Source: an uncultured bacterium (GTDB taxonomy: Bacteria; Cyanobacteriota; Vampirovibrionia; Gastranaerophilales; Gastranaerophilaceae). Taken from it: 64,000 nt of DNA. A program made the translations under genes and the position numbers. A model generated the notes under the pieces. That model was not told the DNA's origin. It saw only the letters and a list, made by a program, of their open reading frames with translations, and did not search any database. Positions 1 through 64,000 of the stretch are shown in pieces. The stretch spans positions 1-64,000 of the forward strand of contig CACYKF010000005.1 of NCBI GenBank assembly GCA_902774905.1. Reading direction: 5' to 3'. Every line of letters begins with the position of its first letter. Positions within the stretch are counted from its first letter, which is position 1.

Positions 1-14
1 TTGCGACACGACAA

Positions 15-305
15 TCGTAAGTTGGGGTTTCTACCCCAACATTTACTTTGTTGGGCTGAAAGCCCAACTTACTTATTTATCCCGCCTGTATGTGGAGCAA
101 GTACAAATGATTAGCGAACGGAGTACCGGTCGGCGGGTTTCTGCTTGGTTGCTCGCCATCGACAGCTCTGCGCATTTTGCTTTTTGTGGCTTTTACCACA
201 AGCAAAATGGCTTCGGCTTTGGCTCGCAATCCGCTTTGCACCCCCGTTTCTTTGCGGTCAAAGAAATGGGGCAGGGTAGTTTTGATAAAACAAAAACTAC
301 CGATA
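15..305 (+). repeat. Structured non-coding repeat element, copy 1
   Basis: This 312-base stretch before the first gene holds a chain of hairpins rather than a convincing gene. GTTGGGG/CCCCAAC pairs at 21-40 and GTTGGGCT/AGCCCAAC at 50-68. A longer hairpin lies at 173-209 (CATTTTGC...GCAAAATG with inner TTGTGG/CCACAA), and TTTCTTTG/CAAAGAAA and GTAGTTTT/AAAACTAC follow at about 248-302. It is more GC-rich than its surroundings. The same parts in the same order, on the opposite strand, occur at 4560-4848, so it is a dispersed repeat. An 83-codon reading frame crosses it (92-343) but follows the hairpins and is probably not a gene. Confidence 0.7.
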
Positions 306-312
306 ACATATA

Positions 313-1113
313 TTATGTATTTTTCATTGATGAATCACGATAATGTTTTTTGATTTGTTCCTGCAAATCCACAGAAATTTGTATATTTTGAAGTGACATA
401 TTATATTTTTTTAAATCGCCGATATTTTGCGTTTCGTCAAGCAAATTTTTTTCAGGTGGAAGTTCGACAGAATCTTTAACTTTCTCAAATTCCGTTTTGG
501 CTTTTTTCGCAAGAATATTTGCAACAACCTCGTCTAAATCACTGCCACCGGTTGAATATTTTGATGCAATTTCATTAACCGTTTTCCCTTGCGGAAAAGT
601 ATAAAGCCAATTTACTGACAATCTGTCCCCAGGGCCAACATGTATTATACCCTTTTGATGAGGAGAGTACATAATATCGTTTTTAAACGGACTGTGCCCT
701 AAACCGATTGCGTGACCGATTTCATGCAAAATAGTATGATATATTTCACCTTCGTCATTATAATCAGCGTGGACAAGTCCTTCTGTTAAACCGATTGTAA
801 CTTCGGCACTGTAAAGACGATTACTCCTGTCATACTGAAAAATACAATGTCCTAACGCCTGTCTTTGTACTCTTTTCCATTCGATATTTACATTTGACGA
901 AAGCAGATTATCAACAACAACAAAAGAAACTTTACCGTTTGAAACCTTATGCCACTCATCAAGCGCCTGCCTTACCATTTGGCGATACTTCAAATCCTGC
1001 CCCTGCTTTGAATAAAATTTCATCGGCTCAATAAACACTTTTAAAGGCATCGTATTCCAACGCATCAAACGACCGCCTTTTATTGATTCTTGTAAATATG
1101 TTTTCTTTTGCAT
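313..1113 (-). CDS. Matrixin-like (M10) zinc metalloprotease
   Basis: Putative zinc endopeptidase of the matrixin/astacin-like superfamily. The signature HEIGHAIGLGH lies at about residues 130-140, giving three zinc-ligand His and the catalytic Glu, followed by the Met-turn in NDIMYSP. The catalytic domain fills roughly residues 15-185; the remaining 80 residues are charged and unassigned. No signal peptide is visible, which is unusual for a family that is normally secreted, so where it acts is unknown. A TATACT box ends 8 bases before the chosen ATG, suggesting a leaderless mRNA. Alternatives are a GTG at 1140 or an ATG at 1065 preceded by AAAGGCGG. It is divergent from ybaB. Confidence 0.75.
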   Translation of the reverse strand: MQKKTYLQESIKGGRLMRWNTMPLKVFIEPMKFYSKQGQDLKYRQMVRQALDEWHKVSNGKVSFVVVDNLLSSNVNIEWKRVQRQALGHCIFQYDRSNRLYSAEVTIGLTEGLVHADYNDEGEIYHTILHEIGHAIGLGHSPFKNDIMYSPHQKGIIHVGPGDRLSVNWLYTFPQGKTVNEIASKYSTGGSDLDEVVANILAKKAKTEFEKVKDSVELPPEKNLLDETQNIGDLKKYNMSLQNIQISVDLQEQIKKHYRDSSMKNT

Positions 1114-1171
1114 ACCTTTATAGTATAATAGAAATTGCACAAAAGTAAAACAGACTTTAAGGAGAGAAAAT

Positions 1172-1513
1172 ATGGGTTTAAATTTAGGTAACCTTATGAA
1201 ACAGGTTCAAAATGTTCAGAAAAAAGCATCTGAAGCGCAGGCAAGACTTGCTTCTATGGAATTGATCGGCGAAAGTGCAAACGGCGGCGTTAAAGTAACA
1301 ATGGACGGTCAGGGGAAATTCAAATCTATTAAATTATCAGCAGAAGTTATCAATCCCGAAAATCCGTCAGCAGTTGATACTGATACAATTGAAATGCTTG
1401 AAGATGTAATATCTGCAGCCATCAATGATGCGACACAAAAAGCATCAAAAGAGATGGAATCAACAATGAAAAATGTTACAGGCGGAATGAAAATTCCGGG
1501 ATTGAATTTTTAA
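1172..1513 (+). CDS. ybaB: YbaB/EbfC-family nucleoid-associated protein
   Basis: Small DNA-binding protein of the YbaB/EbfC family, 113 residues, the normal length. It begins with a Gly/Asn/Met-rich segment (GNLMKQVQNVQKKA) leading into a long helix, then the family core around GGVKVTMDGQGK. The family forms tweezer-like dimers on DNA. The start has a strong AAGGAG site 7 bases upstream. recR follows after three bases, the usual ybaB-recR pairing in bacteria, suggesting co-transcription and a link to recombination or chromosome maintenance. The commonly associated dnaX is not upstream here. Confidence 0.9.
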   Translation: MGLNLGNLMKQVQNVQKKASEAQARLASMELIGESANGGVKVTMDGQGKFKSIKLSAEVINPENPSAVDTDTIEMLEDVISAAINDATQKASKEMESTMKNVTGGMKIPGLNF

Positions 1514-1516
1514 GAA

Positions 1517-2116
1517 ATGATATATCCTAAATCAATAGCATCTTTAATTGAACAGTTTCAGAAATTCCCGTCTGTCGGGCCTAAATCAGCACAACGAATG
1601 GCATTCTTTTTACTGAGGATGTCAAAGTCTGATGTGGAAAATTTTGCAAAAACAGTGATTGAAGCAAAAGAAAATACAAAAACCTGTGAAATTTGTTTTA
1701 ATCTATCATCTTCAAGTCCCTGTGAAATTTGTTCATCAACTTCAAGAGATAAATCAACCATTTGTGTTGTGTCCGAATCAAAAGACCTGATAGCAATAGA
1801 AAAGACAAATGAATACAAAGGATTGTACCATGTATTGCAGGGATTGATTTCGCCGATGGACGGAATTGGTGCTGAAGACATAAGAATAAAAGAACTTTTG
1901 AACAGATTAACAGATGAGAGTGTTAAAGAGGTTATACTTGCACTCAGTCCGTCAGTTGAAGGCGAAGCAACAAGTTTATATTTGACTAAACTGATAAAAC
2001 CTTTTGGAATAAAAGTTTCAAGAATAGCGTTCGGTTTACCTGTCGGAGCGGATTTGGAGTATGCGGACGAAATAACAATCGCAAAAGCTATTGAGGGCAG
2101 ACACGAAATAGATTAA
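1517..2116 (+). CDS. recR: Recombination mediator RecR
   Basis: RecR of the RecFOR pathway, which loads RecA on gapped single-stranded DNA. The 199-residue length is standard. The N-terminal helix-hairpin-helix is seen at FPSVGPKSAQRMAFFLL (about 17-33). A four-Cys zinc finger follows (CEICFN...CEIC), then a Toprim domain with VVSESKDLIAIE and a C-terminal GLPVGADLEYADEITIAKAIEGR. It is translated just behind ybaB. Its partner recO is in the same window at 47862-48632 but not linked. Nothing looks broken. Confidence 0.95.
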   Translation: MIYPKSIASLIEQFQKFPSVGPKSAQRMAFFLLRMSKSDVENFAKTVIEAKENTKTCEICFNLSSSSPCEICSSTSRDKSTICVVSESKDLIAIEKTNEYKGLYHVLQGLISPMDGIGAEDIRIKELLNRLTDESVKEVILALSPSVEGEATSLYLTKLIKPFGIKVSRIAFGLPVGADLEYADEITIAKAIEGRHEID

Positions 2117-2170
2117 CAATTTTTGCGTTGTGCAATATCTTAATTTTTGTTCATAATTTTGTTAAATTTA

Positions 2171-2199
2171 TTGTACTTTTTATCTTTTTAAAATAGTAT
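2171..2199 (+). promoter_or_regulatory. Probable sigma-70 promoter of ftsZ
   Basis: TTGTAC (2171-2176) and TAGTAT (2194-2199) are separated by 17 bases in the AT-rich gap between recR and ftsZ. Transcription would begin near 2206, leaving a leader of about 60 bases before the ftsZ start. The match is partial, so this is a candidate only. Confidence 0.4.
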
Positions 2200-2265
2200 A
2201 TTGTTAGGATTACACTATAAATGTAATTTTATGTTTTAGGATTCAAGGATATGAGGTAAATAGAA

Positions 2266-3471
2266 GTGGAAAACATTGTAGCAGACCTGTTTGCAGCCAA
2301 AGAAGCACCCGGCGCAAGTCACGGAACCAATTTTAAATCAAATATTAACCCTGCAAATATTAAAGTTGTCGGAGTAGGCGGAGGCGGAGGAAATGCCGTT
2401 AACCGAATGATTCGTTCAGGGTTGTCAGGAGTTGAATTTTGGTTATTAAATACCGATTTACAGGCATTGGCGCAGGGACAAACAAAAAACAGAATTCAGT
2501 TGGGTTCTTCTTCAACTCAGGGACTTGGCGCAGGGAATGACCCGTCAGTAGGTGAAAAAGCAGCAGAAGAAGCACACCAAGAAATCACTCAAGCCTTAGA
2601 CGGCGCGGATATGGTATTTGTCACTGCCGGAATGGGCGGAGGAACAGGTACGGGTGCGGCTCCGGTTGTTGCAAAAATTGCAAAAGAACTTGGAATTTTA
2701 ACAGTCGGCGTTGTTACAAAACCGTTCACGCTTGAAGGAAGAAAAAGACAAAATCAGGCGAATGCGGGTATTGATAAATTAAAAGAGTATGTTGATGCGG
2801 TAATTGTTATACCTAATGATAAATTATTGCAGGTTGTAGATAGACAATGCAGTTTAATACAGTCATTCGGAATTGCTGATGAAGTTTTACTTCAGGGTGT
2901 TCAGGGCTTAACAGATATTATTACAATTCCGGGAATTATCAATGTTGACTTTGCTGATGTCAAATCTGTAATGTTATCTTCAGGTTCTGCTTTAATGGGT
3001 ATCGGAAGATCTCAAGGAGAAGGCAGAGCAGTTAAAGCGGCTCAAATGGCAGTAAATTCTCAATTACTTGAATCTTCAATCAACGGAGCATCAGGAGTTA
3101 TCGTTAATATTACCGGCGGTCCTGATATGGGACTTCACGAAATCAGTGATGCGGCTTCTATTATTCATGATGCAGTTCTTGATGATGCAACAGTTATTAT
3201 TGGTACTGCGGTAAATGATACAATTAAAGACGGTTCTATTCAGATTACCGTTATTGCAACAGGATTTGAATTGAGAAATAATTCTTCAAATCTGAATTTG
3301 GCATCATTCGGTTCAACTTCAAATTCATCATTTGACGGTGACATATCAAGATTGAATGCTGCAGATTATTTTTCGGGAGCGTTCAATAATCAGTCTAAAT
3401 CTGTTTTAGATAGCGGAAATGCAAGCAAAAATTTCACAAATATTGAAATTCCTGATTTTCTAAAAAGATAG
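2266..3471 (+). CDS. ftsZ: Cell division GTPase FtsZ
   Basis: Tubulin-like GTPase that polymerises into the cytokinetic ring at the inner membrane. The nucleotide-binding loop GGGTGTG is at about residues 124-130, and the N-terminal [14 protein letters not shown] precedes it. An unconserved tail of about 55 residues ends in the conserved peptide IPDFLKR, which binds membrane anchors such as FtsA or SepF. At 401 residues it is slightly longer than typical because of a Gly/Ser/Asn-containing N-terminal extension of about 30 residues. The start is GTG with GAGG upstream. It stands alone, without ftsA, ftsQ or mur genes next to it, as in many cyanobacteria. Confidence 0.97.
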
Positions 3472-3492
3472 TTTACAAATTATAATAAAATA

Positions 3493-3525
3493 AAAAAGGG
3501 CAGAAATTTGTTTCTGTCCTTTTTA
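3493..3525. terminator. Bidirectional rho-independent terminator after ftsZ
   Basis: GGGCAGAAA (3498-3506) pairs with TTTCTGTCC (3511-3519), with an A-run before and a T-run after. It lies between the convergent ends of ftsZ and the minus-strand secreted protein gene, so it can serve both. Confidence 0.8.
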
Positions 3526-4314
3526 TTCGCTCAAAATTGATATATTCATCAGTTCAATATCATCATAATCAAGGTGATTACTTGCATAAGTATTATGCCC
3601 TGTTTTAATTGTAATTTGGTTTTTTGCATCAGGTTTTATGAGAGAATTAGGAATTTTAATTCTTTGTCCGTCACCGTTAATTTTAATTTCTCCGATTTTT
3701 TGGTTATTAAAAAAGATTTCGGTTGGAGTAGAATAGGCAGAGGTTCTTATTTTATTTTGCCCCATTTTTTTTGCAAGCAGGGTATCAAGTCCGCAAATTG
3801 AGCCAATGCACAGGTAATTTGTACTTTTTTTGGCATTACTTGTCATAATAAAATCCTTTGAATAACTTGCTCCAGAGGATTGGAGTTTAAAATCTCGGGC
3901 GGAGGCTGAATTTTTGGAAAAACTGTTATCGCCGAGGTGAATTATCTCAGAATCAAGATTTATGTCAAAGGGTTCTGATTGAGCAATTTCAATTTGCATG
4001 GGGTTATTAAGACTTTGGTTATTGTTAATGGTAAGCGAAAATGGTCTGTAACCTTCTTTTTCGACATTCAAAATTGTCGGTTGTTTAATTTGAATATCTG
4101 GAAGTTCGAAGTTGCCGTTCATGTCTGAAAATGTACGAAATTTTTGTTGAGGGATAGAAATTTTGGCAAATTCAACAGGTTGTTTTGTTTGCGCATCAAT
4201 AATTTTGTTGCTTTGCTGTTGCCCGATTTTAGTCACTCCGCCTGAATATGTAGTTGCATTAGCAGGCAGGATAAGTAATATAAGGAATAGTAATAAAATT
4301 TTCAGTTTGTTCAT
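3523..4314 (-). CDS. Secreted protein with carboxypeptidase-regulatory-like domain
   Basis: A 263-residue exported protein of unknown role. A signal peptide is clear (MNKLKILLLFLILLILPANA, cleavage expected after the last Ala). A domain like the carboxypeptidase D regulatory fold follows at about residues 30-105 (GQQQSNKIIDAQTKQPVEFA, then DMNGNFELPDI and EKEGYRPF). This beta-sandwich is common in surface and outer-membrane proteins. The C-terminal half looks beta-rich and has no family I recognise; it contains two Cys in CIGSICG, possibly a disulfide. The open frame extends 53 codons further upstream into tRNA-Leu, which cannot be coding, so I chose the Met before the signal peptide. Confidence 0.75.
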   Translation of the reverse strand: MNKLKILLLFLILLILPANATTYSGGVTKIGQQQSNKIIDAQTKQPVEFAKISIPQQKFRTFSDMNGNFELPDIQIKQPTILNVEKEGYRPFSLTINNNQSLNNPMQIEIAQSEPFDINLDSEIIHLGDNSFSKNSASARDFKLQSSGASYSKDFIMTSNAKKSTNYLCIGSICGLDTLLAKKMGQNKIRTSAYSTPTEIFFNNQKIGEIKINGDGQRIKIPNSLIKPDAKNQITIKTGHNTYASNHLDYDDIELMNISILSE

Positions 4315-4436
4315 ATTAAAGTTATTAAATAATTTAAGATAAAAAAAATTCACATTTTGGAAAAATATAGAATAATTATAATTTATTGTTGAAAAATAAT
4401 ATTTTTTTGATAAGATTAATTTACGGAAACCAACAA

Positions 4437-4522
4437 GCCGGTGTGATGGAATTGGTAGACGTGCCAGACTCAAAATCTGGTGAGGTTCACGCCTCGTGTC
4501 GGTTCGACCCCGACCACCGGCA
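4437..4522 (+). tRNA. tRNA-Leu (anticodon CAA)
   Basis: An 86-base class II tRNA. The acceptor stem GCCGGTG (4437-4443) pairs with CACCGGC (4515-4521), with discriminator A. The anticodon arm is CCAGA-CTCAAAA-TCTGG with CAA at the anticodon, reading UUG. A long variable arm and a T-arm GTCGG-TTCGACC-CCGAC are present. CCA is not encoded. The last 17 bases are repeated exactly 189 bases downstream (see the repeat at 4695). Confidence 0.97.
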
Positions 4523-4530
4523 TATTAAAG

Positions 4531-4558
4531 ACAGACTTCGCCAGTAGTCTGTTTTTTT
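4531..4558 (+). terminator. Terminator after tRNA-Leu
   Basis: ACAGACT (4531-4537) pairs with AGTCTGT (4546-4552) across an 8-base loop, followed by a run of seven T. It sits directly behind the tRNA gene. Confidence 0.75.
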
Positions 4559-4559
4559 A

Positions 4560-4848
4560 TTAGGTGGTTGTTGGGAGAACCGACCTTTTGTCGGTTCACG
4601 AGGAGCGAGCAGAGGCTGGAGCAGATTTTGGCTTGTGCCAATAGGCACAAAAGACAAAATGCGAAATGCCGTTTACTGCGAGCGACTCAAGACAGACCCC
4701 GACCACCGGCAGATTAAATTCGTAAGTTGGGCTTTCAGCCCAACAAATCAATTATAATAACGCTGAACGACAAAAAACATTTTAAAGGATTGACGCCTCA
4801 CCCTGTAAATCCAACAAATTAAAGTTGGGGTAGAAACCCCAACTTACC
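4560..4848 (-). repeat. Structured non-coding repeat element, copy 2 (inverted relative to copy 1)
   Basis: This fills the 333 bases between the tRNA terminator and atpG; I see no gene in it. Read on the minus strand it repeats the parts of the element at 15-305 in the same order: AAGTTGGGG/CCCCAACTT (4822-4845), GTTGGGCT/AGCCCAAC (4726-4744), a GC-richer stretch with GCTCGC, then the ATTTTG...CAAAAT hairpin with inner TTGTGCC/GGCACAA (4625-4660). An extra hairpin AACCGAC/GTCGGTT lies at about 4577-4596. The two head hairpins are 77 bases apart here and 9 in copy 1. The extra sequence is bounded by CCAACAAAT at 4740-4748 and 4811-4819. Confidence 0.7.
4695..4718 (+). repeat. Duplicate of the tRNA-Leu 3' end
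   Basis: Seventeen bases identical to the 3' end of the tRNA-Leu gene (4506-4522), followed after one mismatch by the same ATTAAA, so 23 of 24 bases match 4506-4529. Direct repeats of a tRNA 3' end are the classic footprint of site-specific integration (attL/attR), but the 165 bases between them contain no gene, only part of the structured repeat. Confidence 0.75.
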
Positions 4849-4891
4849 TATTGAAGACTTTTATAAAATAGTAAAGGCTTTGACTAAATAA

Positions 4892-5824
4892 TTACTTCAT
4901 CTGTGAATTTGCACCACTGATTACTTCAATAATTTCATTCGTAATCGCGGACTGACGGAGTTTATTGTATTCAATAGACAAACTGTGAATAATTTTTTCA
5001 GCATTTGTAGTCGCCGCAGACATAGCAGTCATACGAGATGCAAGTTCACTTGCTTTCGCTTCCAATAATGCCTGATAGAAAGTATCCGTAATATACATCG
5101 GAACTACTTTTTGCAAAATATGATGCATATCAGGTGAAAATTCCATCAACGGTTCAATTATATTATCTGTTATCTTTTCGTGATTATCTTTAATATCATC
5201 AACAGGCAAAACCGACCATTTGTCAACACTGTAACTAACCATGTTGCGAAATCTTGTTGTAATAATTTCAATTTTGTCTATTCTGCCATCGACATAGTAT
5301 TCGGCCAAATCTTCTGCAATTTCTCTTGCTCCCATAGCATCAGGAATTTCTACTGCAGAATAATATTTCTTTTCTATCTGACAATTCAAAGGTATAAGAC
5401 GCTTTGAAAGCATTGAAACACCTTTTTGACCTGCAACAAAAACTTTAACATCAAGTCCCTGTTCTTTGAGTTCTTTAATTCTTTTTATTGTGGCTTTAAC
5501 AACATTTGCGCTGTATGCACCGGCAAGCCCTTTATTTGAGGTTATAACAAATAACCCAACTGTCTTAAATTCTCTTTTTTCAAGAAGTTTTGGATAATTA
5601 TCGACTGCATGCTTAATTTTAAGAGTTTCAGAACTAAAAGTTCCGACAGAATTTAAAAGCTTTTTAAACATGTGATAAAGTTCTTTTGCATAAGGACGTG
5701 ACGCTTTAACAGCAGTTTCCGAACTGCGTACTTTCGCAGCCGCAACCATTTTCATTGCCCTTGTAATCTTTTTGGTGCTTTGAACACTGTTTATTCTTTT
5801 TTTTATGCTTTTTAAACTTGCCAT
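4892..5824 (-). CDS. atpG: ATP synthase gamma subunit
   Basis: Central-stalk subunit that rotates inside the alpha3beta3 head. The N-terminus MASLKSIKKRINSVQSTKKITRAMKMV and the C-terminal helix ASELASRMTAMSAATTNAEKII are diagnostic. It has 310 residues, longer than E. coli gamma, but the roughly 35-residue redox-regulatory insert of photosynthetic cyanobacteria is not obvious in the region after LPVDD. The start has AAAGGA upstream. It is the last gene of the operon, separated from atpA by a 96-base gap that holds two hairpins. Some databases call the cyanobacterial gamma gene atpC. Confidence 0.95.
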   Translation of the reverse strand: MASLKSIKKRINSVQSTKKITRAMKMVAAAKVRSSETAVKASRPYAKELYHMFKKLLNSVGTFSSETLKIKHAVDNYPKLLEKREFKTVGLFVITSNKGLAGAYSANVVKATIKRIKELKEQGLDVKVFVAGQKGVSMLSKRLIPLNCQIEKKYYSAVEIPDAMGAREIAEDLAEYYVDGRIDKIEIITTRFRNMVSYSVDKWSVLPVDDIKDNHEKITDNIIEPLMEFSPDMHHILQKVVPMYITDTFYQALLEAKASELASRMTAMSAATTNAEKIIHSLSIEYNKLRQSAITNEIIEVISGANSQMK

Positions 5825-5841
5825 ATTATTTCCTTTATTTT

Positions 5842-5904
5842 GCCCTCTCTCTTTGTGAGAGGGCAGGATTTCTTAATGAGTCTGAAAGACAAATTTAGAA
5901 ATCC
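5842..5904. repeat. Tandem hairpins inside the atp operon
   Basis: GCCCTCTC (5842-5849) pairs perfectly with GAGAGGGC (5857-5864) over a 7-base loop. GGATTTCT (5866-5873) pairs with AGAAATCC (5897-5904), followed by GGGTGAGGG. There is no T-run, so it is not an ordinary terminator. It lies between atpA and atpG and may set mRNA stability or be a small dispersed repeat; a CCTCTC/GAGAGG hairpin occurs before serB too. Confidence 0.6.
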
Positions 5905-5920
5905 GGGTGAGGGTTACATT

Positions 5921-7432
5921 TTAAAATGTTGTCTTAAAAGATTCAAGCGCATCTTTTAATGCTTTTTTATCATCATCAGAAAGCGCATCTCCTGCGTTTA
6001 ATCTCTCGGATAATTCAGACATATTTGCATCAAACCAAACAAACCAGTCTTTTTTAAATTTCTGGATTTTTGAATTTTCAATATCATCTAAAACTCCTTC
6101 GTTTGCAGCAAACAGGATAGAAACCTGCTGAGCAACACTCAAAGGATTATATTGAAGTTGTTTTAAGACTTCAGTTAACTTTTCACCTCTTAACAATTGC
6201 TTTTTAGTTGAAGCATCAAGATCTGAAGCAAATTGCGCAAACGCTTCAAGTTCTCTGTATTGTGCAAGAGCAAGTCTTAATGTCCCTGCAACCTGTTTGA
6301 TACCTTTAGTCTGGGCAGCACCACCAACACGGGAAACCGAAATACCTGCATTGATTGCGGGTCTGATACCTGAATTAAACGCATCACTTTCAAGGAATAT
6401 TTGCCCGTCAGTAATTGAAATTACATTGGTCGGAATATATGCGGAAACATCACCAGCCTGAGTTTCAATAATAGGCAAAGCCGTAATACTACCGCCACCG
6501 AGTTCGTCATTAAGTTTTACCGCGCGTTCTAAAAGTCTTGAATGCAAGTAGAATACATCACCCGGGTACGCTTCTCGTCCCGGCGGTCTTTTAAGAAGCA
6601 AACTCATTGCTCTGTATGCCTGAGCGTGTTTTGACAAGTCATCATAAACTATCAAAACATCTTTTCCCTGCTCCATAAATTCTTCACCTATCGTTACACC
6701 GGCAAATGGTGCAATATATTGTAACGGTGCGGATTCATCAGCAGTTGAGGAAACGATAATTGTATAAGCCATTGCTCCGTGTTCTTCCAATGTTTTTGCC
6801 AAATGTGCAACCGTAGATGCTTTTTGTCCGATAGCAACATAGATACAAATTACATTTTTACCTTTTTGGTTAATAATAGTATCAATCGCAATAGCGGTTT
6901 TTCCTGTCTGTCTGTCACCGATAATAAGTTCTCTCTGACCACGCCCTATAGGAGTAAGAGCATCAATAGCAGTCAAACCTGTCTGCAAAGGCTGATAGAC
7001 AGAGCGTCTTGTAACAATCCCGGGGGCTACTCTTTCGATAGGTCTTGTTTTTTCATAAGGATATTCACCTTTTCCGTCAAGCACTGCTCCTGTCGGGTCA
7101 ACAATTCTGCCGATTAAGCCTTCTCCTACCGGAACGGATGCAATTCTTCCTGTAGTTTTGACTATCGTTCCTTCTTTAATTTCTGTGTATTCTCCTAAAA
7201 TTACAACACCGACATTATCTTCTTCAAGGTTCATTGCAATACCCAAAGTTGAATGTCCGTCTTCAAACTGTATGAGTTCGTTTGCCATAACATTTCTTAG
7301 TCCGTAAACTCTTGCAATTCCGTCACCGACTTCCAATACTGTACCGGTATTTGATACCTCAGTCTGAAGTTCGTAATTTTCTATTTTACTTTTAATAATT
7401 GAACTGATTTCATCAGGTTGTATTAGTGCCAT
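5921..7432 (-). CDS. atpA: ATP synthase alpha subunit
   Basis: Non-catalytic nucleotide-binding subunit of the F1 head, 503 residues, standard length. The P-loop GDRQTGKT is at residues 172-179. Beta-barrel, nucleotide-binding and C-terminal helical domains are all intact, including [10 protein letters not shown]-like ([15 protein letters not shown]) and the [21 protein letters not shown] signature. It follows atpH by 9 bases. As in cyanobacteria, the beta and epsilon genes are not in this operon and must be elsewhere. Confidence 0.97.
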
Positions 7433-7441
7433 TATCTGCTC

Positions 7442-7972
7442 CTATTTCATTACTTTACTAAAATTTTCTATCTTGTTTTTTAAACTCGAGTCAATTACGG
7501 TGTCCCCTATTTTGAAAATCAAACCTCCTATAATTTCAGGTTCTATATTCCAATACGGTTGAACTTTTTTATCAAGTTTTTGTTCAAGTTTATTTATAAT
7601 TCTGTTTTTATAATCCTGATTTAATTCTGTTGCGGAAATTATTTCTACAACGCTTATTCCTGAATTTTCGGCAGAAATTTGTTCAAAAGATTTCAGGATT
7701 TCACCAAGTAAATTTATTTTATTTTTTTCTGTAAGAATGTATAAGAAATTAATAAGTTTTTCGTCAATTTTACCGCCAAAAATTTCTGATAAAATTTCCT
7801 TTTTCTTATTAAAATTAACAGAAGAATTTGAAAGTATTGCTCTTAAATCATCAGATTGTTCGATAACTTCAATAATTTGAGTTAAATCATTTATTATTGT
7901 GTTTTTATCAGCATTTAACCCGATAAGAGCATTTGCATAAATTTTTGACCCCTGTGATATAAATTCCGTCAT
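7442..7972 (-). CDS. atpH: ATP synthase delta subunit
   Basis: F1 delta (OSCP-like) subunit, linking the peripheral stalk to the top of the alpha3beta3 head. It has 176 residues, the family's usual length. The N-terminal helical domain contains SKIYANALIGL, and the C-terminal part carries the conserved IEPEIIGGLIFKIGDTVIDSSLKNKIENF. Its ATG overlaps the atpF stop (ATGA), indicating translational coupling. Sequence conservation is low, as normal for this subunit, but position and C-terminus make the call safe. Cyanobacterial nomenclature calls this gene atpD. Confidence 0.92.
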   Translation of the reverse strand: MTEFISQGSKIYANALIGLNADKNTIINDLTQIIEVIEQSDDLRAILSNSSVNFNKKKEILSEIFGGKIDEKLINFLYILTEKNKINLLGEILKSFEQISAENSGISVVEIISATELNQDYKNRIINKLEQKLDKKVQPYWNIEPEIIGGLIFKIGDTVIDSSLKNKIENFSKVMK

Positions 7973-8463
7973 AATACCACCTCATCAAGTTTTGCAATAC
8001 TTTCTTCTATAAATTTGTCATGCAAATGCGGATTGTTTTTGAGTTCTTCAATGATATCGTATTTTGCAAATTCAACCGATTTAACACCCAGTTTTGAAAT
8101 CAGGGCTGAGGTCACATGTTTTTGTTCTGCGCTCAGTATGTTTTGAGTATTATTTTCTATATTAGAAATTTTTTGTTCAGTTTCAAGCGCAATTTGTTTA
8201 GACAACGACTCTGATTTTTGTTTTGCGTTTTCGGAAATATTTTCAAGTTCCTGAGGAAGTTTTGAATATTGTGTCTTTGCATCAGCCAAATTGCTCAAAG
8301 ATTTTTCTTTTGTTGTCTTTGAATTTTCAATTTCAGAAGACACTTTTTCTTTCATTTTTTCCAAAACAGCAGGAACATCAATTTTTATGCAAATAACAAT
8401 TATTATAAGCATGAAAAATGCGAAATTAAACAAATTAGAGTGCAAAATCAAATTAAAATCCAT
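7969..8463 (-). CDS. atpF: ATP synthase peripheral stalk subunit b
   Basis: Peripheral stalk subunit: one N-terminal membrane helix (residues 1-25, FNLILHSNLFNFAFFMLIIIVICIK in part) followed by a long charged, Gln/Glu/Lys-rich coiled coil. The start is ATG at 8463 with GGAGGGC upstream; a TTG 15 bases earlier overlaps that site and is not used. It overlaps the end of the upstream b' gene by 11 bases and the start of atpH by 4. Two different b subunits in tandem are typical of cyanobacteria and plastids, where the stalk is a b/b' heterodimer. Confidence 0.9.
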   Translation of the reverse strand: MDFNLILHSNLFNFAFFMLIIIVICIKIDVPAVLEKMKEKVSSEIENSKTTKEKSLSNLADAKTQYSKLPQELENISENAKQKSESLSKQIALETEQKISNIENNTQNILSAEQKHVTSALISKLGVKSVEFAKYDIIEELKNNPHLHDKFIEESIAKLDEVVL

Positions 8464-8884
8464 TGCTTTGCCCTCCAAATAATTTGTCTTTAATCATTTG
8501 CGCATACTGTCTGATATTTTCGCTTAAATTCGCTTCCGTCATATCACTTTCCTGTTTAAGCAAATCTTTTTGCTCTGACAGATACTGCACGCTCTTGACC
8601 TTTTCTTCTCGCAATTTTTCGGCACTTTCATCATAATCCTTTTTCAATTTTACATCAATTGAATGTTTCGCATCTGTCTTGGCTTGCGCAAGTTCATTTG
8701 CTTTCTTTTCAAGAATTGATTTTGCTTCAAGTTTTGCACTTTCACCATCAGAATAATTTTTCTCAATCAATTCTTTTCTTTCATCAACAATTCTTTCCAA
8801 AGGACGATAAAGTATAGCATTCATTAAAATAGTGAATGTTATAAAACTTATTATCGTTATAAGAAAAGTTGCGTTGAATTCCAT
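8453..8884 (-). CDS. ATP synthase peripheral stalk subunit b'
   Basis: Second b-type stalk subunit, 143 residues. A membrane helix (ATFLITIISFITFTILMNAIL in part) leads into YRPLERIVDERKELIEKNY, a motif typical of b and b' subunits, and then a coiled coil. It sits directly between the c and b genes, the position of b' in cyanobacterial operons. It is only weakly similar to its neighbour atpF, consistent with distinct b and b' roles. The symbol varies among databases (atpG, atpF2, atpX), so none is given. Confidence 0.88.
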   Translation of the reverse strand: MEFNATFLITIISFITFTILMNAILYRPLERIVDERKELIEKNYSDGESAKLEAKSILEKKANELAQAKTDAKHSIDVKLKKDYDESAEKLREEKVKSVQYLSEQKDLLKQESDMTEANLSENIRQYAQMIKDKLFGGQSNGF

Positions 8885-8888
8885 TTAA

Positions 8889-9119
8889 TTAACCCATCAT
8901 ACCTGCTAATTTCAAAGCAATAATCAATGCGTAAATTGCGCAGGCTTCTGCCATTGCTGCACCGATTAAGAAAAAGATTAACGCTTTTGTTGCGACTTCA
9001 GGCTGTCTTGACATTGCTTCCATCAATCCTTTTGTTGCAACTCCGATACCCAAACCTGCGCCAACCGCACCAAATCCAATTGCAATGCCTGCTCCTAATT
9101 GTGCTAATTCTGCTACCAT
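8889..9119 (-). CDS. atpE: ATP synthase c subunit (rotor ring)
   Basis: Two-helix proteolipid, 76 residues, forming the membrane rotor. The polar loop is SRQPE and the ion-carrying Glu lies in the second helix within AAMAEACAIYAL. Sodium-type rings usually have a Gln in helix 1 (as in GxGxGQG) and Ser/Thr right after the Glu. Here helix 1 reads GAGLGIG and Ala follows the Glu, so a proton ring is more likely; this is inference from known ring motifs. It has AAGGAG upstream and lies between subunit a and b'. Confidence 0.95.
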   Translation of the reverse strand: MVAELAQLGAGIAIGFGAVGAGLGIGVATKGLMEAMSRQPEVATKALIFFLIGAAMAEACAIYALIIALKLAGMMG

Positions 9120-9152
9120 AATTTTTCTCCTTTTATTTATAACTACTGTATA

Positions 9153-9839
9153 TTATTCTTCCTGTATCGCCGTTGATACATAAACCATAGTCAGCATTGA
9201 AAATACCAATGCCTGAACACAAGCCACCAAAACTTCAAAGAACATAAACGGCAAAGGCAAAAAATATGCACAAAGCCCAAGCATAGCAGAAATTAGTATT
9301 TCTCCCGCAAGTATGTTCCCAAAAAGTCGGAGAGCCAATGTTAACGGTCTTGTAAACATTTCTAATATATCTATTAAACATATAAATATGCTTATAGGCG
9401 ATAAGTCTTTTAATAAAAATTTAAATTTTTTCTTCTTTAAACCTGCACAAATGTAATAAACCAAAACTATTATTGCCAAACCTGCAGTTAAATTAATATC
9501 ATTTGTCGGAGATGCAAGTTCCCCGTTTTTAAGTTCCAATACCCTGAACGGTATTTGTCCCATAAGGTTGGCAACAATAATAAACAGGAATAAAGAAGCA
9601 ATTAAAGGGATATGCTTTCTTCCTTCTCTGCCCATTAATGAATCTGACATCCCCCAGAAAAAGCCGAGAATATTTTCAAATGCAACCTGCAATTTTGAAG
9701 GAAAAACAGAAACTTTACGAGTGGCAAAAAATGCCAAGACAAGCAAAACAGACATGGCAATCCACATTGTTATTACGGTATCGACATTAAACGAAAACCA
9801 AACACCGAACAATTTTGTATTGCAAATCCAATGTTCCAT
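9153..9839 (-). CDS. atpB: ATP synthase subunit a
   Basis: Membrane stator subunit that forms the ion half-channels against the c-ring; 228 residues with five to six helices. The conserved channel helix with the essential Arg is seen in RPLTLALRLFGNILAGEI, and the last helix has QALVFSMLTMVYVS. It is the first gene of the operon and has AAGGGAG close to its ATG. No atpI/atp1 gene precedes it. A promoter candidate lies just upstream. Confidence 0.95.
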   Translation of the reverse strand: MEHWICNTKLFGVWFSFNVDTVITMWIAMSVLLVLAFFATRKVSVFPSKLQVAFENILGFFWGMSDSLMGREGRKHIPLIASLFLFIIVANLMGQIPFRVLELKNGELASPTNDINLTAGLAIIVLVYYICAGLKKKKFKFLLKDLSPISIFICLIDILEMFTRPLTLALRLFGNILAGEILISAMLGLCAYFLPLPFMFFEVLVACVQALVFSMLTMVYVSTAIQEE

Positions 9840-9857
9840 ATTACTCCCTTCGTGTTT

Positions 9858-9886
9858 ATAATAACATTGAAAAAAATATTTCGCAA
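9858..9886 (-). promoter_or_regulatory. Probable promoter of the atp operon
   Basis: On the minus strand TTGCGA (9886-9881) and TATTAT (9863-9858) are spaced by 17 bases, about 20 bases before the atpB start. The 174-base gap up to the next plus-strand gene is strongly AT-rich and otherwise empty. Confidence 0.55.
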
Positions 9887-10013
9887 ACAGTTAAATTTTT
9901 ATATTATTAAGTATTGTTACCAAAAATAATTCATAAAAGGCAATTTAACATAATAAAAAAACTTTATAAAAATAAGGAAAGTAGTTTTTTTTGAAAGTCG
10001 AAAGGTGAAAATT

Positions 10014-10214
10014 ATGGGAATTGCAAAACTCGGATTCAGCGGACTAAAATATTTGTTTGGTAAAAGTGCAAAAACAGTTGTAAAAACAGCCGAAAAGATT
10101 GCACCGAAAATTCAGAAAGATATATTTGTCCCATCACAAAAACATACGGAATTTATAAAACAAACAAGCATTTATGACCCGAATTCTTATGATTTTATTC
10201 ACAGGTTATTCTAA
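10014..10214 (+). CDS. Small lysine-rich protein of unknown function
   Basis: A 66-residue protein I do not recognise. The first half is rich in Lys, Ala and Gly (MGIAKLGFSGLKYLFGKSAK) and could form an amphipathic helix; the C-terminus is aromatic (SYDFIHRLF). No signal peptide or cysteine. The ATG at 10014 has an AAAGGTG site 6 bases upstream; a GTG at 10005 overlaps that site. It is monocistronic and followed by a good terminator, which together with the ribosome site supports it being real. Confidence 0.6.
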   Translation: MGIAKLGFSGLKYLFGKSAKTVVKTAEKIAPKIQKDIFVPSQKHTEFIKQTSIYDPNSYDFIHRLF

Positions 10215-10230
10215 ATCATTAATTAAGGTT

Positions 10231-10264
10231 AGCCCCTGAATTTTAACAAATTCCGGGGCTTTTA
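10231..10264 (+). terminator. Rho-independent terminator
   Basis: AGCCCC (10231-10236) pairs with GGGGCT (10255-10260), with an inner GAATTT/AAATTC stem and a TTTT tail, right after the small lysine-rich protein gene. Confidence 0.85.
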
Positions 10265-10325
10265 TATTGTAAACTTTATAAAACTTCAAAGATATACTTC
10301 ATGATATATTTTTATAATAGAATAA

Positions 10326-11918
10326 ATGAGTAAAAGTGTATCAGGTCTTTGTATGAGAATAAACAGTATTACAAGTGTAAGAATATATTCCGCAAATAAT
10401 TCTAATCAGCATAAATCAAATCAGGAATCTGTGCCTTATATACGCAACATTGAAACAAACACAGTCAGCTTCGGGATGCGCATTAATTACGGGATTCCTG
10501 CAAAACTTCCGCAAGATTTACAGGATAAAATTGTAAATATACACAAAAATCTTGATCTTATACAAAACTTTTTTGGGAAATACACTACTAAAAACCCTCA
10601 ACTGGGGGCATTAATTAAAAAAAATTATTCGGATTTAATTCCAAAGCGCAAATCTGGGATTGTTTTTAAACTCCCTAACACTGAAGATACCATAGAAATT
10701 ATGCGCAGCCAAACAAGAGATAATATTCTTTATATAAGTATTGATAACGGTTCTGTAGATTTTAACGGTATTGTTGTTGACGGCAAAGACAGGCTTATTG
10801 CAAATTACCTGAAGCGTCATGCCCATATGCTTCCAAGGGAATTGAAACACATGAATGACGAGCGAATGGTAAAGGCTCAGCCTGAAAAATTTATAAATAT
10901 TGCAGATGAAAAACTGCAAAACTACGGGGATTATATAAGAAAATTAGAATCAGGTGAAATTCCTATGCCAAAGGTAGGAATGACGCCCGCAAGAAAAGCC
11001 TGGCTTGAAAAAGATAAAGAAAATAAAATTGCAGTCAACAAAACAGAAATTTCTCAATTACGGACTGCAAAGTTAAGTGAAACAAAAACTAAAACTGATT
11101 CAAAACTAACCAAATTTGTAGATAGAAATCCGGAATCAAAAAATCGTCCTGTCCACAAACCGCCACGTCTTACAAGTGAAAGTTATGCTGAATTAATCAC
11201 CCAAAAATCAAAAAATATTGTAAAAAATATAACTAAACTTTTTGGACAACCGGAAAATGATTTTCCTCCTCATTTAACCCCAAAAACTACCCCAAACGGA
11301 ACAATCCTTGGGTTTACCCTCAATACCGATGACGGCGGAACCCTGAAAGTTATGAAAAAAGTTGTAGGCAGTTACGGAAGTTCTATGCCTTATTTGTCTT
11401 TTGAAAAAGTAAATAAGGACAAAACCATGAATTTTATAAGTATTGATATGATAACAAATAAAATTTTGCGCACAAAAGATAAAGGTAAACCTCATATATC
11501 TTCCGATCATATAGTTTATGAACTCACTCCCGATGAACTCAAAAAACGAAAAATTGAGGAAAAACTTGATTATTATATGGCGCAGATTACAAAACAACAA
11601 GCGGAAACAAGTTTACCCGAAACAATAACTGCAACGGAAGTTATTCCGGCTCAACCCCCCAAAAAAATAAAAACAGCAACAAGGCCCCAAAAAATAACAA
11701 AAACACAAAAGCCTAAACGAATCAAAGATTTAGGTAATGTTGAAGATTTGGACAAACTCAAAGAACAAATGCGCTCACTTGGCAAAAAGAACGGAAGTAT
11801 TGCTGCAACAGAATATTTTAATGCATTTAGAGAACAATTTATTGCAGAAATACAAACAAAAATGTCCGAATTTAATTCGAAATTTCAAAAATTTATGGAT
11901 GAACTATCAAAAATTTAA
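10326..11918 (+). CDS. Lineage-specific protein of unknown function
   Basis: A 530-residue, highly charged, Lys-rich protein with no domain I recognise and no signal peptide or membrane helix. Two segments resemble each other: NTEDTIEIMRSQTRDNILYISIDNG (part, about 120-145) and DDGGTLKVMKKVVGSYGSSMPYLS (about 330-355), which suggests an internally duplicated beta-rich domain preceded by similar helices (LDLIQNFFGK / VKNITKLFGQ). The middle and C-terminal parts are Pro/Lys-rich linkers. The N-terminus has IETNTVSFGMRI, similar to a motif in the protein at 54904. A TATAAT box ends 7 bases before the ATG, suggesting a leaderless transcript; an ATG at 10353 is an alternative start. Confidence 0.7.
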   Translation: MSKSVSGLCMRINSITSVRIYSANNSNQHKSNQESVPYIRNIETNTVSFGMRINYGIPAKLPQDLQDKIVNIHKNLDLIQNFFGKYTTKNPQLGALIKKNYSDLIPKRKSGIVFKLPNTEDTIEIMRSQTRDNILYISIDNGSVDFNGIVVDGKDRLIANYLKRHAHMLPRELKHMNDERMVKAQPEKFINIADEKLQNYGDYIRKLESGEIPMPKVGMTPARKAWLEKDKENKIAVNKTEISQLRTAKLSETKTKTDSKLTKFVDRNPESKNRPVHKPPRLTSESYAELITQKSKNIVKNITKLFGQPENDFPPHLTPKTTPNGTILGFTLNTDDGGTLKVMKKVVGSYGSSMPYLSFEKVNKDKTMNFISIDMITNKILRTKDKGKPHISSDHIVYELTPDELKKRKIEEKLDYYMAQITKQQAETSLPETITATEVIPAQPPKKIKTATRPQKITKTQKPKRIKDLGNVEDLDKLKEQMRSLGKKNGSIAATEYFNAFREQFIAEIQTKMSEFNSKFQKFMDELSKI

Positions 11919-11921
11919 AAA

Positions 11922-11950
11922 TTGCTAAATATCCGTTAAAGATATATAAT
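11922..11950 (+). promoter_or_regulatory. Promoter of the CDF transporter gene
   Basis: TTGCTA (11922-11927), 17 bases, then TATAAT (11945-11950). Transcription would start near 11957, so an ATG at 11949 cannot be used and the start at 11979, which has AGAGGCG in front, is preferred. Confidence 0.65.
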
Positions 11951-11978
11951 GTGTATAATAAACAGAGGCGCTTTAATG

Positions 11979-12902
11979 GATATAAATAGAAAAAAACAAC
12001 TTACTGCAGGGGCTTCAATACTTTCTAATATTATCCTGACAACTTTAAAACTCATTGTCGGGGCAATATCCGGGAGTATGAGTATAATATCAGAGGCAAT
12101 TCACTCCTTGAGCGATTTTAGCGCATCTGTTCTGACATTTTTTTCTGTTATAAAATCATCTCAACCTGCAGATAAGGATCATCCGTACGGACACGGCAAA
12201 TACGAAGATATGGCAGGGTTCATTGAGGGTATTTTAATAATTCTTGCAGGAGTCTTCATTATATATAAATCCTCAAAAAAAATAATTCTTGGAGAAATTT
12301 TACCTGCTGAAAATAATCTCGGTATTGCAGTTATGCTAATTGCAGTTGTAATAAATATCATAATAAGTTCGCTGCTTTTCAAAACCGCAAAAGAAGGGAA
12401 TTCAATATCATTATACGCAGATGCCCAACACCTCAGAGCAGATGTTTATTCATCATTTGGAGTATTACTTGGTTTAATTTTAATAAAATATACAGACTAC
12501 AACCTTTTAGACCCTATAATTGCAATTCTTGTTGCATGTTTTATATGTAAAACCGGACATAAAATAGTAAAACAATCCGTTATGAGACTTTTAGATTACT
12601 CTTTGCCTAATGATGAAATAACAAATCTATACAATACAATAGGGAATTTTAGTAATAAGGTAAAACTAAAAGATAATAGCCTGAAAGCGCGTCAGGTCGG
12701 GCCATCAACGGATATTGATTTTGTATTGGTATTTCCGAGTGATACTTCACTTTGCCAATGTCATCAAATTTGCGATGAAATCGAAAATCAAATCCGAAAC
12801 ATATATCCAAACGCATCAATATCTATTCACTCAGAGCCCGAGTGTTACAAAAAAAACTGTCGAAATTTATGCACTAAAAATTGCAAAAATTTACAGATGT
12901 AG
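11979..12902 (+). CDS. Cation diffusion facilitator (CDF) metal exporter
   Basis: Inner-membrane proton-coupled exporter of divalent metals such as Zn, Fe, Mn or Cd. Six membrane helices are visible in the first 210 residues. The metal site is marked by SEAIHSLSDF and DAQHLRADVYSS, and DHPYGHGKYE lies between helices 2 and 3. A cytosolic C-terminal domain follows, ending in a Cys-rich tail with four or more Cys (CYKKNC, CTKNC) that may bind metal. The substrate cannot be told from sequence by eye. It is close to the oxidative-stress genes and ends three bases from the convergent flavodoxin-like gene. Confidence 0.9.
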   Translation, partial: DINRKKQLTAGASILSNIILTTLKLIVGAISGSMSIISEAIHSLSDFSASVLTFFSVIKSSQPADKDHPYGHGKYEDMAGFIEGILIILAGVFIIYKSSKKIILGEILPAENNLGIAVMLIAVVINIIISSLLFKTAKEGNSISLYADAQHLRADVYSSFGVLLGLILIKYTDYNLLDPIIAILVACFICKTGHKIVKQSVMRLLDYSLPNDEITNLYNTIGNFSNKVKLKDNSLKARQVGPSTDIDFVLVFPSDTSLCQCHQICDEIENQIRNIYPNASISIHSEPECYKKNCRNLCTKNCKNLQM

Positions 12903-12905
12903 AAT

Positions 12906-13574
12906 TTAAAATTCCATTTCGACTAATTTTTTACCCAAATCAAATACTTTTTGCAAATCTTTCGGGAATTGTTCATCTCGTACTTTTGCTTTATGGGTTT
13001 CATCAAAAAGATCGCAATTGTATTTTGAATAATCTGCAAATTGATATGTGTCATAGGCATATAATCCCTGCGCATATCCTAATACGTGATTCAAACATTT
13101 TACATTTTCATCTAAAATTACATCATAGTTAATTTGATGAGCCAAGTCCTCAGGGCAGTTCATTGTAAAAATTACCCCTACAGGGATTGTTCTGTCTAAT
13201 TGAGATTTACATCCGCCTCTTTCTTTATCAACCATATAAGTATGGTTAGCAAACATTAACCTTTCAACAAAATTTCTGAATACTCCGGTCGGATAAGAGA
13301 AATACACGGGTGTCCCAATTATTATTGCATCTGCGTTTATGCATTTTTCAAGTATAGGCCTTATATCATCTTTAATTGCACAAACATTATTTGTTACAGA
13401 ACCTTTTCGCTGGCAGGCAAAACAACTTCTGCAACCTAAAAAACTGTAGTCGTAAAGATTGAAATATTCGACTTCCGCACCAACAGACTGTGCACCGTTT
13501 TGCGCTTCTTTTAACATCTTCGCAGTATTAAAATTCTTCCTCGGACCCGCATTCAAAACAATAACTTTTTTCAT
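12906..13574 (-). CDS. Flavodoxin-fold NAD(P)H-dependent oxidoreductase with Cys cluster
   Basis: FMN-binding protein of the NADPH-dependent FMN reductase / iron-sulfur flavoprotein family, 222 residues. The N-terminal VIVLNAGPRKNFNTAKML is the phosphate-binding loop. GCRSCFACQRKGSVTNNVC (about 47-65) has the spaced cysteines that hold a 4Fe-4S cluster in this family, and GTPVYFSYPTGVFRNFVERL is the second flavin motif. The likely role is electron transfer or flavin/quinone reduction in anaerobic redox stress. The start has GGGGGAAAG upstream. It shares a symmetrical divergent promoter region with rubrerythrin. Confidence 0.85.
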   Translation of the reverse strand: MKKVIVLNAGPRKNFNTAKMLKEAQNGAQSVGAEVEYFNLYDYSFLGCRSCFACQRKGSVTNNVCAIKDDIRPILEKCINADAIIIGTPVYFSYPTGVFRNFVERLMFANHTYMVDKERGGCKSQLDRTIPVGVIFTMNCPEDLAHQINYDVILDENVKCLNHVLGYAQGLYAYDTYQFADYSKYNCDLFDETHKAKVRDEQFPKDLQKVFDLGKKLVEMEF

Positions 13575-13595
13575 TTCTTTCCCCCTTTTTAATTT

Positions 13596-13612
13596 ATTAT
13601 ACCAAGTATAAT
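13596..13612. promoter_or_regulatory. Symmetrical divergent promoter / operator
   Basis: A perfect 7-3-7 palindrome, ATTATAC-CAA-GTATAAT. It contains a TATAAT -10 box on each strand, one facing the flavodoxin-like gene and one facing rubrerythrin. A regulator binding here would act on both genes. -35 boxes are poor, which fits an activator- or repressor-controlled site. Confidence 0.5.
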
Positions 13613-13658
13613 TATTTATGATACTATGAATTCATTAATAATAAGTAGGAGGGTAAAT

Positions 13659-14221
13659 ATGAGTATATTCGGACAAACAAAAGGAACTGAAATCGAAAAA
13701 CAAATTGCTCAGTTGGCTACAGGAGAGGCTATTGGCGGAGCAATGTATTATGCGCTTGCAAAAGTTGTAAAGGAACAATTCGGACTTGACGATGTTGCAA
13801 AAGAATTTATAGAACTCGGCAATCAGGAAACAAACCATGGTGCTTTTTATGCATCTTTAAACGGAAGATACCCTTATGATGAAAAAACATTCTGGCAGAT
13901 GGTCAGAGGGCTGTCAAAAGCAGAATACAAAGGCGAAAATAATATAAATCAACTTATAAACTTGCATCTATGGGGGTTGATGAAAAAGCAGTAGAACAGG
14001 TGCGAGAATTCGCACTTCAGGAAAAACACCATGGAGAAGTAACCGAAGCAATTATTAATAAATATGCACCAAAAGAAAATGATAATAACTCTAATAAGCC
14101 TGTATATGTATGCAAAGTATGCGGATTTGAGTATGTCGGAGATTTAGACAAAGAACCTGATGATTACAAATGCCCGATTTGCGCAATGCCTAAAACTGCA
14201 TTTGAAAAGAAAATACTTTAA
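13659..14221 (+). pseudogene. Rubrerythrin, interrupted by a frameshift
   Basis: Rubrerythrin-type protein that reduces peroxide in anaerobes. The first frame (13659-13994) has the start of the diiron four-helix bundle: GEAIGGAMYYAL and ETNH (an ExxH). The second frame (13970-14221) continues with a second ExxH, EKHH, and ends in a rubredoxin domain, CKVCGFEY...CPICAMP. The two frames join naturally near 13958-13968 by a one-base shift; after it the reading is NLASMG-like, as expected for the family. Either one base was lost in nature or in the assembly. The start has a strong AGGAGGG. Repaired, it would be about 188 residues, a normal length. Confidence 0.85.
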
Positions 14222-14238
14222 ATACCCAATTATAAAAT

Positions 14239-14275
14239 AATAAGCAGTTTACCATTATTAAACTGCTTATTTAAT
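14239..14275 (+). terminator. Terminator after rubrerythrin
   Basis: AATAAGCAGTTTA (14239-14251) pairs perfectly with TAAACTGCTTATT (14259-14271) over a 7-base loop, followed by TTAATTTT. Confidence 0.75.
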
Positions 14276-14361
14276 TTTGAAAAATTTACACTTTATAATT
14301 GATGCAAATTTCAACTAAAGCATATAAAATTTAAACGAAAGTAAAAGAAACAGATAAACAA

Positions 14362-15663
14362 GTGGATAAAAGACCGGTATGGACATCTAAATATGCTTTT
14401 ATAGTAACCGCAATAGGTTCTGCGGTCGGCTTGGGCAATATTTGGCGATTTCCTTATGTGATGGGACAAAACGGCGGTGCAATATTTCTTGCTGTTTATA
14501 TAATCTTGATTTGCACAATATGTTTTATTCCGCTTTTAAATGAACTTTATGTCGGTAAACTTACCCAAAAAGAATGTGTGGGCGCTTATGAATCAATTAA
14601 CAAAAACCTTAAACCGCTTGGCGCATTAAACCCTGTAACTGGAATTTTAATTTCAGCCTTCTATTTTATAGTCGGTGGCTGGATTATTAACTATATATTT
14701 AAAAGTTTTTCATCAGCGGGAATAAAAGATTACGGACAATATTTTTCATCTTTCATAAGTGAACCAGTATATCCGTGTATCCTAACACTATTATTTATCT
14801 TTTTATGCGTATTTTTTACCGCAAGAGGGCTCAAAAACGGAATAGAAAAGGCTAATAAAATTTTTATGCCTATGCTTGCCTTGATATTAGTCTTTCTTGT
14901 AATAATTTCGCTCAATCTTCCTGACGCACAAAAAGGTTTGGAATATATGTTCAAGCCTGATTTTTCAAAACTTAATTCGCACATGTTACTTGCTGCATTA
15001 GGTCAGGCTTTTTTTACGTTAAGTATTGGGATGGGGGCTTTATTAACTTACGGAAGTTATATAAAAGAAGATAAAACGCTTGTAAAATCAGTTTACACAA
15101 TAATTCTATCCGATACAACCTTTGCCATTCTTGCGGGGATAATGATTTTCCCTGCTGTGTTTTCATTCGGGATGCTTCCTGACTCCGGTGCGGGGCTTGT
15201 CTTTGTAACTTTGCCGAAAATATTTTCACAAATCCCGTTTGGAAATCTTATTTCTTCTGCGTTTTTTATTTTGTTGTTTTGCGCTGCGGTAACATCAGGA
15301 ATAAGTATTGTTGAAGGACCTTGCGCAACTCTTGTTGAAAGATTTAAAATTTCAAGAGTAAAGGCCTGCACAATTTTATTTACAATAATTTCGCTTATAG
15401 CAATTCCGACAACACTATCATTTGGACTTTTGAACGGATTAAAAATATTTGATAAAACGCTTTTTGAATTTTTAGATTTTCTGACCTCAAATATTATGCT
15501 TCCGTTGAATACTTTGTTTTTATGCATTATTTCAGGTTGGTATCTGAAAATTAACGGACAAATTATAATAAAAAATAAAATGTCTGCGAAATTATTTAAT
15601 TTCGGACTAAAATACATTGTTCCGATAGCATTGATTTGCCTGATTGTTGCAGGGTTGAAATAA
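14362..15663 (+). CDS. Neurotransmitter:sodium symporter (NSS/SNF) family transporter
   Basis: Sodium-coupled amino-acid-type transporter of the inner membrane, 433 residues with about 11 helices. The hallmark of helix 1, GSAVGLGNIWRFPYVMGQNGG (residues 17-37 in part), supplies sodium and substrate ligands. Many bacterial members have 11 rather than 12 helices and carry amino acids such as tryptophan, tyrosine or branched-chain types; the substrate here is unknown. The start is GTG with a weak ribosome site. It is probably powered by the sodium gradient made by OadAB. Confidence 0.92.
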   Translation: MDKRPVWTSKYAFIVTAIGSAVGLGNIWRFPYVMGQNGGAIFLAVYIILICTICFIPLLNELYVGKLTQKECVGAYESINKNLKPLGALNPVTGILISAFYFIVGGWIINYIFKSFSSAGIKDYGQYFSSFISEPVYPCILTLLFIFLCVFFTARGLKNGIEKANKIFMPMLALILVFLVIISLNLPDAQKGLEYMFKPDFSKLNSHMLLAALGQAFFTLSIGMGALLTYGSYIKEDKTLVKSVYTIILSDTTFAILAGIMIFPAVFSFGMLPDSGAGLVFVTLPKIFSQIPFGNLISSAFFILLFCAAVTSGISIVEGPCATLVERFKISRVKACTILFTIISLIAIPTTLSFGLLNGLKIFDKTLFEFLDFLTSNIMLPLNTLFLCIISGWYLKINGQIIIKNKMSAKLFNFGLKYIVPIALICLIVAGLK

Positions 15664-15731
15664 AATATTTTATGTAAAATATTTTTATGATAATATAATT
15701 TTGGAACTTTTATTTTTCTAAAGGATACCAA

Positions 15732-16805
15732 ATGACACTTGATAACCGAAAAATAAAAAAAATAGGAATCCCAAGAGCGATTTCATATTATACAAACTAC
15801 CCTTTCTACTACGGATTTTTTAATGCGTTAGGGGTAGAAGTTGTACTGTCTGATAAAACGACCGCAGAAATTATAAAAAACGGCAACAAGTATGTCGCAT
15901 CGGAAACTTGCCTGCCTATAAAAGTTTTTGTTGGACATGTCGTAAATTTGCTTGAAAAAGGAATAACAGATATTTTTATTCCGTCAATTCAATCTACAGG
16001 ATACAAAATTAATAATTGCAGTAAAATCAGAGGATTGCCGGAAATTATCAGAAATGTCATAGACAAGCCTTTTAATATGATAGAGCCGACTTTTGACAAG
16101 ACAGAAAAACTCGGTTTTAAACAATTTTGGGTTGAAAGTGCAAAATCATTGGGGATTACAGATAAAAAACTTATTAAACAGGCAATAGAATCGGGCTGGG
16201 AATGTTATGACAATTTCAGAATGATGACTGAATCAGGCATTAATTACACTACGGCACTAAATAATGCCCTTAACGGAATCTGCGAAAAGAAAAACATCGA
16301 ACTTGTCAAACCGATATCAGTTGTAATTATGGCTCATGGTTACAACCTGTTTGATGAAAGAATTTCGCTAAACCTGATAAAAAAACTTGAAAAAATGGAT
16401 ATTAAAGTTTATACATCTTTAAATATTCAAAGAGAAGACGCAATAAATGCGCTCAATGAACTTGATGAAACGCAGTATTGGGCAAACGAACTTGATTTAA
16501 CAGCAACAGCGGCGCATTATCTAATAAAAAATAAAATTGACGGTATAATTGCACTCTCAGCGTTTGGTTGCGGACCTGATTCGCTCATGGTAGATGAAAT
16601 TGAACATCACGCAAAAGATTTCGGAGTTCCGTTATTGCACCTCAATACTGACGAACACACAGGTGAAGCAGGGTTTATAACAAGGCTTGAAGCCTTTGCT
16701 GATATGCTTTTGCGCAAAAAACGACAAAAACTCAAAAACATTGAACCCGAAAAAGACGATTTATCTCAAACAGAAAAACAAAAAATCTTACTTTCAGTAA
16801 AATAG
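15732..16805 (+). CDS. COG3580/DUF2229-like protein (2-hydroxyacyl-CoA dehydratase activase-related)
   Basis: Member of the DUF2229 group, distantly related to 2-hydroxyacyl-CoA dehydratase subunits and double-cubane iron-sulfur proteins. Recognisable are IGIPRAISYYTNYPFYYGFFNALG at the N-terminus, SETCLPIKVFVGHVVNLL with a likely cluster Cys, SAFGCGPDSLM, and LNTDEHTGEAGFITRLEAFADML at the C-terminus. In many anaerobes this module is fused to, or next to, a BadF/HgdC-type ATPase activase; none is visible here. It starts a tight run with the PHP protein, a COG3581-like paralogue and a radical SAM enzyme. The biochemical role is unknown. Confidence 0.75.
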   Translation: MTLDNRKIKKIGIPRAISYYTNYPFYYGFFNALGVEVVLSDKTTAEIIKNGNKYVASETCLPIKVFVGHVVNLLEKGITDIFIPSIQSTGYKINNCSKIRGLPEIIRNVIDKPFNMIEPTFDKTEKLGFKQFWVESAKSLGITDKKLIKQAIESGWECYDNFRMMTESGINYTTALNNALNGICEKKNIELVKPISVVIMAHGYNLFDERISLNLIKKLEKMDIKVYTSLNIQREDAINALNELDETQYWANELDLTATAAHYLIKNKIDGIIALSAFGCGPDSLMVDEIEHHAKDFGVPLLHLNTDEHTGEAGFITRLEAFADMLLRKKRQKLKNIEPEKDDLSQTEKQKILLSVK

Positions 16806-17849
16806 ATGAAGAAAAATACAACAGATAAATACAAATATTTTGGTGCAATTCATATTCACACCTTGTACTCTGACGGTTCAGGGGATATTGAAACCATAAC
16901 AAATTCGGCAAAAAAAGCCGGATTAGACTGGATTATAATAACAGACCACAACAATTTTGATGTGCAGGAAGGGGTTATTAACGGTATTTATGTAATAAAG
17001 GGCGAAGAAATTTCGCCCGATTACGGTAACCACTATATTGCATTGGGTATAAATAAACTAATCCCTCCTTCGGATAATTGCCAAGATAATGTTGATGCAG
17101 TAAAATCAGACGGAGGATTTGGATTTTCGGCGCACCCTGATGAATCCGATATTCGCAAAAACTCACACCGACCACTAAAATGGACTGATAAAAATATTAT
17201 TCCTGACGGGGTTGAGATATGGAATTTGTTTTCACAGTGGGGCGATAAGTATAATGAAAGAAATATTTTTACAATTGCATATTCTTATTTGTTTAAACAA
17301 AATCTAATAACAAAACCGTATCAAAAAACGCTGGAATGGTGGGACGAACTGAATAACAAAAATGGAAAAATCGTTCCTGCTATCGCAGGAAGTGATGCCC
17401 ATGAATTCAAAATTTCAAAATACATAATTCCTGTCAAAGTGCTTTCTTATGAATATTCATTCAAAACTATACTTAACCAAATTCATTTAAAAGAAGAATT
17501 GAGTCAAAATTTTAAAATAGCAAAAGAGCAGATATTAAACGCAATAAAAAAAGGAAATAACATAATCGCAAATATGTCTGTATGCAAAGATGTTCCAAAA
17601 ATCAGCATATCAAGCAGCAATACAACCGTTCAATGCGGAGAAACTTTAAAATTGGACAATAATACATATATTAATGTAGAATGTAAAAGAAAAATAAAAA
17701 TAACAGTAGTTAAAGACGGTATAAAAATAAACACGACAAATTCCAAAAAATTAAAACTCAAACTTTCTGAAGGGGGGAAGTACAGAGTTGAAACGGAATT
17801 AAACGGCAAAGGTTTTGCCTATTCTAACCCGATAATAGTGGAAGATTAA
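16806..17849 (+). CDS. PHP-domain phosphoesterase-like protein
   Basis: Metal-dependent hydrolase of the PHP fold. The motifs are AIHIHTLYSDGSG (about 12-24), IITDHNNF, and GSDAHEFK, with HPDESD between; these supply the metal-binding His and Asp. The domain ends near residue 225. The last 90 residues look like an immunoglobulin-type beta domain seen at the end of other PHP proteins (SISSSNTTVQCGETLKL...). No signal peptide. It starts one base after the preceding stop and ends three bases before the next start, so it is translated with the two DUF2229-like proteins. The substrate is unknown. Confidence 0.8.
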   Translation: MKKNTTDKYKYFGAIHIHTLYSDGSGDIETITNSAKKAGLDWIIITDHNNFDVQEGVINGIYVIKGEEISPDYGNHYIALGINKLIPPSDNCQDNVDAVKSDGGFGFSAHPDESDIRKNSHRPLKWTDKNIIPDGVEIWNLFSQWGDKYNERNIFTIAYSYLFKQNLITKPYQKTLEWWDELNNKNGKIVPAIAGSDAHEFKISKYIIPVKVLSYEYSFKTILNQIHLKEELSQNFKIAKEQILNAIKKGNNIIANMSVCKDVPKISISSSNTTVQCGETLKLDNNTYINVECKRKIKITVVKDGIKINTTNSKKLKLKLSEGGKYRVETELNGKGFAYSNPIIVED

Positions 17850-17852
17850 ACA

Positions 17853-19052
17853 TTGAATAAATCCAAAGAAAAACAATTTTATAAAGAGCGTTATGCACAA
17901 CAAGACCACTCTATAGCGACAAAAGACAGAGTTGTAGCCTGGCCGAGGATGGGAAATATTGATTTGTCTATGGGAGCGTTAGTCAGTTCTTTGGGAGCAA
18001 AAATTGTTATGCCTCCGCAAAACACAAACAGAGCACTTGAAATCGGAGTTAAAAACAGTATTGAAGGAATTTGTTTACCGTATAAACTCAATCTTGCCAA
18101 TTACATAATGGCACTTGAAAATGGTGCAAATACTCTGATGATGTTTCAGGCTCCGGGCTCTTGCAGGTTTGGCAATTATACCAAAATGGCTCAAAAAACT
18201 CTAAAAAAACTCGGTTACAAATTTGATATGTGCGTATTTGATATGTACCAAAGTAAAATGAAACAAACACTTGAAGCGTTTTGGCATGTCACAAGATGCT
18301 GGAATCCTTACAGATATTATAAAGGCTTTAGTACTGGGTTTAACAAAGCATTTGCAATAGATAAAGCCGAAAAACTGATGTTCTACACAAGACCGAGAGA
18401 ACTGAATAAAGGCGATGCCGAAAGATGTTATAAAAAATGGTATGAAATCATAAGAGAAACAACGTCTGTTCGTGAATGTAAAAAATTAAAACAGCGTGTG
18501 ATAGAAGATTTTGCAAAAATTCCTATAGATAAAGATAAAATTGTACCGACAGTTTATCTTTTGGGGGAATTTTTTGTATTATTAGACCCCTACACCAATC
18601 AGGAAATAGAAAAAACATTGGGCGAACTCGGTATAGAAGTTCAAAGACAAATATTTTTCTCCGATTGGTTAGAACATGTACTACAGCCATCGATATTTTA
18701 TAAAAAAGAATCTCATCGTCAACGCTGCGTACGCTTTGCTAAAGATTATATGAAACGCGCAATAGGCGGAGAATGCCTTGAAACTGTAGGCGATACGGTA
18801 TTTGCTGCAAAAAACGGTATTGATGGTATAATACATATAATGCCATTTTCCTGTATGCCGGAAATCGTGGCTCAAAATATTTTACCAAAAGTCAGCAGAC
18901 AGGAAAACATCCCCATACTCGAACTTGTGCTTGATGAACAAACGGGTAAAGCAGGGAATATAACAAGAATTGAGGCTTTTGCAGATTTAATTAAGAGAAG
19001 AAAGATAAAGAATATAAAGGAAAACGAGGAAGAAAATGCAATCAAGAAATAG
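17853..19052 (+). CDS. COG3581-like protein (2-hydroxyacyl-CoA dehydratase-related)
   Basis: Second DUF2229-like protein, 399 residues, related to the gene at 15732 but of the COG3581 type. Key stretches are WPRMGNIDLSMGALVSSLGA, GICLPYKLNLANYIMALENGA, APGSCRFGNYTKMAQ and the shared end LDEQTGKAGNITRIEAFADL. The Cys in CLPYK and SCRFG are candidates for a shared iron-sulfur cluster. COG3580 and COG3581 proteins are usually found together, so a complex is likely. The start is TTG three bases after the PHP stop. The last 17 bases overlap the radical SAM gene. Confidence 0.75.
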   Translation: MNKSKEKQFYKERYAQQDHSIATKDRVVAWPRMGNIDLSMGALVSSLGAKIVMPPQNTNRALEIGVKNSIEGICLPYKLNLANYIMALENGANTLMMFQAPGSCRFGNYTKMAQKTLKKLGYKFDMCVFDMYQSKMKQTLEAFWHVTRCWNPYRYYKGFSTGFNKAFAIDKAEKLMFYTRPRELNKGDAERCYKKWYEIIRETTSVRECKKLKQRVIEDFAKIPIDKDKIVPTVYLLGEFFVLLDPYTNQEIEKTLGELGIEVQRQIFFSDWLEHVLQPSIFYKKESHRQRCVRFAKDYMKRAIGGECLETVGDTVFAAKNGIDGIIHIMPFSCMPEIVAQNILPKVSRQENIPILELVLDEQTGKAGNITRIEAFADLIKRRKIKNIKENEEENAIKK

Positions 19053-20085
19053 TATGACTTTAGAAAGAATCAAATATTACAGACACTTATTCGGCGGTGC
19101 TTTAGAGTGTATCCAGAGCAGACTTTCAAAAAATCCGAAACCGTTATGTTTTTCATTAATGGTAACAAGTGCCTGCAACTGTGACTGTGATTTTTGTTTT
19201 TGGAAATCCAAAAAGGGACAAGATGATATGCCAACCGAAGAAATCGTAAGATTATTGACAGAAGCGGGTCAAATCGGATATATGGACAGTATTCTTTGGG
19301 GCGGAGAACCATTGTTGAGAAAAGATTTCACCGAAATCTGTAAGGCATCTCACGATGCAGGTTTATATACAAAAATTGCAACAAACGGTTGGTTTTTGGA
19401 AGAAAACCCCGGATTTGGGCAATACACAGATCTTATGTTCTGCTCTTTAGATGCTGTCGGTAAAGCGCACGATGATATTCGTCATTTACCGGGAATTTGC
19501 GACAGAGTAATGAGCGGTATTGAATACCATAAAGTCCATTCTCCGAAAATGAGAATTTATATTTGCTGTACCGTATCAACTCAGACTAATTTTGAACAGA
19601 TTAAAGAAGTTGCTCAGTACTGCAAAGATGCGGATATCTTGTTATACTTTACGGTAAATAAGGCGGCTTCAAGACCTGAAGAAGCAGAAAATGTCGTAAA
19701 TACAGAACTTGAAAATGACCAGTTATCAGAAATGTTTATAAAAATTAAAGAACTCAAAAAACAAGGTTATCCAATCAGAAATTCATACTACTTTATGGAT
19801 TACATTATTGCAAAGAAAAACTATTACGAATGTCATTGGCCAAGAATTGCAACCGTAATCTATTCAAACGGCGATATGCTTCGCTGCTATGACAGAAAAC
19901 CATTTATTAGCGTAAAAGGTCGTTCTTTAAAAGAAGTCATCAGTGACCCGGTATTTATAGAAACTGTTAATAAATGTAAAGATTGTAAACTCGCATGCGT
20001 AGGCAACTATGCGCTTGATGCATCGGGCTTGTGGAAGTTAGAATGGCCTGCAATAAAATCATTAATGGAAATCGCTATTACATAA
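19036..20085 (+). CDS. Radical SAM protein
   Basis: Radical SAM enzyme, 349 residues. The 4Fe-4S motif CxxxCxxC is Cys47-Cys51-Cys54 (in ACNCDCDFCFWK), followed by the SAM-binding ILWGGEPLLRKDF. An extra Cys49 sits inside the motif. The C-terminus carries spaced cysteines (MLRCYDRKP..., NKCKDCKLACVG) like a SPASM or twitch auxiliary cluster. It overlaps the COG3581 gene, with GAGG before its ATG, so it belongs to that unit. Overall shape resembles HpnH/MoaA-type enzymes; its substrate is unknown and may be a lipid or cofactor. Confidence 0.85.
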   Translation: MQSRNSMTLERIKYYRHLFGGALECIQSRLSKNPKPLCFSLMVTSACNCDCDFCFWKSKKGQDDMPTEEIVRLLTEAGQIGYMDSILWGGEPLLRKDFTEICKASHDAGLYTKIATNGWFLEENPGFGQYTDLMFCSLDAVGKAHDDIRHLPGICDRVMSGIEYHKVHSPKMRIYICCTVSTQTNFEQIKEVAQYCKDADILLYFTVNKAASRPEEAENVVNTELENDQLSEMFIKIKELKKQGYPIRNSYYFMDYIIAKKNYYECHWPRIATVIYSNGDMLRCYDRKPFISVKGRSLKEVISDPVFIETVNKCKDCKLACVGNYALDASGLWKLEWPAIKSLMEIAIT

Positions 20086-20162
20086 TAGTAGCAAATAATA
20101 TTTTTTTTGAATATTATTGTGCTATATGTATATAGTAAAAGATATAATAAAGGATATATAAA

Positions 20163-22538
20163 ATGAAAATTTTTCAACGAATAATTGCTGCTCTGCTTGT
20201 ATTACTATTTTGTAATATGCAGGTGGCGTTTGCGGTGACAGAAGCTGATGCTCTGAATTTAAAAGATGTATTTGAAAATAATCATCAGAGTATAGATGAA
20301 GCGCATTATGTTGCAGGCAGTCAAATAGAAGAAATGTTTAACGGAAAAGAAAATAAAGTTTCCGGAACAATTTTGCGCCAAAAAGGTTATGACCATTTTA
20401 CAAACCCTATTGATGCATCTTCTGCAACAGGCAAATATGATGGCGGTTACAGACTCACAATCGGTACAAGATTAATTGTCAATGCCTATGGAGATTCAGT
20501 GGATATGATGGGAATGACAGGTGCAAATCTTGTTACTCCGTCAAGCCAAACAGAAGTATCTTCAAGCGGTGCAATTTTTATATCAGGTATAGGCTTGATA
20601 AAAGCAGAAGGAAGAACATTAAGCGAAGTTGAAAATGATGTAAATTCAATTGCTCGAAGCAAGTATAACAATATGCGTATAAAACTAAATGTTTTATCGG
20701 GCAGTCAGTTCCCTATATATGTATATGGTGAAGTCGGCAGACCGGGTAAAGTTTTAATCGGTAACAATTCTACACTTATGGATGCTTTAGGGGCAGCAGG
20801 CGGAATCAAGAAAACAGGTACATTGAGAAATGTTATGTATAACAAAAAGAGTACCGACCTTTATTATCCGATATTTTTAGGGCAAAACACAAATATAATG
20901 GTAAAACCGAATGACACAATTTTTGTCGGTAAAATCGGCAGTGTTGCGGCTCTCAAAAACGGGGTAAAAGAACCCGGTATTTACGAATTAAAAACAGGTG
21001 AAACTCTTAAAGACTTGGTTAAATACGCAGGTGGATTACTTGTTACAACAAGACAAGATGATGTCATAATGACAGGTTTTGATAAAAACGCAAACCAAAA
21101 AATTGCAAGAACAGTAAAATGGGATAATGCAATAAATTCTAAACTCACAAACGGCGAATCAGTCGAATTTAAAGAAACATATAATAATTCCGAAAACACA
21201 ATCGCAATTCAAGGTAATATTAAACACCCTGCGACTTATGTTTATCACGAAGGTATGAGACTTTCAGAAATTTTGAAAAATGAAGACGAATTTTTGGAAG
21301 AAACATTTACAAATCAGGCTGTTATAAGAAGAATATCCGGTGACGGCAGAAATGTTGAAATTATTCCTGTATTCTTAAAAGAATTTTTCTCGGGAATGAA
21401 CGATCCGTTACTTCAGCCGAGAGATGTAATTACGATTTATAAAAGTACAAATTCTCAGTTTGTTGATGTTTACGGATGTATAAATACCCCAAAACATATG
21501 CCTTATATGACAAATATGACATTGGCAGATGTATTGTCAAATATTAAATTTATGGAATCAGATATTAAAACAGATGAAAATGAATATAAAACATCAAGAA
21601 ATGACGGTAATTTAAGATTAAAAGTCGGTACTGAAAATTCAAATCAATTAATCCCGACAGAAAATGTAGCGGTTGAAATTACACCGCCGGGAGGAAGCAC
21701 AAGCATTTACTACATGTACGATTTGATGGTAAGTTATGATAGAATCAAATCCATCAGTATTGCACCGGAATCAAAAGTGTTCTTCAGAACATTAAGAAAC
21801 AATGAAGTAATTAAGACTGTTAAGGTTTCAGGCTTTGTCAAAGAACCCGGAGTATTCTCTTTTGTCAAAGGTCAAAAATTGTCTGATGTCATTGAAATGG
21901 CCGGCGGTTTGACTGAAGATGCGAATTTAAGAGGTATTGTATTCAAGAGAACGAACTTGAAGGCTAAACAGACAGACATTGCGGAAAAGAATAACGAACG
22001 AGATATTCAGTTGATTCAAGGAAAACTTGCAAGCGGATATAAACAATCCGAACAAGACCAACAAGCTAAATTGGATACAATTGCGCAATTGCAAATTTCC
22101 CAAGGAAAATTATCCGAAAGATATACCGGTCAAATCGCTCTTAATATTAAAACCGGTGACATCAAAAAAATCGATAAAGTTGATAATATAGAAATTCAGG
22201 ACGGAGATGACATTTATATTCCGAGAATGTCTAATCATGTCAGCGTTATCGGTGAAGTCTATAATGAACAGTCATTCATTTATAAAAACGGAACAAGAGT
22301 CAGAGATTACATCCGAGAAGTTGGCGGATATACTCCTAATGCAAACAGATTCAGAGTATATAAAGTCGGAGTAAACGGCAGAGCAGTAAGGGCTCACAAA
22401 AGAACAAAAGTTTATGCAGGAGATACGATTGTTGTTCCAAGAAGAATTGCCGGAAATGATTGGATTACACCAATTTCAGCCGCACTTCAGGCATTCAGCC
22501 AGGTATTTTTGATGGCATTTGCAGTTCATAAATGGTAA
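20163..22538 (+). CDS. Large polysaccharide export protein with six SLBB domains
   Basis: Outer-membrane/periplasmic exporter of the Wza-like family, 791 residues, twice the size of ordinary Wza. A signal peptide (residues 1-24, ending AFA) lacks a clear lipobox. A poly-export domain lies around 95-175 (YRLTIGTRLIVNAYGD, GLIKAEGRTLSEVE). SLBB-type repeats with the pattern V-x-G-x(2)-x-P-G begin near residues 182, 260, 344, 432, 549 and 691. The 620-660 region is Gln/Lys-rich and probably coiled. It ends in a hydrophobic stretch. No Wzc kinase or glycosyltransferase is adjacent, so it may serve a glycan made elsewhere. Confidence 0.87.
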   Translation: MKIFQRIIAALLVLLFCNMQVAFAVTEADALNLKDVFENNHQSIDEAHYVAGSQIEEMFNGKENKVSGTILRQKGYDHFTNPIDASSATGKYDGGYRLTIGTRLIVNAYGDSVDMMGMTGANLVTPSSQTEVSSSGAIFISGIGLIKAEGRTLSEVENDVNSIARSKYNNMRIKLNVLSGSQFPIYVYGEVGRPGKVLIGNNSTLMDALGAAGGIKKTGTLRNVMYNKKSTDLYYPIFLGQNTNIMVKPNDTIFVGKIGSVAALKNGVKEPGIYELKTGETLKDLVKYAGGLLVTTRQDDVIMTGFDKNANQKIARTVKWDNAINSKLTNGESVEFKETYNNSENTIAIQGNIKHPATYVYHEGMRLSEILKNEDEFLEETFTNQAVIRRISGDGRNVEIIPVFLKEFFSGMNDPLLQPRDVITIYKSTNSQFVDVYGCINTPKHMPYMTNMTLADVLSNIKFMESDIKTDENEYKTSRNDGNLRLKVGTENSNQLIPTENVAVEITPPGGSTSIYYMYDLMVSYDRIKSISIAPESKVFFRTLRNNEVIKTVKVSGFVKEPGVFSFVKGQKLSDVIEMAGGLTEDANLRGIVFKRTNLKAKQTDIAEKNNERDIQLIQGKLASGYKQSEQDQQAKLDTIAQLQISQGKLSERYTGQIALNIKTGDIKKIDKVDNIEIQDGDDIYIPRMSNHVSVIGEVYNEQSFIYKNGTRVRDYIREVGGYTPNANRFRVYKVGVNGRAVRAHKRTKVYAGDTIVVPRRIAGNDWITPISAALQAFSQVFLMAFAVHKW

Positions 22539-22565
22539 TGCTAAAGAACAATATTAAATAATCAG

Positions 22566-22610
22566 TTATACTACAAGAGTTTGTCAAAAATTTTTGTAGT
22601 ATAATTTTTT
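22566..22610 (+). terminator. Terminator after the SLBB export gene
   Basis: TTATACTACAA (22566-22576) pairs perfectly with TTGTAGTATAA (22594-22604), followed by six T. It separates the exporter from the second radical SAM gene. Confidence 0.8.
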
Positions 22611-22634
22611 ATAGGGAAAATTAAAGGAGACAAT

Positions 22635-24152
22635 ATGAGAGTACAAAAACAATCAACGGTATGGCAATCCAACTCAATGGGTGCTTTTGACAGAATAAAA
22701 TTACAGTTAAGCAATCTTGCAATAGATTCGGCTATAAATTATCTCGGGCACAATTTCAGTAAAGAAAAACTGATAAATCTTGCAAAAATATTTGAAAAAA
22801 TTTCGGGTTCAAAGGGAGGAATTAACCACGCAAAAAGAATGCAGTGGCTTTTTGAAACTGAACACGCACATCTTTTCTGGTGGAAAAGAATTTTAACAGA
22901 ACTTCACCCTAATTGCCGTAACAAATGGATTAAAAACTTTTTTGTAAATGGCTATTACGGTGATAATTTGAGAAAGCGTTCAGAATTTAATGAGAAAAAC
23001 GGTTTCTTCCCGCCGACAGTACTTTTGGCAAGTATTACAAAAAGATGTAACTTCAATTGCAAAGGCTGCTGGGCACACGAATATGATGTAAAAGAAGATT
23101 TGTCAAAAGATAAATGGAGAGAAATATTTACCGAAGCAAGAGATGTTATGGGGATTCACATTTTCCCAATCGTAGGCGGAGAACCTTTTGCAAGAAAAGA
23201 ATTTCTTGAACTTTGCGAAGAATTTAACGACTGCACATTTATCACATTCACAAACGGTTCTTTAATTACCGAAAAAACAGTTGAAACACTAAAAAGACTC
23301 GGTAATGTTCAGCCTATGTTCTCCTTAGGCGGTTTGAAAGAAAACACTGATGCCGTAAGAGGTGACGGATGTTTTGATATGGTTATGCAAAAGATGGATA
23401 TGCTCAGAGAAGCAGGGATTTTCTTCGGTGCATCCGTTACAGCTACAAGTCAAAACTGCGACGAAGTTACTTCGGACGATTTTATGAAGATGCTTTCAGA
23501 TAAAGGATGCTTATGGACTTGGTTTTTCCATTATGTTCCTGTCGGTGACAGTCCTGATGTTAGTATGACTCCGAACGCACAGCAAAGACGCCAAATTTTG
23601 AAAGCAGTTTACAATGCAAGAAATACTTTGCCAATGATGACTGTTGATTTTTGGGGCGACGGACCTGAAATGATGGGTTGTATTGCAGGCGGTCGTCAAT
23701 ATATTCATGTTAATCCAAGAGGAGATGTTGAACCTTGCACATTTGTTCATTTGGCTACTCATAATCTTAAAGATTGCACATTAACAGAGGCTTTGGCTTC
23801 TCCGTTTATGACTGCAATAAGAAACGGTATTCCTTATGAAGACGGCAATATGCTTCGTCCTTGTATGATTGTTGACAGACCTGATGTATTGAGAAAATAC
23901 TACGAAGAATTTAAACCTTACGAAACACATAAAGGCGCTGCAGATTACCTTACAAATCCTCAAATTAAAGCAGAAATTGACAAGTATTCATCTGAAGTAA
24001 AAGAAATTCTTGATAAAGATTGGAGAGAAAATCTATGGATGACAATATTCCCGCTTGAGGGGGAATATTACATTGACAGAGATCACTTTTGCTCAACCGA
24101 AAAACCTGAACACGCCTGCGATGGGCACTGTGCAGGATGCGGATGTCATTAA
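22635..24152 (+). CDS. Radical SAM protein with Cys-rich tail
   Basis: Radical SAM enzyme of 505 residues. An N-terminal region of about 120 residues, rich in aromatics, precedes Cys138-x3-Cys142-x2-Cys145 (RCNFNCKGCW) and the SAM motif VGGEPFARKEF. C-terminal cysteines (GDVEPCTFVH, RPCMIV) suggest a SPASM-like auxiliary cluster, and the protein ends in CDGHCAGCGCH, a dense Cys/His tail. A strong AAGGAG precedes its ATG. A PAP2 phosphatase and a lipid kinase follow at 12 and 0 bases, which makes a membrane-lipid substrate an attractive but unproven idea. Confidence 0.85.
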   Translation: MRVQKQSTVWQSNSMGAFDRIKLQLSNLAIDSAINYLGHNFSKEKLINLAKIFEKISGSKGGINHAKRMQWLFETEHAHLFWWKRILTELHPNCRNKWIKNFFVNGYYGDNLRKRSEFNEKNGFFPPTVLLASITKRCNFNCKGCWAHEYDVKEDLSKDKWREIFTEARDVMGIHIFPIVGGEPFARKEFLELCEEFNDCTFITFTNGSLITEKTVETLKRLGNVQPMFSLGGLKENTDAVRGDGCFDMVMQKMDMLREAGIFFGASVTATSQNCDEVTSDDFMKMLSDKGCLWTWFFHYVPVGDSPDVSMTPNAQQRRQILKAVYNARNTLPMMTVDFWGDGPEMMGCIAGGRQYIHVNPRGDVEPCTFVHLATHNLKDCTLTEALASPFMTAIRNGIPYEDGNMLRPCMIVDRPDVLRKYYEEFKPYETHKGAADYLTNPQIKAEIDKYSSEVKEILDKDWRENLWMTIFPLEGEYYIDRDHFCSTEKPEHACDGHCAGCGCH

Positions 24153-24164
24153 GGATAGTAAAAA

Positions 24165-24779
24165 GTGAAAAAAAGTATTATTATACTTGTAATATTATTT
24201 ATAATTTATTCAATTATTGTAAACACCTGTCCCGTTGTTACTCAATGGGACAGAGGTGTAATATTATCCGTTCAGGAATTATTAAAAAATCTGCCTGTTT
24301 CCATACCTGATATGGCAGGTTCATGGCTTTACAACATTTGTTTGTATCTTCCGCTTATTATTGGCGGGATTTACTTTTTCAAAAAATATTTACTGATTGA
24401 TTTGATAATTTTTGTATCATCTCCAACGATTGCATATTGTTTTAACAAAATATTAAAAAATGTAGTGCAAAGACCAAGACCTCCCATTGAAATGCAATTA
24501 TTTGTCCATAAATCGTCATTCAGTTTTGTATCAAATCATACTTTTATTACGGCGACTCTCTACGGACTTGTTATATATTACCTTGTAAAATATTGTAAAA
24601 ATAAAATTATAAGGACTGCGGGGATAAGTTTTGCGATATTATGGATGGCATTTGAGGGTTTCAGCAGAATTTGGTTAGGGGTTCACAATCCGACTGATGT
24701 TATCGGAGGTTATTTACTTGCATTAATATTTATTTTGATTTATATAAAACTGATAAGACTTATCGGGGGCAAATACTAA
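24165..24779 (+). CDS. PAP2-family membrane phosphatase
   Basis: Membrane acid phosphatase of the PAP2 superfamily (undecaprenyl-diphosphate or phosphatidate/phosphatidylglycerophosphate type), 204 residues with about six helices. The three motifs are KNVVQRPRP, SNHT (in place of the usual SGH) and SRIWLGVHNPTDVIGG. All catalytic His and Arg are present. The start is GTG, 12 bases after the radical SAM stop; the lipid kinase begins immediately after its stop. The substrate is probably a lipid phosphate. The weakly polar N-terminus acts as the first membrane helix rather than a cleaved signal. Confidence 0.85.
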   Translation: MKKSIIILVILFIIYSIIVNTCPVVTQWDRGVILSVQELLKNLPVSIPDMAGSWLYNICLYLPLIIGGIYFFKKYLLIDLIIFVSSPTIAYCFNKILKNVVQRPRPPIEMQLFVHKSSFSFVSNHTFITATLYGLVIYYLVKYCKNKIIRTAGISFAILWMAFEGFSRIWLGVHNPTDVIGGYLLALIFILIYIKLIRLIGGKY

Positions 24780-25637
24780 ATGAAAAATGCTCTTGTCGTT
24801 TTCAACTATAATGCAGGTCGCAAAAAAGCAATTCTCCACAAAAAAATAATACATAAATTTCTGCTGAAAAGATGCAGTTTGTTTAAATTTGTATCAATAG
24901 ATGAACTTGATAATACCGATTTAAACGGATATGACACTATTTTTGCGGTTGGCGGTGACGGGACAGTTAATAAGGTTGCAAGAATTATCGCAGGTACTAA
25001 TAAGGTTCTTGCAATAATTCCAAGCGGTACAGCAAATTTGCTTTCTGCAAAATTAGGGATCCCGTCAAGTCTAAAAAAATCATTAAAAATAATTGATAAA
25101 AATAATATCAAAAAAATTGACGCTCTTAATATAAATGATTTTCCGTCATTTTTACGATGCGGATTTGGCTACGATTCTGATATAATCTGCAAAACTCCTC
25201 AGTCAATTAAAAATGATTTCGGTTATTTTGCATACTTTTTGGCAGGTATAATTTTTGCATTGAAACTGAACATAAGAACTTATGATATCAATTTTGACGG
25301 CAAAGATATCAAAATAAAAGCAAGTTGCATAATTGTTGCAAATTCGGCGAATATGTACCGAAATTGGGTTTCTGTCGGAAGAAAAAATGAACTTGATGAC
25401 GGACTTATGGATGTTTTTGTTCTAAATACCAAAAACCCAGTTTCATTTTTTATTGAATTTCTGAAAATCCTTTTGAATATAAAATTTAATACAAAAAAAA
25501 CTAAATATTTTAAAACGAATAAATTAACTATAAAAAATAACTGGGTTGCCTGTCACATAGACGGAGAAAAAATGAAATTGAAAAACGACATAAATATCTC
25601 TGTCATCCCGCAAATTTTGAATGTTTATTCAAAATAA
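24780..25637 (+). CDS. Diacylglycerol-kinase-like lipid kinase
   Basis: Soluble lipid kinase of the DAGK catalytic family (YegS/DgkB/BmrU type), 285 residues. The nucleotide-binding signature VGGDGTVNKVARII is at about 58-71, followed by IPSGTANLLSAKLGIP. The C-terminal beta domain has CHIDGEK near the end. The family phosphorylates diacylglycerol or related lipids. It starts directly at the stop of the PAP2 gene, so kinase and phosphatase activities on related lipids are paired, probably for lipid recycling. Confidence 0.88.
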   Translation: MKNALVVFNYNAGRKKAILHKKIIHKFLLKRCSLFKFVSIDELDNTDLNGYDTIFAVGGDGTVNKVARIIAGTNKVLAIIPSGTANLLSAKLGIPSSLKKSLKIIDKNNIKKIDALNINDFPSFLRCGFGYDSDIICKTPQSIKNDFGYFAYFLAGIIFALKLNIRTYDINFDGKDIKIKASCIIVANSANMYRNWVSVGRKNELDDGLMDVFVLNTKNPVSFFIEFLKILLNIKFNTKKTKYFKTNKLTIKNNWVACHIDGEKMKLKNDINISVIPQILNVYSK

Positions 25638-25692
25638 ATTCAATATGTTTAACAATTTTGACGAAATAAGAAAAAATTGTAAAATAGAAACA

Positions 25693-28107
25693 ATGGAGAT
25701 AACTTTTGATAAATATTCCTTAATGGTTAACGGAAAACGCACTTTTATAAAAAGCGGGGCATTTCATTATTTCCGCACGCCGGGTGAAAAAATGGCGCGC
25801 GACAGATTTTTTAAGATGAAAGCCTGCGGTTATAATACCGTTGATATTTATTTTAATTGGAATTACCACAGTCAAAAAGAAGGTGAATACGATTTTAGCG
25901 GTATAAAAGATGTAAGAAAAGTTTTGCACTCATCAAAAGATGCAGGCTTGTTTGTAATCGCACGCCCCGGACCGTTTATTAATGCCGAAGTAAATGCCGG
26001 CGGTCTGCCGTTTTGGCTTCTGCAAAAAGAAAGTGTTATTCCTCGCAATCGTATCGGAACAGAATACAAGTATTCTCCCGAATACATGAAATATATTGCA
26101 CAATGGTATGATCAAATCATTCCGATAATAAATGAATTTGATAATGTAATACTCTTTCAGATAGAAAACGAATATGCAACAGACACAATGGAAGAAGATT
26201 ACATGCGTGAACTTTATAAAATGGCAAGAGAAAGAGGGATAAAATGCCCGATATTTCATAATGATGCATATTTTGCGGGATTATGGGCAGACTGCGTTGA
26301 TATTTATGCACTTGATTTATACCCTTATATCAACCCTAACCAAAACTGGAAGCAGGACAATTACTGCTTTGACACATTAGATAATGCAGAAGAAATATTC
26401 AGAAGCGCAAAAGAAGATTCCCCGCCATTTATTGCCGAAATGCAATCAGGCTGGTTTGACAAATGGGACGGTTGCACATACGAAAAAATGAGAGAGTACT
26501 TAGGTGATGAGCATATAAATATAATGACTAAAACTGCACTCTCGCAAGGAGTAACACTTTTTAACCATTATTTAACCGTCGGAGGTACAAATTGGAGCAA
26601 TTTAGCCTGCGATGAGGTTTATACAAGTTATGAATTTTGCGCCCCGATAGATGAATTTGGAATTATAAGAGCAAACGGGCTAAAATCCAAAGAAATAAAT
26701 TATTTCCTCGATTCTTTTGATTTCACAATGACTGAACCGAAAGATTTTGAATTTTCGCAGAATAATATATACGCAAAAATGCGCCACGATTTGACCAACA
26801 AATGTGACTGGCTGTTTTTGAGAAATATGAATGAACAAACAACAACTCTTGACCTGCCAAATGGTAAAACGGTTAAAATTAAACCTTATGATATGAAAAT
26901 TTGTCCTGTTAATTTAAAATTAAAAGGGTGCGAGATTGAATTTTGCGACTGCGAAATTTTTGCGAGATTAAAAAATGAAAAAGAAGATGCCATATTCTTT
27001 ATTGCAGACAAAGATGCAAATATTTACCTGTCAGATGGCAAGATTATATCAGGGGATAAAAATGATTATGAGCATTTAACATTTGAAAAAGACGGGCAAA
27101 AGACTATTTTTGTATTTTTGACTAAAGAACTTTCTGACAAATCGTGGTTTTTAAAAGACAAAATTATATTTAATGCCGATTTTGTTTTGCCAAACGGCGC
27201 TATTGCATTAGAAAAGAATACAGAAATTGCATACTTTGACCTAAAACACGGATTTTCTAAAAAAACTTATGTAGTCAATAATATTCCAAACTATAAACCT
27301 CAAATTGCCAAAATTGATACTGTTGAATTTTGTTCACCTGAAATTGATTACGGGTATGATTATTCATCTTGGAAAAAAATATCCGGTAAAACGGATTCAT
27401 TATCCTGCGGATTATATGATGAATTTGTATGGTACAAGGCGCAAATCCCTGACAACTTGACTGATATAACATTGAGCGCAAGACATCTTTTTGCTGTTTA
27501 TATTAACGGTAAAGAAGTTCTAAACCGCAACAGTTACAAGATTGAAAAATTGCAGGATATTCCTGAAACTATTTCAATTCCGCTTGATAAAAATATTTTG
27601 AATAAAAAAGACAACGAACTTACAATCCTTGTCCAGAATTTAGGGTTTGACAAAGGTTTCTCTGGCGATACAAATAACCCCAGAGGACTTGTCAGTTTTG
27701 AAACAACTCCGCAAACAAATATTGAATTTTCGGTCTGCGAAAGACTATCTCTTGAACGAAGCACAAAATATGAAAGTGAAAATCCTTACCTGACAAAAAT
27801 TACGGCACATTTTGACTGTGAACTGAACGATAACGAATTTTTTGCAAAGTATATTTCGTTTGAAGATTTTTACTGCAGACGAGCGACAATATTTTTAAAC
27901 GGAATAAAAATCGGCAGATACATTAAAAGAACACATGTACAGGATAAATTTTACCTTGTAAGTGAATTTTTAAAACCTCATAACAAATTAGATGTTGTCG
28001 TATGGGAAAAAGACAGAAACATAAAATCCCCATGGGGGTTTAAATCCGATATAAAAAATGTTAAAATATTAATAGGCACTCAAAAATTATACAAAATTTT
28101 TAAATAA
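25693..28107 (+). CDS. Glycoside hydrolase family 35 beta-galactosidase
   Basis: Retaining beta-galactosidase-type enzyme. The family start NGKRTFIKSGAFHYFRTPGEK is followed by ARPGPFINAEVNAGGLPFWLL. The acid/base Glu160 lies in IENEY and the nucleophile Glu249 in AEMQSGWFDKWDG. The beta-sandwich domains at 450-800 are typical. No signal peptide, so it is cytoplasmic and would act on imported galactosides. I chose ATG 25693 because TTGACG-16-TAAAAT ends 7 bases before it; ATGs at 25621 (overlapping the lipid kinase) and 25645 are alternatives without ribosome sites. With the promoter it is probably independent of the lipid genes. Confidence 0.88.
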   Translation: MEITFDKYSLMVNGKRTFIKSGAFHYFRTPGEKMARDRFFKMKACGYNTVDIYFNWNYHSQKEGEYDFSGIKDVRKVLHSSKDAGLFVIARPGPFINAEVNAGGLPFWLLQKESVIPRNRIGTEYKYSPEYMKYIAQWYDQIIPIINEFDNVILFQIENEYATDTMEEDYMRELYKMARERGIKCPIFHNDAYFAGLWADCVDIYALDLYPYINPNQNWKQDNYCFDTLDNAEEIFRSAKEDSPPFIAEMQSGWFDKWDGCTYEKMREYLGDEHINIMTKTALSQGVTLFNHYLTVGGTNWSNLACDEVYTSYEFCAPIDEFGIIRANGLKSKEINYFLDSFDFTMTEPKDFEFSQNNIYAKMRHDLTNKCDWLFLRNMNEQTTTLDLPNGKTVKIKPYDMKICPVNLKLKGCEIEFCDCEIFARLKNEKEDAIFFIADKDANIYLSDGKIISGDKNDYEHLTFEKDGQKTIFVFLTKELSDKSWFLKDKIIFNADFVLPNGAIALEKNTEIAYFDLKHGFSKKTYVVNNIPNYKPQIAKIDTVEFCSPEIDYGYDYSSWKKISGKTDSLSCGLYDEFVWYKAQIPDNLTDITLSARHLFAVYINGKEVLNRNSYKIEKLQDIPETISIPLDKNILNKKDNELTILVQNLGFDKGFSGDTNNPRGLVSFETTPQTNIEFSVCERLSLERSTKYESENPYLTKITAHFDCELNDNEFFAKYISFEDFYCRRATIFLNGIKIGRYIKRTHVQDKFYLVSEFLKPHNKLDVVVWEKDRNIKSPWGFKSDIKNVKILIGTQKLYKIFK

Positions 28108-28118
28108 CGAGGTATGAA

Positions 28119-28484
28119 ATGGCTATTGTTCCTGAATTTTTAATCAAAAGAATTTATCAAAAAGGTTCATTAAAAAAGATTGAAAACGGAGCAATTTTGA
28201 ATTTAAAAAACATATTAGGTCCTGGGGTAATAAGCGGTTTTAATTATGTAAAAATCAACGAAATAACTTTTTCCCCTGAGAATGTAACATTTACCACAAA
28301 CGGAACAGAATATAAAGGAACTGAAGTCAGCGAGACAAACCCTGTTGTATTCAGACTCGGACAAGTCGGGACTTTAACTATGGTTGGACAAGATTGCATT
28401 ATTGAAGGTAAAAATACAATAACAATAGAGGCTTTAAATCCGGAAGCAGGAATTGTTCGGCTTAATGCGGAAGATAATATATAA
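28119..28484 (+). CDS. Small beta-rich protein of unknown function
   Basis: A 121-residue protein starting MAIVPEFLIKRIYQKGSL, with a GAGGT ribosome site. It is beta-rich and shows an alternating hydrophobic pattern in the second half (VVFRLGQVGTLTMVGQDCII), with one Cys. No signal peptide or membrane helix. It starts 11 bases after the GH35 gene and is probably co-transcribed with it. I do not recognise the family. It ends one base from the convergent membrane-protein gene, with no room for a terminator. Confidence 0.65.
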   Translation: MAIVPEFLIKRIYQKGSLKKIENGAILNLKNILGPGVISGFNYVKINEITFSPENVTFTTNGTEYKGTEVSETNPVVFRLGQVGTLTMVGQDCIIEGKNTITIEALNPEAGIVRLNAEDNI

Positions 28485-28485
28485 C

Positions 28486-30090
28486 TTATGATTTTTTATT
28501 TGCGCTCATTTCTTTCCTTAAATCATCCGCAATTACGCCCATTCTGTTTAAAATAAGACCTGAGATAAACCCTAACATAATTGATTGACCACTTGATAAA
28601 AGTTTAGTCGCAGATAAAAGAGTAGTTGCAACACCACCTACAATAGGAATACCGGATTTTAATAATATAGATTTTTTCTCCTCGTGATTTTTTGCCTTGT
28701 CAAGGGCAGATACAATCATCCATGCTGAAAATACCAAGGTAAGAACATCTGTCGGTGCCGAACCTATATCTAAATCTCGGAGTTTATCATACAATTCTCC
28801 TGTTTCAAGATGAACCGAACGGTCAAAAGATTCAACAGATTTTCGTGCGACATCCAAAGCCCCGGATTTTGACAACTCGAAAGGTGCTAAACGCCTGTAA
28901 ATATTTATCATATCATCAAGTTCGCCGGTACCATCATCATTTATCATTGTGCGAATCATTTTGATATTAGTTTCTTTATCTTTTAACTGAGATGCACTCA
29001 TACTCACATCTGAAGATACTGCCGGTTGATGCTTTTCCAATTTATCGAGTTCATATAAAAAATTTTCTTTATTAACCGTTAATGCCGATTTATCCTGAAT
29101 ATACCATTCCAATCTTTTTAAAATATCCGCCCCTTCAATATCATTCTCAGGAATAACCGAATCTATGTTATTTAAATAGCCGGAAATATATCTTGATTTC
29201 GCTTTTGGAGTATAAGAAAGCGTATTTCTGGCAAATGAGACATTTTGAGCAAATTCTGTTTTGTTAAGTTTTACCTGCTCAGCAGCAATAAAAGTCTGCC
29301 ACATCTCTTTTCGTGTAAATTTATTTTCTTTTGTCCAAAAACCTTTAAATGATTCATTCCAAAATCTTGAATACAATGAGGATGTCGAACTTTTAATGTT
29401 TTCATAACGAATCTGCTGCGTCGGTCGAGCAATAAATGAATTTACCACAAGTTTTACACTCTCTCTGTAACTTTTTGCTTCTTTTATCATTTCTTCAAAA
29501 GTTAACTGCTTACCCTTATATTCATAGGTCTTATCTTTTATCGGATGTTTCAAAAGGTATTCATCAAACTTGTCAAAAAGATTATACATTTTATCAAATT
29601 TTGCTTGAGTTTTTCTGTATGATTTTGAAACTGTATGCCTTGAAAGATTTTCAAATAATTTGGAAATTGAAGAATGAATCCATTTTGTAGGTTTTGTTTT
29701 ATACATCAACTTCATAAACAAAATATCCTTCAATGAAATCAAATTGTTAAGACTTTCAGATTTACGAATAAAAGAATCAATTCTTCTGCCGGTAAAATTA
29801 TAAAAATTTTTTTTAGACTTTGAATCATCAAAAAAAGATTTTTGATATTTCTTATCCGTGTATTTTTTTAAATTTACAAGAAACTTTTTTGCATTTTTCT
29901 GAATCCCTTTTGACAACATCAAAAGCGACACCGTGGCCAAAATTAGTCCTGCCGCTTCTTCTTTTGGGTGTTTTTTATTTGAATTGGCAAACGGGTCTTT
30001 CAGCCACAAATATTTTTTAGACGAATATATTTGACTGTAAGGATTTAGAGATTTATATGAATTATTTGGTTGTATTGTTATATCGTACAT
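28486..30090 (-). CDS. Large membrane protein of unknown function
   Basis: A 534-residue protein with no family I recognise. One hydrophobic helix lies near 45-65 (AAGLILATVSLLMLSKG), then a long, strongly helical, Lys/Glu-rich middle of about 340 residues. Three hydrophobic segments lie near the C-terminus (VLTLVFSAWMIVSAL, GIPIVGGVATTLLS, IMLGFISGLILNRMG). The middle region probably faces the cytosol or periplasm as a helical bundle. No ribosome site is clear; TATAAT lies just before the ATG. Codon use resembles the neighbours, so it is likely a lineage-specific chromosomal gene. Confidence 0.65.
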   Translation of the reverse strand: MYDITIQPNNSYKSLNPYSQIYSSKKYLWLKDPFANSNKKHPKEEAAGLILATVSLLMLSKGIQKNAKKFLVNLKKYTDKKYQKSFFDDSKSKKNFYNFTGRRIDSFIRKSESLNNLISLKDILFMKLMYKTKPTKWIHSSISKLFENLSRHTVSKSYRKTQAKFDKMYNLFDKFDEYLLKHPIKDKTYEYKGKQLTFEEMIKEAKSYRESVKLVVNSFIARPTQQIRYENIKSSTSSLYSRFWNESFKGFWTKENKFTRKEMWQTFIAAEQVKLNKTEFAQNVSFARNTLSYTPKAKSRYISGYLNNIDSVIPENDIEGADILKRLEWYIQDKSALTVNKENFLYELDKLEKHQPAVSSDVSMSASQLKDKETNIKMIRTMINDDGTGELDDMINIYRRLAPFELSKSGALDVARKSVESFDRSVHLETGELYDKLRDLDIGSAPTDVLTLVFSAWMIVSALDKAKNHEEKKSILLKSGIPIVGGVATTLLSATKLLSSGQSIMLGFISGLILNRMGVIADDLRKEMSANKKS

Positions 30091-30298
30091 AAATTATAAA
30101 TTTCGTTTTTTATTTTATAAAATATTAAACCCTAAAAAAATAAAATTTGATATTAAAAAATGAAAATAACACAAAATTTAACATAAATACTTATTTATTA
30201 TATTCATGCTAAACTAATTAAAGAATGGTTAATTCTAATTTGTAAGTAAGTTAAGATGTTTTGGGACAATTTTACATGCCCCAGACAAATTGGATATT

Positions 30299-31216
30299 AT
30301 GAATAAGAGCATATTTTCAAAGATATTTTCGCTTAAAGATTACGGACAGACGCATAAAATTTTATATATTTTCGGAATAAAAATTAAATTTCCGAAAAGC
30401 GAATATATACAGAAACAAAAAAATAACCCTTTTGAAGAATATAAAAAGAATAATATTGATATAACAACACTTCCGCCTGCAACGGGACAAATAAGAGATA
30501 TTCAACTTGCAAATTTGGAAATGCTAAAAGAACTTGATTATGTTTGTAAACAACATAATTTAAAGTATTGGCTCGATTTTGGAACCTTGCTCGGAGCCGT
30601 CAGGCATAAAGGTTTTATCCCTTGGGATGATGATATTGATGTAGGTATGATGAGAGATGATTATGAAAAACTCTATGAAGTTTTTGATAAAACGACAAGA
30701 AATCCGGATATAAAATTAAAAATACACATTGATAGAAATAATAACATCATTGTTAAAGTTTGCCACAAAAAATGTAAATATATTTTTGCAGATATATTTT
30801 CTTACGATTTTGCGCCGGATTTAGACTTGAATGAACAAATAAAATTAACTGCGAAATTAAAAAAATATAACCGCGAAGATTTTACCAATTTCACTTCTTT
30901 TGAAGATATTAAATTTAAAATAAAAAAAGCCACATCAACTTTTTATCAGGGAGTCGGAAATCTCATCGTTTTTGGGATGGAATATCGTAATACACCTAAT
31001 AATTGGTTCTTCACTTCAAGTATATTTTTTCCTTTGAAAGAAATGGAGTTTGAAGGATACAATTTCCCCGTGTTGAATGATTACAAAAAATACCTTGAAT
31101 TCCTATACGGAGATTATATGGCTTATCCTAAAAAATTTGGCATGGGGCATACAATGTACTTGAATTTATCAGAAGAAGATAAAAAAAATATAAAAGAATT
31201 AATAAAATCAAAATAA
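30299..31216 (+). CDS. LicD-family phosphotransferase
   Basis: Member of the LicD/fukutin family, which transfers phosphocholine or similar phosphodiester groups to cell-surface glycans. The core WLDFGTLLGAVRHKGFIPWDDDIDVGMMRDDYEKL (in part, about 95-125) carries the Asp-rich metal site DDDID. The C-terminal YLEFLYGDYMAYPKK is also typical. The first 60 residues (IFGIKIKFP) resemble extensions in capsule-linked members. Length is normal at 305 residues. The ATG at 30299 is used; a TTG at 30290 is possible. No ribosome site is evident. It fits with the surface-glycan functions nearby. Confidence 0.87.
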   Translation: MNKSIFSKIFSLKDYGQTHKILYIFGIKIKFPKSEYIQKQKNNPFEEYKKNNIDITTLPPATGQIRDIQLANLEMLKELDYVCKQHNLKYWLDFGTLLGAVRHKGFIPWDDDIDVGMMRDDYEKLYEVFDKTTRNPDIKLKIHIDRNNNIIVKVCHKKCKYIFADIFSYDFAPDLDLNEQIKLTAKLKKYNREDFTNFTSFEDIKFKIKKATSTFYQGVGNLIVFGMEYRNTPNNWFFTSSIFFPLKEMEFEGYNFPVLNDYKKYLEFLYGDYMAYPKKFGMGHTMYLNLSEEDKKNIKELIKSK

Positions 31217-31398
31217 TAAAAGAAACCATAAGAAATATCGCTGCTATATTAAAACTTATCTCACACGAAAATTACAATAGTGAACTTGTTAGAGAACTTA
31301 TCAATTCGTTGCCACCAAAGACAGTTGAATTCACATTCTCCGATACCGATTTAAATATATTAAACACCGAAAAGAAAGATAGAATTCTTGTGACACTA
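31216..31398 (+). pseudogene. Orphan C-terminal coding remnant
   Basis: Directly behind licD, 60 codons in another frame read as a normal protein end (IRNIAAILKLISHENY... to ILVTL and stop) with codon use like the neighbours, but there is no ATG, GTG or TTG start with a ribosome site. The frame is closed upstream at 31180. It is either the truncated end of a lost gene or a small gene with an unusual start. I do not recognise the family. Confidence 0.4.
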
Positions 31399-31421
31399 TA
31401 ACTGTTCAATATTATTGAGCA

Positions 31422-31473
31422 AATAACAACATATAATAATTCTTATTATCAGTTGTTATTTCAATATTTTTTT
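31422..31473 (+). terminator. Probable terminator upstream of the AsmA-like gene
   Basis: AATAACAAC (31422-31430) pairs with GTTGTTATT (31452-31460), with an inner ATAATAA/TTATTAT stem and a T-run a few bases later. It would end the licD transcript. Confidence 0.5.
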
Positions 31474-31512
31474 GCTTTAATTTATTCATAATAACAGATA
31501 AGAAGGGATATT

Positions 31513-34500
31513 ATGAAGAAATTTTTGAAAATAACAGGGATAATTTTAGGTGTGATTTTAGTTGCATTATATATTAGTTTTCTTTTTGTAGTGCCAAGAG
31601 TCATTGATATTACGCAGTATAAAGAACAGATAAAACAGATTGTTAAAGAACAGGCAAATCTCGACCTTGATTATAAAAACGAAGAACTTATCACCACTCC
31701 GATTTTAGGGGTCGGATTTAAGGCTGATGATGTTACGGTAAAATTACCTGACAAAACAACAATATTTTCTTCAGATAAAATTAAAGCAAGTGTTTCTTTA
31801 CCGCATCTGTTATTTTTAACCGTAAGAGTATCAGCAATTGATGTTCAAAAACCATTATTTAATGTTGAAATACTTAAAAATGGTGAAGAATATAAAATTG
31901 TCAAACACATCGAAGATATTCTGAATACACGAAAAGAAGCAACATTCGGGCAAAAACCCGTTGTGGAAGAAAAAGAAGGTTTTCAGTTTAACCCTGAGTG
32001 GATAAAAATTATTATACCAAATGTCAGATTGCATAATTACAAAGTTTTGGTTACTGATTTGGGAACAAACCATTATCTTGATTTGCACGGCGAAGAACTC
32101 ATTTTTGGTTACTTTGACCGCAAACATATCAGAGTAAAAACAATAGCCGATTTATACAGCGATAAAAATAAAAATGTTTCAATGAACATTGATTTTGATA
32201 CATTTTTACCCCCGCCATCTCCTGAACTTGATGAAGAAGATGACCCAGCGGAAAAAATTGATATTCCGTTTGTAAACCCTGTTAAAACATACCAAAATTA
32301 CGATTTAAAAGCAAACATAGATACAAAAATCAAAATCCGCAAAGCCAAAAAAGGCGGTCTGATTTCATTTGGATATTTCAATGTTGAAGATTTAACATTA
32401 AGACTTTCACATATACAACTGCCGAAAAGTTATTTCAGAATAAAAACATTTGGCTATGATGCCGATATTGATGCCAATATTTACACAACAAAAGACGAAA
32501 ATATCCAACTTTTGGGCAGAATATTCTACTCAAAACACCCGAGTATTGATATGAATATCAAAACTGCGGATATAAAATTCCAAAATCTTTTGGATTTGGG
32601 CAAAGCATTTTTGGATTCTCTACAGATTCCAAACGAACTCTACCAATACAAAGCATCAGGCACTTTGCTTGCTGACTGCTATATAAAAACAAATTTCAGA
32701 AAACTAAAATCTAACGGGTTTATCAATATTAAAAACGGCTCTCTTTCTGTCAGAGAGATTAATAAAGTGCTTTCTGATGTCAACCTTAATATAATACTTG
32801 ATAACAATATTCTCAACATAGTTGATTCCGGTTTATATGTTGAAACATCGCCGGTTAAAATCAGCGGAGCAATAGATGAAAAATCTTATACAAATGTTGA
32901 TATTGAAACAAAAGCAATTCCGCTTTCAAAACTTTTCAACGCCTTTGCACCTAAAAATCTGAGAAACTCTTTCAACTTGAAATCAGGCTATTTATCTTCA
33001 TCCTTCAATATTAAAGGTAAAATGAAAGAAGCCGTTGCAAAAGCCGATTTAAAACTGAATAATTTTGATTTTGGGGATAGAAAAAATACTTTTGATATCA
33101 AAAACGGAGAATTAAATTCTTCATTTAATTACGATTCAAAAACTCAGGATTTTAAAGGAAATATCAATAACAGCGATTTTAAATTTATTTTCCCGAAGAC
33201 ATCCTCGGTAATTTCTGTTCCAAAATTAGGGATAAAAATTGCAGATAAAAATATAGTTATCGCAAAAAATGATTTATTATTTAATAACAATTCGGTAATA
33301 AAATATTCAGGACAAATAACCGATTACGAATTGATGCAAAACATTGATTTTAATGCCAAAGGTTCGGTTGATACATCAGATTTAATCAAATTTATCGGAA
33401 ATGATTTAAGACCGTATCTTAATTCAAAAGGCAAATTGCCTGTTGAACTTGCGTTTAACGGAGATTTCAGAAAGAAAACTCTTTTCGCGCAGGCTCTTGG
33501 GAGTTCCGGCTATTATATTACTCCTGTGGATTTTGATGAACTACAGGGCAAAAATACTTCACTTCAGGCAACAGTCGTGTTCAAACCGAACAGAATAAAA
33601 ATCAAGGATACCGGTTTATTTACAAGAAGTGTTTCAACTGACGCCGAGGGAAATAAACAAGTCAATTTGGGTAAAATTTTTGACCTTGACGGAACACTTG
33701 AAAATGGTCGTATAAACCTTATGAAATTTGATGTAGATAAAGATTTGAGCGGTAAAATATATCTTTTCCCTCGTTCAAAATTTACATTACAAAAATCAAG
33801 AATATTTGCATTTGGGGGGATGATTAAACCGCTTATCAGAGGTGATATTAACATAAATAATTTAATTATTCCTGAAATTCAGACTGCACTTGATAATTTC
33901 AATATTAAAATCGGAGGGCGTGAATTGTCTTTCAATATGAAAGATTTAATGCTCAAAAATTCTGATATCAGCGCATCAGGCAGATATTCCCTTGAACCTC
34001 AACAAAATATTGAAATTAATAATTTGAGAGTAAATTCAAAACTTGTAAATGTTGATGATTTAACATCCGTTTTGGATTCTTTGAACCGTCACATGCCTGC
34101 ACAAAAAAATACAGCCAAGGCAGGTGCAGGTGCAAATGCGAATATTCCTGTAGTCATTCCTGATGGACGAATTGATTTCAGAAAAATTGTTACTGGTAAT
34201 ATTGAATTGACAAACACCGTTGCTCAGATGATATTAAGACATAACATTTTGAACCTTAATAACCTTGCAACAAACATTTTTAAGGGTCAGGTTAACGGTA
34301 AGGTTGATGTTGATTTGATAAAAACACTTATAAATGTTGATCTTGCAGGACAGAATATCAATATTGAAAAAGCCTTGCTTGATGCTGCAGGAATGAAAGA
34401 TGCATTGTCAGGCACAACAAGTTTCACGGCAAAACTTGCAATAGATGGGAATGCAAAAACACAGGCACAACAGGTTAAAGGTATTAATGGAGAAATCAAT

Positions 34501-35244
34501 TTTGAGGCAAAAGACGGACAATTCGGGCCGTTTGGCAAATTAGAAAATATGATTTTGGCTGAAAATATCAGGGAATCACAGTTCTTCCAGACTGCTTTGG
34601 GCGGAATTATAAATAAAATTTCGACAATTGACACTGCACATTTTACAAAACTCAAGGGACAACTGCTCTTAAAAAACGGAGTTTGTGACATCAAACATAT
34701 AACTTCAGAAGGAAATGTAATGAATTTGCATATTTTAGGCAAATTTGATGTTATCAAAAATTATGCGGATATGAAGGTTAGGGTAAAAATTACCTCAATA
34801 ATTTCAAATCTTTTAGGGCCATTGAACGCAATTAACCCTGTAAATTTGGTAAACAGTGCGGCAAGTATGAATGTTGTTACGGCAAAAGCATTTTCACTAT
34901 TCTGTGAAACCGTTCCTGAAAATGAATACAATGTTATGCCTCAATTTTCAAACAAATATGTTGACAATTCGGCAACAAAATTCCAACTTGGGGTAAGAGG
35001 GGATGCAGCAAAACCATTGAAACTTATCAAATCATTTAAGTGGCTTGCTACGAAAGCGGAAGTTGAAAATGCGCAGAACTTTGTAGATTCAATTCCTGAA
35101 CAAATTGAAGGAAGTACTGCAACAACAATTGAAGAAGTAATCGCAGAGCGTAAGGCTTATGAAGAAGCGCAGCAAGCCGCCCTCGAAGCAGAAAAGAAAA
35201 CAATCAAATACAAATTAAAACATTTGTTTAAAAAAGAGGATTAA
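31513..35244 (+). CDS. Giant AsmA/TamB-like envelope protein
   Basis: A 1243-residue protein with one N-terminal membrane anchor (residues 5-30, ITGIILGVILVALYISFLFVV) and a very long beta-rich body, as in AsmA-family bridge proteins thought to carry phospholipids from inner to outer membrane. The N-terminal VPRVIDITQYKEQIKQIVKEQANLDLDY is the AsmA start, and the region around 900-1130 (TNLNLATNIFKGQVNGKVDVD-like) is the AsmA C-terminal domain. The last 60 residues are a charged helix. A good AAGGGA site precedes the ATG. It supports a two-membrane envelope. It is not obviously in an operon. Confidence 0.85.
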   Translation: MKKFLKITGIILGVILVALYISFLFVVPRVIDITQYKEQIKQIVKEQANLDLDYKNEELITTPILGVGFKADDVTVKLPDKTTIFSSDKIKASVSLPHLLFLTVRVSAIDVQKPLFNVEILKNGEEYKIVKHIEDILNTRKEATFGQKPVVEEKEGFQFNPEWIKIIIPNVRLHNYKVLVTDLGTNHYLDLHGEELIFGYFDRKHIRVKTIADLYSDKNKNVSMNIDFDTFLPPPSPELDEEDDPAEKIDIPFVNPVKTYQNYDLKANIDTKIKIRKAKKGGLISFGYFNVEDLTLRLSHIQLPKSYFRIKTFGYDADIDANIYTTKDENIQLLGRIFYSKHPSIDMNIKTADIKFQNLLDLGKAFLDSLQIPNELYQYKASGTLLADCYIKTNFRKLKSNGFINIKNGSLSVREINKVLSDVNLNIILDNNILNIVDSGLYVETSPVKISGAIDEKSYTNVDIETKAIPLSKLFNAFAPKNLRNSFNLKSGYLSSSFNIKGKMKEAVAKADLKLNNFDFGDRKNTFDIKNGELNSSFNYDSKTQDFKGNINNSDFKFIFPKTSSVISVPKLGIKIADKNIVIAKNDLLFNNNSVIKYSGQITDYELMQNIDFNAKGSVDTSDLIKFIGNDLRPYLNSKGKLPVELAFNGDFRKKTLFAQALGSSGYYITPVDFDELQGKNTSLQATVVFKPNRIKIKDTGLFTRSVSTDAEGNKQVNLGKIFDLDGTLENGRINLMKFDVDKDLSGKIYLFPRSKFTLQKSRIFAFGGMIKPLIRGDININNLIIPEIQTALDNFNIKIGGRELSFNMKDLMLKNSDISASGRYSLEPQQNIEINNLRVNSKLVNVDDLTSVLDSLNRHMPAQKNTAKAGAGANANIPVVIPDGRIDFRKIVTGNIELTNTVAQMILRHNILNLNNLATNIFKGQVNGKVDVDLIKTLINVDLAGQNINIEKALLDAAGMKDALSGTTSFTAKLAIDGNAKTQAQQVKGINGEINFEAKDGQFGPFGKLENMILAENIRESQFFQTALGGIINKISTIDTAHFTKLKGQLLLKNGVCDIKHITSEGNVMNLHILGKFDVIKNYADMKVRVKITSIISNLLGPLNAINPVNLVNSAASMNVVTAKAFSLFCETVPENEYNVMPQFSNKYVDNSATKFQLGVRGDAAKPLKLIKSFKWLATKAEVENAQNFVDSIPEQIEGSTATTIEEVIAERKAYEEAQQAALEAEKKTIKYKLKHLFKKED

Positions 35245-35313
35245 GCACAAATTTCGTCAATGACAATAACAAATATGTGATATAATTGTGTCAGGCTGGA
35301 GGAATAATATCAA

Positions 35314-36903
35314 ATGCTAAATTTAACAAATGAACAATTGAATATATTTGATGTTATAACTTCTGAAAATTATAACAATAAGTTGCAGTATTATACATTG
35401 GACATTTATATAAATGATATTAAATCAAAAGGATTGGACGAAACTTGGAATAACATTTGCAAATTCATAAAAAATAATCAGGATAATCTTCCTGAAATAT
35501 TATCCGTTGAGAATTTGGGGAAATTATATGAAATCGGACTTTCTACAGACGATAAAATTTCTAAAAAGAATAGCGGACAATATTATACCCCTGAAGATGT
35601 CGCAAGAGTTATGTCCGAATGGCTATCCAAAACCGAAGGGGATAATATATGTGATGTCGGTTGCGGAACAGGAAATCTTATCTTATCCTATTTGGATTTT
35701 ATTGGTTTTGAAAAGGCAAAAAACCTTATTTCAAACGGGAATATTTATTTATATGACAATGACAAAACTGCTCTTAATATATGTAAAACCGCTATTGGCA
35801 TTAAGTATGGTTTTGATATAATTTCAAAATTAAATATTACTTTATGCGATTTTTTAGATAAGTCAGTGACTTTACCTCAAAATAGCAAAGTAATATCTAA
35901 TCCGCCTTATGCAAAAATAAAGCGAATTTCGGATAAATGGGAAAGTTCCTCGGTTATAAAAGATACTATGGAATACTATGCATCTTTTATGGCTAAAATA
36001 TTTAAACAATGCAAAAGTGCTGTCACAATATCCCCATTTAGTTTCATATCCGGCGGGAAATTTTATTCTTTAAGACAAATTATGAGCGAATATTGCGGAT
36101 TTGTTGTGTCTTTTGATAATGTGCCCGGAAATATTTTTCACGGAAGAAAGCAGGGAATATTTAATTCAAATACCTCAAATTCAGTCAGAGCCGCAATTAC
36201 TGTATTACAAAAAAATAATAACAAAGGTTTTCAGTTTTCACCACTTATCAGGTTTAAACAAACAGAAAGAAAAAAATTACTCACATGTTCAACCTTAGAA
36301 AACTTTGTAAATCCCGCAATTCAAATTGTCGATAAAAATAATTCTATGTTTTTTAAATGCCATAAAGAATTAAACGAAATTTTTGAAAAATGGAAAAATT
36401 TAAGTAATGGAAAAATATTATCAGACTATATAAAATCGGATGGCAAATATGTTATATCAATGCCAAATACTTGCAGATATTACACAACTGCTTCTGATAA
36501 AAAAATGAATCGAAGCGGTCAAATTACATTAAATTTTGAAGATAAAAAAATATTTAATTTTATTTATTGCCTTATAAATTCATCTTTTGCTTATTGGCAT
36601 TGGAGAATTTATGACGGCGGTATTACATACCCTAAAAATCTTTTATTGTGTATGCCTGTATTTTTGGAGCTTTTAACCGAAGAAGATTATACATTCTTTG
36701 AAAATCTTGCAAATGAAATGATTTTAAATTCAGAGAAATTTATAATCAAAAAAAATAATGTCGGAACTCAAGAAAATATTAAATTTCCACGACAGTATAG
36801 AGATAAAATCAATAAAAGAATATTTAAAATATTAAATATAAATGAGGATGAAAAAATATTGGATTTAGTACATTCAAACATGGCTTTGGAGGTGAATGTA
36901 TGA
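35314..36903 (+). CDS. N6-adenine DNA methyltransferase (restriction-modification)
   Basis: Amino-methyltransferase of 529 residues. SGQYYTPEDVARVM (about 85-100) is the typical opening of gamma-class enzymes; the SAM site is CDVGCGTGN (about 112-121); the catalytic motif NPPY is near residue 196. The rest is a target-recognition region with no recognised family. GGAGG precedes the start. Its TGA overlaps the ATG of the next gene, a putative restriction endonuclease, so the two make a compact type II-like system. The recognition sequence cannot be predicted by eye. Confidence 0.88.
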   Translation: MLNLTNEQLNIFDVITSENYNNKLQYYTLDIYINDIKSKGLDETWNNICKFIKNNQDNLPEILSVENLGKLYEIGLSTDDKISKKNSGQYYTPEDVARVMSEWLSKTEGDNICDVGCGTGNLILSYLDFIGFEKAKNLISNGNIYLYDNDKTALNICKTAIGIKYGFDIISKLNITLCDFLDKSVTLPQNSKVISNPPYAKIKRISDKWESSSVIKDTMEYYASFMAKIFKQCKSAVTISPFSFISGGKFYSLRQIMSEYCGFVVSFDNVPGNIFHGRKQGIFNSNTSNSVRAAITVLQKNNNKGFQFSPLIRFKQTERKKLLTCSTLENFVNPAIQIVDKNNSMFFKCHKELNEIFEKWKNLSNGKILSDYIKSDGKYVISMPNTCRYYTTASDKKMNRSGQITLNFEDKKIFNFIYCLINSSFAYWHWRIYDGGITYPKNLLLCMPVFLELLTEEDYTFFENLANEMILNSEKFIIKKNNVGTQENIKFPRQYRDKINKRIFKILNINEDEKILDLVHSNMALEVNV

Positions 36904-38009
36904 TTCCTTTAAGTAAATTGCAAAAAGAAATAATGGAAGAATTTTATTCTATAACTCCAACGAAAGTAATTTTTGATAAAAAAGAGCGCTCTAAATTGTG
37001 GAAAATGGCTACATCTAAAAAAGTTATTGATATAAAAAATATTGAATCAAAATGCCCTGCCCTTGCGCATCAAATTTTAAAAAGTTATGATTCGGGAAAT
37101 AATATTCAATCTGCAGTTTTTAGTGAATGTGTTTATGCTCAAACTTTTGCGAATATGCTTAATTTAAAACAGTTTGTAAATTGTGCAACGAATGATTCTT
37201 TTTTACCTGTCGAAATTTTAAGTTTACTAAAATCTTATCATTTATTCCCAAGATATGCTTATTCAAATAATGACAAAAGTAGAATTTTAATTCAGGCGGG
37301 CGGTTGCAAAGGAATTGACAGTGCATTGATTACAGTATTGGATTTAAATATTTATACGATCGAATTTAAAGAACCCGGAGCAAAAACAAGTGAACCCGAT
37401 CTACCAAAATATAAGGAAGATGGGAATTTAAGAATTACAAAAGATTTTTTGGAAAAATACCCTCAGTTTGAGGAAATGTTAAAAGAACAAGTTGGACTGA
37501 ATTTCTTTGATGTTATGGGTAATAATATTCACAATTTCACTAAAGAAAGTATTGATATTGCAATATCGCATAATTACACTAAAAAATACGCAGATGTAAT
37601 TTGTACCGAAGATAAAAACGGATATTTGGTAATGCTTCCAGCAAATCAAATTTCACTGTGGGCTGATATAGAAGGAGAAATACGACCTGCAGGAAGAAAT
37701 CATTATAGAGTCTGGACACCTGTTGCACTTAAAAATTTTCTAAAAGAAATGGGGGCAATATTTGAAAATGACAAAGTTACAATCCCTATTAATAATTTAG
37801 CAACAAGAAAGGAACGAGGGGGAAACGGAAAAATATCAGGCTATAAAATTAATCCGTTATTTTTTGTATATTTAAAGCATTGTTCGAAAAAAGACAATCG
37901 AATTACATTTGACATTAAAAATGTTGAGCAACTCAACCCCACTATTGCAGGAAAAATGTTTTTTAAGAATTTAAAATATAAAGAAACCAAAAAATATTAT
38001 TTTCCTTAA
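36900..38009 (+). CDS. Putative type II restriction endonuclease
   Basis: A 369-residue protein translated from an ATG that overlaps the methyltransferase stop, with a strong GGAGGTG site. A likely PD-(D/E)xK nuclease centre is seen: Asp140 in KGIDSAL and Glu155-Phe-Lys157 in YTIEFKEP, spaced as in that fold. I do not recognise the subfamily. The partner methyltransferase and the toxin-after-antidote gene order support the call. The C-terminal part (about 245-369) may hold DNA recognition. Being next to a methyltransferase is the main evidence. Confidence 0.7.
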   Translation: MIPLSKLQKEIMEEFYSITPTKVIFDKKERSKLWKMATSKKVIDIKNIESKCPALAHQILKSYDSGNNIQSAVFSECVYAQTFANMLNLKQFVNCATNDSFLPVEILSLLKSYHLFPRYAYSNNDKSRILIQAGGCKGIDSALITVLDLNIYTIEFKEPGAKTSEPDLPKYKEDGNLRITKDFLEKYPQFEEMLKEQVGLNFFDVMGNNIHNFTKESIDIAISHNYTKKYADVICTEDKNGYLVMLPANQISLWADIEGEIRPAGRNHYRVWTPVALKNFLKEMGAIFENDKVTIPINNLATRKERGGNGKISGYKINPLFFVYLKHCSKKDNRITFDIKNVEQLNPTIAGKMFFKNLKYKETKKYYFP

Positions 38010-38010
38010 C

Positions 38011-38643
38011 CTATTTCGCAACCTTTAAAATTTCCATTATTGCAATATAGTGGGCTACGGCACCTGCGATTACAAAAAGATGCCAAATACTGTGCATAAA
38101 TTTCTTTTTTAATAAATAAAAAACGCATCCGACAGAATACCCGAGTCCGCCGCCTAAAAGCCACCAAAAAGCACTATGGCTTGTGTTGTTCCAAATTGAA
38201 TATGCCAAAAATAATGACAACCAACCCATTACAAGATACAAGCCTGTAGAAAGATATTTGAATTTCAGAGTTAAACAAGAATATATAATCCCTGTTATCG
38301 CAAGGTACCATGTCATTGCAAGCAAAGCAACCGACAACGGAAACGGAACAACAAGAAGTAATATCGGGGTGTAAGTACCAGCAATCAACATAAATATTGC
38401 GCTATGGTCAATTCTTTGAAAAACTTTCTTGGCAGTCTGATTAACCATCGCATGATATAGTGCCGAAGACTGAAACAAAATAAATAATGTTGAGCCAAAT
38501 ATTGCAGTTGAAGCAACCTCTATTGCGTTATGCGAACTTACAGCAAGCATAACTATTGCATAGATAGAAAACAATGCCCCGATAGAATGTGTAAAGGCAT
38601 TGGCAAATTCTTCAGCCGGAGTATATTTTGCTTCTTCTTTCAT
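38011..38643 (-). CDS. Hemolysin III / TrhA-family membrane protein
   Basis: Seven-helix membrane protein of the HlyIII/YqfA (PAQR-related) family, 210 residues. The conserved N-terminal EEFANAFTHSIGALFSI, SSALYHA, RIDHSAIFMLIAGTYTP and the C-terminal HSIWHLFVIAGAVAHYIAI carry the metal-binding Ser/His/Asp set of the family. In E. coli the relative TrhA affects membrane homeostasis; hemolysis is not implied. It ends one base from the restriction endonuclease gene, convergent. No clear ribosome site precedes the ATG. Confidence 0.9.
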   Translation of the reverse strand: MKEEAKYTPAEEFANAFTHSIGALFSIYAIVMLAVSSHNAIEVASTAIFGSTLFILFQSSALYHAMVNQTAKKVFQRIDHSAIFMLIAGTYTPILLLVVPFPLSVALLAMTWYLAITGIIYSCLTLKFKYLSTGLYLVMGWLSLFLAYSIWNNTSHSAFWWLLGGGLGYSVGCVFYLLKKKFMHSIWHLFVIAGAVAHYIAIMEILKVAK

Positions 38644-38761
38644 AAATTGAAGTTTATCATGGATTAAAGGATATTACAATTATTTATTATTTTTATTGAA
38701 TGTGAGTGCAAAACATGGTAGAATAAACGCAGAGTTTTAGTTTAATAGGGGAGATGTGCAA

Positions 38762-39913
38762 ATGAAAGATAAAACTTTTTTAATGATACCGGGACCAACA
38801 CCTGTACCGGAAAGCGTAATGTTAGAGATTGCAAAACACCCGATAGGGCACAGAAGCAGCGAATTTTCAAAAATATTGGAAAGAGTTTACGCAAATTTGA
38901 AATATGTTTTCCAAACAAAAAATGATGTATTTGTTTATACTTCATCAGGAACAGGCGCAATGTGTGCTGCGTTAGAAAACCTTATCAATGAAGGGGACAA
39001 AGTTTTATCTTTAGTATTGGGTAACTTTGGCAACCGCTGGGCAAAAATTGCACAAAGCCGCGGGGCAGATGTTGAAAAAATAGAAGTTGAAACAGGGGAA
39101 GTTATTGATCCTGAAGTTTTGCGCGCTCGCTTGGCACAAGATGTTAATAAGGAAATTAAAATCGTAACTTTAACTCATAGCGAAACTTCAACAGGTGCAG
39201 CAAACGATATTAAAACACTTTGTTCAATAATCAGAGAGCATGGCGCATTATCGGTTGTTGACGGCGTTACATCAGTTTGTGCAATGGAATGTAAGCCTGA
39301 TGAATGGGGCATTGATGTTTTAGTTTCAGGTTCTCAGAAAGGATTTATGATTCCGCCGGGGCTTGCTTTTTTAGTCGCAAATGAAAGAGCGTGGAAAGTT
39401 TACGAACAATGCAAACACCCGTCATTCTATTGGGATTGGGCTGCATACAGAAAATCTACACAGGCAAATTCAACACCTTTTACACCTGCGGTTAATTTAT
39501 TTGTAGGATTGGATAAAGCCCTTGAAATGATTAAAGAAGAAGGGATTGAAAATATGAATGCCCGTCATGCCCGTCATTGCAATGCTTTAAGAAGTGCCAT
39601 CAGAGCAATCGGGTTAGAACTTGTTGTAAAAGAAGATAAATGCGCAAGTCATTCGATTACTTCAATTTATCCGCCTGAAGGTATTAGCGTTCCTGATATT
39701 CGTTCAACAATTACAAAAGATTTTGATATAGTTGTTGCAAATGGTCAAAACGCATTAAAAGACAAAATTTTCAGAATGGGAACATTAGGTTTTGTCTGTG
39801 ACAGAGATTTAATCTCTGCAGTCGGCGCATTAGAAGCAACATTATACAAATTAGGCTACAAATTTGAACTCGGTGCAGGTGTTGCAACTGTAATCAAAGA
39901 ATTAGCAAAATAG
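38762..39913 (+). CDS. Class V aminotransferase (serine-glyoxylate / phosphoserine type)
   Basis: PLP-dependent aminotransferase of the alanine-glyoxylate / serine-pyruvate group. The start MIPGPTPVPESVMLEIAKHPIGHRS, the SSGTGAMCAALENL phosphate loop and the Schiff-base Lys in SGSQKGFMIPPG (about residue 192) are all present. It is followed 48 bases later by serA and then serB, so in this organism it probably does the job of phosphoserine aminotransferase, as proposed for similar class V enzymes in cyanobacteria and archaea; that is inference. The ATG at 38762 has AGGGGAG upstream; the GTG at 38756 lies too close to it. Confidence 0.85.
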   Translation: MKDKTFLMIPGPTPVPESVMLEIAKHPIGHRSSEFSKILERVYANLKYVFQTKNDVFVYTSSGTGAMCAALENLINEGDKVLSLVLGNFGNRWAKIAQSRGADVEKIEVETGEVIDPEVLRARLAQDVNKEIKIVTLTHSETSTGAANDIKTLCSIIREHGALSVVDGVTSVCAMECKPDEWGIDVLVSGSQKGFMIPPGLAFLVANERAWKVYEQCKHPSFYWDWAAYRKSTQANSTPFTPAVNLFVGLDKALEMIKEEGIENMNARHARHCNALRSAIRAIGLELVVKEDKCASHSITSIYPPEGISVPDIRSTITKDFDIVVANGQNALKDKIFRMGTLGFVCDRDLISAVGALEATLYKLGYKFELGAGVATVIKELAK

Positions 39914-39961
39914 GCTTATATGTTGGGCATACTTACCCAACAATTCACAAAAGGAGACAAA

Positions 39962-41554
39962 ATGAAAGTATTAGTAACGGATAAAATAAATGAAGCGGCG
40001 GGAAGAATTATTGAAAAAGCCGCACAGGTAGATTTTCTGCCTACGATGAGTGAAGATGAACTTGTAAAAATCATTGGTGAATATGATGCTTTAATGGTTC
40101 GCAGCCAAACGAAAGTAACTCCGAAAATTATTAAAGCGGGTAAAAATTTAAAAATTATCGGCAGAGCAGGTGTAGGGGTTGATAACATTGATTTAGACAG
40201 CGCAACTCAGCAGGGGATTATCGTAGTAAATTCACCTGACGGCAACACTATGGCTGCCGCTGAACATACTGTTGCACTAATGCTTGCTATGGCACGCAAT
40301 ATTGCCCCTGCGGCAACTTCAACAAAAGAAGGCAAATGGGACAGAAGCAAATTTACCGGAACAGAACTTTATAAAAAAACATTAGGCATCATAGGGTTTG
40401 GCAAAATCGGTTCTCATGTCGGCGAAGTTGCTTTGGCACTCGGAATGAAAGTCGTTGTATATGATCCGTTTACATCAAAAAGCATTGTAGAAAAATTTGG
40501 CGGAGAGTATGTTGAAGATTTAGACGAATTTTGGGGCAAACCTGATTTTATTACAGTTCATGTTCCAAAAAATAAAGATACAATTAATATGATTAATAAA
40601 ACCACCATTGCAAAGATGAAAGACGGTGTAAGACTTGTAAACTGTGCAAGAGGCGGAATTATTAATGAAAGTGATTTAAAAGATGCAATAGACAGCGGAA
40701 AAGTTGCCTCTGCGGCGATTGATGTTTACGAAAATGAACCAAATATCTCAGAGTGTCCGCTTATAAATTGTAAAGGCAACATTGTTTTGACTCCGCATTT
40801 AGGTGCAAGCACACAGGAAGCACAAATGAATGTAGCAATAGATGTTGCGGAACAAATTAAAGAAGTTTTGTCAGGCGGAAGCGCATCTTCAGCAGTTAAT
40901 ATTCCGTCATTAAGACCTGACAAACTTGAACCTGTAAAAGACTATATGCAGATTGCAGAAAACACAGGTGAACTTGCAGTTCAACTGTCAAACGGTGCAG
41001 TTCAGACTATTGAAATTTCTGCAGACGGCGATTTGGCTGATTTGGATATTCAACCGCTTGAAGTTGCAATATTAAAAGGCATTTTATCTTCAAAACTTGA
41101 AGGGGTAAATTATGTCAATGCACCATTAATTGCCAAAAAGCGTGGAATTAGTATCATTTCAACACATTCAAAAGCAAATACAAATTTGGCAGGGAGAATT
41201 ACTGTCAGATTAACAACCGATAAAGAAACAACAGTAGTTGCAGGTGCGTTGATTACAAAAGATGTTCCAAGAATCGTAAAAATAAATTACTACCAGACAA
41301 GTATCAGACCGGAGAAACATGTTCTGATTGTACCTCACACAAACAAACCGTCTATGATTGCAAAAGTAGCGCAGGTTATCGGTGAAAAAGGTATAAATAT
41401 CAGTTCAATGAATGTTGTTCAGAAAAACGACAAACATGAAACAGAATCAATAATGGTTATCAATACTGATAGTGCTGTCGGAAGCGAAGTATTAAATGAA
41501 ATTGCCAAAATCGACGGTGTTCATAATCCTAAATATGTAAACCTTACCGTATAA
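39962..41554 (+). CDS. serA: D-3-phosphoglycerate dehydrogenase
   Basis: First enzyme of serine synthesis, oxidising 3-phosphoglycerate with NAD. The long 530-residue form is seen: a catalytic/NAD domain with GFGKIGSHVG near residue 145, RGGIINESDL and HLGASTQEAQ, then the allosteric substrate-binding domain (about 320-450) and a C-terminal ACT domain (IVPHTNKPSMIAKVAQVIGEKGINISSM, in part) that usually senses serine. The ATG at 39962 has AAAGGAG upstream; the open frame extends 14 codons earlier without support. It lies between the aminotransferase and serB. Confidence 0.95.
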   Translation: MKVLVTDKINEAAGRIIEKAAQVDFLPTMSEDELVKIIGEYDALMVRSQTKVTPKIIKAGKNLKIIGRAGVGVDNIDLDSATQQGIIVVNSPDGNTMAAAEHTVALMLAMARNIAPAATSTKEGKWDRSKFTGTELYKKTLGIIGFGKIGSHVGEVALALGMKVVVYDPFTSKSIVEKFGGEYVEDLDEFWGKPDFITVHVPKNKDTINMINKTTIAKMKDGVRLVNCARGGIINESDLKDAIDSGKVASAAIDVYENEPNISECPLINCKGNIVLTPHLGASTQEAQMNVAIDVAEQIKEVLSGGSASSAVNIPSLRPDKLEPVKDYMQIAENTGELAVQLSNGAVQTIEISADGDLADLDIQPLEVAILKGILSSKLEGVNYVNAPLIAKKRGISIISTHSKANTNLAGRITVRLTTDKETTVVAGALITKDVPRIVKINYYQTSIRPEKHVLIVPHTNKPSMIAKVAQVIGEKGINISSMNVVQKNDKHETESIMVINTDSAVGSEVLNEIAKIDGVHNPKYVNLTV

Positions 41555-41621
41555 CAAGGTTTTCATACCACCGATAGGGAATAATTAAGCGGAACACTAT
41601 GACTTAACTTGCACTAAACAA

Positions 41622-41656
41622 CCCTCTCACTCTTTGGGGAGAGGATAGGGAGAGAG
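41622..41656. repeat. Hairpin repeat between serA and serB
   Basis: CCTCTC (41623-41628) pairs with GAGAGG (41639-41644), followed by AGGGAGAGAGG. It resembles the CCCTCTC/GAGAGGG hairpin inside the atp operon (5842-5864). The last GAGAGG also serves as the serB ribosome site, so the structure could affect serB translation. Confidence 0.5.
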
Positions 41657-41665
41657 GCTTAATAA

Positions 41666-42292
41666 ATGACAAACAAACTTGCGGTATTTGATTTTGATTC
41701 AACTCTGATGGATGGCGAAACTTTAGAATTTTTTGCCAAAGAAATCGATATTGGCGATAAAGTTAAAGAAATTACAGACAGGGCTATGCGCGGGGAATTA
41801 GACTTTTTTGAGAGTTTGACAGAACGCGTGTCCTTTCTGAAAGGTTTTCCTGTAGATAAAATTAATGAAATATGTGCAAAATTACCGCTTATGAACGGAG
41901 CAGAGGAAGTTGTTTCAGGGCTAAAAGCAAAAGGATATAAAGTGGTTTGTTTTTCGGGCGGGTTCAGAAATGCAACAACATTATTTGCACATAAACTTGG
42001 TTTAGACGGAGAATTTGCAAATATTTTACACTCAAAAGACGGGGTATTGACAGGACTTGTCGGCGGTGAAATGATGTTTAACGATTCAAAAGGGCAAATG
42101 TTACAAAGACTGCAAAAAATACTTGATGTGACACCTGAAAATACAATAGCCGTAGGTGACGGCGCAAATGATTTGAGTATGTTTAAATATTCAGGTAAAA
42201 GAGTTGCATTTTGCGCAAAGCCTATATTAAAAGAAAATGCAAATATTATTGTTGAAGAAAAAGATTTAAGTAAAATACTAAAATACATATAA
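41666..42292 (+). CDS. serB: Phosphoserine phosphatase (HAD family)
   Basis: HAD-superfamily phosphatase, 208 residues, the last step of serine synthesis. Motif I is DFDSTLMDGE (nucleophile Asp near residue 9), motif II CFSGGFRNA, and motif III GDGANDLSMF. The cap region with GELDFFESLTERVSFLKG matches SerB. It completes a local serA-aminotransferase-serB set. An overlapping antisense reading frame of similar length is a shadow of this gene. Confidence 0.9.
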   Translation: MTNKLAVFDFDSTLMDGETLEFFAKEIDIGDKVKEITDRAMRGELDFFESLTERVSFLKGFPVDKINEICAKLPLMNGAEEVVSGLKAKGYKVVCFSGGFRNATTLFAHKLGLDGEFANILHSKDGVLTGLVGGEMMFNDSKGQMLQRLQKILDVTPENTIAVGDGANDLSMFKYSGKRVAFCAKPILKENANIIVEEKDLSKILKYI

Positions 42293-42322
42293 TTTTAAGA
42301 TAATTGTAAATAAATGTAACAA

Positions 42323-42362
42323 AACGAAAAGCATGTGAAATCAGTGCTTTCCGTTTTTTTTT
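42323..42362 (+). terminator. Terminator after serB
   Basis: AACGAAAAGCA (42323-42333) pairs with TGCTTTCCGTT (42345-42355) with one mismatch, followed by eight or more T. Confidence 0.75.
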
Positions 42363-42398
42363 ATATACATGAGAGAAAAATAACAGAGAGAGTCAGAT

Positions 42399-44303
42399 AT
42401 GAGTATGAACGCCATACGACAACTGAATAGTGGCGGTCTGAAGTTAAAATCTAACTTCAGTGCTAAATCTGTGGCTGCAAATGTAGCGGCAAACAGAGGC
42501 TCTGCGGCTGCAATGGTAAAAAGCAGTAATTATACATTTGGCTCTAATTTATTATTTACACCAGCCAACAGAATAGGTGGTGCTCCAAGATATGCAAGTT
42601 CATCTGCATTAAGCAGGGCTTTAAACGGACAAAACATGCGATTTGTCGGCGGTGGAGGTATTCCTGCATATTCAGGAGTAAGTTATAATAAAAACTTTAC
42701 AATGGGAACCTCTAATGCATTCAATACCGGTATGGGTGTCGGAAGTGCCATTAATATGCTGTTGCAACTTGGCGGAATAGCAAAAAATATGGGACTATTT
42801 GGAAGTAATACAAATGTTCAGCAAAATATTGGTGATACGCTATTAGATAAGACAAATTTAAGCAACACTGCAACAACAATAACAAGCAGCAACTTTACAA
42901 GTTCTCTTTCTGGAGCTAAATCATTTGCAGAAGTCAATAAAATTGAAAATGAAATAGCCCAAAAGAAAGCAAACCTTAATACTGATTATAAAGAAGTCGG
43001 AACAAAAGCAACCGCTAATGTTGATGAAATTCTTGGCGGAGAAGGCGTTTCTGATGGTATGAAACTTGCCGGAGTTGAAATAGATAAATCCGCCTTTACT
43101 TTATCAGAATTAAATCCTGAAGATTTAGAAGGCAGCGCAAAAACAATCGAACAAGATATCCAAAAAATAGGTGACTATAAAACAAATGATTTAGTACAAG
43201 CAAAAGCAAAAATTTCAGAAAAATCAGGTCAAATATCAGGTACACTTACAGTTAAAAAAGGTGATTTAGACAGATCTAAAGCAGAATTAAGTACATTAGA
43301 AAGCGCAAATAGTGATGGGAGTAAAACATCACAAATCAACGAATTAAAAGGAAAAATCGAAAAACTTGAAAAAGAAGTTAAAGAATTAGAAGACCAGAAA
43401 AAACAAATAGAAGCGGCAGAAAAGGCAGTTGATCAAATATCAACAGAAGCACAAAATACAATTGACAGTTTAAAATCAAAGAAAACTGAAATTGAGGATA
43501 TGAAAAAAGCCGAAGACGGTATGAAAGATAAAAAATACGATTTGGCAAAATCTCAAGATGAAGAATTAGGCAAGACTATGCAAAAACTTGAGAAATTGAA
43601 TAAAGAAATAAATGAATTAATGCAATCTGATAAGAGTCCTGATAAGTATGACAAAAAAGATGAAAAACGTGCAAATAAATTGAACGGACTTATGGCACAG
43701 CGTACAGGATTATATACTCAATTAGGGCAATTAGTGTCATCATTGTCATGCGCAGGTGAGACAACATTTAAAAATAGCAAAAATCAATCTTATACAATTA
43801 AAAACCTTGAAAAAGCAAACAACATGATGTCAAGCCAACCTGCAAACATCTCTGAAGATGGGACAAAACCAGGTTCTACTACAGTTACAAATCCACAACC
43901 AACTGATAACTCTCCTGTGACACATAATTCTGCAACTCAGGGGAATACAAGTCAAGGAGTTACTATATCAAGTACAATGAAAGATTTAACAAAGGTTTCA
44001 GATCAATACTTACAAAATGCACTTAAAGGTGCGCAAGAATTAGGAGATAATGAGCAAATAAATAAAATTCAGGATGAAATTTTCAGAAGAAGTAGAAGCG
44101 ATATAGAATTTGCAAAAAAATTGGTTGGTACGGGAACAGAAACAACACTGCAAGTTGGACAAGGTGAACCTAAAATAAAAGGATACTACGGCATAAATCC
44201 TGAAACAGGTAATACTGTATATGTAGACCAAGATGGTAACAAATATACAGAAGAAGCGTTTAAGAATTGGGAAAAATTAGCAAAAACCGGTTCATTAGAT
44301 TAA
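42399..44303 (+). CDS. Coiled-coil protein of unknown function
   Basis: A 634-residue protein with three regions. Residues 1-150 are Ser/Asn/Gly/Ala-rich, low in charge, with FGSNLLFTP and GGGGIPAYSG. Residues 155-470 are a long, Lys/Glu-rich coiled coil with repeated leucines. The C-terminal 160 residues start with a Thr/Ser/Pro/Asn linker and end in an aromatic segment (IKGYYGINPETGNTVYVDQDGNKYTEEAF in part) that looks like a small beta hairpin domain. No signal peptide or transmembrane helix, one Cys. I recognise no family. GAGAG precedes the ATG. It might be a structural or exported protein, but this is guesswork. Confidence 0.65.
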   Translation: MSMNAIRQLNSGGLKLKSNFSAKSVAANVAANRGSAAAMVKSSNYTFGSNLLFTPANRIGGAPRYASSSALSRALNGQNMRFVGGGGIPAYSGVSYNKNFTMGTSNAFNTGMGVGSAINMLLQLGGIAKNMGLFGSNTNVQQNIGDTLLDKTNLSNTATTITSSNFTSSLSGAKSFAEVNKIENEIAQKKANLNTDYKEVGTKATANVDEILGGEGVSDGMKLAGVEIDKSAFTLSELNPEDLEGSAKTIEQDIQKIGDYKTNDLVQAKAKISEKSGQISGTLTVKKGDLDRSKAELSTLESANSDGSKTSQINELKGKIEKLEKEVKELEDQKKQIEAAEKAVDQISTEAQNTIDSLKSKKTEIEDMKKAEDGMKDKKYDLAKSQDEELGKTMQKLEKLNKEINELMQSDKSPDKYDKKDEKRANKLNGLMAQRTGLYTQLGQLVSSLSCAGETTFKNSKNQSYTIKNLEKANNMMSSQPANISEDGTKPGSTTVTNPQPTDNSPVTHNSATQGNTSQGVTISSTMKDLTKVSDQYLQNALKGAQELGDNEQINKIQDEIFRRSRSDIEFAKKLVGTGTETTLQVGQGEPKIKGYYGINPETGNTVYVDQDGNKYTEEAFKNWEKLAKTGSLD

Positions 44304-44353
44304 TAACAAAAAAGAAGATTAGATTTAAAATCTAATCTTCTTTTTTGTTATTA
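44301..44353. terminator. Long perfect inverted repeat, bidirectional terminator
   Basis: A 26-base arm (44301-44326) is perfectly complementary to 44328-44353 around a single central A. The core is GAAGATTAGATTT/AAATCTAATCTTC flanked by A and T runs on both sides, so it works in both directions for the coiled-coil gene and convergent secF. The arm begins with the stop codon of the coiled-coil gene. Confidence 0.9.
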
Positions 44354-44376
44354 AGTTAGGCATATTTGCCATAATT

Positions 44377-45357
44377 CTAATCCGCAATAGCAGGTTTTTT
44401 CGGTGCATTTGCTCTTTCTGTCCAGAAATCAATAAGCATTGAGCAGAAGAAGATACTTGAATATGTACCTATCAAGACACCGAGCATCATAGCCAAGACA
44501 AAGTCTTTTGTTGTCACTCCGCCAAAGAAATACAATGCCGCCAATGCCAAAAATGTTGTCATTGATGTATTGATACTTCTTGTCAAAGTCTGCTGAACTG
44601 ATGCGTCTACAATTTCACCAAACGACATTTTCTTTCCGTTATATCTGAGGTTTTCTCTGATACGGTCATAAACAACAATTGTGTCGTTTACTGAATAACC
44701 GATAACCGTAAGCATCGCAGTCAGGAACAAACCGTCAACCTCAACATTGAAAAATAATCCCAAAAGTGAAAATGCACCCATTACAAAGCAAACATCATGT
44801 ATCAATCCCAAAATAGCACTCACCGCATACTTAAATTCAAATCTGAATGAAATATAAGCAATAATCCCGATTATAGCGGCAAGTAATGCTATAAATGACA
44901 TTCTGAAAAGTTCACTGCTCAATGTCGGTCCGACAGATGTGAACTGAACCATTTGCGCATCTTTGTAATCTTTTTTGATAACACCGGCAATTTTATCTGC
45001 CATATCAGAACCTTCGTCAATAAATTTGGTTCTGACTGAAATCATTGATGTCGCATTATCCTTTTCATCTTTTGATGTACCTTTGAGCACCTGAACATAA
45101 GCACTTGGCACACCCGCTTTAGTTAAATTTGTCTGAATAGTTCCGACATCTTTATGGTCAACATTTGCACTTGTTTCGTATTGCAAAATCGAACCGCCCG
45201 TATAATCAATTCCGACTTTTACGGGTGAATGTGTCGGATAATTTATCATAGAATAAATCATTGCAACGATGCCGGGTAAGAGCAATACGGCTGATAAACA
45301 CATCCATAGAACTCTGTACTTGACAACATGTATTCCGTTCTTATTAAAATTAAACAT
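44377..45357 (-). CDS. secF: Protein translocase subunit SecF
   Basis: Inner-membrane part of the SecDF complex, which uses an ion gradient to pull exported proteins across the membrane. It has 326 residues with six helices. The first helix leads into GIDYTGGSILQYE; VIGYSVNDTIVVYDRIREN and RSINTSMTTFLALAALYFFGG carry the ion-coupling Asp and Arg of the family. It follows secD by 19 bases. Nothing unusual. Confidence 0.95.
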   Translation of the reverse strand: MFNFNKNGIHVVKYRVLWMCLSAVLLLPGIVAMIYSMINYPTHSPVKVGIDYTGGSILQYETSANVDHKDVGTIQTNLTKAGVPSAYVQVLKGTSKDEKDNATSMISVRTKFIDEGSDMADKIAGVIKKDYKDAQMVQFTSVGPTLSSELFRMSFIALLAAIIGIIAYISFRFEFKYAVSAILGLIHDVCFVMGAFSLLGLFFNVEVDGLFLTAMLTVIGYSVNDTIVVYDRIRENLRYNGKKMSFGEIVDASVQQTLTRSINTSMTTFLALAALYFFGGVTTKDFVLAMMLGVLIGTYSSIFFCSMLIDFWTERANAPKKPAIAD

Positions 45358-45376
45358 TTTTATCTACCTCTTACTC

Positions 45377-46729
45377 TTAATCTAATATACCAAATCTTGC
45401 TTTTTCGCGTTTTGTTTCTTCAAATACCGCAGCCTGCCCGATTTCTTCTTTTCTCAAACCGAATAACCCCGGATATTTGAGTTCGCCTGTACCGAATATC
45501 AAATGCATAAAGTTTCTTGTAACGGTAATTGCCGTAAACAATGAAACAATAATACCGATAAACAGCGTCAAAGCAAAACCTTTAACAACACTTGTACCTA
45601 AGAAATACAAGATTACACAGGTAAGCATTGTAGTCATATTTGAGTCGATAATACTTGTCCAGGCTCTATCAAAACCGGAGTTTATTGCAGTAAACAGATT
45701 TCGTCCTGCCCTTAACTCTTCTTTTGTTCGTTCAAAGATAAGAATGTTGGCATCAACCGCCATACCTATACTCAATACAAACCCTGCAATACCTGCAAGA
45801 GTTAAAACAACGCCAAACGCTTTGAATAATGCAAACAAGATTAAACCGTAAATAATTAATGCAATATCTGCAATAAATCCCGGTAATCTGTACATCAAAA
45901 GCATAAATAACATTACAAGTCCAATACCAATCATACTTGCGGTTTTGGATTTGTCGATACTAACTGCACCCAAAGTAGGTCCGACTGTATTTTCCTGAAT
46001 AATTTGTGATGGAACAGGCAAAGCACCCGCTTTTAGCAAATCAACCATTTCTTTGGCTTCTTCAGGTGAAAATCCTGATTCACCACCGCCTGAAATTTCA
46101 GCCCTTCCGCCATAAATAGGTTCATTGATTACAGGTGCGGAAATTTCTTCTCCGTCAAAATAGATTGCCATAGGTTTACCAACCCATTTTTCTGTTAATT
46201 CACCAAATTTTTGAGCACCTTTTGAATTAAATTCCAATGAAACAGTCCATTGACCTGCCTGATTTGTGCCGATATTTGCATCTTTTAAATCTTCACCTGT
46301 TAAAGTTTCACCTTCAGCAGTTTTTGCACTTTCCCATACCGGTGCATGCGTTTTCGGGTCACGGGCCTGAATATTTCCGTCCATTACAGGCTGTTTAAAC
46401 TCTAATTGTGCGGTTTTACCAAGAATTTTTTCCGCTTCTTTAGAATTCATAACCCCCGGAATTTCAATTAATAATCTTTTGTCACCAACTTGAGCAACAC
46501 TTGTTTCCGATACCCCAAGTTTGTTTACACGCTTTTCAATAGCGGTTTGCAAACGATTCATTGTATCGGGAGTAATTTTTCTGATTGAATTTGTTGTCTG
46601 TGCTTCAAGAACAATTCTTGAACCGCCGACCAAATCAAGTCCTAATTTTGTAGGCATTTTGCAAACAGTAATTATGGATGCAATTACTATCGCAACAATA
46701 ACCCAGAACATAATTAATTTGTTTTTCAA
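45377..46729 (-). CDS. secD: Protein translocase subunit SecD
   Basis: Larger subunit of SecDF, 450 residues, six helices plus the periplasmic P1 head. GLDLVGGSRIVLEAQ follows the first helix; the C-terminal half has AGFVLSIGMAVDANILIFERTKEELRAGR, with the conserved Asp for ion movement, and DSNMTTMLTCVILYFLGT. The start is TTG, with AGAGGGT 8 bases upstream; the next ATG is six codons downstream. It is first in the secDF pair. Confidence 0.95.
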   Translation of the reverse strand: MKNKLIMFWVIVAIVIASIITVCKMPTKLGLDLVGGSRIVLEAQTTNSIRKITPDTMNRLQTAIEKRVNKLGVSETSVAQVGDKRLLIEIPGVMNSKEAEKILGKTAQLEFKQPVMDGNIQARDPKTHAPVWESAKTAEGETLTGEDLKDANIGTNQAGQWTVSLEFNSKGAQKFGELTEKWVGKPMAIYFDGEEISAPVINEPIYGGRAEISGGGESGFSPEEAKEMVDLLKAGALPVPSQIIQENTVGPTLGAVSIDKSKTASMIGIGLVMLFMLLMYRLPGFIADIALIIYGLILFALFKAFGVVLTLAGIAGFVLSIGMAVDANILIFERTKEELRAGRNLFTAINSGFDRAWTSIIDSNMTTMLTCVILYFLGTSVVKGFALTLFIGIIVSLFTAITVTRNFMHLIFGTGELKYPGLFGLRKEEIGQAAVFEETKREKARFGILD

Positions 46730-46871
46730 TTTTCTACCCTCTTATATGTATAATATACTAATTACTATCAAATGTGAATCGTGAATTAACCCTTACAAAT
46801 TTCAGATTGTTGAATATGAGCATCAGCGAAAACACCTATTCACAATTCACTACTCACTATTCACTCAAAAA

Positions 46872-47777
46872 CTATTCTCCGTTTTCAAGTTCTTGTTTGA
46901 CTTGATCAATTACTCTGAAAAGAACTATTTTTTCATCTTCGTTCAAAGTAACCAACGGACTTCTAACATATTCTTCTATCAAGCCTTTATATTTTAAAGC
47001 GGCTTTGACAGGAATAGGGTTCGGAGCCATAAATAACTGCCTGAATACAGGATAAAGTTTTTTATGCATATTTCTTGCAACAAGAACATCGCCTGACTTA
47101 AAGTTTCTAATCATTGATTTTATTTCAGTTCCGAACAAATGAGAAGCAACAGAAATTACCCCTCTTGCGCCAAGTGAAAGCATCGGCAGAGTTAAACTGT
47201 CATCTCCGGAATAAATTGCAAAACTGTCAGGACAAAAACTTCTTATTTCCGTCACTTTATCCATATCGCCTAAACTCTGCTTTATACCTACAATATTTTC
47301 ATAGGTTGAAGCAAGATATGCAACCGTTGAAGGTTCAATACTTATACCTGTTCTTGACGGAATGTTATAAAGAATTATCGGCAAATCAGTTGATTTCGCA
47401 ATTGCTTCAAAATGACTTAGCAAGCCTAACTGATTTGGTTTATTATAATAAGGAACGACCGATAAAATTGCATCTGCTTCCTCTTTTTGAGCATTTTTGG
47501 AGAATTCAACCGCTGTTTTTGTCGAGTTTGAGCCTGCGCTTAAAATAATTTTTGCCTTGTTTGCTACCGCATGTTTTACGGTGCTTACAAGTTCTCTTTC
47601 TTCCTCATTTGTCAGTGTCGGAGATTCCCCTGTTGTACCGGCAACCAAAATAGCATCACTGCCGTTTTCAACTAAATATTTGGCAAGTTTTTCGGCTCCG
47701 TCATAGTCAATTTCGCCTTTTGCGTTCATAGGCGTGACCATAGCCGTTATAACTTCACCGCAATCAAATCTTGTCAT
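46872..47777 (-). CDS. dapA: 4-hydroxy-tetrahydrodipicolinate synthase
   Basis: Class I aldolase-type enzyme condensing pyruvate with aspartate semialdehyde, the first step towards lysine and meso-diaminopimelate. It has 301 residues. The Schiff-base Lys is Lys166 in VGIKQSLGD; the catalytic Tyr137 is in LYNIPSRTG; GTTGESPTLTNEEE is the pyruvate-binding loop. A good GAGGGAC lies upstream. No riboswitch fits in the 84 bases between recO and dapA. The 142-base gap towards secD (46730-46871) holds only short ATTCAC/GTGAAT repeats. Confidence 0.95.
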   Translation of the reverse strand: MTRFDCGEVITAMVTPMNAKGEIDYDGAEKLAKYLVENGSDAILVAGTTGESPTLTNEEERELVSTVKHAVANKAKIILSAGSNSTKTAVEFSKNAQKEEADAILSVVPYYNKPNQLGLLSHFEAIAKSTDLPIILYNIPSRTGISIEPSTVAYLASTYENIVGIKQSLGDMDKVTEIRSFCPDSFAIYSGDDSLTLPMLSLGARGVISVASHLFGTEIKSMIRNFKSGDVLVARNMHKKLYPVFRQLFMAPNPIPVKAALKYKGLIEEYVRSPLVTLNEDEKIVLFRVIDQVKQELENGE

Positions 47778-47861
47778 CCTTTGTCCCTCGTCTTTAAATA
47801 ATACATGATAATTATATTACAAAGACGGTCAAATAGACAATTATTAAGATAATTTTAATAA

Positions 47862-48632
47862 TTATGCAGGAATTTCTGATAAAATTTTAGAAGATTTTAT
47901 TCGCTTGGAGCATTTATTCTCAATATATTCTTTTAAGAGTTCAAAGGTAACTTCGCAAACTTTTTCATTTGCTTTTTGCTCAAATTCCCCAATTACATCA
48001 AAATCATTTTTTGCCATTTGTTTAAAAAATTCGCACAATTTCGCAGGCATTTGTTTTTTTGTATAAGGTACCGTATTAGCACAATCATGACAAACAATCC
48101 CACCCAATTCAGAAACGAAATAAACTGTCTGCCCGCTTGTTTGATGCTTACAATTAAGACAAGAGTCGAATTCAAGCGAAAAACCAGCCTCCGTCATCAT
48201 TTTTAACTGAAACTTTATGACTGTAATCATAATTTGAACCTTATTTTGCGCTTCAGAAATTTTGCCCAACGCACCATATAAAAGATTATAAATTTCATTG
48301 GACGATGGATCATCTTCAAGTCCGAAATTATGAACAACTTCAGCGATATACATTGAGTAAAAAATTTTATCCAAATCGGTTCTTGTTTGTTTGAAAGTAT
48401 TAATACTTTCAGCCTGACAAATTGTGTTAAAAGTTTTGCCCTGATGAAGCATAACAGTATTTGCAACAAGACAATCCATTCTTGCGCCGAGTTTACTTTT
48501 TGTTTTTTTTACTCCTTTTGCTATCCCTTTTATAAGTCCTTTTTCTCTGGAATACATGACAATTATCTTGTCAGATTCACTGAGATTATAGGACTTTAAA
48601 TTTATAGCATCCGTCACATAATTATTTTGCAT
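47862..48632 (-). CDS. recO: DNA repair protein RecO
   Basis: RecO, which with RecR loads RecA onto SSB-coated DNA. It has 256 residues: an N-terminal OB fold (AINLKSYNLSESDKIIVMYSREKGLIKGIAKGVKK in part), a helical middle, and a zinc site with CLNCK...CHDC at about 150-175. It lies 24 bases behind pilT on the same strand, and recR is at 1517 in this window. Confidence 0.92.
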   Translation of the reverse strand: MQNNYVTDAINLKSYNLSESDKIIVMYSREKGLIKGIAKGVKKTKSKLGARMDCLVANTVMLHQGKTFNTICQAESINTFKQTRTDLDKIFYSMYIAEVVHNFGLEDDPSSNEIYNLLYGALGKISEAQNKVQIMITVIKFQLKMMTEAGFSLEFDSCLNCKHQTSGQTVYFVSELGGIVCHDCANTVPYTKKQMPAKLCEFFKQMAKNDFDVIGEFEQKANEKVCEVTFELLKEYIENKCSKRIKSSKILSEIPA

Positions 48633-48656
48633 CTTCTTCCCAAGTAATTTAAGAGA

Positions 48657-49763
48657 TTAAACTTTATTATTAACCCCTGTCCCGTGATAAACACCCCTTA
48701 TCATCTGTTCAAGTTCAGACTTTGCATCAGAATAATAAAGGGCGGTTTCTTTTGTTATATGACCTTCTTCATACAATTTGTATAAAGACATGTTCATAGT
48801 AACCATGTTATTATATGAACCTTGTTTTACAAGGTCATATACTCTTTCAAGTTCATCTTTTGCAATAAAATCAATAACAGGCGGAGTAACAACAAGTACC
48901 TCCGGAGCCGGTAATCTTGTATCGGCATCAACAGTAGGAACAAGTTTCTGTGCTATAGTACCGCGCAAAGTATTTGATAATTGCTGCCTTATAAAATTTC
49001 GTTCTCCCGGTTCAAAGAAGTTTACTATTCTATTGACAGTTTGCACTGCATCATTTGTGTGAATTGTTGATACAACCATGTGCCCTGTTTCGGCAGCATT
49101 TAAGGCTGCTTCAACAGTTTCTCTGTCACGGATTTCTCCGATAAAGATTACATCAGGGTCTTGCCTTAACGCATATTTGATACCGTCAGTGAATGACGGA
49201 GTATCAATCAGCAATTGTCTTTGAGAAACAATTGATTTTTTGTTCGTAAAAATGAATTCGACAGGATCTTCAATTGTAACAATATGTTTTGCATATTTTT
49301 CATTTATATAATCAATCAAAGACGCAATTGTAGTTGATTTTCCCGAACCTGTCGGACCTGTAATCAAGACTATACCGTTATTAAAATCAGCAAAATTTTC
49401 TATTGTTTTAGGCAGATTAAGTTCCTCAAATGATTTTATATAATAAGGAATTACCCTGAAAACTATCGCATTTTTTGCAAGTTGATGGCTCAAATTTACC
49501 CTGAATCTTGAAAATTTCGGGATTTCATAAGAAAAATCTATATCAAAAAACCTTGAAATTCTGTCTTTTAAGTGTTCCGGTGAAATTTTATCTATGGTCT
49601 GCATCAAATCTTCTTCTGTCAATGGCGGAAGATTTATTCTCATTATTTGCCCTGCGACTCTTATTGCAGGTCGTTCCCCAATCATAAGGTGAATATCTGA
49701 AGCCCCGACAGTAACAGCCTGTCTTAAAAAATCATCTATATAAAAAGGAGTAGAATCGCCCAT
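48657..49763 (-). CDS. pilT: PilT/PilU-type pilus retraction ATPase
   Basis: Hexameric AAA-like ATPase for type IV pilus retraction, 368 residues. The N-terminal PAS-like domain (DDFLRQAVTVGASDIHLMIGERPAIRV in part) is followed by the P-loop GPTGSGKST near residue 130, the Asp box VTIEDPVEF, the Walker B DVIFIGEIRDRETVEAAL and the His box HMVVSTIHTNDA. The C-terminal AIRNLI-type retraction motif is not evident, so a PilU or related role is possible. Neighbours recO and comEC suggest a role in DNA uptake. Confidence 0.9.
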   Translation of the reverse strand: MGDSTPFYIDDFLRQAVTVGASDIHLMIGERPAIRVAGQIMRINLPPLTEEDLMQTIDKISPEHLKDRISRFFDIDFSYEIPKFSRFRVNLSHQLAKNAIVFRVIPYYIKSFEELNLPKTIENFADFNNGIVLITGPTGSGKSTTIASLIDYINEKYAKHIVTIEDPVEFIFTNKKSIVSQRQLLIDTPSFTDGIKYALRQDPDVIFIGEIRDRETVEAALNAAETGHMVVSTIHTNDAVQTVNRIVNFFEPGERNFIRQQLSNTLRGTIAQKLVPTVDADTRLPAPEVLVVTPPVIDFIAKDELERVYDLVKQGSYNNMVTMNMSLYKLYEEGHITKETALYYSDAKSELEQMIRGVYHGTGVNNKV

Positions 49764-49884
49764 ACAAAATTACCTCTTAAAAAACACTGTTCACTCTTTA
49801 AACATTATAAAGCATAATATACTTATATCACTTTTTATAATTTTGCACAAGATTATTTTATGTTATCATTTATCCGTTGGAATT

Positions 49885-52299
49885 ATGTTTGACAGGGATA
49901 AAATAAACGATTTATTACAAAACAGAAATTTTGTAATGTGCATGGCTTCACTGTTTTTTATGTGCGGAATTATGTCATACTTTTCGCAAAAAGAATTGTT
50001 AAGCGCAGGTATTATTACAATTGTTCTTTGTATTTTACTTATCATAAGAATATTTGATATAAAAAGAGTTTTAATTTTGGCATTTATATTTTACTTTGGT
50101 TTTGCAATTACTTTTTTAAAAGTAAAAGAGTCTGACGAACTTATTAGTCTTGCTCCTGCTAATACGGATTTTTACGGACAGATTATCAGTATTCCTAACA
50201 GTGCAGAGAAAGGGAAAGTAAAATTTTTCTTTAAGGTTGAAAAAGCCGGAGATAAAGAAGTTAAAGGAAAAACACTTTTAACCGTCAGCGCAGAGGAAAA
50301 AGAAATTTCAAAACTTAATATCGGACAAAAAATTACAATAAACGGGAATTTGCGACAACCGTTCAGGTCAACAAATCCGTCACAGTTCGATTATAGTTCT
50401 TACCTTAAAAATTTTGGAGTTTTTACTGTTATTTATTCTAAAGGCGAAAACTTAAAAATTCACAATGAAAAAATGACCCCGAAATGGAAATTTTTATATG
50501 ACCTGAATAATATAAGAAATTCCGTACTAAAAACACATTCAAAATATTTGAAAAGCCCGAATTTAGAAATATTGGGCGGGATAGTTTTTGGAGATGATGC
50601 GGTTGCACCGCCGGATTACATAAAAAATTCATTTATCAATTCAGGATTGTTGCACATACTTGCGGCATCGGGTATGAATGTGGGTTTTATTTTTTCATTT
50701 TGGTTCTTCATAATGACATTTTTCAGAGTTCCCTATAAACCAAAAGTTATAACAGGAATGATTCTTGTCATCGGTTATACACTTATGACCGGACTTGGGG
50801 CTTCTGTTGTCAGGGCATCTTTAATGCTTTTATTTGTACTTGCAGGAAAACTCATAGACCGAGATGCTCATTCAATTTCTCTGCTATCTTTTGTCGCAAT
50901 ACTTATGCTTTTATACAATCCCGCTTATATAAATGATGTTGGATTTCAACTGTCATTTCTTGTAACTTTCGGGCTTTTGACTACCGCAAACATTATTATA
51001 AAAAAATGGGACAATGTGCCGGATAAAGTAATATCTATTATACTAATTCCCATTGTTGCACAAATCTGGGTTGCTCCTATTCAGATGTTTTATTTTAATA
51101 CATTCAGTTTGTATTCTATTCTTGCAAATATAACATCCTCAATTCTTTTAATTGTCATAAGTTTTACGGGATTTATAAGTTCTGTTCTTGCTATATTCCA
51201 GCCTGTTGCAGATATTGTATGTATAAGTTCGGATTTTATTAATAACTATCTGATAAGCACGCTTATTGTAATTTCTGATTTCTTTGGAAGTCTGCCGCAC
51301 AGTCTTATCCAGACTACACATCCAAATGTTATACAAATTTCAATTTATTATATTATGCTTATTTGTGTTTCACTACTTGTTAAATATAACGAATACAAAA
51401 AGGCCTTTATTACTGTCATTTGCGTTTCTTCGGTTTTACTCATATCTACAGTAAACATCCCGAATAAAAATCTTGAAGTTATCGCTTTTGATGTCGGAAA
51501 TGCCGACAGTTTTATGATTAAAACACCCCAAAATAAATATTTCTTTATTGATACGGGCAAAAAACCTTACCAAAGCGGAAATTCACAGGCTAAAATAATT
51601 ATGCTCAAATATTTAAAAGATTATGGAATTAAAAATATTGAAGGGCTTATCGTTACACACTTTGACAACGACCATTCAGGCGGGACACCTGAATTTTTGA
51701 CAAATACAAAAATTAAAAAACTCTATTTAAACAGTACAAAAACAGAAACCCAAACTGCTGCAAATATATTTAAAACCGCAAAAGAAAATAAACAAAAATG
51801 GGAAATTGCTAAAAACAATAAATTGATTTACGAAGAACCGGATTTAAAAATCTATACCTATAAGGCTGATATTAAAGGGAAAGATGAGAGTAACGGATGC
51901 TCAATTATTACACTTTTGTCTTACAAAAATTTTGATATGATTTTTATGGGAGATGCAGGGGTTGAAGCCTTTGAACAAATAAAGCAAAATATTCCGCGCC
52001 ATATTGAAGTTCTGAAAGTCGGTCATCACGGTGGACCAAATGTCGTCAACAAAGAAATGATAAATCATTTGAATAATCAAATTTCTTTAATTTCTACAGG
52101 AATAAATACATTTGGACATCCAAACAAAGGAACACTGGATACTTTACGCAATACCAAAATTTTAAGAACCGATTTACTTAATTCCATAAAAATTTCAACA
52201 GACGGAAAAGAATACAAAATTTATTCCTATGATACACATGATAAAAAATACAAATTTAAAGAAAAATTTTTGCCTGACAATTTAAAAAATAAAGACTGA
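49885..52299 (+). CDS. comEC: DNA uptake channel ComEC/Rec2
   Basis: Inner-membrane channel for single-stranded DNA in natural transformation, about 804 residues. There are several N-terminal helices and an OB-like periplasmic domain (about 85-165). The competence domain has HILAASGMNVGFIFSF and ASVVRASLMLLFVLAGKLIDRDAH. A C-terminal metallo-beta-lactamase-like domain carries THFDNDHSGG and VGHHGG. I chose the ATG at 49885; a TTG at 49843 is possible. It is divergent from pilT. Together with pilT and recO it suggests competence, though the rest of the pilus is not in the window. Confidence 0.9.
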   Translation: MFDRDKINDLLQNRNFVMCMASLFFMCGIMSYFSQKELLSAGIITIVLCILLIIRIFDIKRVLILAFIFYFGFAITFLKVKESDELISLAPANTDFYGQIISIPNSAEKGKVKFFFKVEKAGDKEVKGKTLLTVSAEEKEISKLNIGQKITINGNLRQPFRSTNPSQFDYSSYLKNFGVFTVIYSKGENLKIHNEKMTPKWKFLYDLNNIRNSVLKTHSKYLKSPNLEILGGIVFGDDAVAPPDYIKNSFINSGLLHILAASGMNVGFIFSFWFFIMTFFRVPYKPKVITGMILVIGYTLMTGLGASVVRASLMLLFVLAGKLIDRDAHSISLLSFVAILMLLYNPAYINDVGFQLSFLVTFGLLTTANIIIKKWDNVPDKVISIILIPIVAQIWVAPIQMFYFNTFSLYSILANITSSILLIVISFTGFISSVLAIFQPVADIVCISSDFINNYLISTLIVISDFFGSLPHSLIQTTHPNVIQISIYYIMLICVSLLVKYNEYKKAFITVICVSSVLLISTVNIPNKNLEVIAFDVGNADSFMIKTPQNKYFFIDTGKKPYQSGNSQAKIIMLKYLKDYGIKNIEGLIVTHFDNDHSGGTPEFLTNTKIKKLYLNSTKTETQTAANIFKTAKENKQKWEIAKNNKLIYEEPDLKIYTYKADIKGKDESNGCSIITLLSYKNFDMIFMGDAGVEAFEQIKQNIPRHIEVLKVGHHGGPNVVNKEMINHLNNQISLISTGINTFGHPNKGTLDTLRNTKILRTDLLNSIKISTDGKEYKIYSYDTHDKKYKFKEKFLPDNLKNKD

Positions 52300-52530
52300 T
52301 ATTGACAAAATTAATGTAAAATTTACACTAATTTTTTACAAGTAAAAGTCACGCTGTGAGAGGGTTTTCGCTATTAAGGATTTTTTATTTATAAAAAAAG
52401 ACTTGAAATTTTAAATTTTTGTAATACAATGACAACATAATCACATTCAAAAAAAGTGAAAAGTTTATTAATTTAGACAGTAAAAGTAACTTTTTGAGAA
52501 TTTTCAATTTACAACTTTGAGGATTTTATT

Positions 52531-53247
52531 TTGACTTTAAAAAAATTATTACTCTTAGCCGTAGCATTGGTTTTAATGTTATTTTCACAAGCGAATGCGG
52601 CCAGTGTGGATACGGTGAAAGCGGCAATAGTCAAGTATTCTGTCGAAATGGGGGTTGACCCCGCAATTACACTCAGCATCGCAAAAACAGAATCCGGTTT
52701 CAGACACGAAGCCAGAAGTGTTCACGGTGCAGTCGGAGTATTTCAGTTATTGCCGTCAACGGCAAGGAGAATGGGTTTGAATCCATATTCTCTTGATGAC
52801 AACATCAAAGCAGGAATTATGTATTACAAATCCATGTACAAAATGTTTGGCTCTATGGAACTTGCAGTAGCCGCTTACAACGCAGGGCCTGCAAATGTAA
52901 AAAAATACAATGCAATCCCTCCGTTCAGAGAAACAAAAAGATTTGTATCTCAAATAATGTCTGACTATTACTACTTAAAGGCTCATACAGACCCGGCGGT
53001 AGTTGCTTACAACAAAGAACAAAAAGCGAAAAAGCAGTTAGCGCAAAAACAACCTCAGGCTCCTGTTCAAGCCGCTCAGGTGGCACAAGCTCAGCCTCAG
53101 AAACAGGTATCTATACCTAAAATTGATATAGTTCCGCAATTTGTCGCTACTGCACCTGCAACTGCAAAAGCACCTGTTCCAATAGAAAAAACTAAAAATG
53201 TCGGACAGACAGATATCTTAGATTCATCGTCAGATGCGGATATTTAA
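52531..53247 (+). CDS. Secreted lytic transglycosylase (SLT domain)
   Basis: Peptidoglycan-cleaving lytic transglycosylase, 238 residues. A signal peptide (1-23, ending ANA) is followed by an SLT domain with catalytic Glu54 in SIAKTESGF, then GAVGVFQLLPSTARRMG and AVAAYNAGPANVKKY. The tail from about residue 165 is Gln/Ala/Pro-rich low-complexity sequence, likely a flexible linker in the periplasm. The start is TTG with GAGG upstream. The 231 bases before it hold two related segments (52338 and 52476) that may be regulatory. Confidence 0.9.
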   Translation: MTLKKLLLLAVALVLMLFSQANAASVDTVKAAIVKYSVEMGVDPAITLSIAKTESGFRHEARSVHGAVGVFQLLPSTARRMGLNPYSLDDNIKAGIMYYKSMYKMFGSMELAVAAYNAGPANVKKYNAIPPFRETKRFVSQIMSDYYYLKAHTDPAVVAYNKEQKAKKQLAQKQPQAPVQAAQVAQAQPQKQVSIPKIDIVPQFVATAPATAKAPVPIEKTKNVGQTDILDSSSDADI

Positions 53248-53274
53248 TTGACTTGGATATCTTAAAAATTTGCT

Positions 53275-53305
53275 AAAAGGTCGTACATTATGTACGACCT
53301 TTTTA
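53275..53305 (+). terminator. Terminator after the transglycosylase gene
   Basis: AAAAGGTCGTACA (53275-53287) pairs perfectly with TGTACGACCTTTT (53291-53303) over a 3-base loop, with a T-run. Confidence 0.9.
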
Positions 53306-53380
53306 TTATTAACAAATTTGTAAAATAATATTTTCATGAGATAATTAGAATAAAGTGAGAATAGTAAGAAGGATAATGAT

Positions 53381-54850
53381 ATGAGTATAAATACCCCAAA
53401 TAAACAAACTTCACATCTTAAACGCGAAATTTTGGTAAGACTTATCAGATCGTACTTAGGTAACAATTACGAAGAAGATGTCAGATTGATACCATATAAA
53501 ATGCGTCCGCAAGGTAGTGAAGTGCCTTACAGATGTTGTATTCACAAAGAGCGCGCAATTTTAAGAGACAGAGTAATTGCAGGCTTGGGATTTGACATTG
53601 AAGAAGCAAAAGATTATGAACTTTTATCTGACTTAGCAGATAAGGCAACAAAAAGAGAAAAACCCGAACAACATCCTTTGACACTATTACAAACAGCCTG
53701 CAACGAATGTGTACCGGCAAGAATACATGTTACTGATTTGTGTCAGGGTTGTGTTGCAAGACCTTGCGAAAGCGCCTGCAAATTTGGGGCAATAAAGGTT
53801 GTTGACGGGAAGTCAAGAATTGACCAGTCAAAATGTAAAAGTTGCGGATTATGCGCTCAGGTATGTCCGTTTCAGGCTATTACAAAAATAATTGTTCCGT
53901 GCGAAAATGCTTGTCCTGTCGGGGCAATTGCAAAAGACGAAGACGGATTAACAAAAATTGATTTTGAAAAATGCATTTCCTGCGGAAAATGTGTTAGTGC
54001 TTGTCCATTTGGAGCAGTTCACAAAAAAAGTCAGATTATTGATATTTTAAAAAATATAAAAAGCGGTAAAAAAGTTGTTGCAATGCTTGCACCGGCAATT
54101 ATGGGACAGTTACCATGCACTCCTGCCCAATTAAAACAAGCAATTTTGGAACTTGGATTTACCGATGTTGTGGAAGTCGCTCAAGGGGCAGATATTACAA
54201 CAAAAAACGAATCCGAAGAATTTAAGGAAAGAGTAAAAGAAAACGGCGCACCGTTTATGACAACTTCTTGCTGCGCAGCTTATAACGAATTAGTTGAAAA
54301 ACATATTCCTGAAATTGATAAATATCGTTCAACAACAAAAACTCCGGCATATTATACGGCAGAACTTGTTAAAAAAGAGCATCCGGAGTATGCAACTGTA
54401 TTTTTCAGCCCCTGCGTTGCAAAGCGTACTGAAGCAAGCAAAAATCCGAATATTGATTATGTATTGAGTTTTGAAGAACTTGGAGCGTGGTTTGTTGCTT
54501 TGAATATTCAGGTTGCAGAGTGTGAAGAATCAGAATTTGTAACAAAATCCTCCGCTCAAGCAAGAAACTTTGCCGTCACGGGCGGAGTTGCTCAGGCCGT
54601 AAACTCTTTACTTGAGGATAAAGACAAAGCACAACCTTATGTAATCAACGGACTTGATAAATCAGGCATCCGAGATTTGAAAAAATTTGCCAAAAACGGA
54701 AAATGTGAATTGGGCGATTTGATTGAAGTTATGGCATGTCCGGGGGGATGCTTAGGCGGTTCAAATACGATTAATTCATATCGTCAGGCTTCAAAACAAC
54801 TTGGTACTTATGTGGAACAAAGTCCGCAAATTAAAGATATAGTAAAATAG
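53381..54850 (+). CDS. [FeFe] hydrogenase, group B-like, monomeric
   Basis: Ferredoxin-linked hydrogenase of 489 residues. A Cys-rich N-terminal region (ACNECVPARIHVTDLCQGC, RPCESACKFGA) precedes two ferredoxin-type 4Fe-4S motifs (CKSCGLCAQVCP and CISCGKCVSACP, about 149-215). The H-cluster motifs are TTSCCAAY, SPCVAKR and MACPGGCLGG, divergent from the group A TSCCP / MPCxxK forms, hence the group B call. It would release H2 from reduced ferredoxin in the cytoplasm. The maturases HydEFG are not in the window. It stands alone between terminator-bounded genes. Confidence 0.88.
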   Translation: MSINTPNKQTSHLKREILVRLIRSYLGNNYEEDVRLIPYKMRPQGSEVPYRCCIHKERAILRDRVIAGLGFDIEEAKDYELLSDLADKATKREKPEQHPLTLLQTACNECVPARIHVTDLCQGCVARPCESACKFGAIKVVDGKSRIDQSKCKSCGLCAQVCPFQAITKIIVPCENACPVGAIAKDEDGLTKIDFEKCISCGKCVSACPFGAVHKKSQIIDILKNIKSGKKVVAMLAPAIMGQLPCTPAQLKQAILELGFTDVVEVAQGADITTKNESEEFKERVKENGAPFMTTSCCAAYNELVEKHIPEIDKYRSTTKTPAYYTAELVKKEHPEYATVFFSPCVAKRTEASKNPNIDYVLSFEELGAWFVALNIQVAECEESEFVTKSSAQARNFAVTGGVAQAVNSLLEDKDKAQPYVINGLDKSGIRDLKKFAKNGKCELGDLIEVMACPGGCLGGSNTINSYRQASKQLGTYVEQSPQIKDIVK

Positions 54851-54903
54851 TTGTATTTATAAAATTGTATTATTAATTATTCAGACCTGCATTTGTATTT
54901 ATA

Positions 54904-55308
54904 CTATGTTGGTATTTTACTTTTATAATCTTTTTCTATTCCTTTTATAAGAGTATTCATTCCTTGCGAATAAGTTCCTGTACCAGTACTTGACATAGTA
55001 CCGGAGAAGAATGACGCATCATATCCGTTATGCTGATAACCTTTATTCACAAACAAATTTAATATTTTATGCCCGTATTCAAAAAATTGATCAAATAATG
55101 AAGAACTATGCTGCGCAAAAGGAATCGCAGAGTTTGAATTATGAACAATCATATCAGCCCCTGATGATGCCCCTGTCATAATAGATGAACTTCCACCGGA
55201 AACTAAAGAAATACCTGTACTTTTTAACAATTTACTTTCAATTTTCGGTTTATTAATTTTTATTCTTGCCTCAAATGATAAGTTGTTTTCTATCTTTGAA
55301 ATTTGCAT
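54904..55308 (-). CDS. Small lineage-specific protein of unknown function
   Basis: A 134-residue protein of low charge, rich in Ser, Gly and Thr (SLVSGGSSSIMTGASSGAD). No signal peptide or cysteine. The N-terminal IENNLSFEARI resembles IETNTVSFGMRI near the start of the protein at 10326, otherwise unrelated. The ATG has AAGGA 8 bases upstream and TATAAT about 30 bases upstream, so it is probably expressed alone. Family and role unknown. Confidence 0.6.
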   Translation of the reverse strand: MQISKIENNLSFEARIKINKPKIESKLLKSTGISLVSGGSSSIMTGASSGADMIVHNSNSAIPFAQHSSSLFDQFFEYGHKILNLFVNKGYQHNGYDASFFSGTMSSTGTGTYSQGMNTLIKGIEKDYKSKIPT

Positions 55309-55389
55309 GACATATCCTTATTGCATATTATAATAGATTAAACCCTGTAAAAATAATTTTTGCGAAATTTAATCTTTTATTTACAATCC

Positions 55390-55872
55390 TTAATGACAAC
55401 CACCGCATCCCGAACAACCGCCGGACTTGTGGCATGGATTAGAAAATAAATCGCAAAAATCAAAGACTCTATCATTTAAAATTGAATCTATTACAACGGG
55501 CAAAAGTTTTGATGCAACTGAATGAATTTCACTTATAAAATCATCTATATGAGTATCGAGTCCAATAAGAACAGGGTATTGCGCAATAATTTTGTCTTTT
55601 GAATGAACTGTTATTCCGCTTACTTTTACACCGTCTTTAAACGCACTAAAAATTGCATCTTTACCCTCATAAGCAGGTAATATGGACGGATGAACATTTA
55701 TAAAATTTTCACCTTTTAAAACACAATCATAATTATCAAAAAACACCAACAAATCAGCATCATATTGAGGGTTGTCTTTATCAAAAACAACAAGTTCAAC
55801 ATCTTTATCTGTAAAATATTTTTTTAATTCATCAAATATTTCAGGATAAGATATTACAACTTTTTTTAGCAT
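55390..55872 (-). CDS. Formyltransferase-like protein with Cys/His tail
   Basis: A 160-residue relative of the N10-formyltetrahydrofolate-dependent transferases (PurN / Fmt). Clear are FINVHPSILPAYEGKDAIFSAFKDGVKVSGITVH and the later VLIGLDTHIDDF, which cover the catalytic His and folate-site region. The N-terminal half is shortened: the usual GNGSNLQ nucleotide-binding start is missing, and the catalytic Asn is replaced within NVHPS context. It ends in CHKSGGCSGCGGCH, a metal-binding-like tail. It is more likely a specialised or inactive relative than true PurN. It follows a 59-residue protein by one base. Confidence 0.7.
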   Translation of the reverse strand: MLKKVVISYPEIFDELKKYFTDKDVELVVFDKDNPQYDADLLVFFDNYDCVLKGENFINVHPSILPAYEGKDAIFSAFKDGVKVSGITVHSKDKIIAQYPVLIGLDTHIDDFISEIHSVASKLLPVVIDSILNDRVFDFCDLFSNPCHKSGGCSGCGGCH

Positions 55873-55873
55873 A

Positions 55874-56053
55874 TTACCACTTTCTTCTGTTTCTTGATGT
55901 TATCTTTGCCTTACCTGAACTCACAAATATATCAGAATCAGAAATATTTGCAAATTTACAATGTTTAGTTTTTCCCAAGTCGTTCCCTATTGAGTCTTTG
56001 AAAAGTGACTTTGCTGCCACATCTAACGGGGTTAATATTTTCACAATTTTCAT
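55874..56053 (-). CDS. Small basic protein, 59 residues
   Basis: A short gene that ends one base before the formyltransferase-like gene. The protein starts MKIVKILTPLDVAAKSLF and ends ITSRNRRKW; it is basic, has one Cys (TKHCKFANIS) and no membrane segment. Codon use is like the neighbours. TATAAT lies about 10 bases before the ATG and no ribosome site is seen. The close spacing suggests that the two proteins are made together. Family unknown. Confidence 0.6.
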   Translation of the reverse strand: MKIVKILTPLDVAAKSLFKDSIGNDLGKTKHCKFANISDSDIFVSSGKAKITSRNRRKW

Positions 56054-56114
56054 GATAATTATTGTATTATAAACACTTTATAAATGCAATAACTTTACAT
56101 AGCAAAATATTAAA

Positions 56115-56149
56115 AAAAAAGAGGAATGCTTTATGCCTTCCTCTTTTTT
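56115..56149 (-). terminator. Terminator of the oad operon
   Basis: GAGGAA (56121-56126) pairs with TTCCTC (56138-56143), with runs of A before and T after, so it works on either strand. It lies just beyond the oadB stop. Confidence 0.8.
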
Positions 56150-56167
56150 ATATAATGTAATAAATAA

Positions 56168-57382
56168 CTATTTACATAATGCAAGCAAAATACCTGCGGC
56201 AACGGCAGAGCCGATGACACCTGATACGTTAGGGCCCATAGCGTGCATCAAAAGATAGTTTTGAGAATTGTATTCCAAACCGACTTTATTTGATACTCTT
56301 GCAGCCATAGGAACCGCAGATACTCCTGCAGAACCGATTAACGGGTTAATAAGTTTTGGTTCTCTTTTACCGATTTTAGCGGCAATAATTTCGCACAGGT
56401 TCATAAATTTTGCCATCAATACCCCTGCACCCGTTGCAAATGAGAATGCCAAAATACCAAGTACAAGAATAAATAATGTCTGAACTGTTAAGAAATGATC
56501 CGCAGATAATTTTGAACCGACTGTCAAGCCTAAGAAAATCGTAACTATATTAATTAAAGCATTCTGCATAGTATCCGATAATCTGTCAACGACACCACAT
56601 TCTTTACACAAGTTACCGAAAGTGAATGCCCCGACTAAAGGACATGCAGACGGTAACAAGATTATACACATAAACAGAACGATAAGCGGGAACACGATTT
56701 TTTCCCTTTTAGAAACAGGTCTTAACTGTTCCATTTGAATGACACGTTCTTCTTTTGTAGTAAATAATTTCATAATCGGTGGCTGAATAACTGGTACCAA
56801 TGCCATATATGAATATGCAGCAACCGCAATTGCTCCTAATAATTCAGGTGCAAGCGAGCGGGTAACATAAATTGATGTCGGACCGTCAGCGCCTCCAATA
56901 ATACCGATAGCACCAGCCTGCGGAAGCGTAAACCCAAATAAGCACAATGCCATAAGCAAAGCACCGAATATACCAAACTGAGCCGCACCACCTAAGAGCG
57001 CAGTTTTTGGATTCGCAATCAACGGACCAAAGTCTGTCATTGCACCTACCCCCATAAAGATTATCAATGGGAATAAGCCTTTATCAATACCAAAATTAAA
57101 TATTATACCCAAAAATCCGTTCGGACCGGCAATTGCTTCATTCGGGTCTAAAAATGCGATATTGGATAAAATTCCGCCAAAAGCGATAGGAACCATCAAT
57201 AGCGGTTCATACTGCTTTTTAATACCTAACCATAAAAGGAATAAGCATATCAAAAGCATTATCGGGTGACCGAATACATGCAGGAATTGTTCAACTCCGC
57301 TAAGTTTCGGGTCAGGTGACAATATCAGGTTATAAATCCCCGTATTTTGCCACAGATTTATTAAACCATCTGTAATTTCCAT
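56168..57382 (-). CDS. oadB: Oxaloacetate decarboxylase beta subunit (sodium pump)
   Basis: Membrane subunit of the biotin-dependent sodium-pumping decarboxylase, which couples carboxybiotin decarboxylation to sodium export. It has 404 residues and about nine to eleven helices. Diagnostic stretches are [32 protein letters not shown] and [18 protein letters not shown], which contain the sodium-site Asp and Ser residues. The last gene of the operon birA-oadG-oadA-oadB, 10 bases after oadA. Confidence 0.95.
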
Positions 57383-57392
57383 CCAAAACCCC

Positions 57393-59183
57393 CTAACCGA
57401 TTGTTACCAATACTTGTCCGTTTTGGACTTTATTACCTACTTCAATTTCGACCGATTTAACAGTACCGGACACAGGTGATTTAATTTCTGTTTCCATCTT
57501 CATTGCCTCAACAACTGCAATTACATCACCTTCTGAAATGCTGTCACCCTCCGATACAAGAACTTTCAATACATTTCCAGGAAGTGCAGCCTTGACAGGA
57601 GTACCTTCACCGTCAACATTTGCCTTAGCCTCGATACCTTCTTTAACGCTAAAATCATACAATTTACCGTTAACTGTAGCCTTATCGCCTTCCAAAGCAA
57701 CTGCATATTTTTTGCCGTTTAATGTAACCGTATAACCGTTTGTATCGTTGCCTGCATCTGATTTAGGTTCTGATGATTTTTCATTCTTACGAACACCGAT
57801 TGTACCTTTACCCTGCAAGAACAGAATACCTTTTTCTTTACAAGCGGCAGAGATAAATAAGTTTTCATCATTAACTTCCAATCCTGCATCTTCAAGGCGT
57901 TTTTTAGCAACTTCCAAACCTTTATTCGGATCTTTATCATTCAAATCAACAACCGTTTCAGTCGTCGGCTCAAGTCCTAACTGTTCGTGAGCAATTTTTA
58001 CGACTTCAGGATCCGGAGCGCATGGAGTTTTACCGAAATATCCGAGAACCATTTTGCCGTAACCTTCGGCAATTTTCTTCCACGCTCCGAACATTACGTT
58101 ATTAAATGCCTGTTGGAAATAGAATTGAGAAACAGGAGTAACAGATGTTCCGAAACCGCCTTTTTCAACAACTTCTTTCATTGCTGCAACAACTTCAGGG
58201 TATTTATCCATCAGATTGTTATCACGAAGCATTTGAGTATTTGCTGTCAAAGCACCTCCAGGTAAAGGCGATTGGATAATCATAGGATTAACTGCCATTG
58301 CTTCAGGCGGTAAGAAGTAATCTTTCATACATTCTTTAAAGATTTCTTCCGTTTCCAAAATCTTTTCAACATCAATACCCAAATCGTATTCTGTGCCTTT
58401 GAGTGCATGCCACATAGAAACGATATCAGGCTGAGCAGTTCCGCCCGAAACAGGTTTCATTGATAAGTCGATACAATTTGCACCACCTTCTAATGCTGCC
58501 AAATATGCCGCCAAACCTGTACCTGCAGTTTCGTGTGAATGGAAACGAATATCTGCACCTTCACCTAATATTTCTCTTGTTCTTTTTACTGTTTCAAATA
58601 CTTTTCTCGGCGCTGATGTACCTGAAGCATCTTTAAATGCCAATGAATCGAATTCAATTCCCGCATCTAAGATTGAGCGTAATACTCTTTCATAAAATTC
58701 AACATCATGAGCCCCCTGACAACCGATAGGAAGTTCCATCATTGTGATAGTTACTTCATGTTTCAAGCCGTGTTTTTTAATACATTGGCTTGAATATAAT
58801 AAGTTGTTTACATCATTAAGGGCATCAAAGTTTCTGACTGTTGTAACACCGTGTTTTGCAAACATTTTTGCATGCAAATCAATAACATCACGAGGTTGAG
58901 AATCCAACCCGACAACATTTACCCCTCTTGATAAAGATTGCAAATTAATATCAGGACCAACTGCGGCTCTGATTTTGTCCATTGTTTCAAAAGCGTTTTC
59001 GTTGCAGTAAAAAATCGGGGACTGAAATCTTGCACCGCCTGCAACTTCAAAGTGTCTTAAACCTGCTTTTACCGCAGATTGCAGAGCAGGAATAAAGTCA
59101 TCAACAAAAACTCTTGCTCCGTAAACAGACTGGAAACCATCTCTAAATGAGGTATCCATTACTTTAATAAGTTTTTTACTCAT
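57393..59183 (-). CDS. oadA: Oxaloacetate decarboxylase alpha subunit with biotin carrier
   Basis: Carboxyltransferase subunit, 596 residues. The N-terminal HMGL-like TIM barrel has [18 protein letters not shown] and [23 protein letters not shown] conserved carboxylase domain follows, and the C-terminal biotinyl domain has [14 protein letters not shown], with the biotin-accepting Lys in EAMKME. Oxaloacetate is the usual substrate; methylmalonyl-CoA and other types have different alpha subunits. It moves CO2 to biotin, then to OadB. It is upstream of oadB and downstream of oadG, as in related operons. Confidence 0.93.
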
Positions 59184-59211
59184 ATATATATCCTTTCATT
59201 ATTAATTAAAT

Positions 59212-59445
59212 TTAACCTCTTTTTGCCATTATTGCCGCTATTGCTACTGCTATTGCTTCGTCAACATTTGAAGCAACTTTTTTTGCAGTTGATTTAACTT
59301 CTTCAACTGTTTCAGGGAAAATTTTATTCAACCATCCCACAATTTTTGACATTATACCCATCGCAAATATAAGCACCGTAAGGAATGCCAAAACAGTACC
59401 CATTCCGATAAGCAATAATGCCAACCCGTTTTCAAAATTGTTCAT
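59212..59445 (-). CDS. oadG: Oxaloacetate decarboxylase gamma subunit
   Basis: Small membrane anchor of 77 residues that joins alpha and beta subunits. One helix (LALLLIGMGTVLAFLTVLIFAMGIMSKI in part, about 8-36) is followed by a short charged tail ending AVAIAAIMAKRG, the typical OadG end. Its ATG overlaps the birA stop (ATGA) and has AGGAG inside birA. Low conservation is normal; position makes the call. Confidence 0.88.
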   Translation of the reverse strand: MNNFENGLALLLIGMGTVLAFLTVLIFAMGIMSKIVGWLNKIFPETVEEVKSTAKKVASNVDEAIAVAIAAIMAKRG

Positions 59446-60167
59446 AATATATCTCCTATGTTTAATATCAAATCTTTGTTATCTTCGGTCTGCAAAATAA
59501 GTTCTCCGTTATTATTTATTCCTTTTGCATAGCCGGATTTTACGCTATTTAGAACCTGAACATTCAAATCTTTTTCAAGAAAACAATTTCTTCTAAGGTA
59601 ATCATTCATTATATATTCAAAACCTTTTGATAAAAATTCATCATAAGATTTGAAAAATTCGGTTAAAAATTCATCTAAAAATACTTCTGAATTAACACTT
59701 TTACCTATTTCAAGGTTAAGAGCGGTAACAACTCTGTCAGGAATATTTTCAACATCTTTTTTTGATGCGTTTAAATTTATACCGATACCTAAAATTATTC
59801 CTTTAAGTTCGTTATTTTCTATAACTGTTTCACATAAAATCCCGCAAATCTTGCGCAATCCGTCAATCATAACATCATTTGGCCATTTGACTTTAGGGTT
59901 TAGACCGTAATTTTCAAAAATTTTGCATAAAATAACTGATGCGTATTGGGTAAGATTTGAATAAACGGGGCAAAACGCATTTGACGGTTTTAAAACAATA
60001 GAGAAGAATAAGTTATTATCTCCTAAATCAACCCATGTGCGATTTAGTCTGCCTCTGCCGTTTGTCTGACGAAGGGCATGCACAATACTCCTGTCTTCAA
60101 GCAGGGTAATATGCTCTTTTGCATAATTATTGGTGGATTGTGTCTCCTCAAGTTTTATAACTCTCAT
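59442..60167 (-). CDS. birA: Biotin-protein ligase (no DNA-binding domain)
   Basis: Biotin--[carboxyl-carrier] ligase of 241 residues that biotinylates the OadA carrier Lys. Motifs are ETQSTNNYAKEH, GRGRLNRTW (biotinoyl-AMP loop) and KWPNDVMIDGLRKICGIL. There is no N-terminal helix-turn-helix, so unlike E. coli BirA it is not a repressor. It leads the oad operon with oadG translated from an overlapping start; placing the modifying enzyme next to its likely main substrate makes sense. Confidence 0.92.
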   Translation of the reverse strand: MRVIKLEETQSTNNYAKEHITLLEDRSIVHALRQTNGRGRLNRTWVDLGDNNLFFSIVLKPSNAFCPVYSNLTQYASVILCKIFENYGLNPKVKWPNDVMIDGLRKICGILCETVIENNELKGIILGIGINLNASKKDVENIPDRVVTALNLEIGKSVNSEVFLDEFLTEFFKSYDEFLSKGFEYIMNDYLRRNCFLEKDLNVQVLNSVKSGYAKGINNNGELILQTEDNKDLILNIGDIL

Positions 60168-60255
60168 AAAATCCTCTAATCAGAATTTTCCAATTAGTGT
60201 AATTGTACCACAAACAAAATATATATATTTACAAATTAAGTTTCAAAATTAATAT

Positions 60256-60284
60256 TTGGCATCAATTAAATATTATTCTATAAT
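60256..60284 (+). promoter_or_regulatory. Promoter of cstA, giving a probable leaderless mRNA
   Basis: TTGGCA (60256-60261), 17 bases, TATAAT (60279-60284). The start codon at 60291 is 6 bases after the -10 box, where transcription itself should begin, and no ribosome site is present. Confidence 0.7.
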
Positions 60285-60290
60285 ATATAT

Positions 60291-61730
60291 ATGATTACTT
60301 TTTTAATTGGCATAATAATTTTATTTTTAGGGTATATATTCTATTCCCGATATATCGATAAAATCTTTGAGCCTGACGAGCGATTGACTCCGGCACACAA
60401 GAACAATGATAATGTTGATTTTATACCTATGTCAAAAAGCAGAAACGCACTTATTCATCTTTTGAATATTGCGGGAATGGGGCCTATTATCGGGGCTATA
60501 CAGGGAATATTATTCGGACCGATAGCCTTTATACTCATTCCTGTCGGCTGTATATTTGCAGGCGGAGTGCACGATTATTTTGCAGGAATGCTTTCGGTTA
60601 GAAATCGCGGCGCACAAATTACCGGACTTATTCATAAGTATTTAGGGAAAAATGCGTTCAAGATTTTTATGGTTATTGTATCAATAATGCTTCTTTTACT
60701 TGCTACAGTATTTGTTTACACCGCAGGAGATTTGTTTGTTGAACGATTTTTCGGAGTTAGTGATTTTGGAATTACTAATCCTGTTGTACTGTATTCATAT
60801 ATCATAATACTTTTATATTTCGTATTAGCAACTCTTTTTCCTATTAATAAAATTATAGGTAAATTCTACCCGATTTTAGGTTTATTTTTAATATTGGGAA
60901 CAGGACTTATACTTATAGGATTTTTTATAAACGGGGTAAATTTACAAAATCTGACTTTTGCGAATTTTAATATACACCCCAAAAATCTTCCTCTTATACC
61001 GATGTTTTTTATGACCGTAAGTTGCGGCTTACTGTCAGGATTTCATTCCACACAGGCAACAATAATTTCAAGGGCTGTTGATAAAGAAAAAGACGGCAGA
61101 CAAATTTTTTACGGCATGATGTGCCTTGAATCATTGATAGCAATGATTTGGGCGGCAGCATCTATGGATGTTTACAGTCTTAATCAGGTTCCTCAAAATC
61201 TTATAGGAACAGTAAATGTCGTAAATATTATTGCAAACAAATTTGTACCGCTCAATCTGGCATTTTTGGTAACTCTTGCTGTAATAATACTTCCGATAAC
61301 ATCAGGGGATACTGCCCTGAGAGGATTAAGAATCACAATAGCAGATGCTCTGAATCTTGAACAAAAGAGAATGATTAATCGCCTTGCTATAGTTATTCCG
61401 ATTGTTATTTGTGTTTTGTTGGTTTTAGTATGGGCAAAAATAAATGCCGACAGTTTTTCTATGGTTTGGCAATACTTTACTTTCTTTAACCAATTAATAG
61501 CAATTCCGACTCTTTGTTGCGCGACTATATATATGGCAATAAATAAGAAAAACTTTTGGGTAACACTAATCCCTGCATTATTTTATGTATTTATAACTAT
61601 GGCATTTATATTCAGCGAAAGAATAGGATTTAATCTTCCGTTAAAATATGCCGAAATAGTTGCGTTTATCATATCAATAGCAGTACTAATTTATCTGTTA
61701 GTGAATATCAAAAAGCAAAGAGTTAAATAA
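60291..61730 (+). CDS. cstA: CstA-family peptide/pyruvate transporter
   Basis: Carbon starvation protein A family, inner membrane, 479 residues with 12 or more helices. Recognisable are the N-terminal NALIHLLNIAGMGPIIGAIQGILFGPIAFILIPVGCIFAGGVHDYFAG (in part) and SGFHSTQATIISRAV, and ITSGDTALRGLRITIADAL. Relatives import peptides or pyruvate. This is the short form, without the C-terminal extension of E. coli CstA (about 700 residues), as is common outside Proteobacteria. It has its own promoter. Confidence 0.93.
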   Translation: MITFLIGIIILFLGYIFYSRYIDKIFEPDERLTPAHKNNDNVDFIPMSKSRNALIHLLNIAGMGPIIGAIQGILFGPIAFILIPVGCIFAGGVHDYFAGMLSVRNRGAQITGLIHKYLGKNAFKIFMVIVSIMLLLLATVFVYTAGDLFVERFFGVSDFGITNPVVLYSYIIILLYFVLATLFPINKIIGKFYPILGLFLILGTGLILIGFFINGVNLQNLTFANFNIHPKNLPLIPMFFMTVSCGLLSGFHSTQATIISRAVDKEKDGRQIFYGMMCLESLIAMIWAAASMDVYSLNQVPQNLIGTVNVVNIIANKFVPLNLAFLVTLAVIILPITSGDTALRGLRITIADALNLEQKRMINRLAIVIPIVICVLLVLVWAKINADSFSMVWQYFTFFNQLIAIPTLCCATIYMAINKKNFWVTLIPALFYVFITMAFIFSERIGFNLPLKYAEIVAFIISIAVLIYLLVNIKKQRVK

Positions 61731-61792
61731 TGGTTTATTGTTTAGATGATGTCATTTTTTACCAATTTTATACAATTTAAATGAGGTGGAAT

Positions 61793-62251
61793 ATGCGTTT
61801 TAGTGAATTAAAAGAGAAGTACGATAAAGAAAATGGTAATGCAACAGAGGTTAATTGCATATTACCAGTTCATACAACTATTAATAAAATCGAAACAGAT
61901 TCATGTATTGTGTTTCCTGATGTTAGGAGGGGATTATGGAAGAAGCAGGATACAATATCACTGAAAAAGAATTTAAACAGATTAGCAATGGAGCAGGCAG
62001 GTTTGCGTGCAAAGAAAACACAAACTGTCGGAATATGGATTATAATATTCCCGTCAATTTTTATATGGATAATTGGTTTTACACTTATAGCAAGACTTAA
62101 AAGAACATTTATTAAACCTATACAAGAGTTGAATGATGTTATTTTTGATTATAACAACGGAAATCGTATGCGAAGATGCCCGTCTTACACGATATCAAAA
62201 GATTTACAAAAACTGTATGACGGCATAAATCATATTTTGGATGTAAAATAA
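61793..62251 (+). CDS. Orphan membrane protein with HAMP-like end, possibly a gene remnant
   Basis: A 152-residue frame. The first 75 residues are hydrophilic and unrecognised. A membrane helix (VGIWIIIFPSIFIWIIGFTL in part) leads into a HAMP-like segment (RTFIKPIQELNDVIFDYNNGNRM) and a short end, but no kinase, methyl-acceptor or cyclase domain follows. GAGGTGG precedes the ATG at 61793. A second frame inside it (61936-62100, 54 codons, MEEAGYNITEKEF...) has a very strong AGGAGGGG site and better codon use early on. The region may be frameshifted or fused from two genes. Confidence 0.45.
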   Translation: MRFSELKEKYDKENGNATEVNCILPVHTTINKIETDSCIVFPDVRRGLWKKQDTISLKKNLNRLAMEQAGLRAKKTQTVGIWIIIFPSIFIWIIGFTLIARLKRTFIKPIQELNDVIFDYNNGNRMRRCPSYTISKDLQKLYDGINHILDVK

Positions 62252-62260
62252 TTTTTATTC

Positions 62261-62458
62261 TTAGAACTCTATAACTTGCGGGATTAGGAATTTACCTTTG
62301 GGGTGTTCAATCAAATATGATGAAACAGGAAGCCACAGTCGATATTCTTTCTTTTCAAAAATTCCTGATGCTTTAACATTTTTTCTTTTTCGGTCATTTA
62401 TAACTATCCTGCTATTTTTATAATAAACACTTTCACTATAGTCACTATAACATAAATA
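62261..62458 (-). pseudogene. Fragment of a metallo-beta-lactamase-fold hydrolase
   Basis: Sixty-five open codons without a start. The reading includes RLWLPVSSYLIEHPKGKFL, which matches the N-terminal strand region of lactonase-like (AhlD-type) metallo-beta-lactamase-fold proteins, just before where the zinc motif HxHxDH would follow. Both the beginning and the whole catalytic part are missing, so it is a decayed remnant. It ends next to the HAMP-like gene and overlaps nothing else. Confidence 0.6.
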
Positions 62459-62462
62459 TCAC

Positions 62463-62491
62463 TTGACAATAATTAGACATCTAACTATAAT
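62463..62491 (+). promoter_or_regulatory. marR promoter with an internal operator
   Basis: TTGACA (62463-62468), 17 bases, TATAAT (62486-62491). The spacer contains the near-perfect palindrome TTAGACATCTAA (62473-62484), well placed for a repressor to block polymerase. The start codon comes 6 bases after the -10 box, so the mRNA is probably leaderless. Confidence 0.75.
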
Positions 62492-62497
62492 ATTTTT

Positions 62498-62902
62498 ATG
62501 AGAAACATGTTAGCACTGATATCTAAAATTCACGAAAAAGGTAATCGTTTTATTATCGAAGAACTAAAGAAAAACGGAGCAGATGGGCTTGTACCGAGCC
62601 ATGGTGATATTTTAGTTTGCCTTTATCATAATGATAAAATAACAATGAAAGATATTGCAGATAAAATTCACAGAACAAGACCGACAGTTACGGTTTTAGT
62701 TGATAAACTGGAAAAATTAGGTTATTTACAAAGAAAAATTTCTCAAGAAGATAGCAGGTATACATATATAGTTTTGACTAAAAAAGGAAAAGATTTCAAA
62801 CCTGTATTTGAAAAAATTTCAAATAAATTAAATGATATGTTATATAAAAATCTGTCAGAAGAAGAATCAGATATTTTAGAAAATCTTTTACAAAAAATAT
62901 AA
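62498..62902 (+). CDS. MarR-family transcriptional regulator
   Basis: Winged-helix regulator of 134 residues, usual length. The wHTH is at about 35-100: SHGDILVCLYHNDKITMKDIADKIHRTRPTVTVLVDKLEKLGYLQRKISQEDSRYTYIVLTKKG (shown in part; the RTRPTVTVLVDKLEKLGYL recognition helix and DSR wing are diagnostic). Helices at both ends form the dimer. It probably represses itself through TTAGACATCTAA in its promoter and the cupin gene through TTAGACATCAAA. The inducer is unknown. Lack of a ribosome site fits a leaderless start. Confidence 0.88.
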   Translation: MRNMLALISKIHEKGNRFIIEELKKNGADGLVPSHGDILVCLYHNDKITMKDIADKIHRTRPTVTVLVDKLEKLGYLQRKISQEDSRYTYIVLTKKGKDFKPVFEKISNKLNDMLYKNLSEEESDILENLLQKI

Positions 62903-62920
62903 AAATTTTTAAATAAATAG

Positions 62921-62932
62921 TTAGACATCAAA
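62921..62932 (+). promoter_or_regulatory. Second candidate MarR operator, before the cupin gene
   Basis: TTAGACATCAAA differs at one base from the palindrome in the marR promoter, in the same G-TTAGACATC context. It lies 17 bases before the cupin start and next to its AAGGAG ribosome site. Confidence 0.55.
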
Positions 62933-62948
62933 CAAAAAGGAGAAAATT

Positions 62949-63323
62949 ATGACAAATTTTAAAAAAGAAGAAATCGGAACAATGGCTGAATTAGGTAAAA
63001 ATTATGAAAACGGAAAAGCATTTTTGCATGATTTATTAGGTTTAACAAGTTGCGAAATTTCTGTCAGTTCAATGCCTGCAGGAATTAAATTACCCTTCAA
63101 TCATAAACACATACAAAATGAAGAAATATACATTTTCTTAAAAGGCGAAGGCACAATGACACTTGATAATGAAGTTATAGAAGTTAAAGAAGGGTCTTGT
63201 GTAAAGGTTCTTCCTGAGGCTGTAAGAACAATGGAATCAAAAACCGATTTGCAATATATTTGTGTTCAGGCAAAAACTAACAGTTTGGAGCAATTTGGTT
63301 TTGGCGATGCGGAATTATGCTAA
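62949..63323 (+). CDS. Cupin-domain protein
   Basis: Single-domain cupin of 124 residues. LPFNHKHIQNEEIYIFLKGEGTMTLDNE is cupin motif 1, with two to three metal-ligand His and a Glu, and VKVLPEAVRTMES is motif 2, in which the usual second-motif His is replaced. A role in binding or modifying a small molecule is likely; no substrate is evident. The start has AAGGAG. It follows marR by 46 bases and shares its operator, so it is probably a target of that regulator. Confidence 0.85.
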   Translation: MTNFKKEEIGTMAELGKNYENGKAFLHDLLGLTSCEISVSSMPAGIKLPFNHKHIQNEEIYIFLKGEGTMTLDNEVIEVKEGSCVKVLPEAVRTMESKTDLQYICVQAKTNSLEQFGFGDAELC

Positions 63324-63343
63324 AAATATTTTGACAAACACAG

Positions 63344-63374
63344 AAAGCCGAGAGTATAAAACTCTCGGCTTTTT
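63344..63374. terminator. Bidirectional terminator after the cupin gene
   Basis: AAAGCCGAGAGT (63344-63355) pairs perfectly with ACTCTCGGCTTT (63361-63372) over a 5-base loop, with T-run. It also ends the convergent small membrane-protein gene. Confidence 0.9.
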
Positions 63375-63376
63375 GA

Positions 63377-63532
63377 TTAATTCCCTATAAATTTTGAGAT
63401 AATATACATCGCAACCATTGTGACTATCATGAAAATCATTGAAGCCAAAACTCCGGTACCTGGAGCATTTGAATAGTATTCTCTATTATTTCCTTCGCTA
63501 ATATTATCTGTTTTGTCATTATTTTCTTCCAT
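63377..63532 (-). CDS. Small single-span membrane protein, 51 residues
   Basis: A short gene 12 bases behind the ion transporter on the same strand. The protein has a polar, acidic N-terminus (MEENNDKTDNISEG) and a single hydrophobic helix (TGVLASMIFMIVTMVAMYII), ending KFIGN. AAAGGA lies 9 bases before the ATG, and a terminator follows the stop. It may be an accessory subunit of the transporter. No family recognised. Confidence 0.65.
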   Translation of the reverse strand: MEENNDKTDNISEGNNREYYSNAPGTGVLASMIFMIVTMVAMYIISKFIGN

Positions 63533-63544
63533 AATAAAATTCCT

Positions 63545-64000
63545 TTATTTTAAATACATTAAGTAAATGTATGCTGTACTGATTACAAGTGAAATTCCGA
63601 CAACAATTACACCGTATTTCATAAACTGCATGAATTTAATCGGATGCCCGAGTTTTGCCGAATTTTCACTAACAATAACATTAGCGGCAGCTCCTATCAT
63701 AGTCATATTACCCCCAAGGCAAGCCCCTAATGATAAGCACCACCATAAGGGAATTGTGTAGTCCACGCCCATTGATTTTTGTATTTCAACGAGCATTGGC
63801 GACATTGTTGCAGTATATGGAATGTTATCTATTACCCCTGAAATTATACCAGAAGCCCAAAGAATCAACATTGATGTTGCAGTTTGAGAGCCTTGTGTAA
63901 CTTTTAATATCCATTCAGCCATAAGTTTAATACCGCCTGATGCTTCAACACCGCCAATTATTATAAATAAGCCGATAAAGAAAAATATTGTGTTCCACTC
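63545..64000 (-). CDS. ArsB/NhaD/SLC13-type ion transporter, C-terminal part
   Basis: The gene is cut by the window edge; the frame is open to base 64000, so only the last 151 residues are seen. Four or more membrane helices are visible. GIISGVIDNIPYTATMSPMLVEI and LGACLGGNMTMIGAAANVIVSENSAKLGHPIKFMQFMKYG (in part) are typical of the ion-transporter superfamily that includes ArsB, NhaD and the P protein. It probably exchanges sodium or anions with protons. A 51-residue membrane protein follows. Confidence 0.8.
   Translation of the reverse strand, partial: EWNTIFFFIGLFIIIGGVEASGGIKLMAEWILKVTQGSQTATSMLILWASGIISGVIDNIPYTATMSPMLVEIQKSMGVDYTIPLWWCLSLGACLGGNMTMIGAAANVIVSENSAKLGHPIKFMQFMKYGVIVVGISLVISTAYIYLMYLK

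Follow-up and report, generated by a model that had tools for sequence, protein, structure and literature searches.

Described Relatives of the Locus

PlsA and Ger, which turn glycerolipid esters into vinyl or alkyl ethers by reduction (PMC8788747, PMC9702350, PMC11150832), are the nearest relatives of known function to the protein pair described here, COG3580A and COG3581A. In PlsA/PlsR and Ger, two activation and two reduction domains are fused in one or two polypeptides; activation-domain-less PlsA-like proteins are reported to be common in anaerobes and to have no known role (PMC13274423). Related chemistry is documented for the HAD enzymes: HAD component D works with an ATP-driven activase and follows a ketyl mechanism after electron transfer (PMC11574389), and both HAD enzymes and BzdO hold a site-differentiated [4Fe-4S] cluster in each subunit (PMC11971306, PMC11574389). 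A stand-alone trio of Bacillota, COG3580-COG3581-COG1924, for which Monoglobus pectinilyticus provides an example (WP_102365312/311/310), is of the same two-subunit type as the pair, its subunits being 35% and 34% identical to those described here, and no characterised function was found for a trio of this type.

The Locus and Its Genes

The window, i.e., the whole stretch of 64,000 nucleotides that was analysed, comes from the genome of an uncultured bacterium (1.99 Mb in 51 contigs, 99.8% complete), which was also searched in full and whose size and gene style are suggestive of Gastranaerophilales. The genes of interest are all encoded on the forward strand:

15732..16805, forward strand: COG3580A, 357 aa; DUF2229 and HGD-D C-terminal domain; predicted Fe-S subunit
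16806..17849, forward strand: PHP metallo-phosphoesterase, CehA/McbA-like, 347 aa; PF02811 32.7 bits
17853..19052, forward strand: COG3581A, predicted partner Fe-S subunit, 399 aa, TTG start
19036..20085, forward strand: rSAM1, radical SAM enzyme, 349 aa; PF04055 44.6 bits
20163..22538, forward strand: SLBB/Poly_export outer-membrane polysaccharide-export-type protein, 791 aa; Pfam SLBB 125.7 bits
22635..24152, forward strand: rSAM2, SPASM-type radical SAM enzyme, 505 aa; PF04055 62.8 bits, SPASM 22.1 bits
24165..24779, forward strand: PAP2-superfamily phosphatase, 204 aa; PF01569 72.5 bits
24780..25637, forward strand: DAGK_cat/YegS-type lipid kinase, 285 aa; PF00781 65.8 bits, PF19279 39.9 bits

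A preliminary description of this DNA had reported the tight run of COG3580, PHP, COG3581 and radical SAM genes at 15732-20085, and its coordinates are exact: COG3580A and PHP are separated by 0 bases, PHP and COG3581A by 3, and COG3581A and rSAM1 overlap by 17. All four genes are under strong purifying selection, with dN/dS values of 0.01-0.14 in comparison with three relatives. The same description had proposed that the system is new, and the analysis indeed found this gene set in none of the systems described so far.

A Stand-Alone Pair of Reductase-Type Subunits

COG3580A matches PF09989 (DUF2229) with 163.1 bits and PF06050 (HGD-D) with 40.8 bits against a cut-off of 28.4; the matches of COG3581A are weaker (PF09989, 31.5 bits; PF06050, 27.8 bits, just below the same cut-off). 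Both proteins end alike, DEHTGEAGFITRLEAFAD and DEQTGKAGNITRIEAFAD, as had been noticed before, and this common ending is the homologous HGD-D C-terminus of related subunits, not a chance resemblance. Conserved cysteines are found in either protein: C60, C96 and C280 of COG3580A are kept in 21/21 sequences, PlsA references included, and C74, C104 and C334 of COG3581A in 35 of 36. Three conserved cysteines agree with a single site-differentiated [4Fe-4S] cluster per subunit, of the HAD and BzdO kind, and not with a double cubane. Domain, cysteines and the presence of an HgdC-type activase in the genome assign the two proteins to the 2-hydroxyacyl-CoA dehydratase/BCR-HAD superfamily; clade and C-terminal ending make them members of the stand-alone COG3580/COG3581 type. 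They look like paired subunits, which supports the earlier suggestion of such a pairing.

Single-sequence searches of solved structures with COG3580A and COG3581A gave no match, and an AlphaFold model of COG3581A from single sequence reached a pLDDT of 34, too low to be of use; profile searches of the PDB with either subunit retrieved the double-cubane cluster protein (DCCP) and the beta subunit of 2-hydroxyacyl-CoA dehydratase, in both cases through the C-terminal domain only. The best solved relative by profile is DCCP (6ENO/7YYL; E 0.001-0.005). Assignment of the pair as a double-cubane protein was nevertheless rejected, given 19.3 bits for NF040772 against a cut-off of 350 and the presence of only three conserved cysteines per subunit. 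HadBC/HgdAB (component D of 2-hydroxyacyl-CoA dehydratase), of which PDB 3O3M was matched by profile, have the HGD-D domain in common with the pair and work with an activase (component A), and a heterodimer with an HgdC-type activase is expected for the pair as well; however, the sequence match to the window subunits is limited to the C-terminal 60-65 residues, and no CoA pathway genes lie near the pair.

With PlsA/PlsR and Ger the pair has the superfamily, the DUF2229/HGD-D reductase domains and three cysteines per reductase domain in common, but its subunits are encoded by separate genes and lack the endings of the PlsA/Ger reductases (DExxNLGAAxIRxRSL and DYDxxxSSxNQxNRI), to which they are 22-28% identical. 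In trees of both subunits, the window pair groups with a second pair of the same genome (pair B, see below) and lies closest to the stand-alone Monoglobus proteins, apart from the PlsA-type domains of Listeria, Fusobacterium, Haliovirga and Collinsella. BLAST scores agree: 190 bits against Monoglobus and 99 bits against Listeria PlsA for COG3580A, and 204 and 68 bits, respectively, for COG3581A. The Monoglobus trio and the window pair also have the ending DE(H/Q)xGE/K...TRxEAFxD in common, and both fall outside the PlsA clade. Assignment of the pair as PlsA or Ger was rejected on ending motif, domain fusion and tree, and no fused PlsA was found among the DUF2229 or BadF matches of the window's genome. 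Since the pair stands outside the PlsA/Ger clade and is devoid of its C-terminal motifs, a common substrate is not implied. Differences from the Monoglobus trio concern gene context: its activase is part of the operon, whereas that of the window's genome is on another contig, and its operon contains none of the PHP, radical SAM, kinase and PAP2 genes of the window.

An Activase in Trans

The preliminary description had remarked on a missing activase and had suggested that a hydrolase and a radical SAM enzyme take its place. The run 15732-20085 is indeed without a BadF ATPase, but a full HgdC-type activase is encoded on another contig (C1:67759-68784; TIGR00241 183.6 bits, cut-off 125.4; PF01869 164 bits), and contig C34 encodes a short, diverged BadF-like protein that retains both cysteine motifs. 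The C1 activase shares 52% identity with that of the Monoglobus trio. Within the order, an HgdC-type activase is present in 74/79 genomes, always as a single copy, and in all 69 of those of good quality. Since all good genomes tested encode this activase in trans, the suggested substitution by the hydrolase and radical SAM genes can be dismissed.

The window's genome also encodes a second COG3580 (contig C19) and a second COG3581 (contig C7), which are unlinked to each other. This pair B is nearly universal in the sampled genomes of the order, so that the single-copy activase faces either one or two reductase pairs, depending on the genome. Activation of the window pair (pair A) in trans by the C1 activase is most likely.

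An Eight-Gene Accessory Module

The gene order of the locus is kept across genera, as the survey proposed in the preliminary description revealed, but the functional unit is twice the size of the four genes then recognised, the SLBB, rSAM2, PAP2 and lipid kinase genes having been missed. COG3580A, COG3581A, rSAM1, SLBB, rSAM2, PAP2 and the lipid kinase share one distribution in family f1: of the 57 genomes sampled, 20 have all seven genes and 37 have none of them, and no discordant genome was seen in this family; the sample was tool-drawn from genomes related to one another, and these counts are not to be read as formal probability. PHP adjoins COG3580A, between the subunits of the pair, in 18/18 inspected loci. 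Presence of the module is mixed within genera g1 (2/9), g2 (8/15), g4, g5, g6 and g10, and mixed presence inside six genera implies several independent joint gains or losses. In four genomes (G008, G018, G039, G046) the genes of the block are scattered over the chromosome or over different contigs, and none of them is missing. The functional unit is an eight-gene accessory set, PHP included, carried by about a third of the related gut-type bacteria. The claim that the radical SAM enzyme belongs functionally with the pair is supported.

Other families carry different layouts. Families f2-f4 have the order rSAM2-COG3581A-COG3580-COG3581B with a single COG3580, and this arrangement is probably older than that of family f1; the split between COG3581A and COG3581B is placed near the base of the order by the tree, and COG3580A seems to have arisen later, by duplication of COG3580B. 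Because rSAM2 lies beside the pair in deep families, its association with the pair is old. The rSAM1 gene is located elsewhere in f2-f4 (in G019 it adjoins the lipid kinase), and at E <= 1e-30 it is confined to family f1 in a phylum-wide sample of 292 genomes. Two genomes of family f7 (G007, G013) have the module without COG3580A. One genome of family f6 (G016) contains the whole set, with radical SAM enzymes and COG3581A that are 84-90% identical, whereas other f6 activases are ~75% identical to the G000 activase; this disparity suggests horizontal transfer or a misbinned contig.

Partner Proteins of the Pair

rSAM1 has the motif C47xxxC51xxC54 and a C-terminal SPASM/twitch-like set of invariant residues (C266, C284, C317, C321). 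The profile search placed no named family above its cut-off for this protein: PTO1314-family (TIGR03961) and HpnH (TIGR03470) were considered and rejected at 109.4 bits against a cut-off of 306 and 47.6 bits against 225, respectively. The predicted structure of rSAM2 (pLDDT 84.8) includes an additional N-terminal helical domain, and its fold search returned generic SPASM/twitch and other radical SAM enzymes only. Over its full length rSAM2 belongs to a family that is widespread in Clostridia (Butyrivibrio fibrisolvens among them) and also has members in Spirochaetes, Omnitrophota, Bacteroidales and Deltaproteobacteria. The usual neighbours of these genes elsewhere are TetR regulators and ABC ATPases, which are uninformative. 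Radical SAM enzymes in general are usually reduced by flavodoxin or ferredoxin.

The metal ligands of PHP are complete (invariant H16, H18, D23, H48, E67, H76, H110, D197 and H199), and the protein scores 74.3 bits with the CehA/McbA profile NF038032, narrowly below the cut-off of 80. At the thresholds used, these genomes contain no other close family member of either PAP2 or the lipid kinase. In several relatives, the module adjoins a Bac_transf initiating sugar transferase, glycosyltransferases and a Wzx-like flippase.

Proposed Function and Competing Explanations

The four genes of the run might represent one half of an eight-gene accessory module that remodels a lipid or a lipid-linked glycan of the envelope under anaerobic conditions, a reading that is put forward tentatively and that we consider slightly more apt to be wrong than right. 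COG3580A and COG3581A would form an oxygen-sensitive heterodimer, in which the three cysteines of each subunit would coordinate a low-potential [4Fe-4S] cluster, and would receive ATP-driven electrons from the single HgdC-type activase, which would also serve pair B. The heterodimer could then generate a ketyl-type radical on a substrate carbonyl and reduce or dehydrate the substrate, similar to PlsA/Ger acting on glycerolipid esters. Further C-H chemistry in the same pathway may be performed by rSAM1 and rSAM2, while PAP2 would remove and the YegS-type kinase restore a lipid-carrier phosphate, PHP might hydrolyse a phosphoester that arises as an intermediate or by-product, and the SLBB protein would act as the outer-membrane exporter of the locus. 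We infer the lipid substrate, the reaction and the order of steps. The relatives of known function act on carbonyls or glycerolipid esters and the kinase and PAP2 are constant members of the module, which favours a lipid or lipid-linked substrate.

Some observations speak against a lipid. Undecaprenyl phosphate could be what the lipid kinase and PAP2 serve, and SLBB points equally to a surface polysaccharide, as do the sugar transferases and glycosyltransferases of the relatives; no lipid data for these organisms appeared in the papers searched. The main rival explanation is a surface-polysaccharide module, in which the pair and the two radical SAM enzymes would synthesise or alter an unusual sugar or a glycan linked to undecaprenyl, SLBB would export the polymer, and PAP2 and the kinase would recycle undecaprenyl. 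The SLBB/Poly_export gene has the same phyletic profile as the module, and Bac_transf, glycosyltransferase and Wzx-like flippase genes lie nearby in several relatives; however, these sugar-gene neighbours vary by genome and none is as recurrent as the core genes. We know of no activase-dependent HAD-type enzyme that acts on sugars, and regard this explanation as unlikely.

Other alternatives keep the lipid and change its nature, or assign the pair a role in electron transfer. In a split pathway for ether-linked membrane-spanning lipids, the pair would be a divergent Ger/PlsA-like glycerol-ester reductase and rSAM2 would be the synthase of bacterial membrane-spanning lipids (Mss). Mss homologues have been reported in groups that also hold rSAM2-family members (PMC11868695, PMC13274423), a distribution compatible with this assignment; one rSAM2-family locus lies beside PlsA (L186) and another beside a COG3580-COG3581-activase trio (L152), and the adjacency of rSAM2 and COG genes is old in the order. 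Yet these two are the only ones among 80 rSAM2-family loci in a scan of named genomes to lie near COG3580/81-type or PlsA genes, and neither motif nor tree places the pair with the PlsA/Ger type. A role of rSAM2 as Mss is attractive, but we consider the pathway as a whole improbable. The weakest of the readings is that of the preliminary description, according to which the pair, as a low-potential Fe-S complex working without an activase, supplies the radical SAM step with electrons. It would account for the tight translational linkage of the pair with rSAM1 and for their full co-occurrence in family f1, but such electron transfer is not supported: an activase is available in trans in all good genomes, the characterised relatives of the pair are themselves catalysts, not carriers (PMC11574389, PMC11971306), and in G018, in G046 and in the deep families rSAM1 has no linkage to the pair. 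We consider it very improbable.

Implications

The proposed remodelling pathway also has a more far-reaching form, which is doubtful at present: an undescribed radical lipid pathway of an uncultured gut-type order, in which an activase-driven stand-alone COG3580/3581 ester or carbonyl reductase, two radical SAM enzymes, one of them possibly joining acyl tails, and a kinase and phosphatase would together produce a new ether-linked or membrane-spanning envelope lipid, the module having spread between families. The co-occurrence profile gives a stand-alone pair of this type fixed partners, namely two radical SAM enzymes, a lipid kinase, PAP2, PHP and an exporter. Within a genus, some species have the whole block and others lack it, so that their lipids offer a direct test of the role of stand-alone COG3580/3581 proteins. 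Moreover, the module would show a single activase serving two different reductase pairs.

A complete copy of the eight-gene module is found outside the window's own family, in genome G016 of family f6 (loci L048 and L125). The radical SAM and COG3581A proteins of this copy share 84-90% identity with their counterparts in the window, and its presence in G016 is likely due to transfer or misbinning. Genes of the family of rSAM2, the module's SPASM-type radical SAM enzyme, occur as tandem pairs in Eubacterium ramulus and a Lachnospiraceae MAG (L137, L143), each pair combining one gene from each of two rSAM2 subfamilies. Plasmids from Escherichia albertii and Klebsiella pneumoniae carry genes for relatives with about 32-33% identity to rSAM2 (L090:2254-3633, L114:2896-4197).

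Within the window, two overlapping frames (13626-13994 and 13970-14221) together encode one rubrerythrin/rubredoxin-like protein (13626-14221), split as if by a frameshift or misassembly.

Elsewhere in the same genome (G000), a glycine dehydrogenase subunit 2-like gene lies directly upstream of the second COG3581 gene, COG3581B, at 2-base spacing (contig C7, L013:5111-7683). In G057, COG3581B is contained in an open frame of 860 aa, which suggests read-through from, or fusion to, the upstream gene. Contig C34 of G000 encodes a short (224 aa), diverged BadF-like protein (L002:534-1208), adjoined by a methionine aminopeptidase-like gene. This protein retains both activase cysteine motifs and is a possible second activase.
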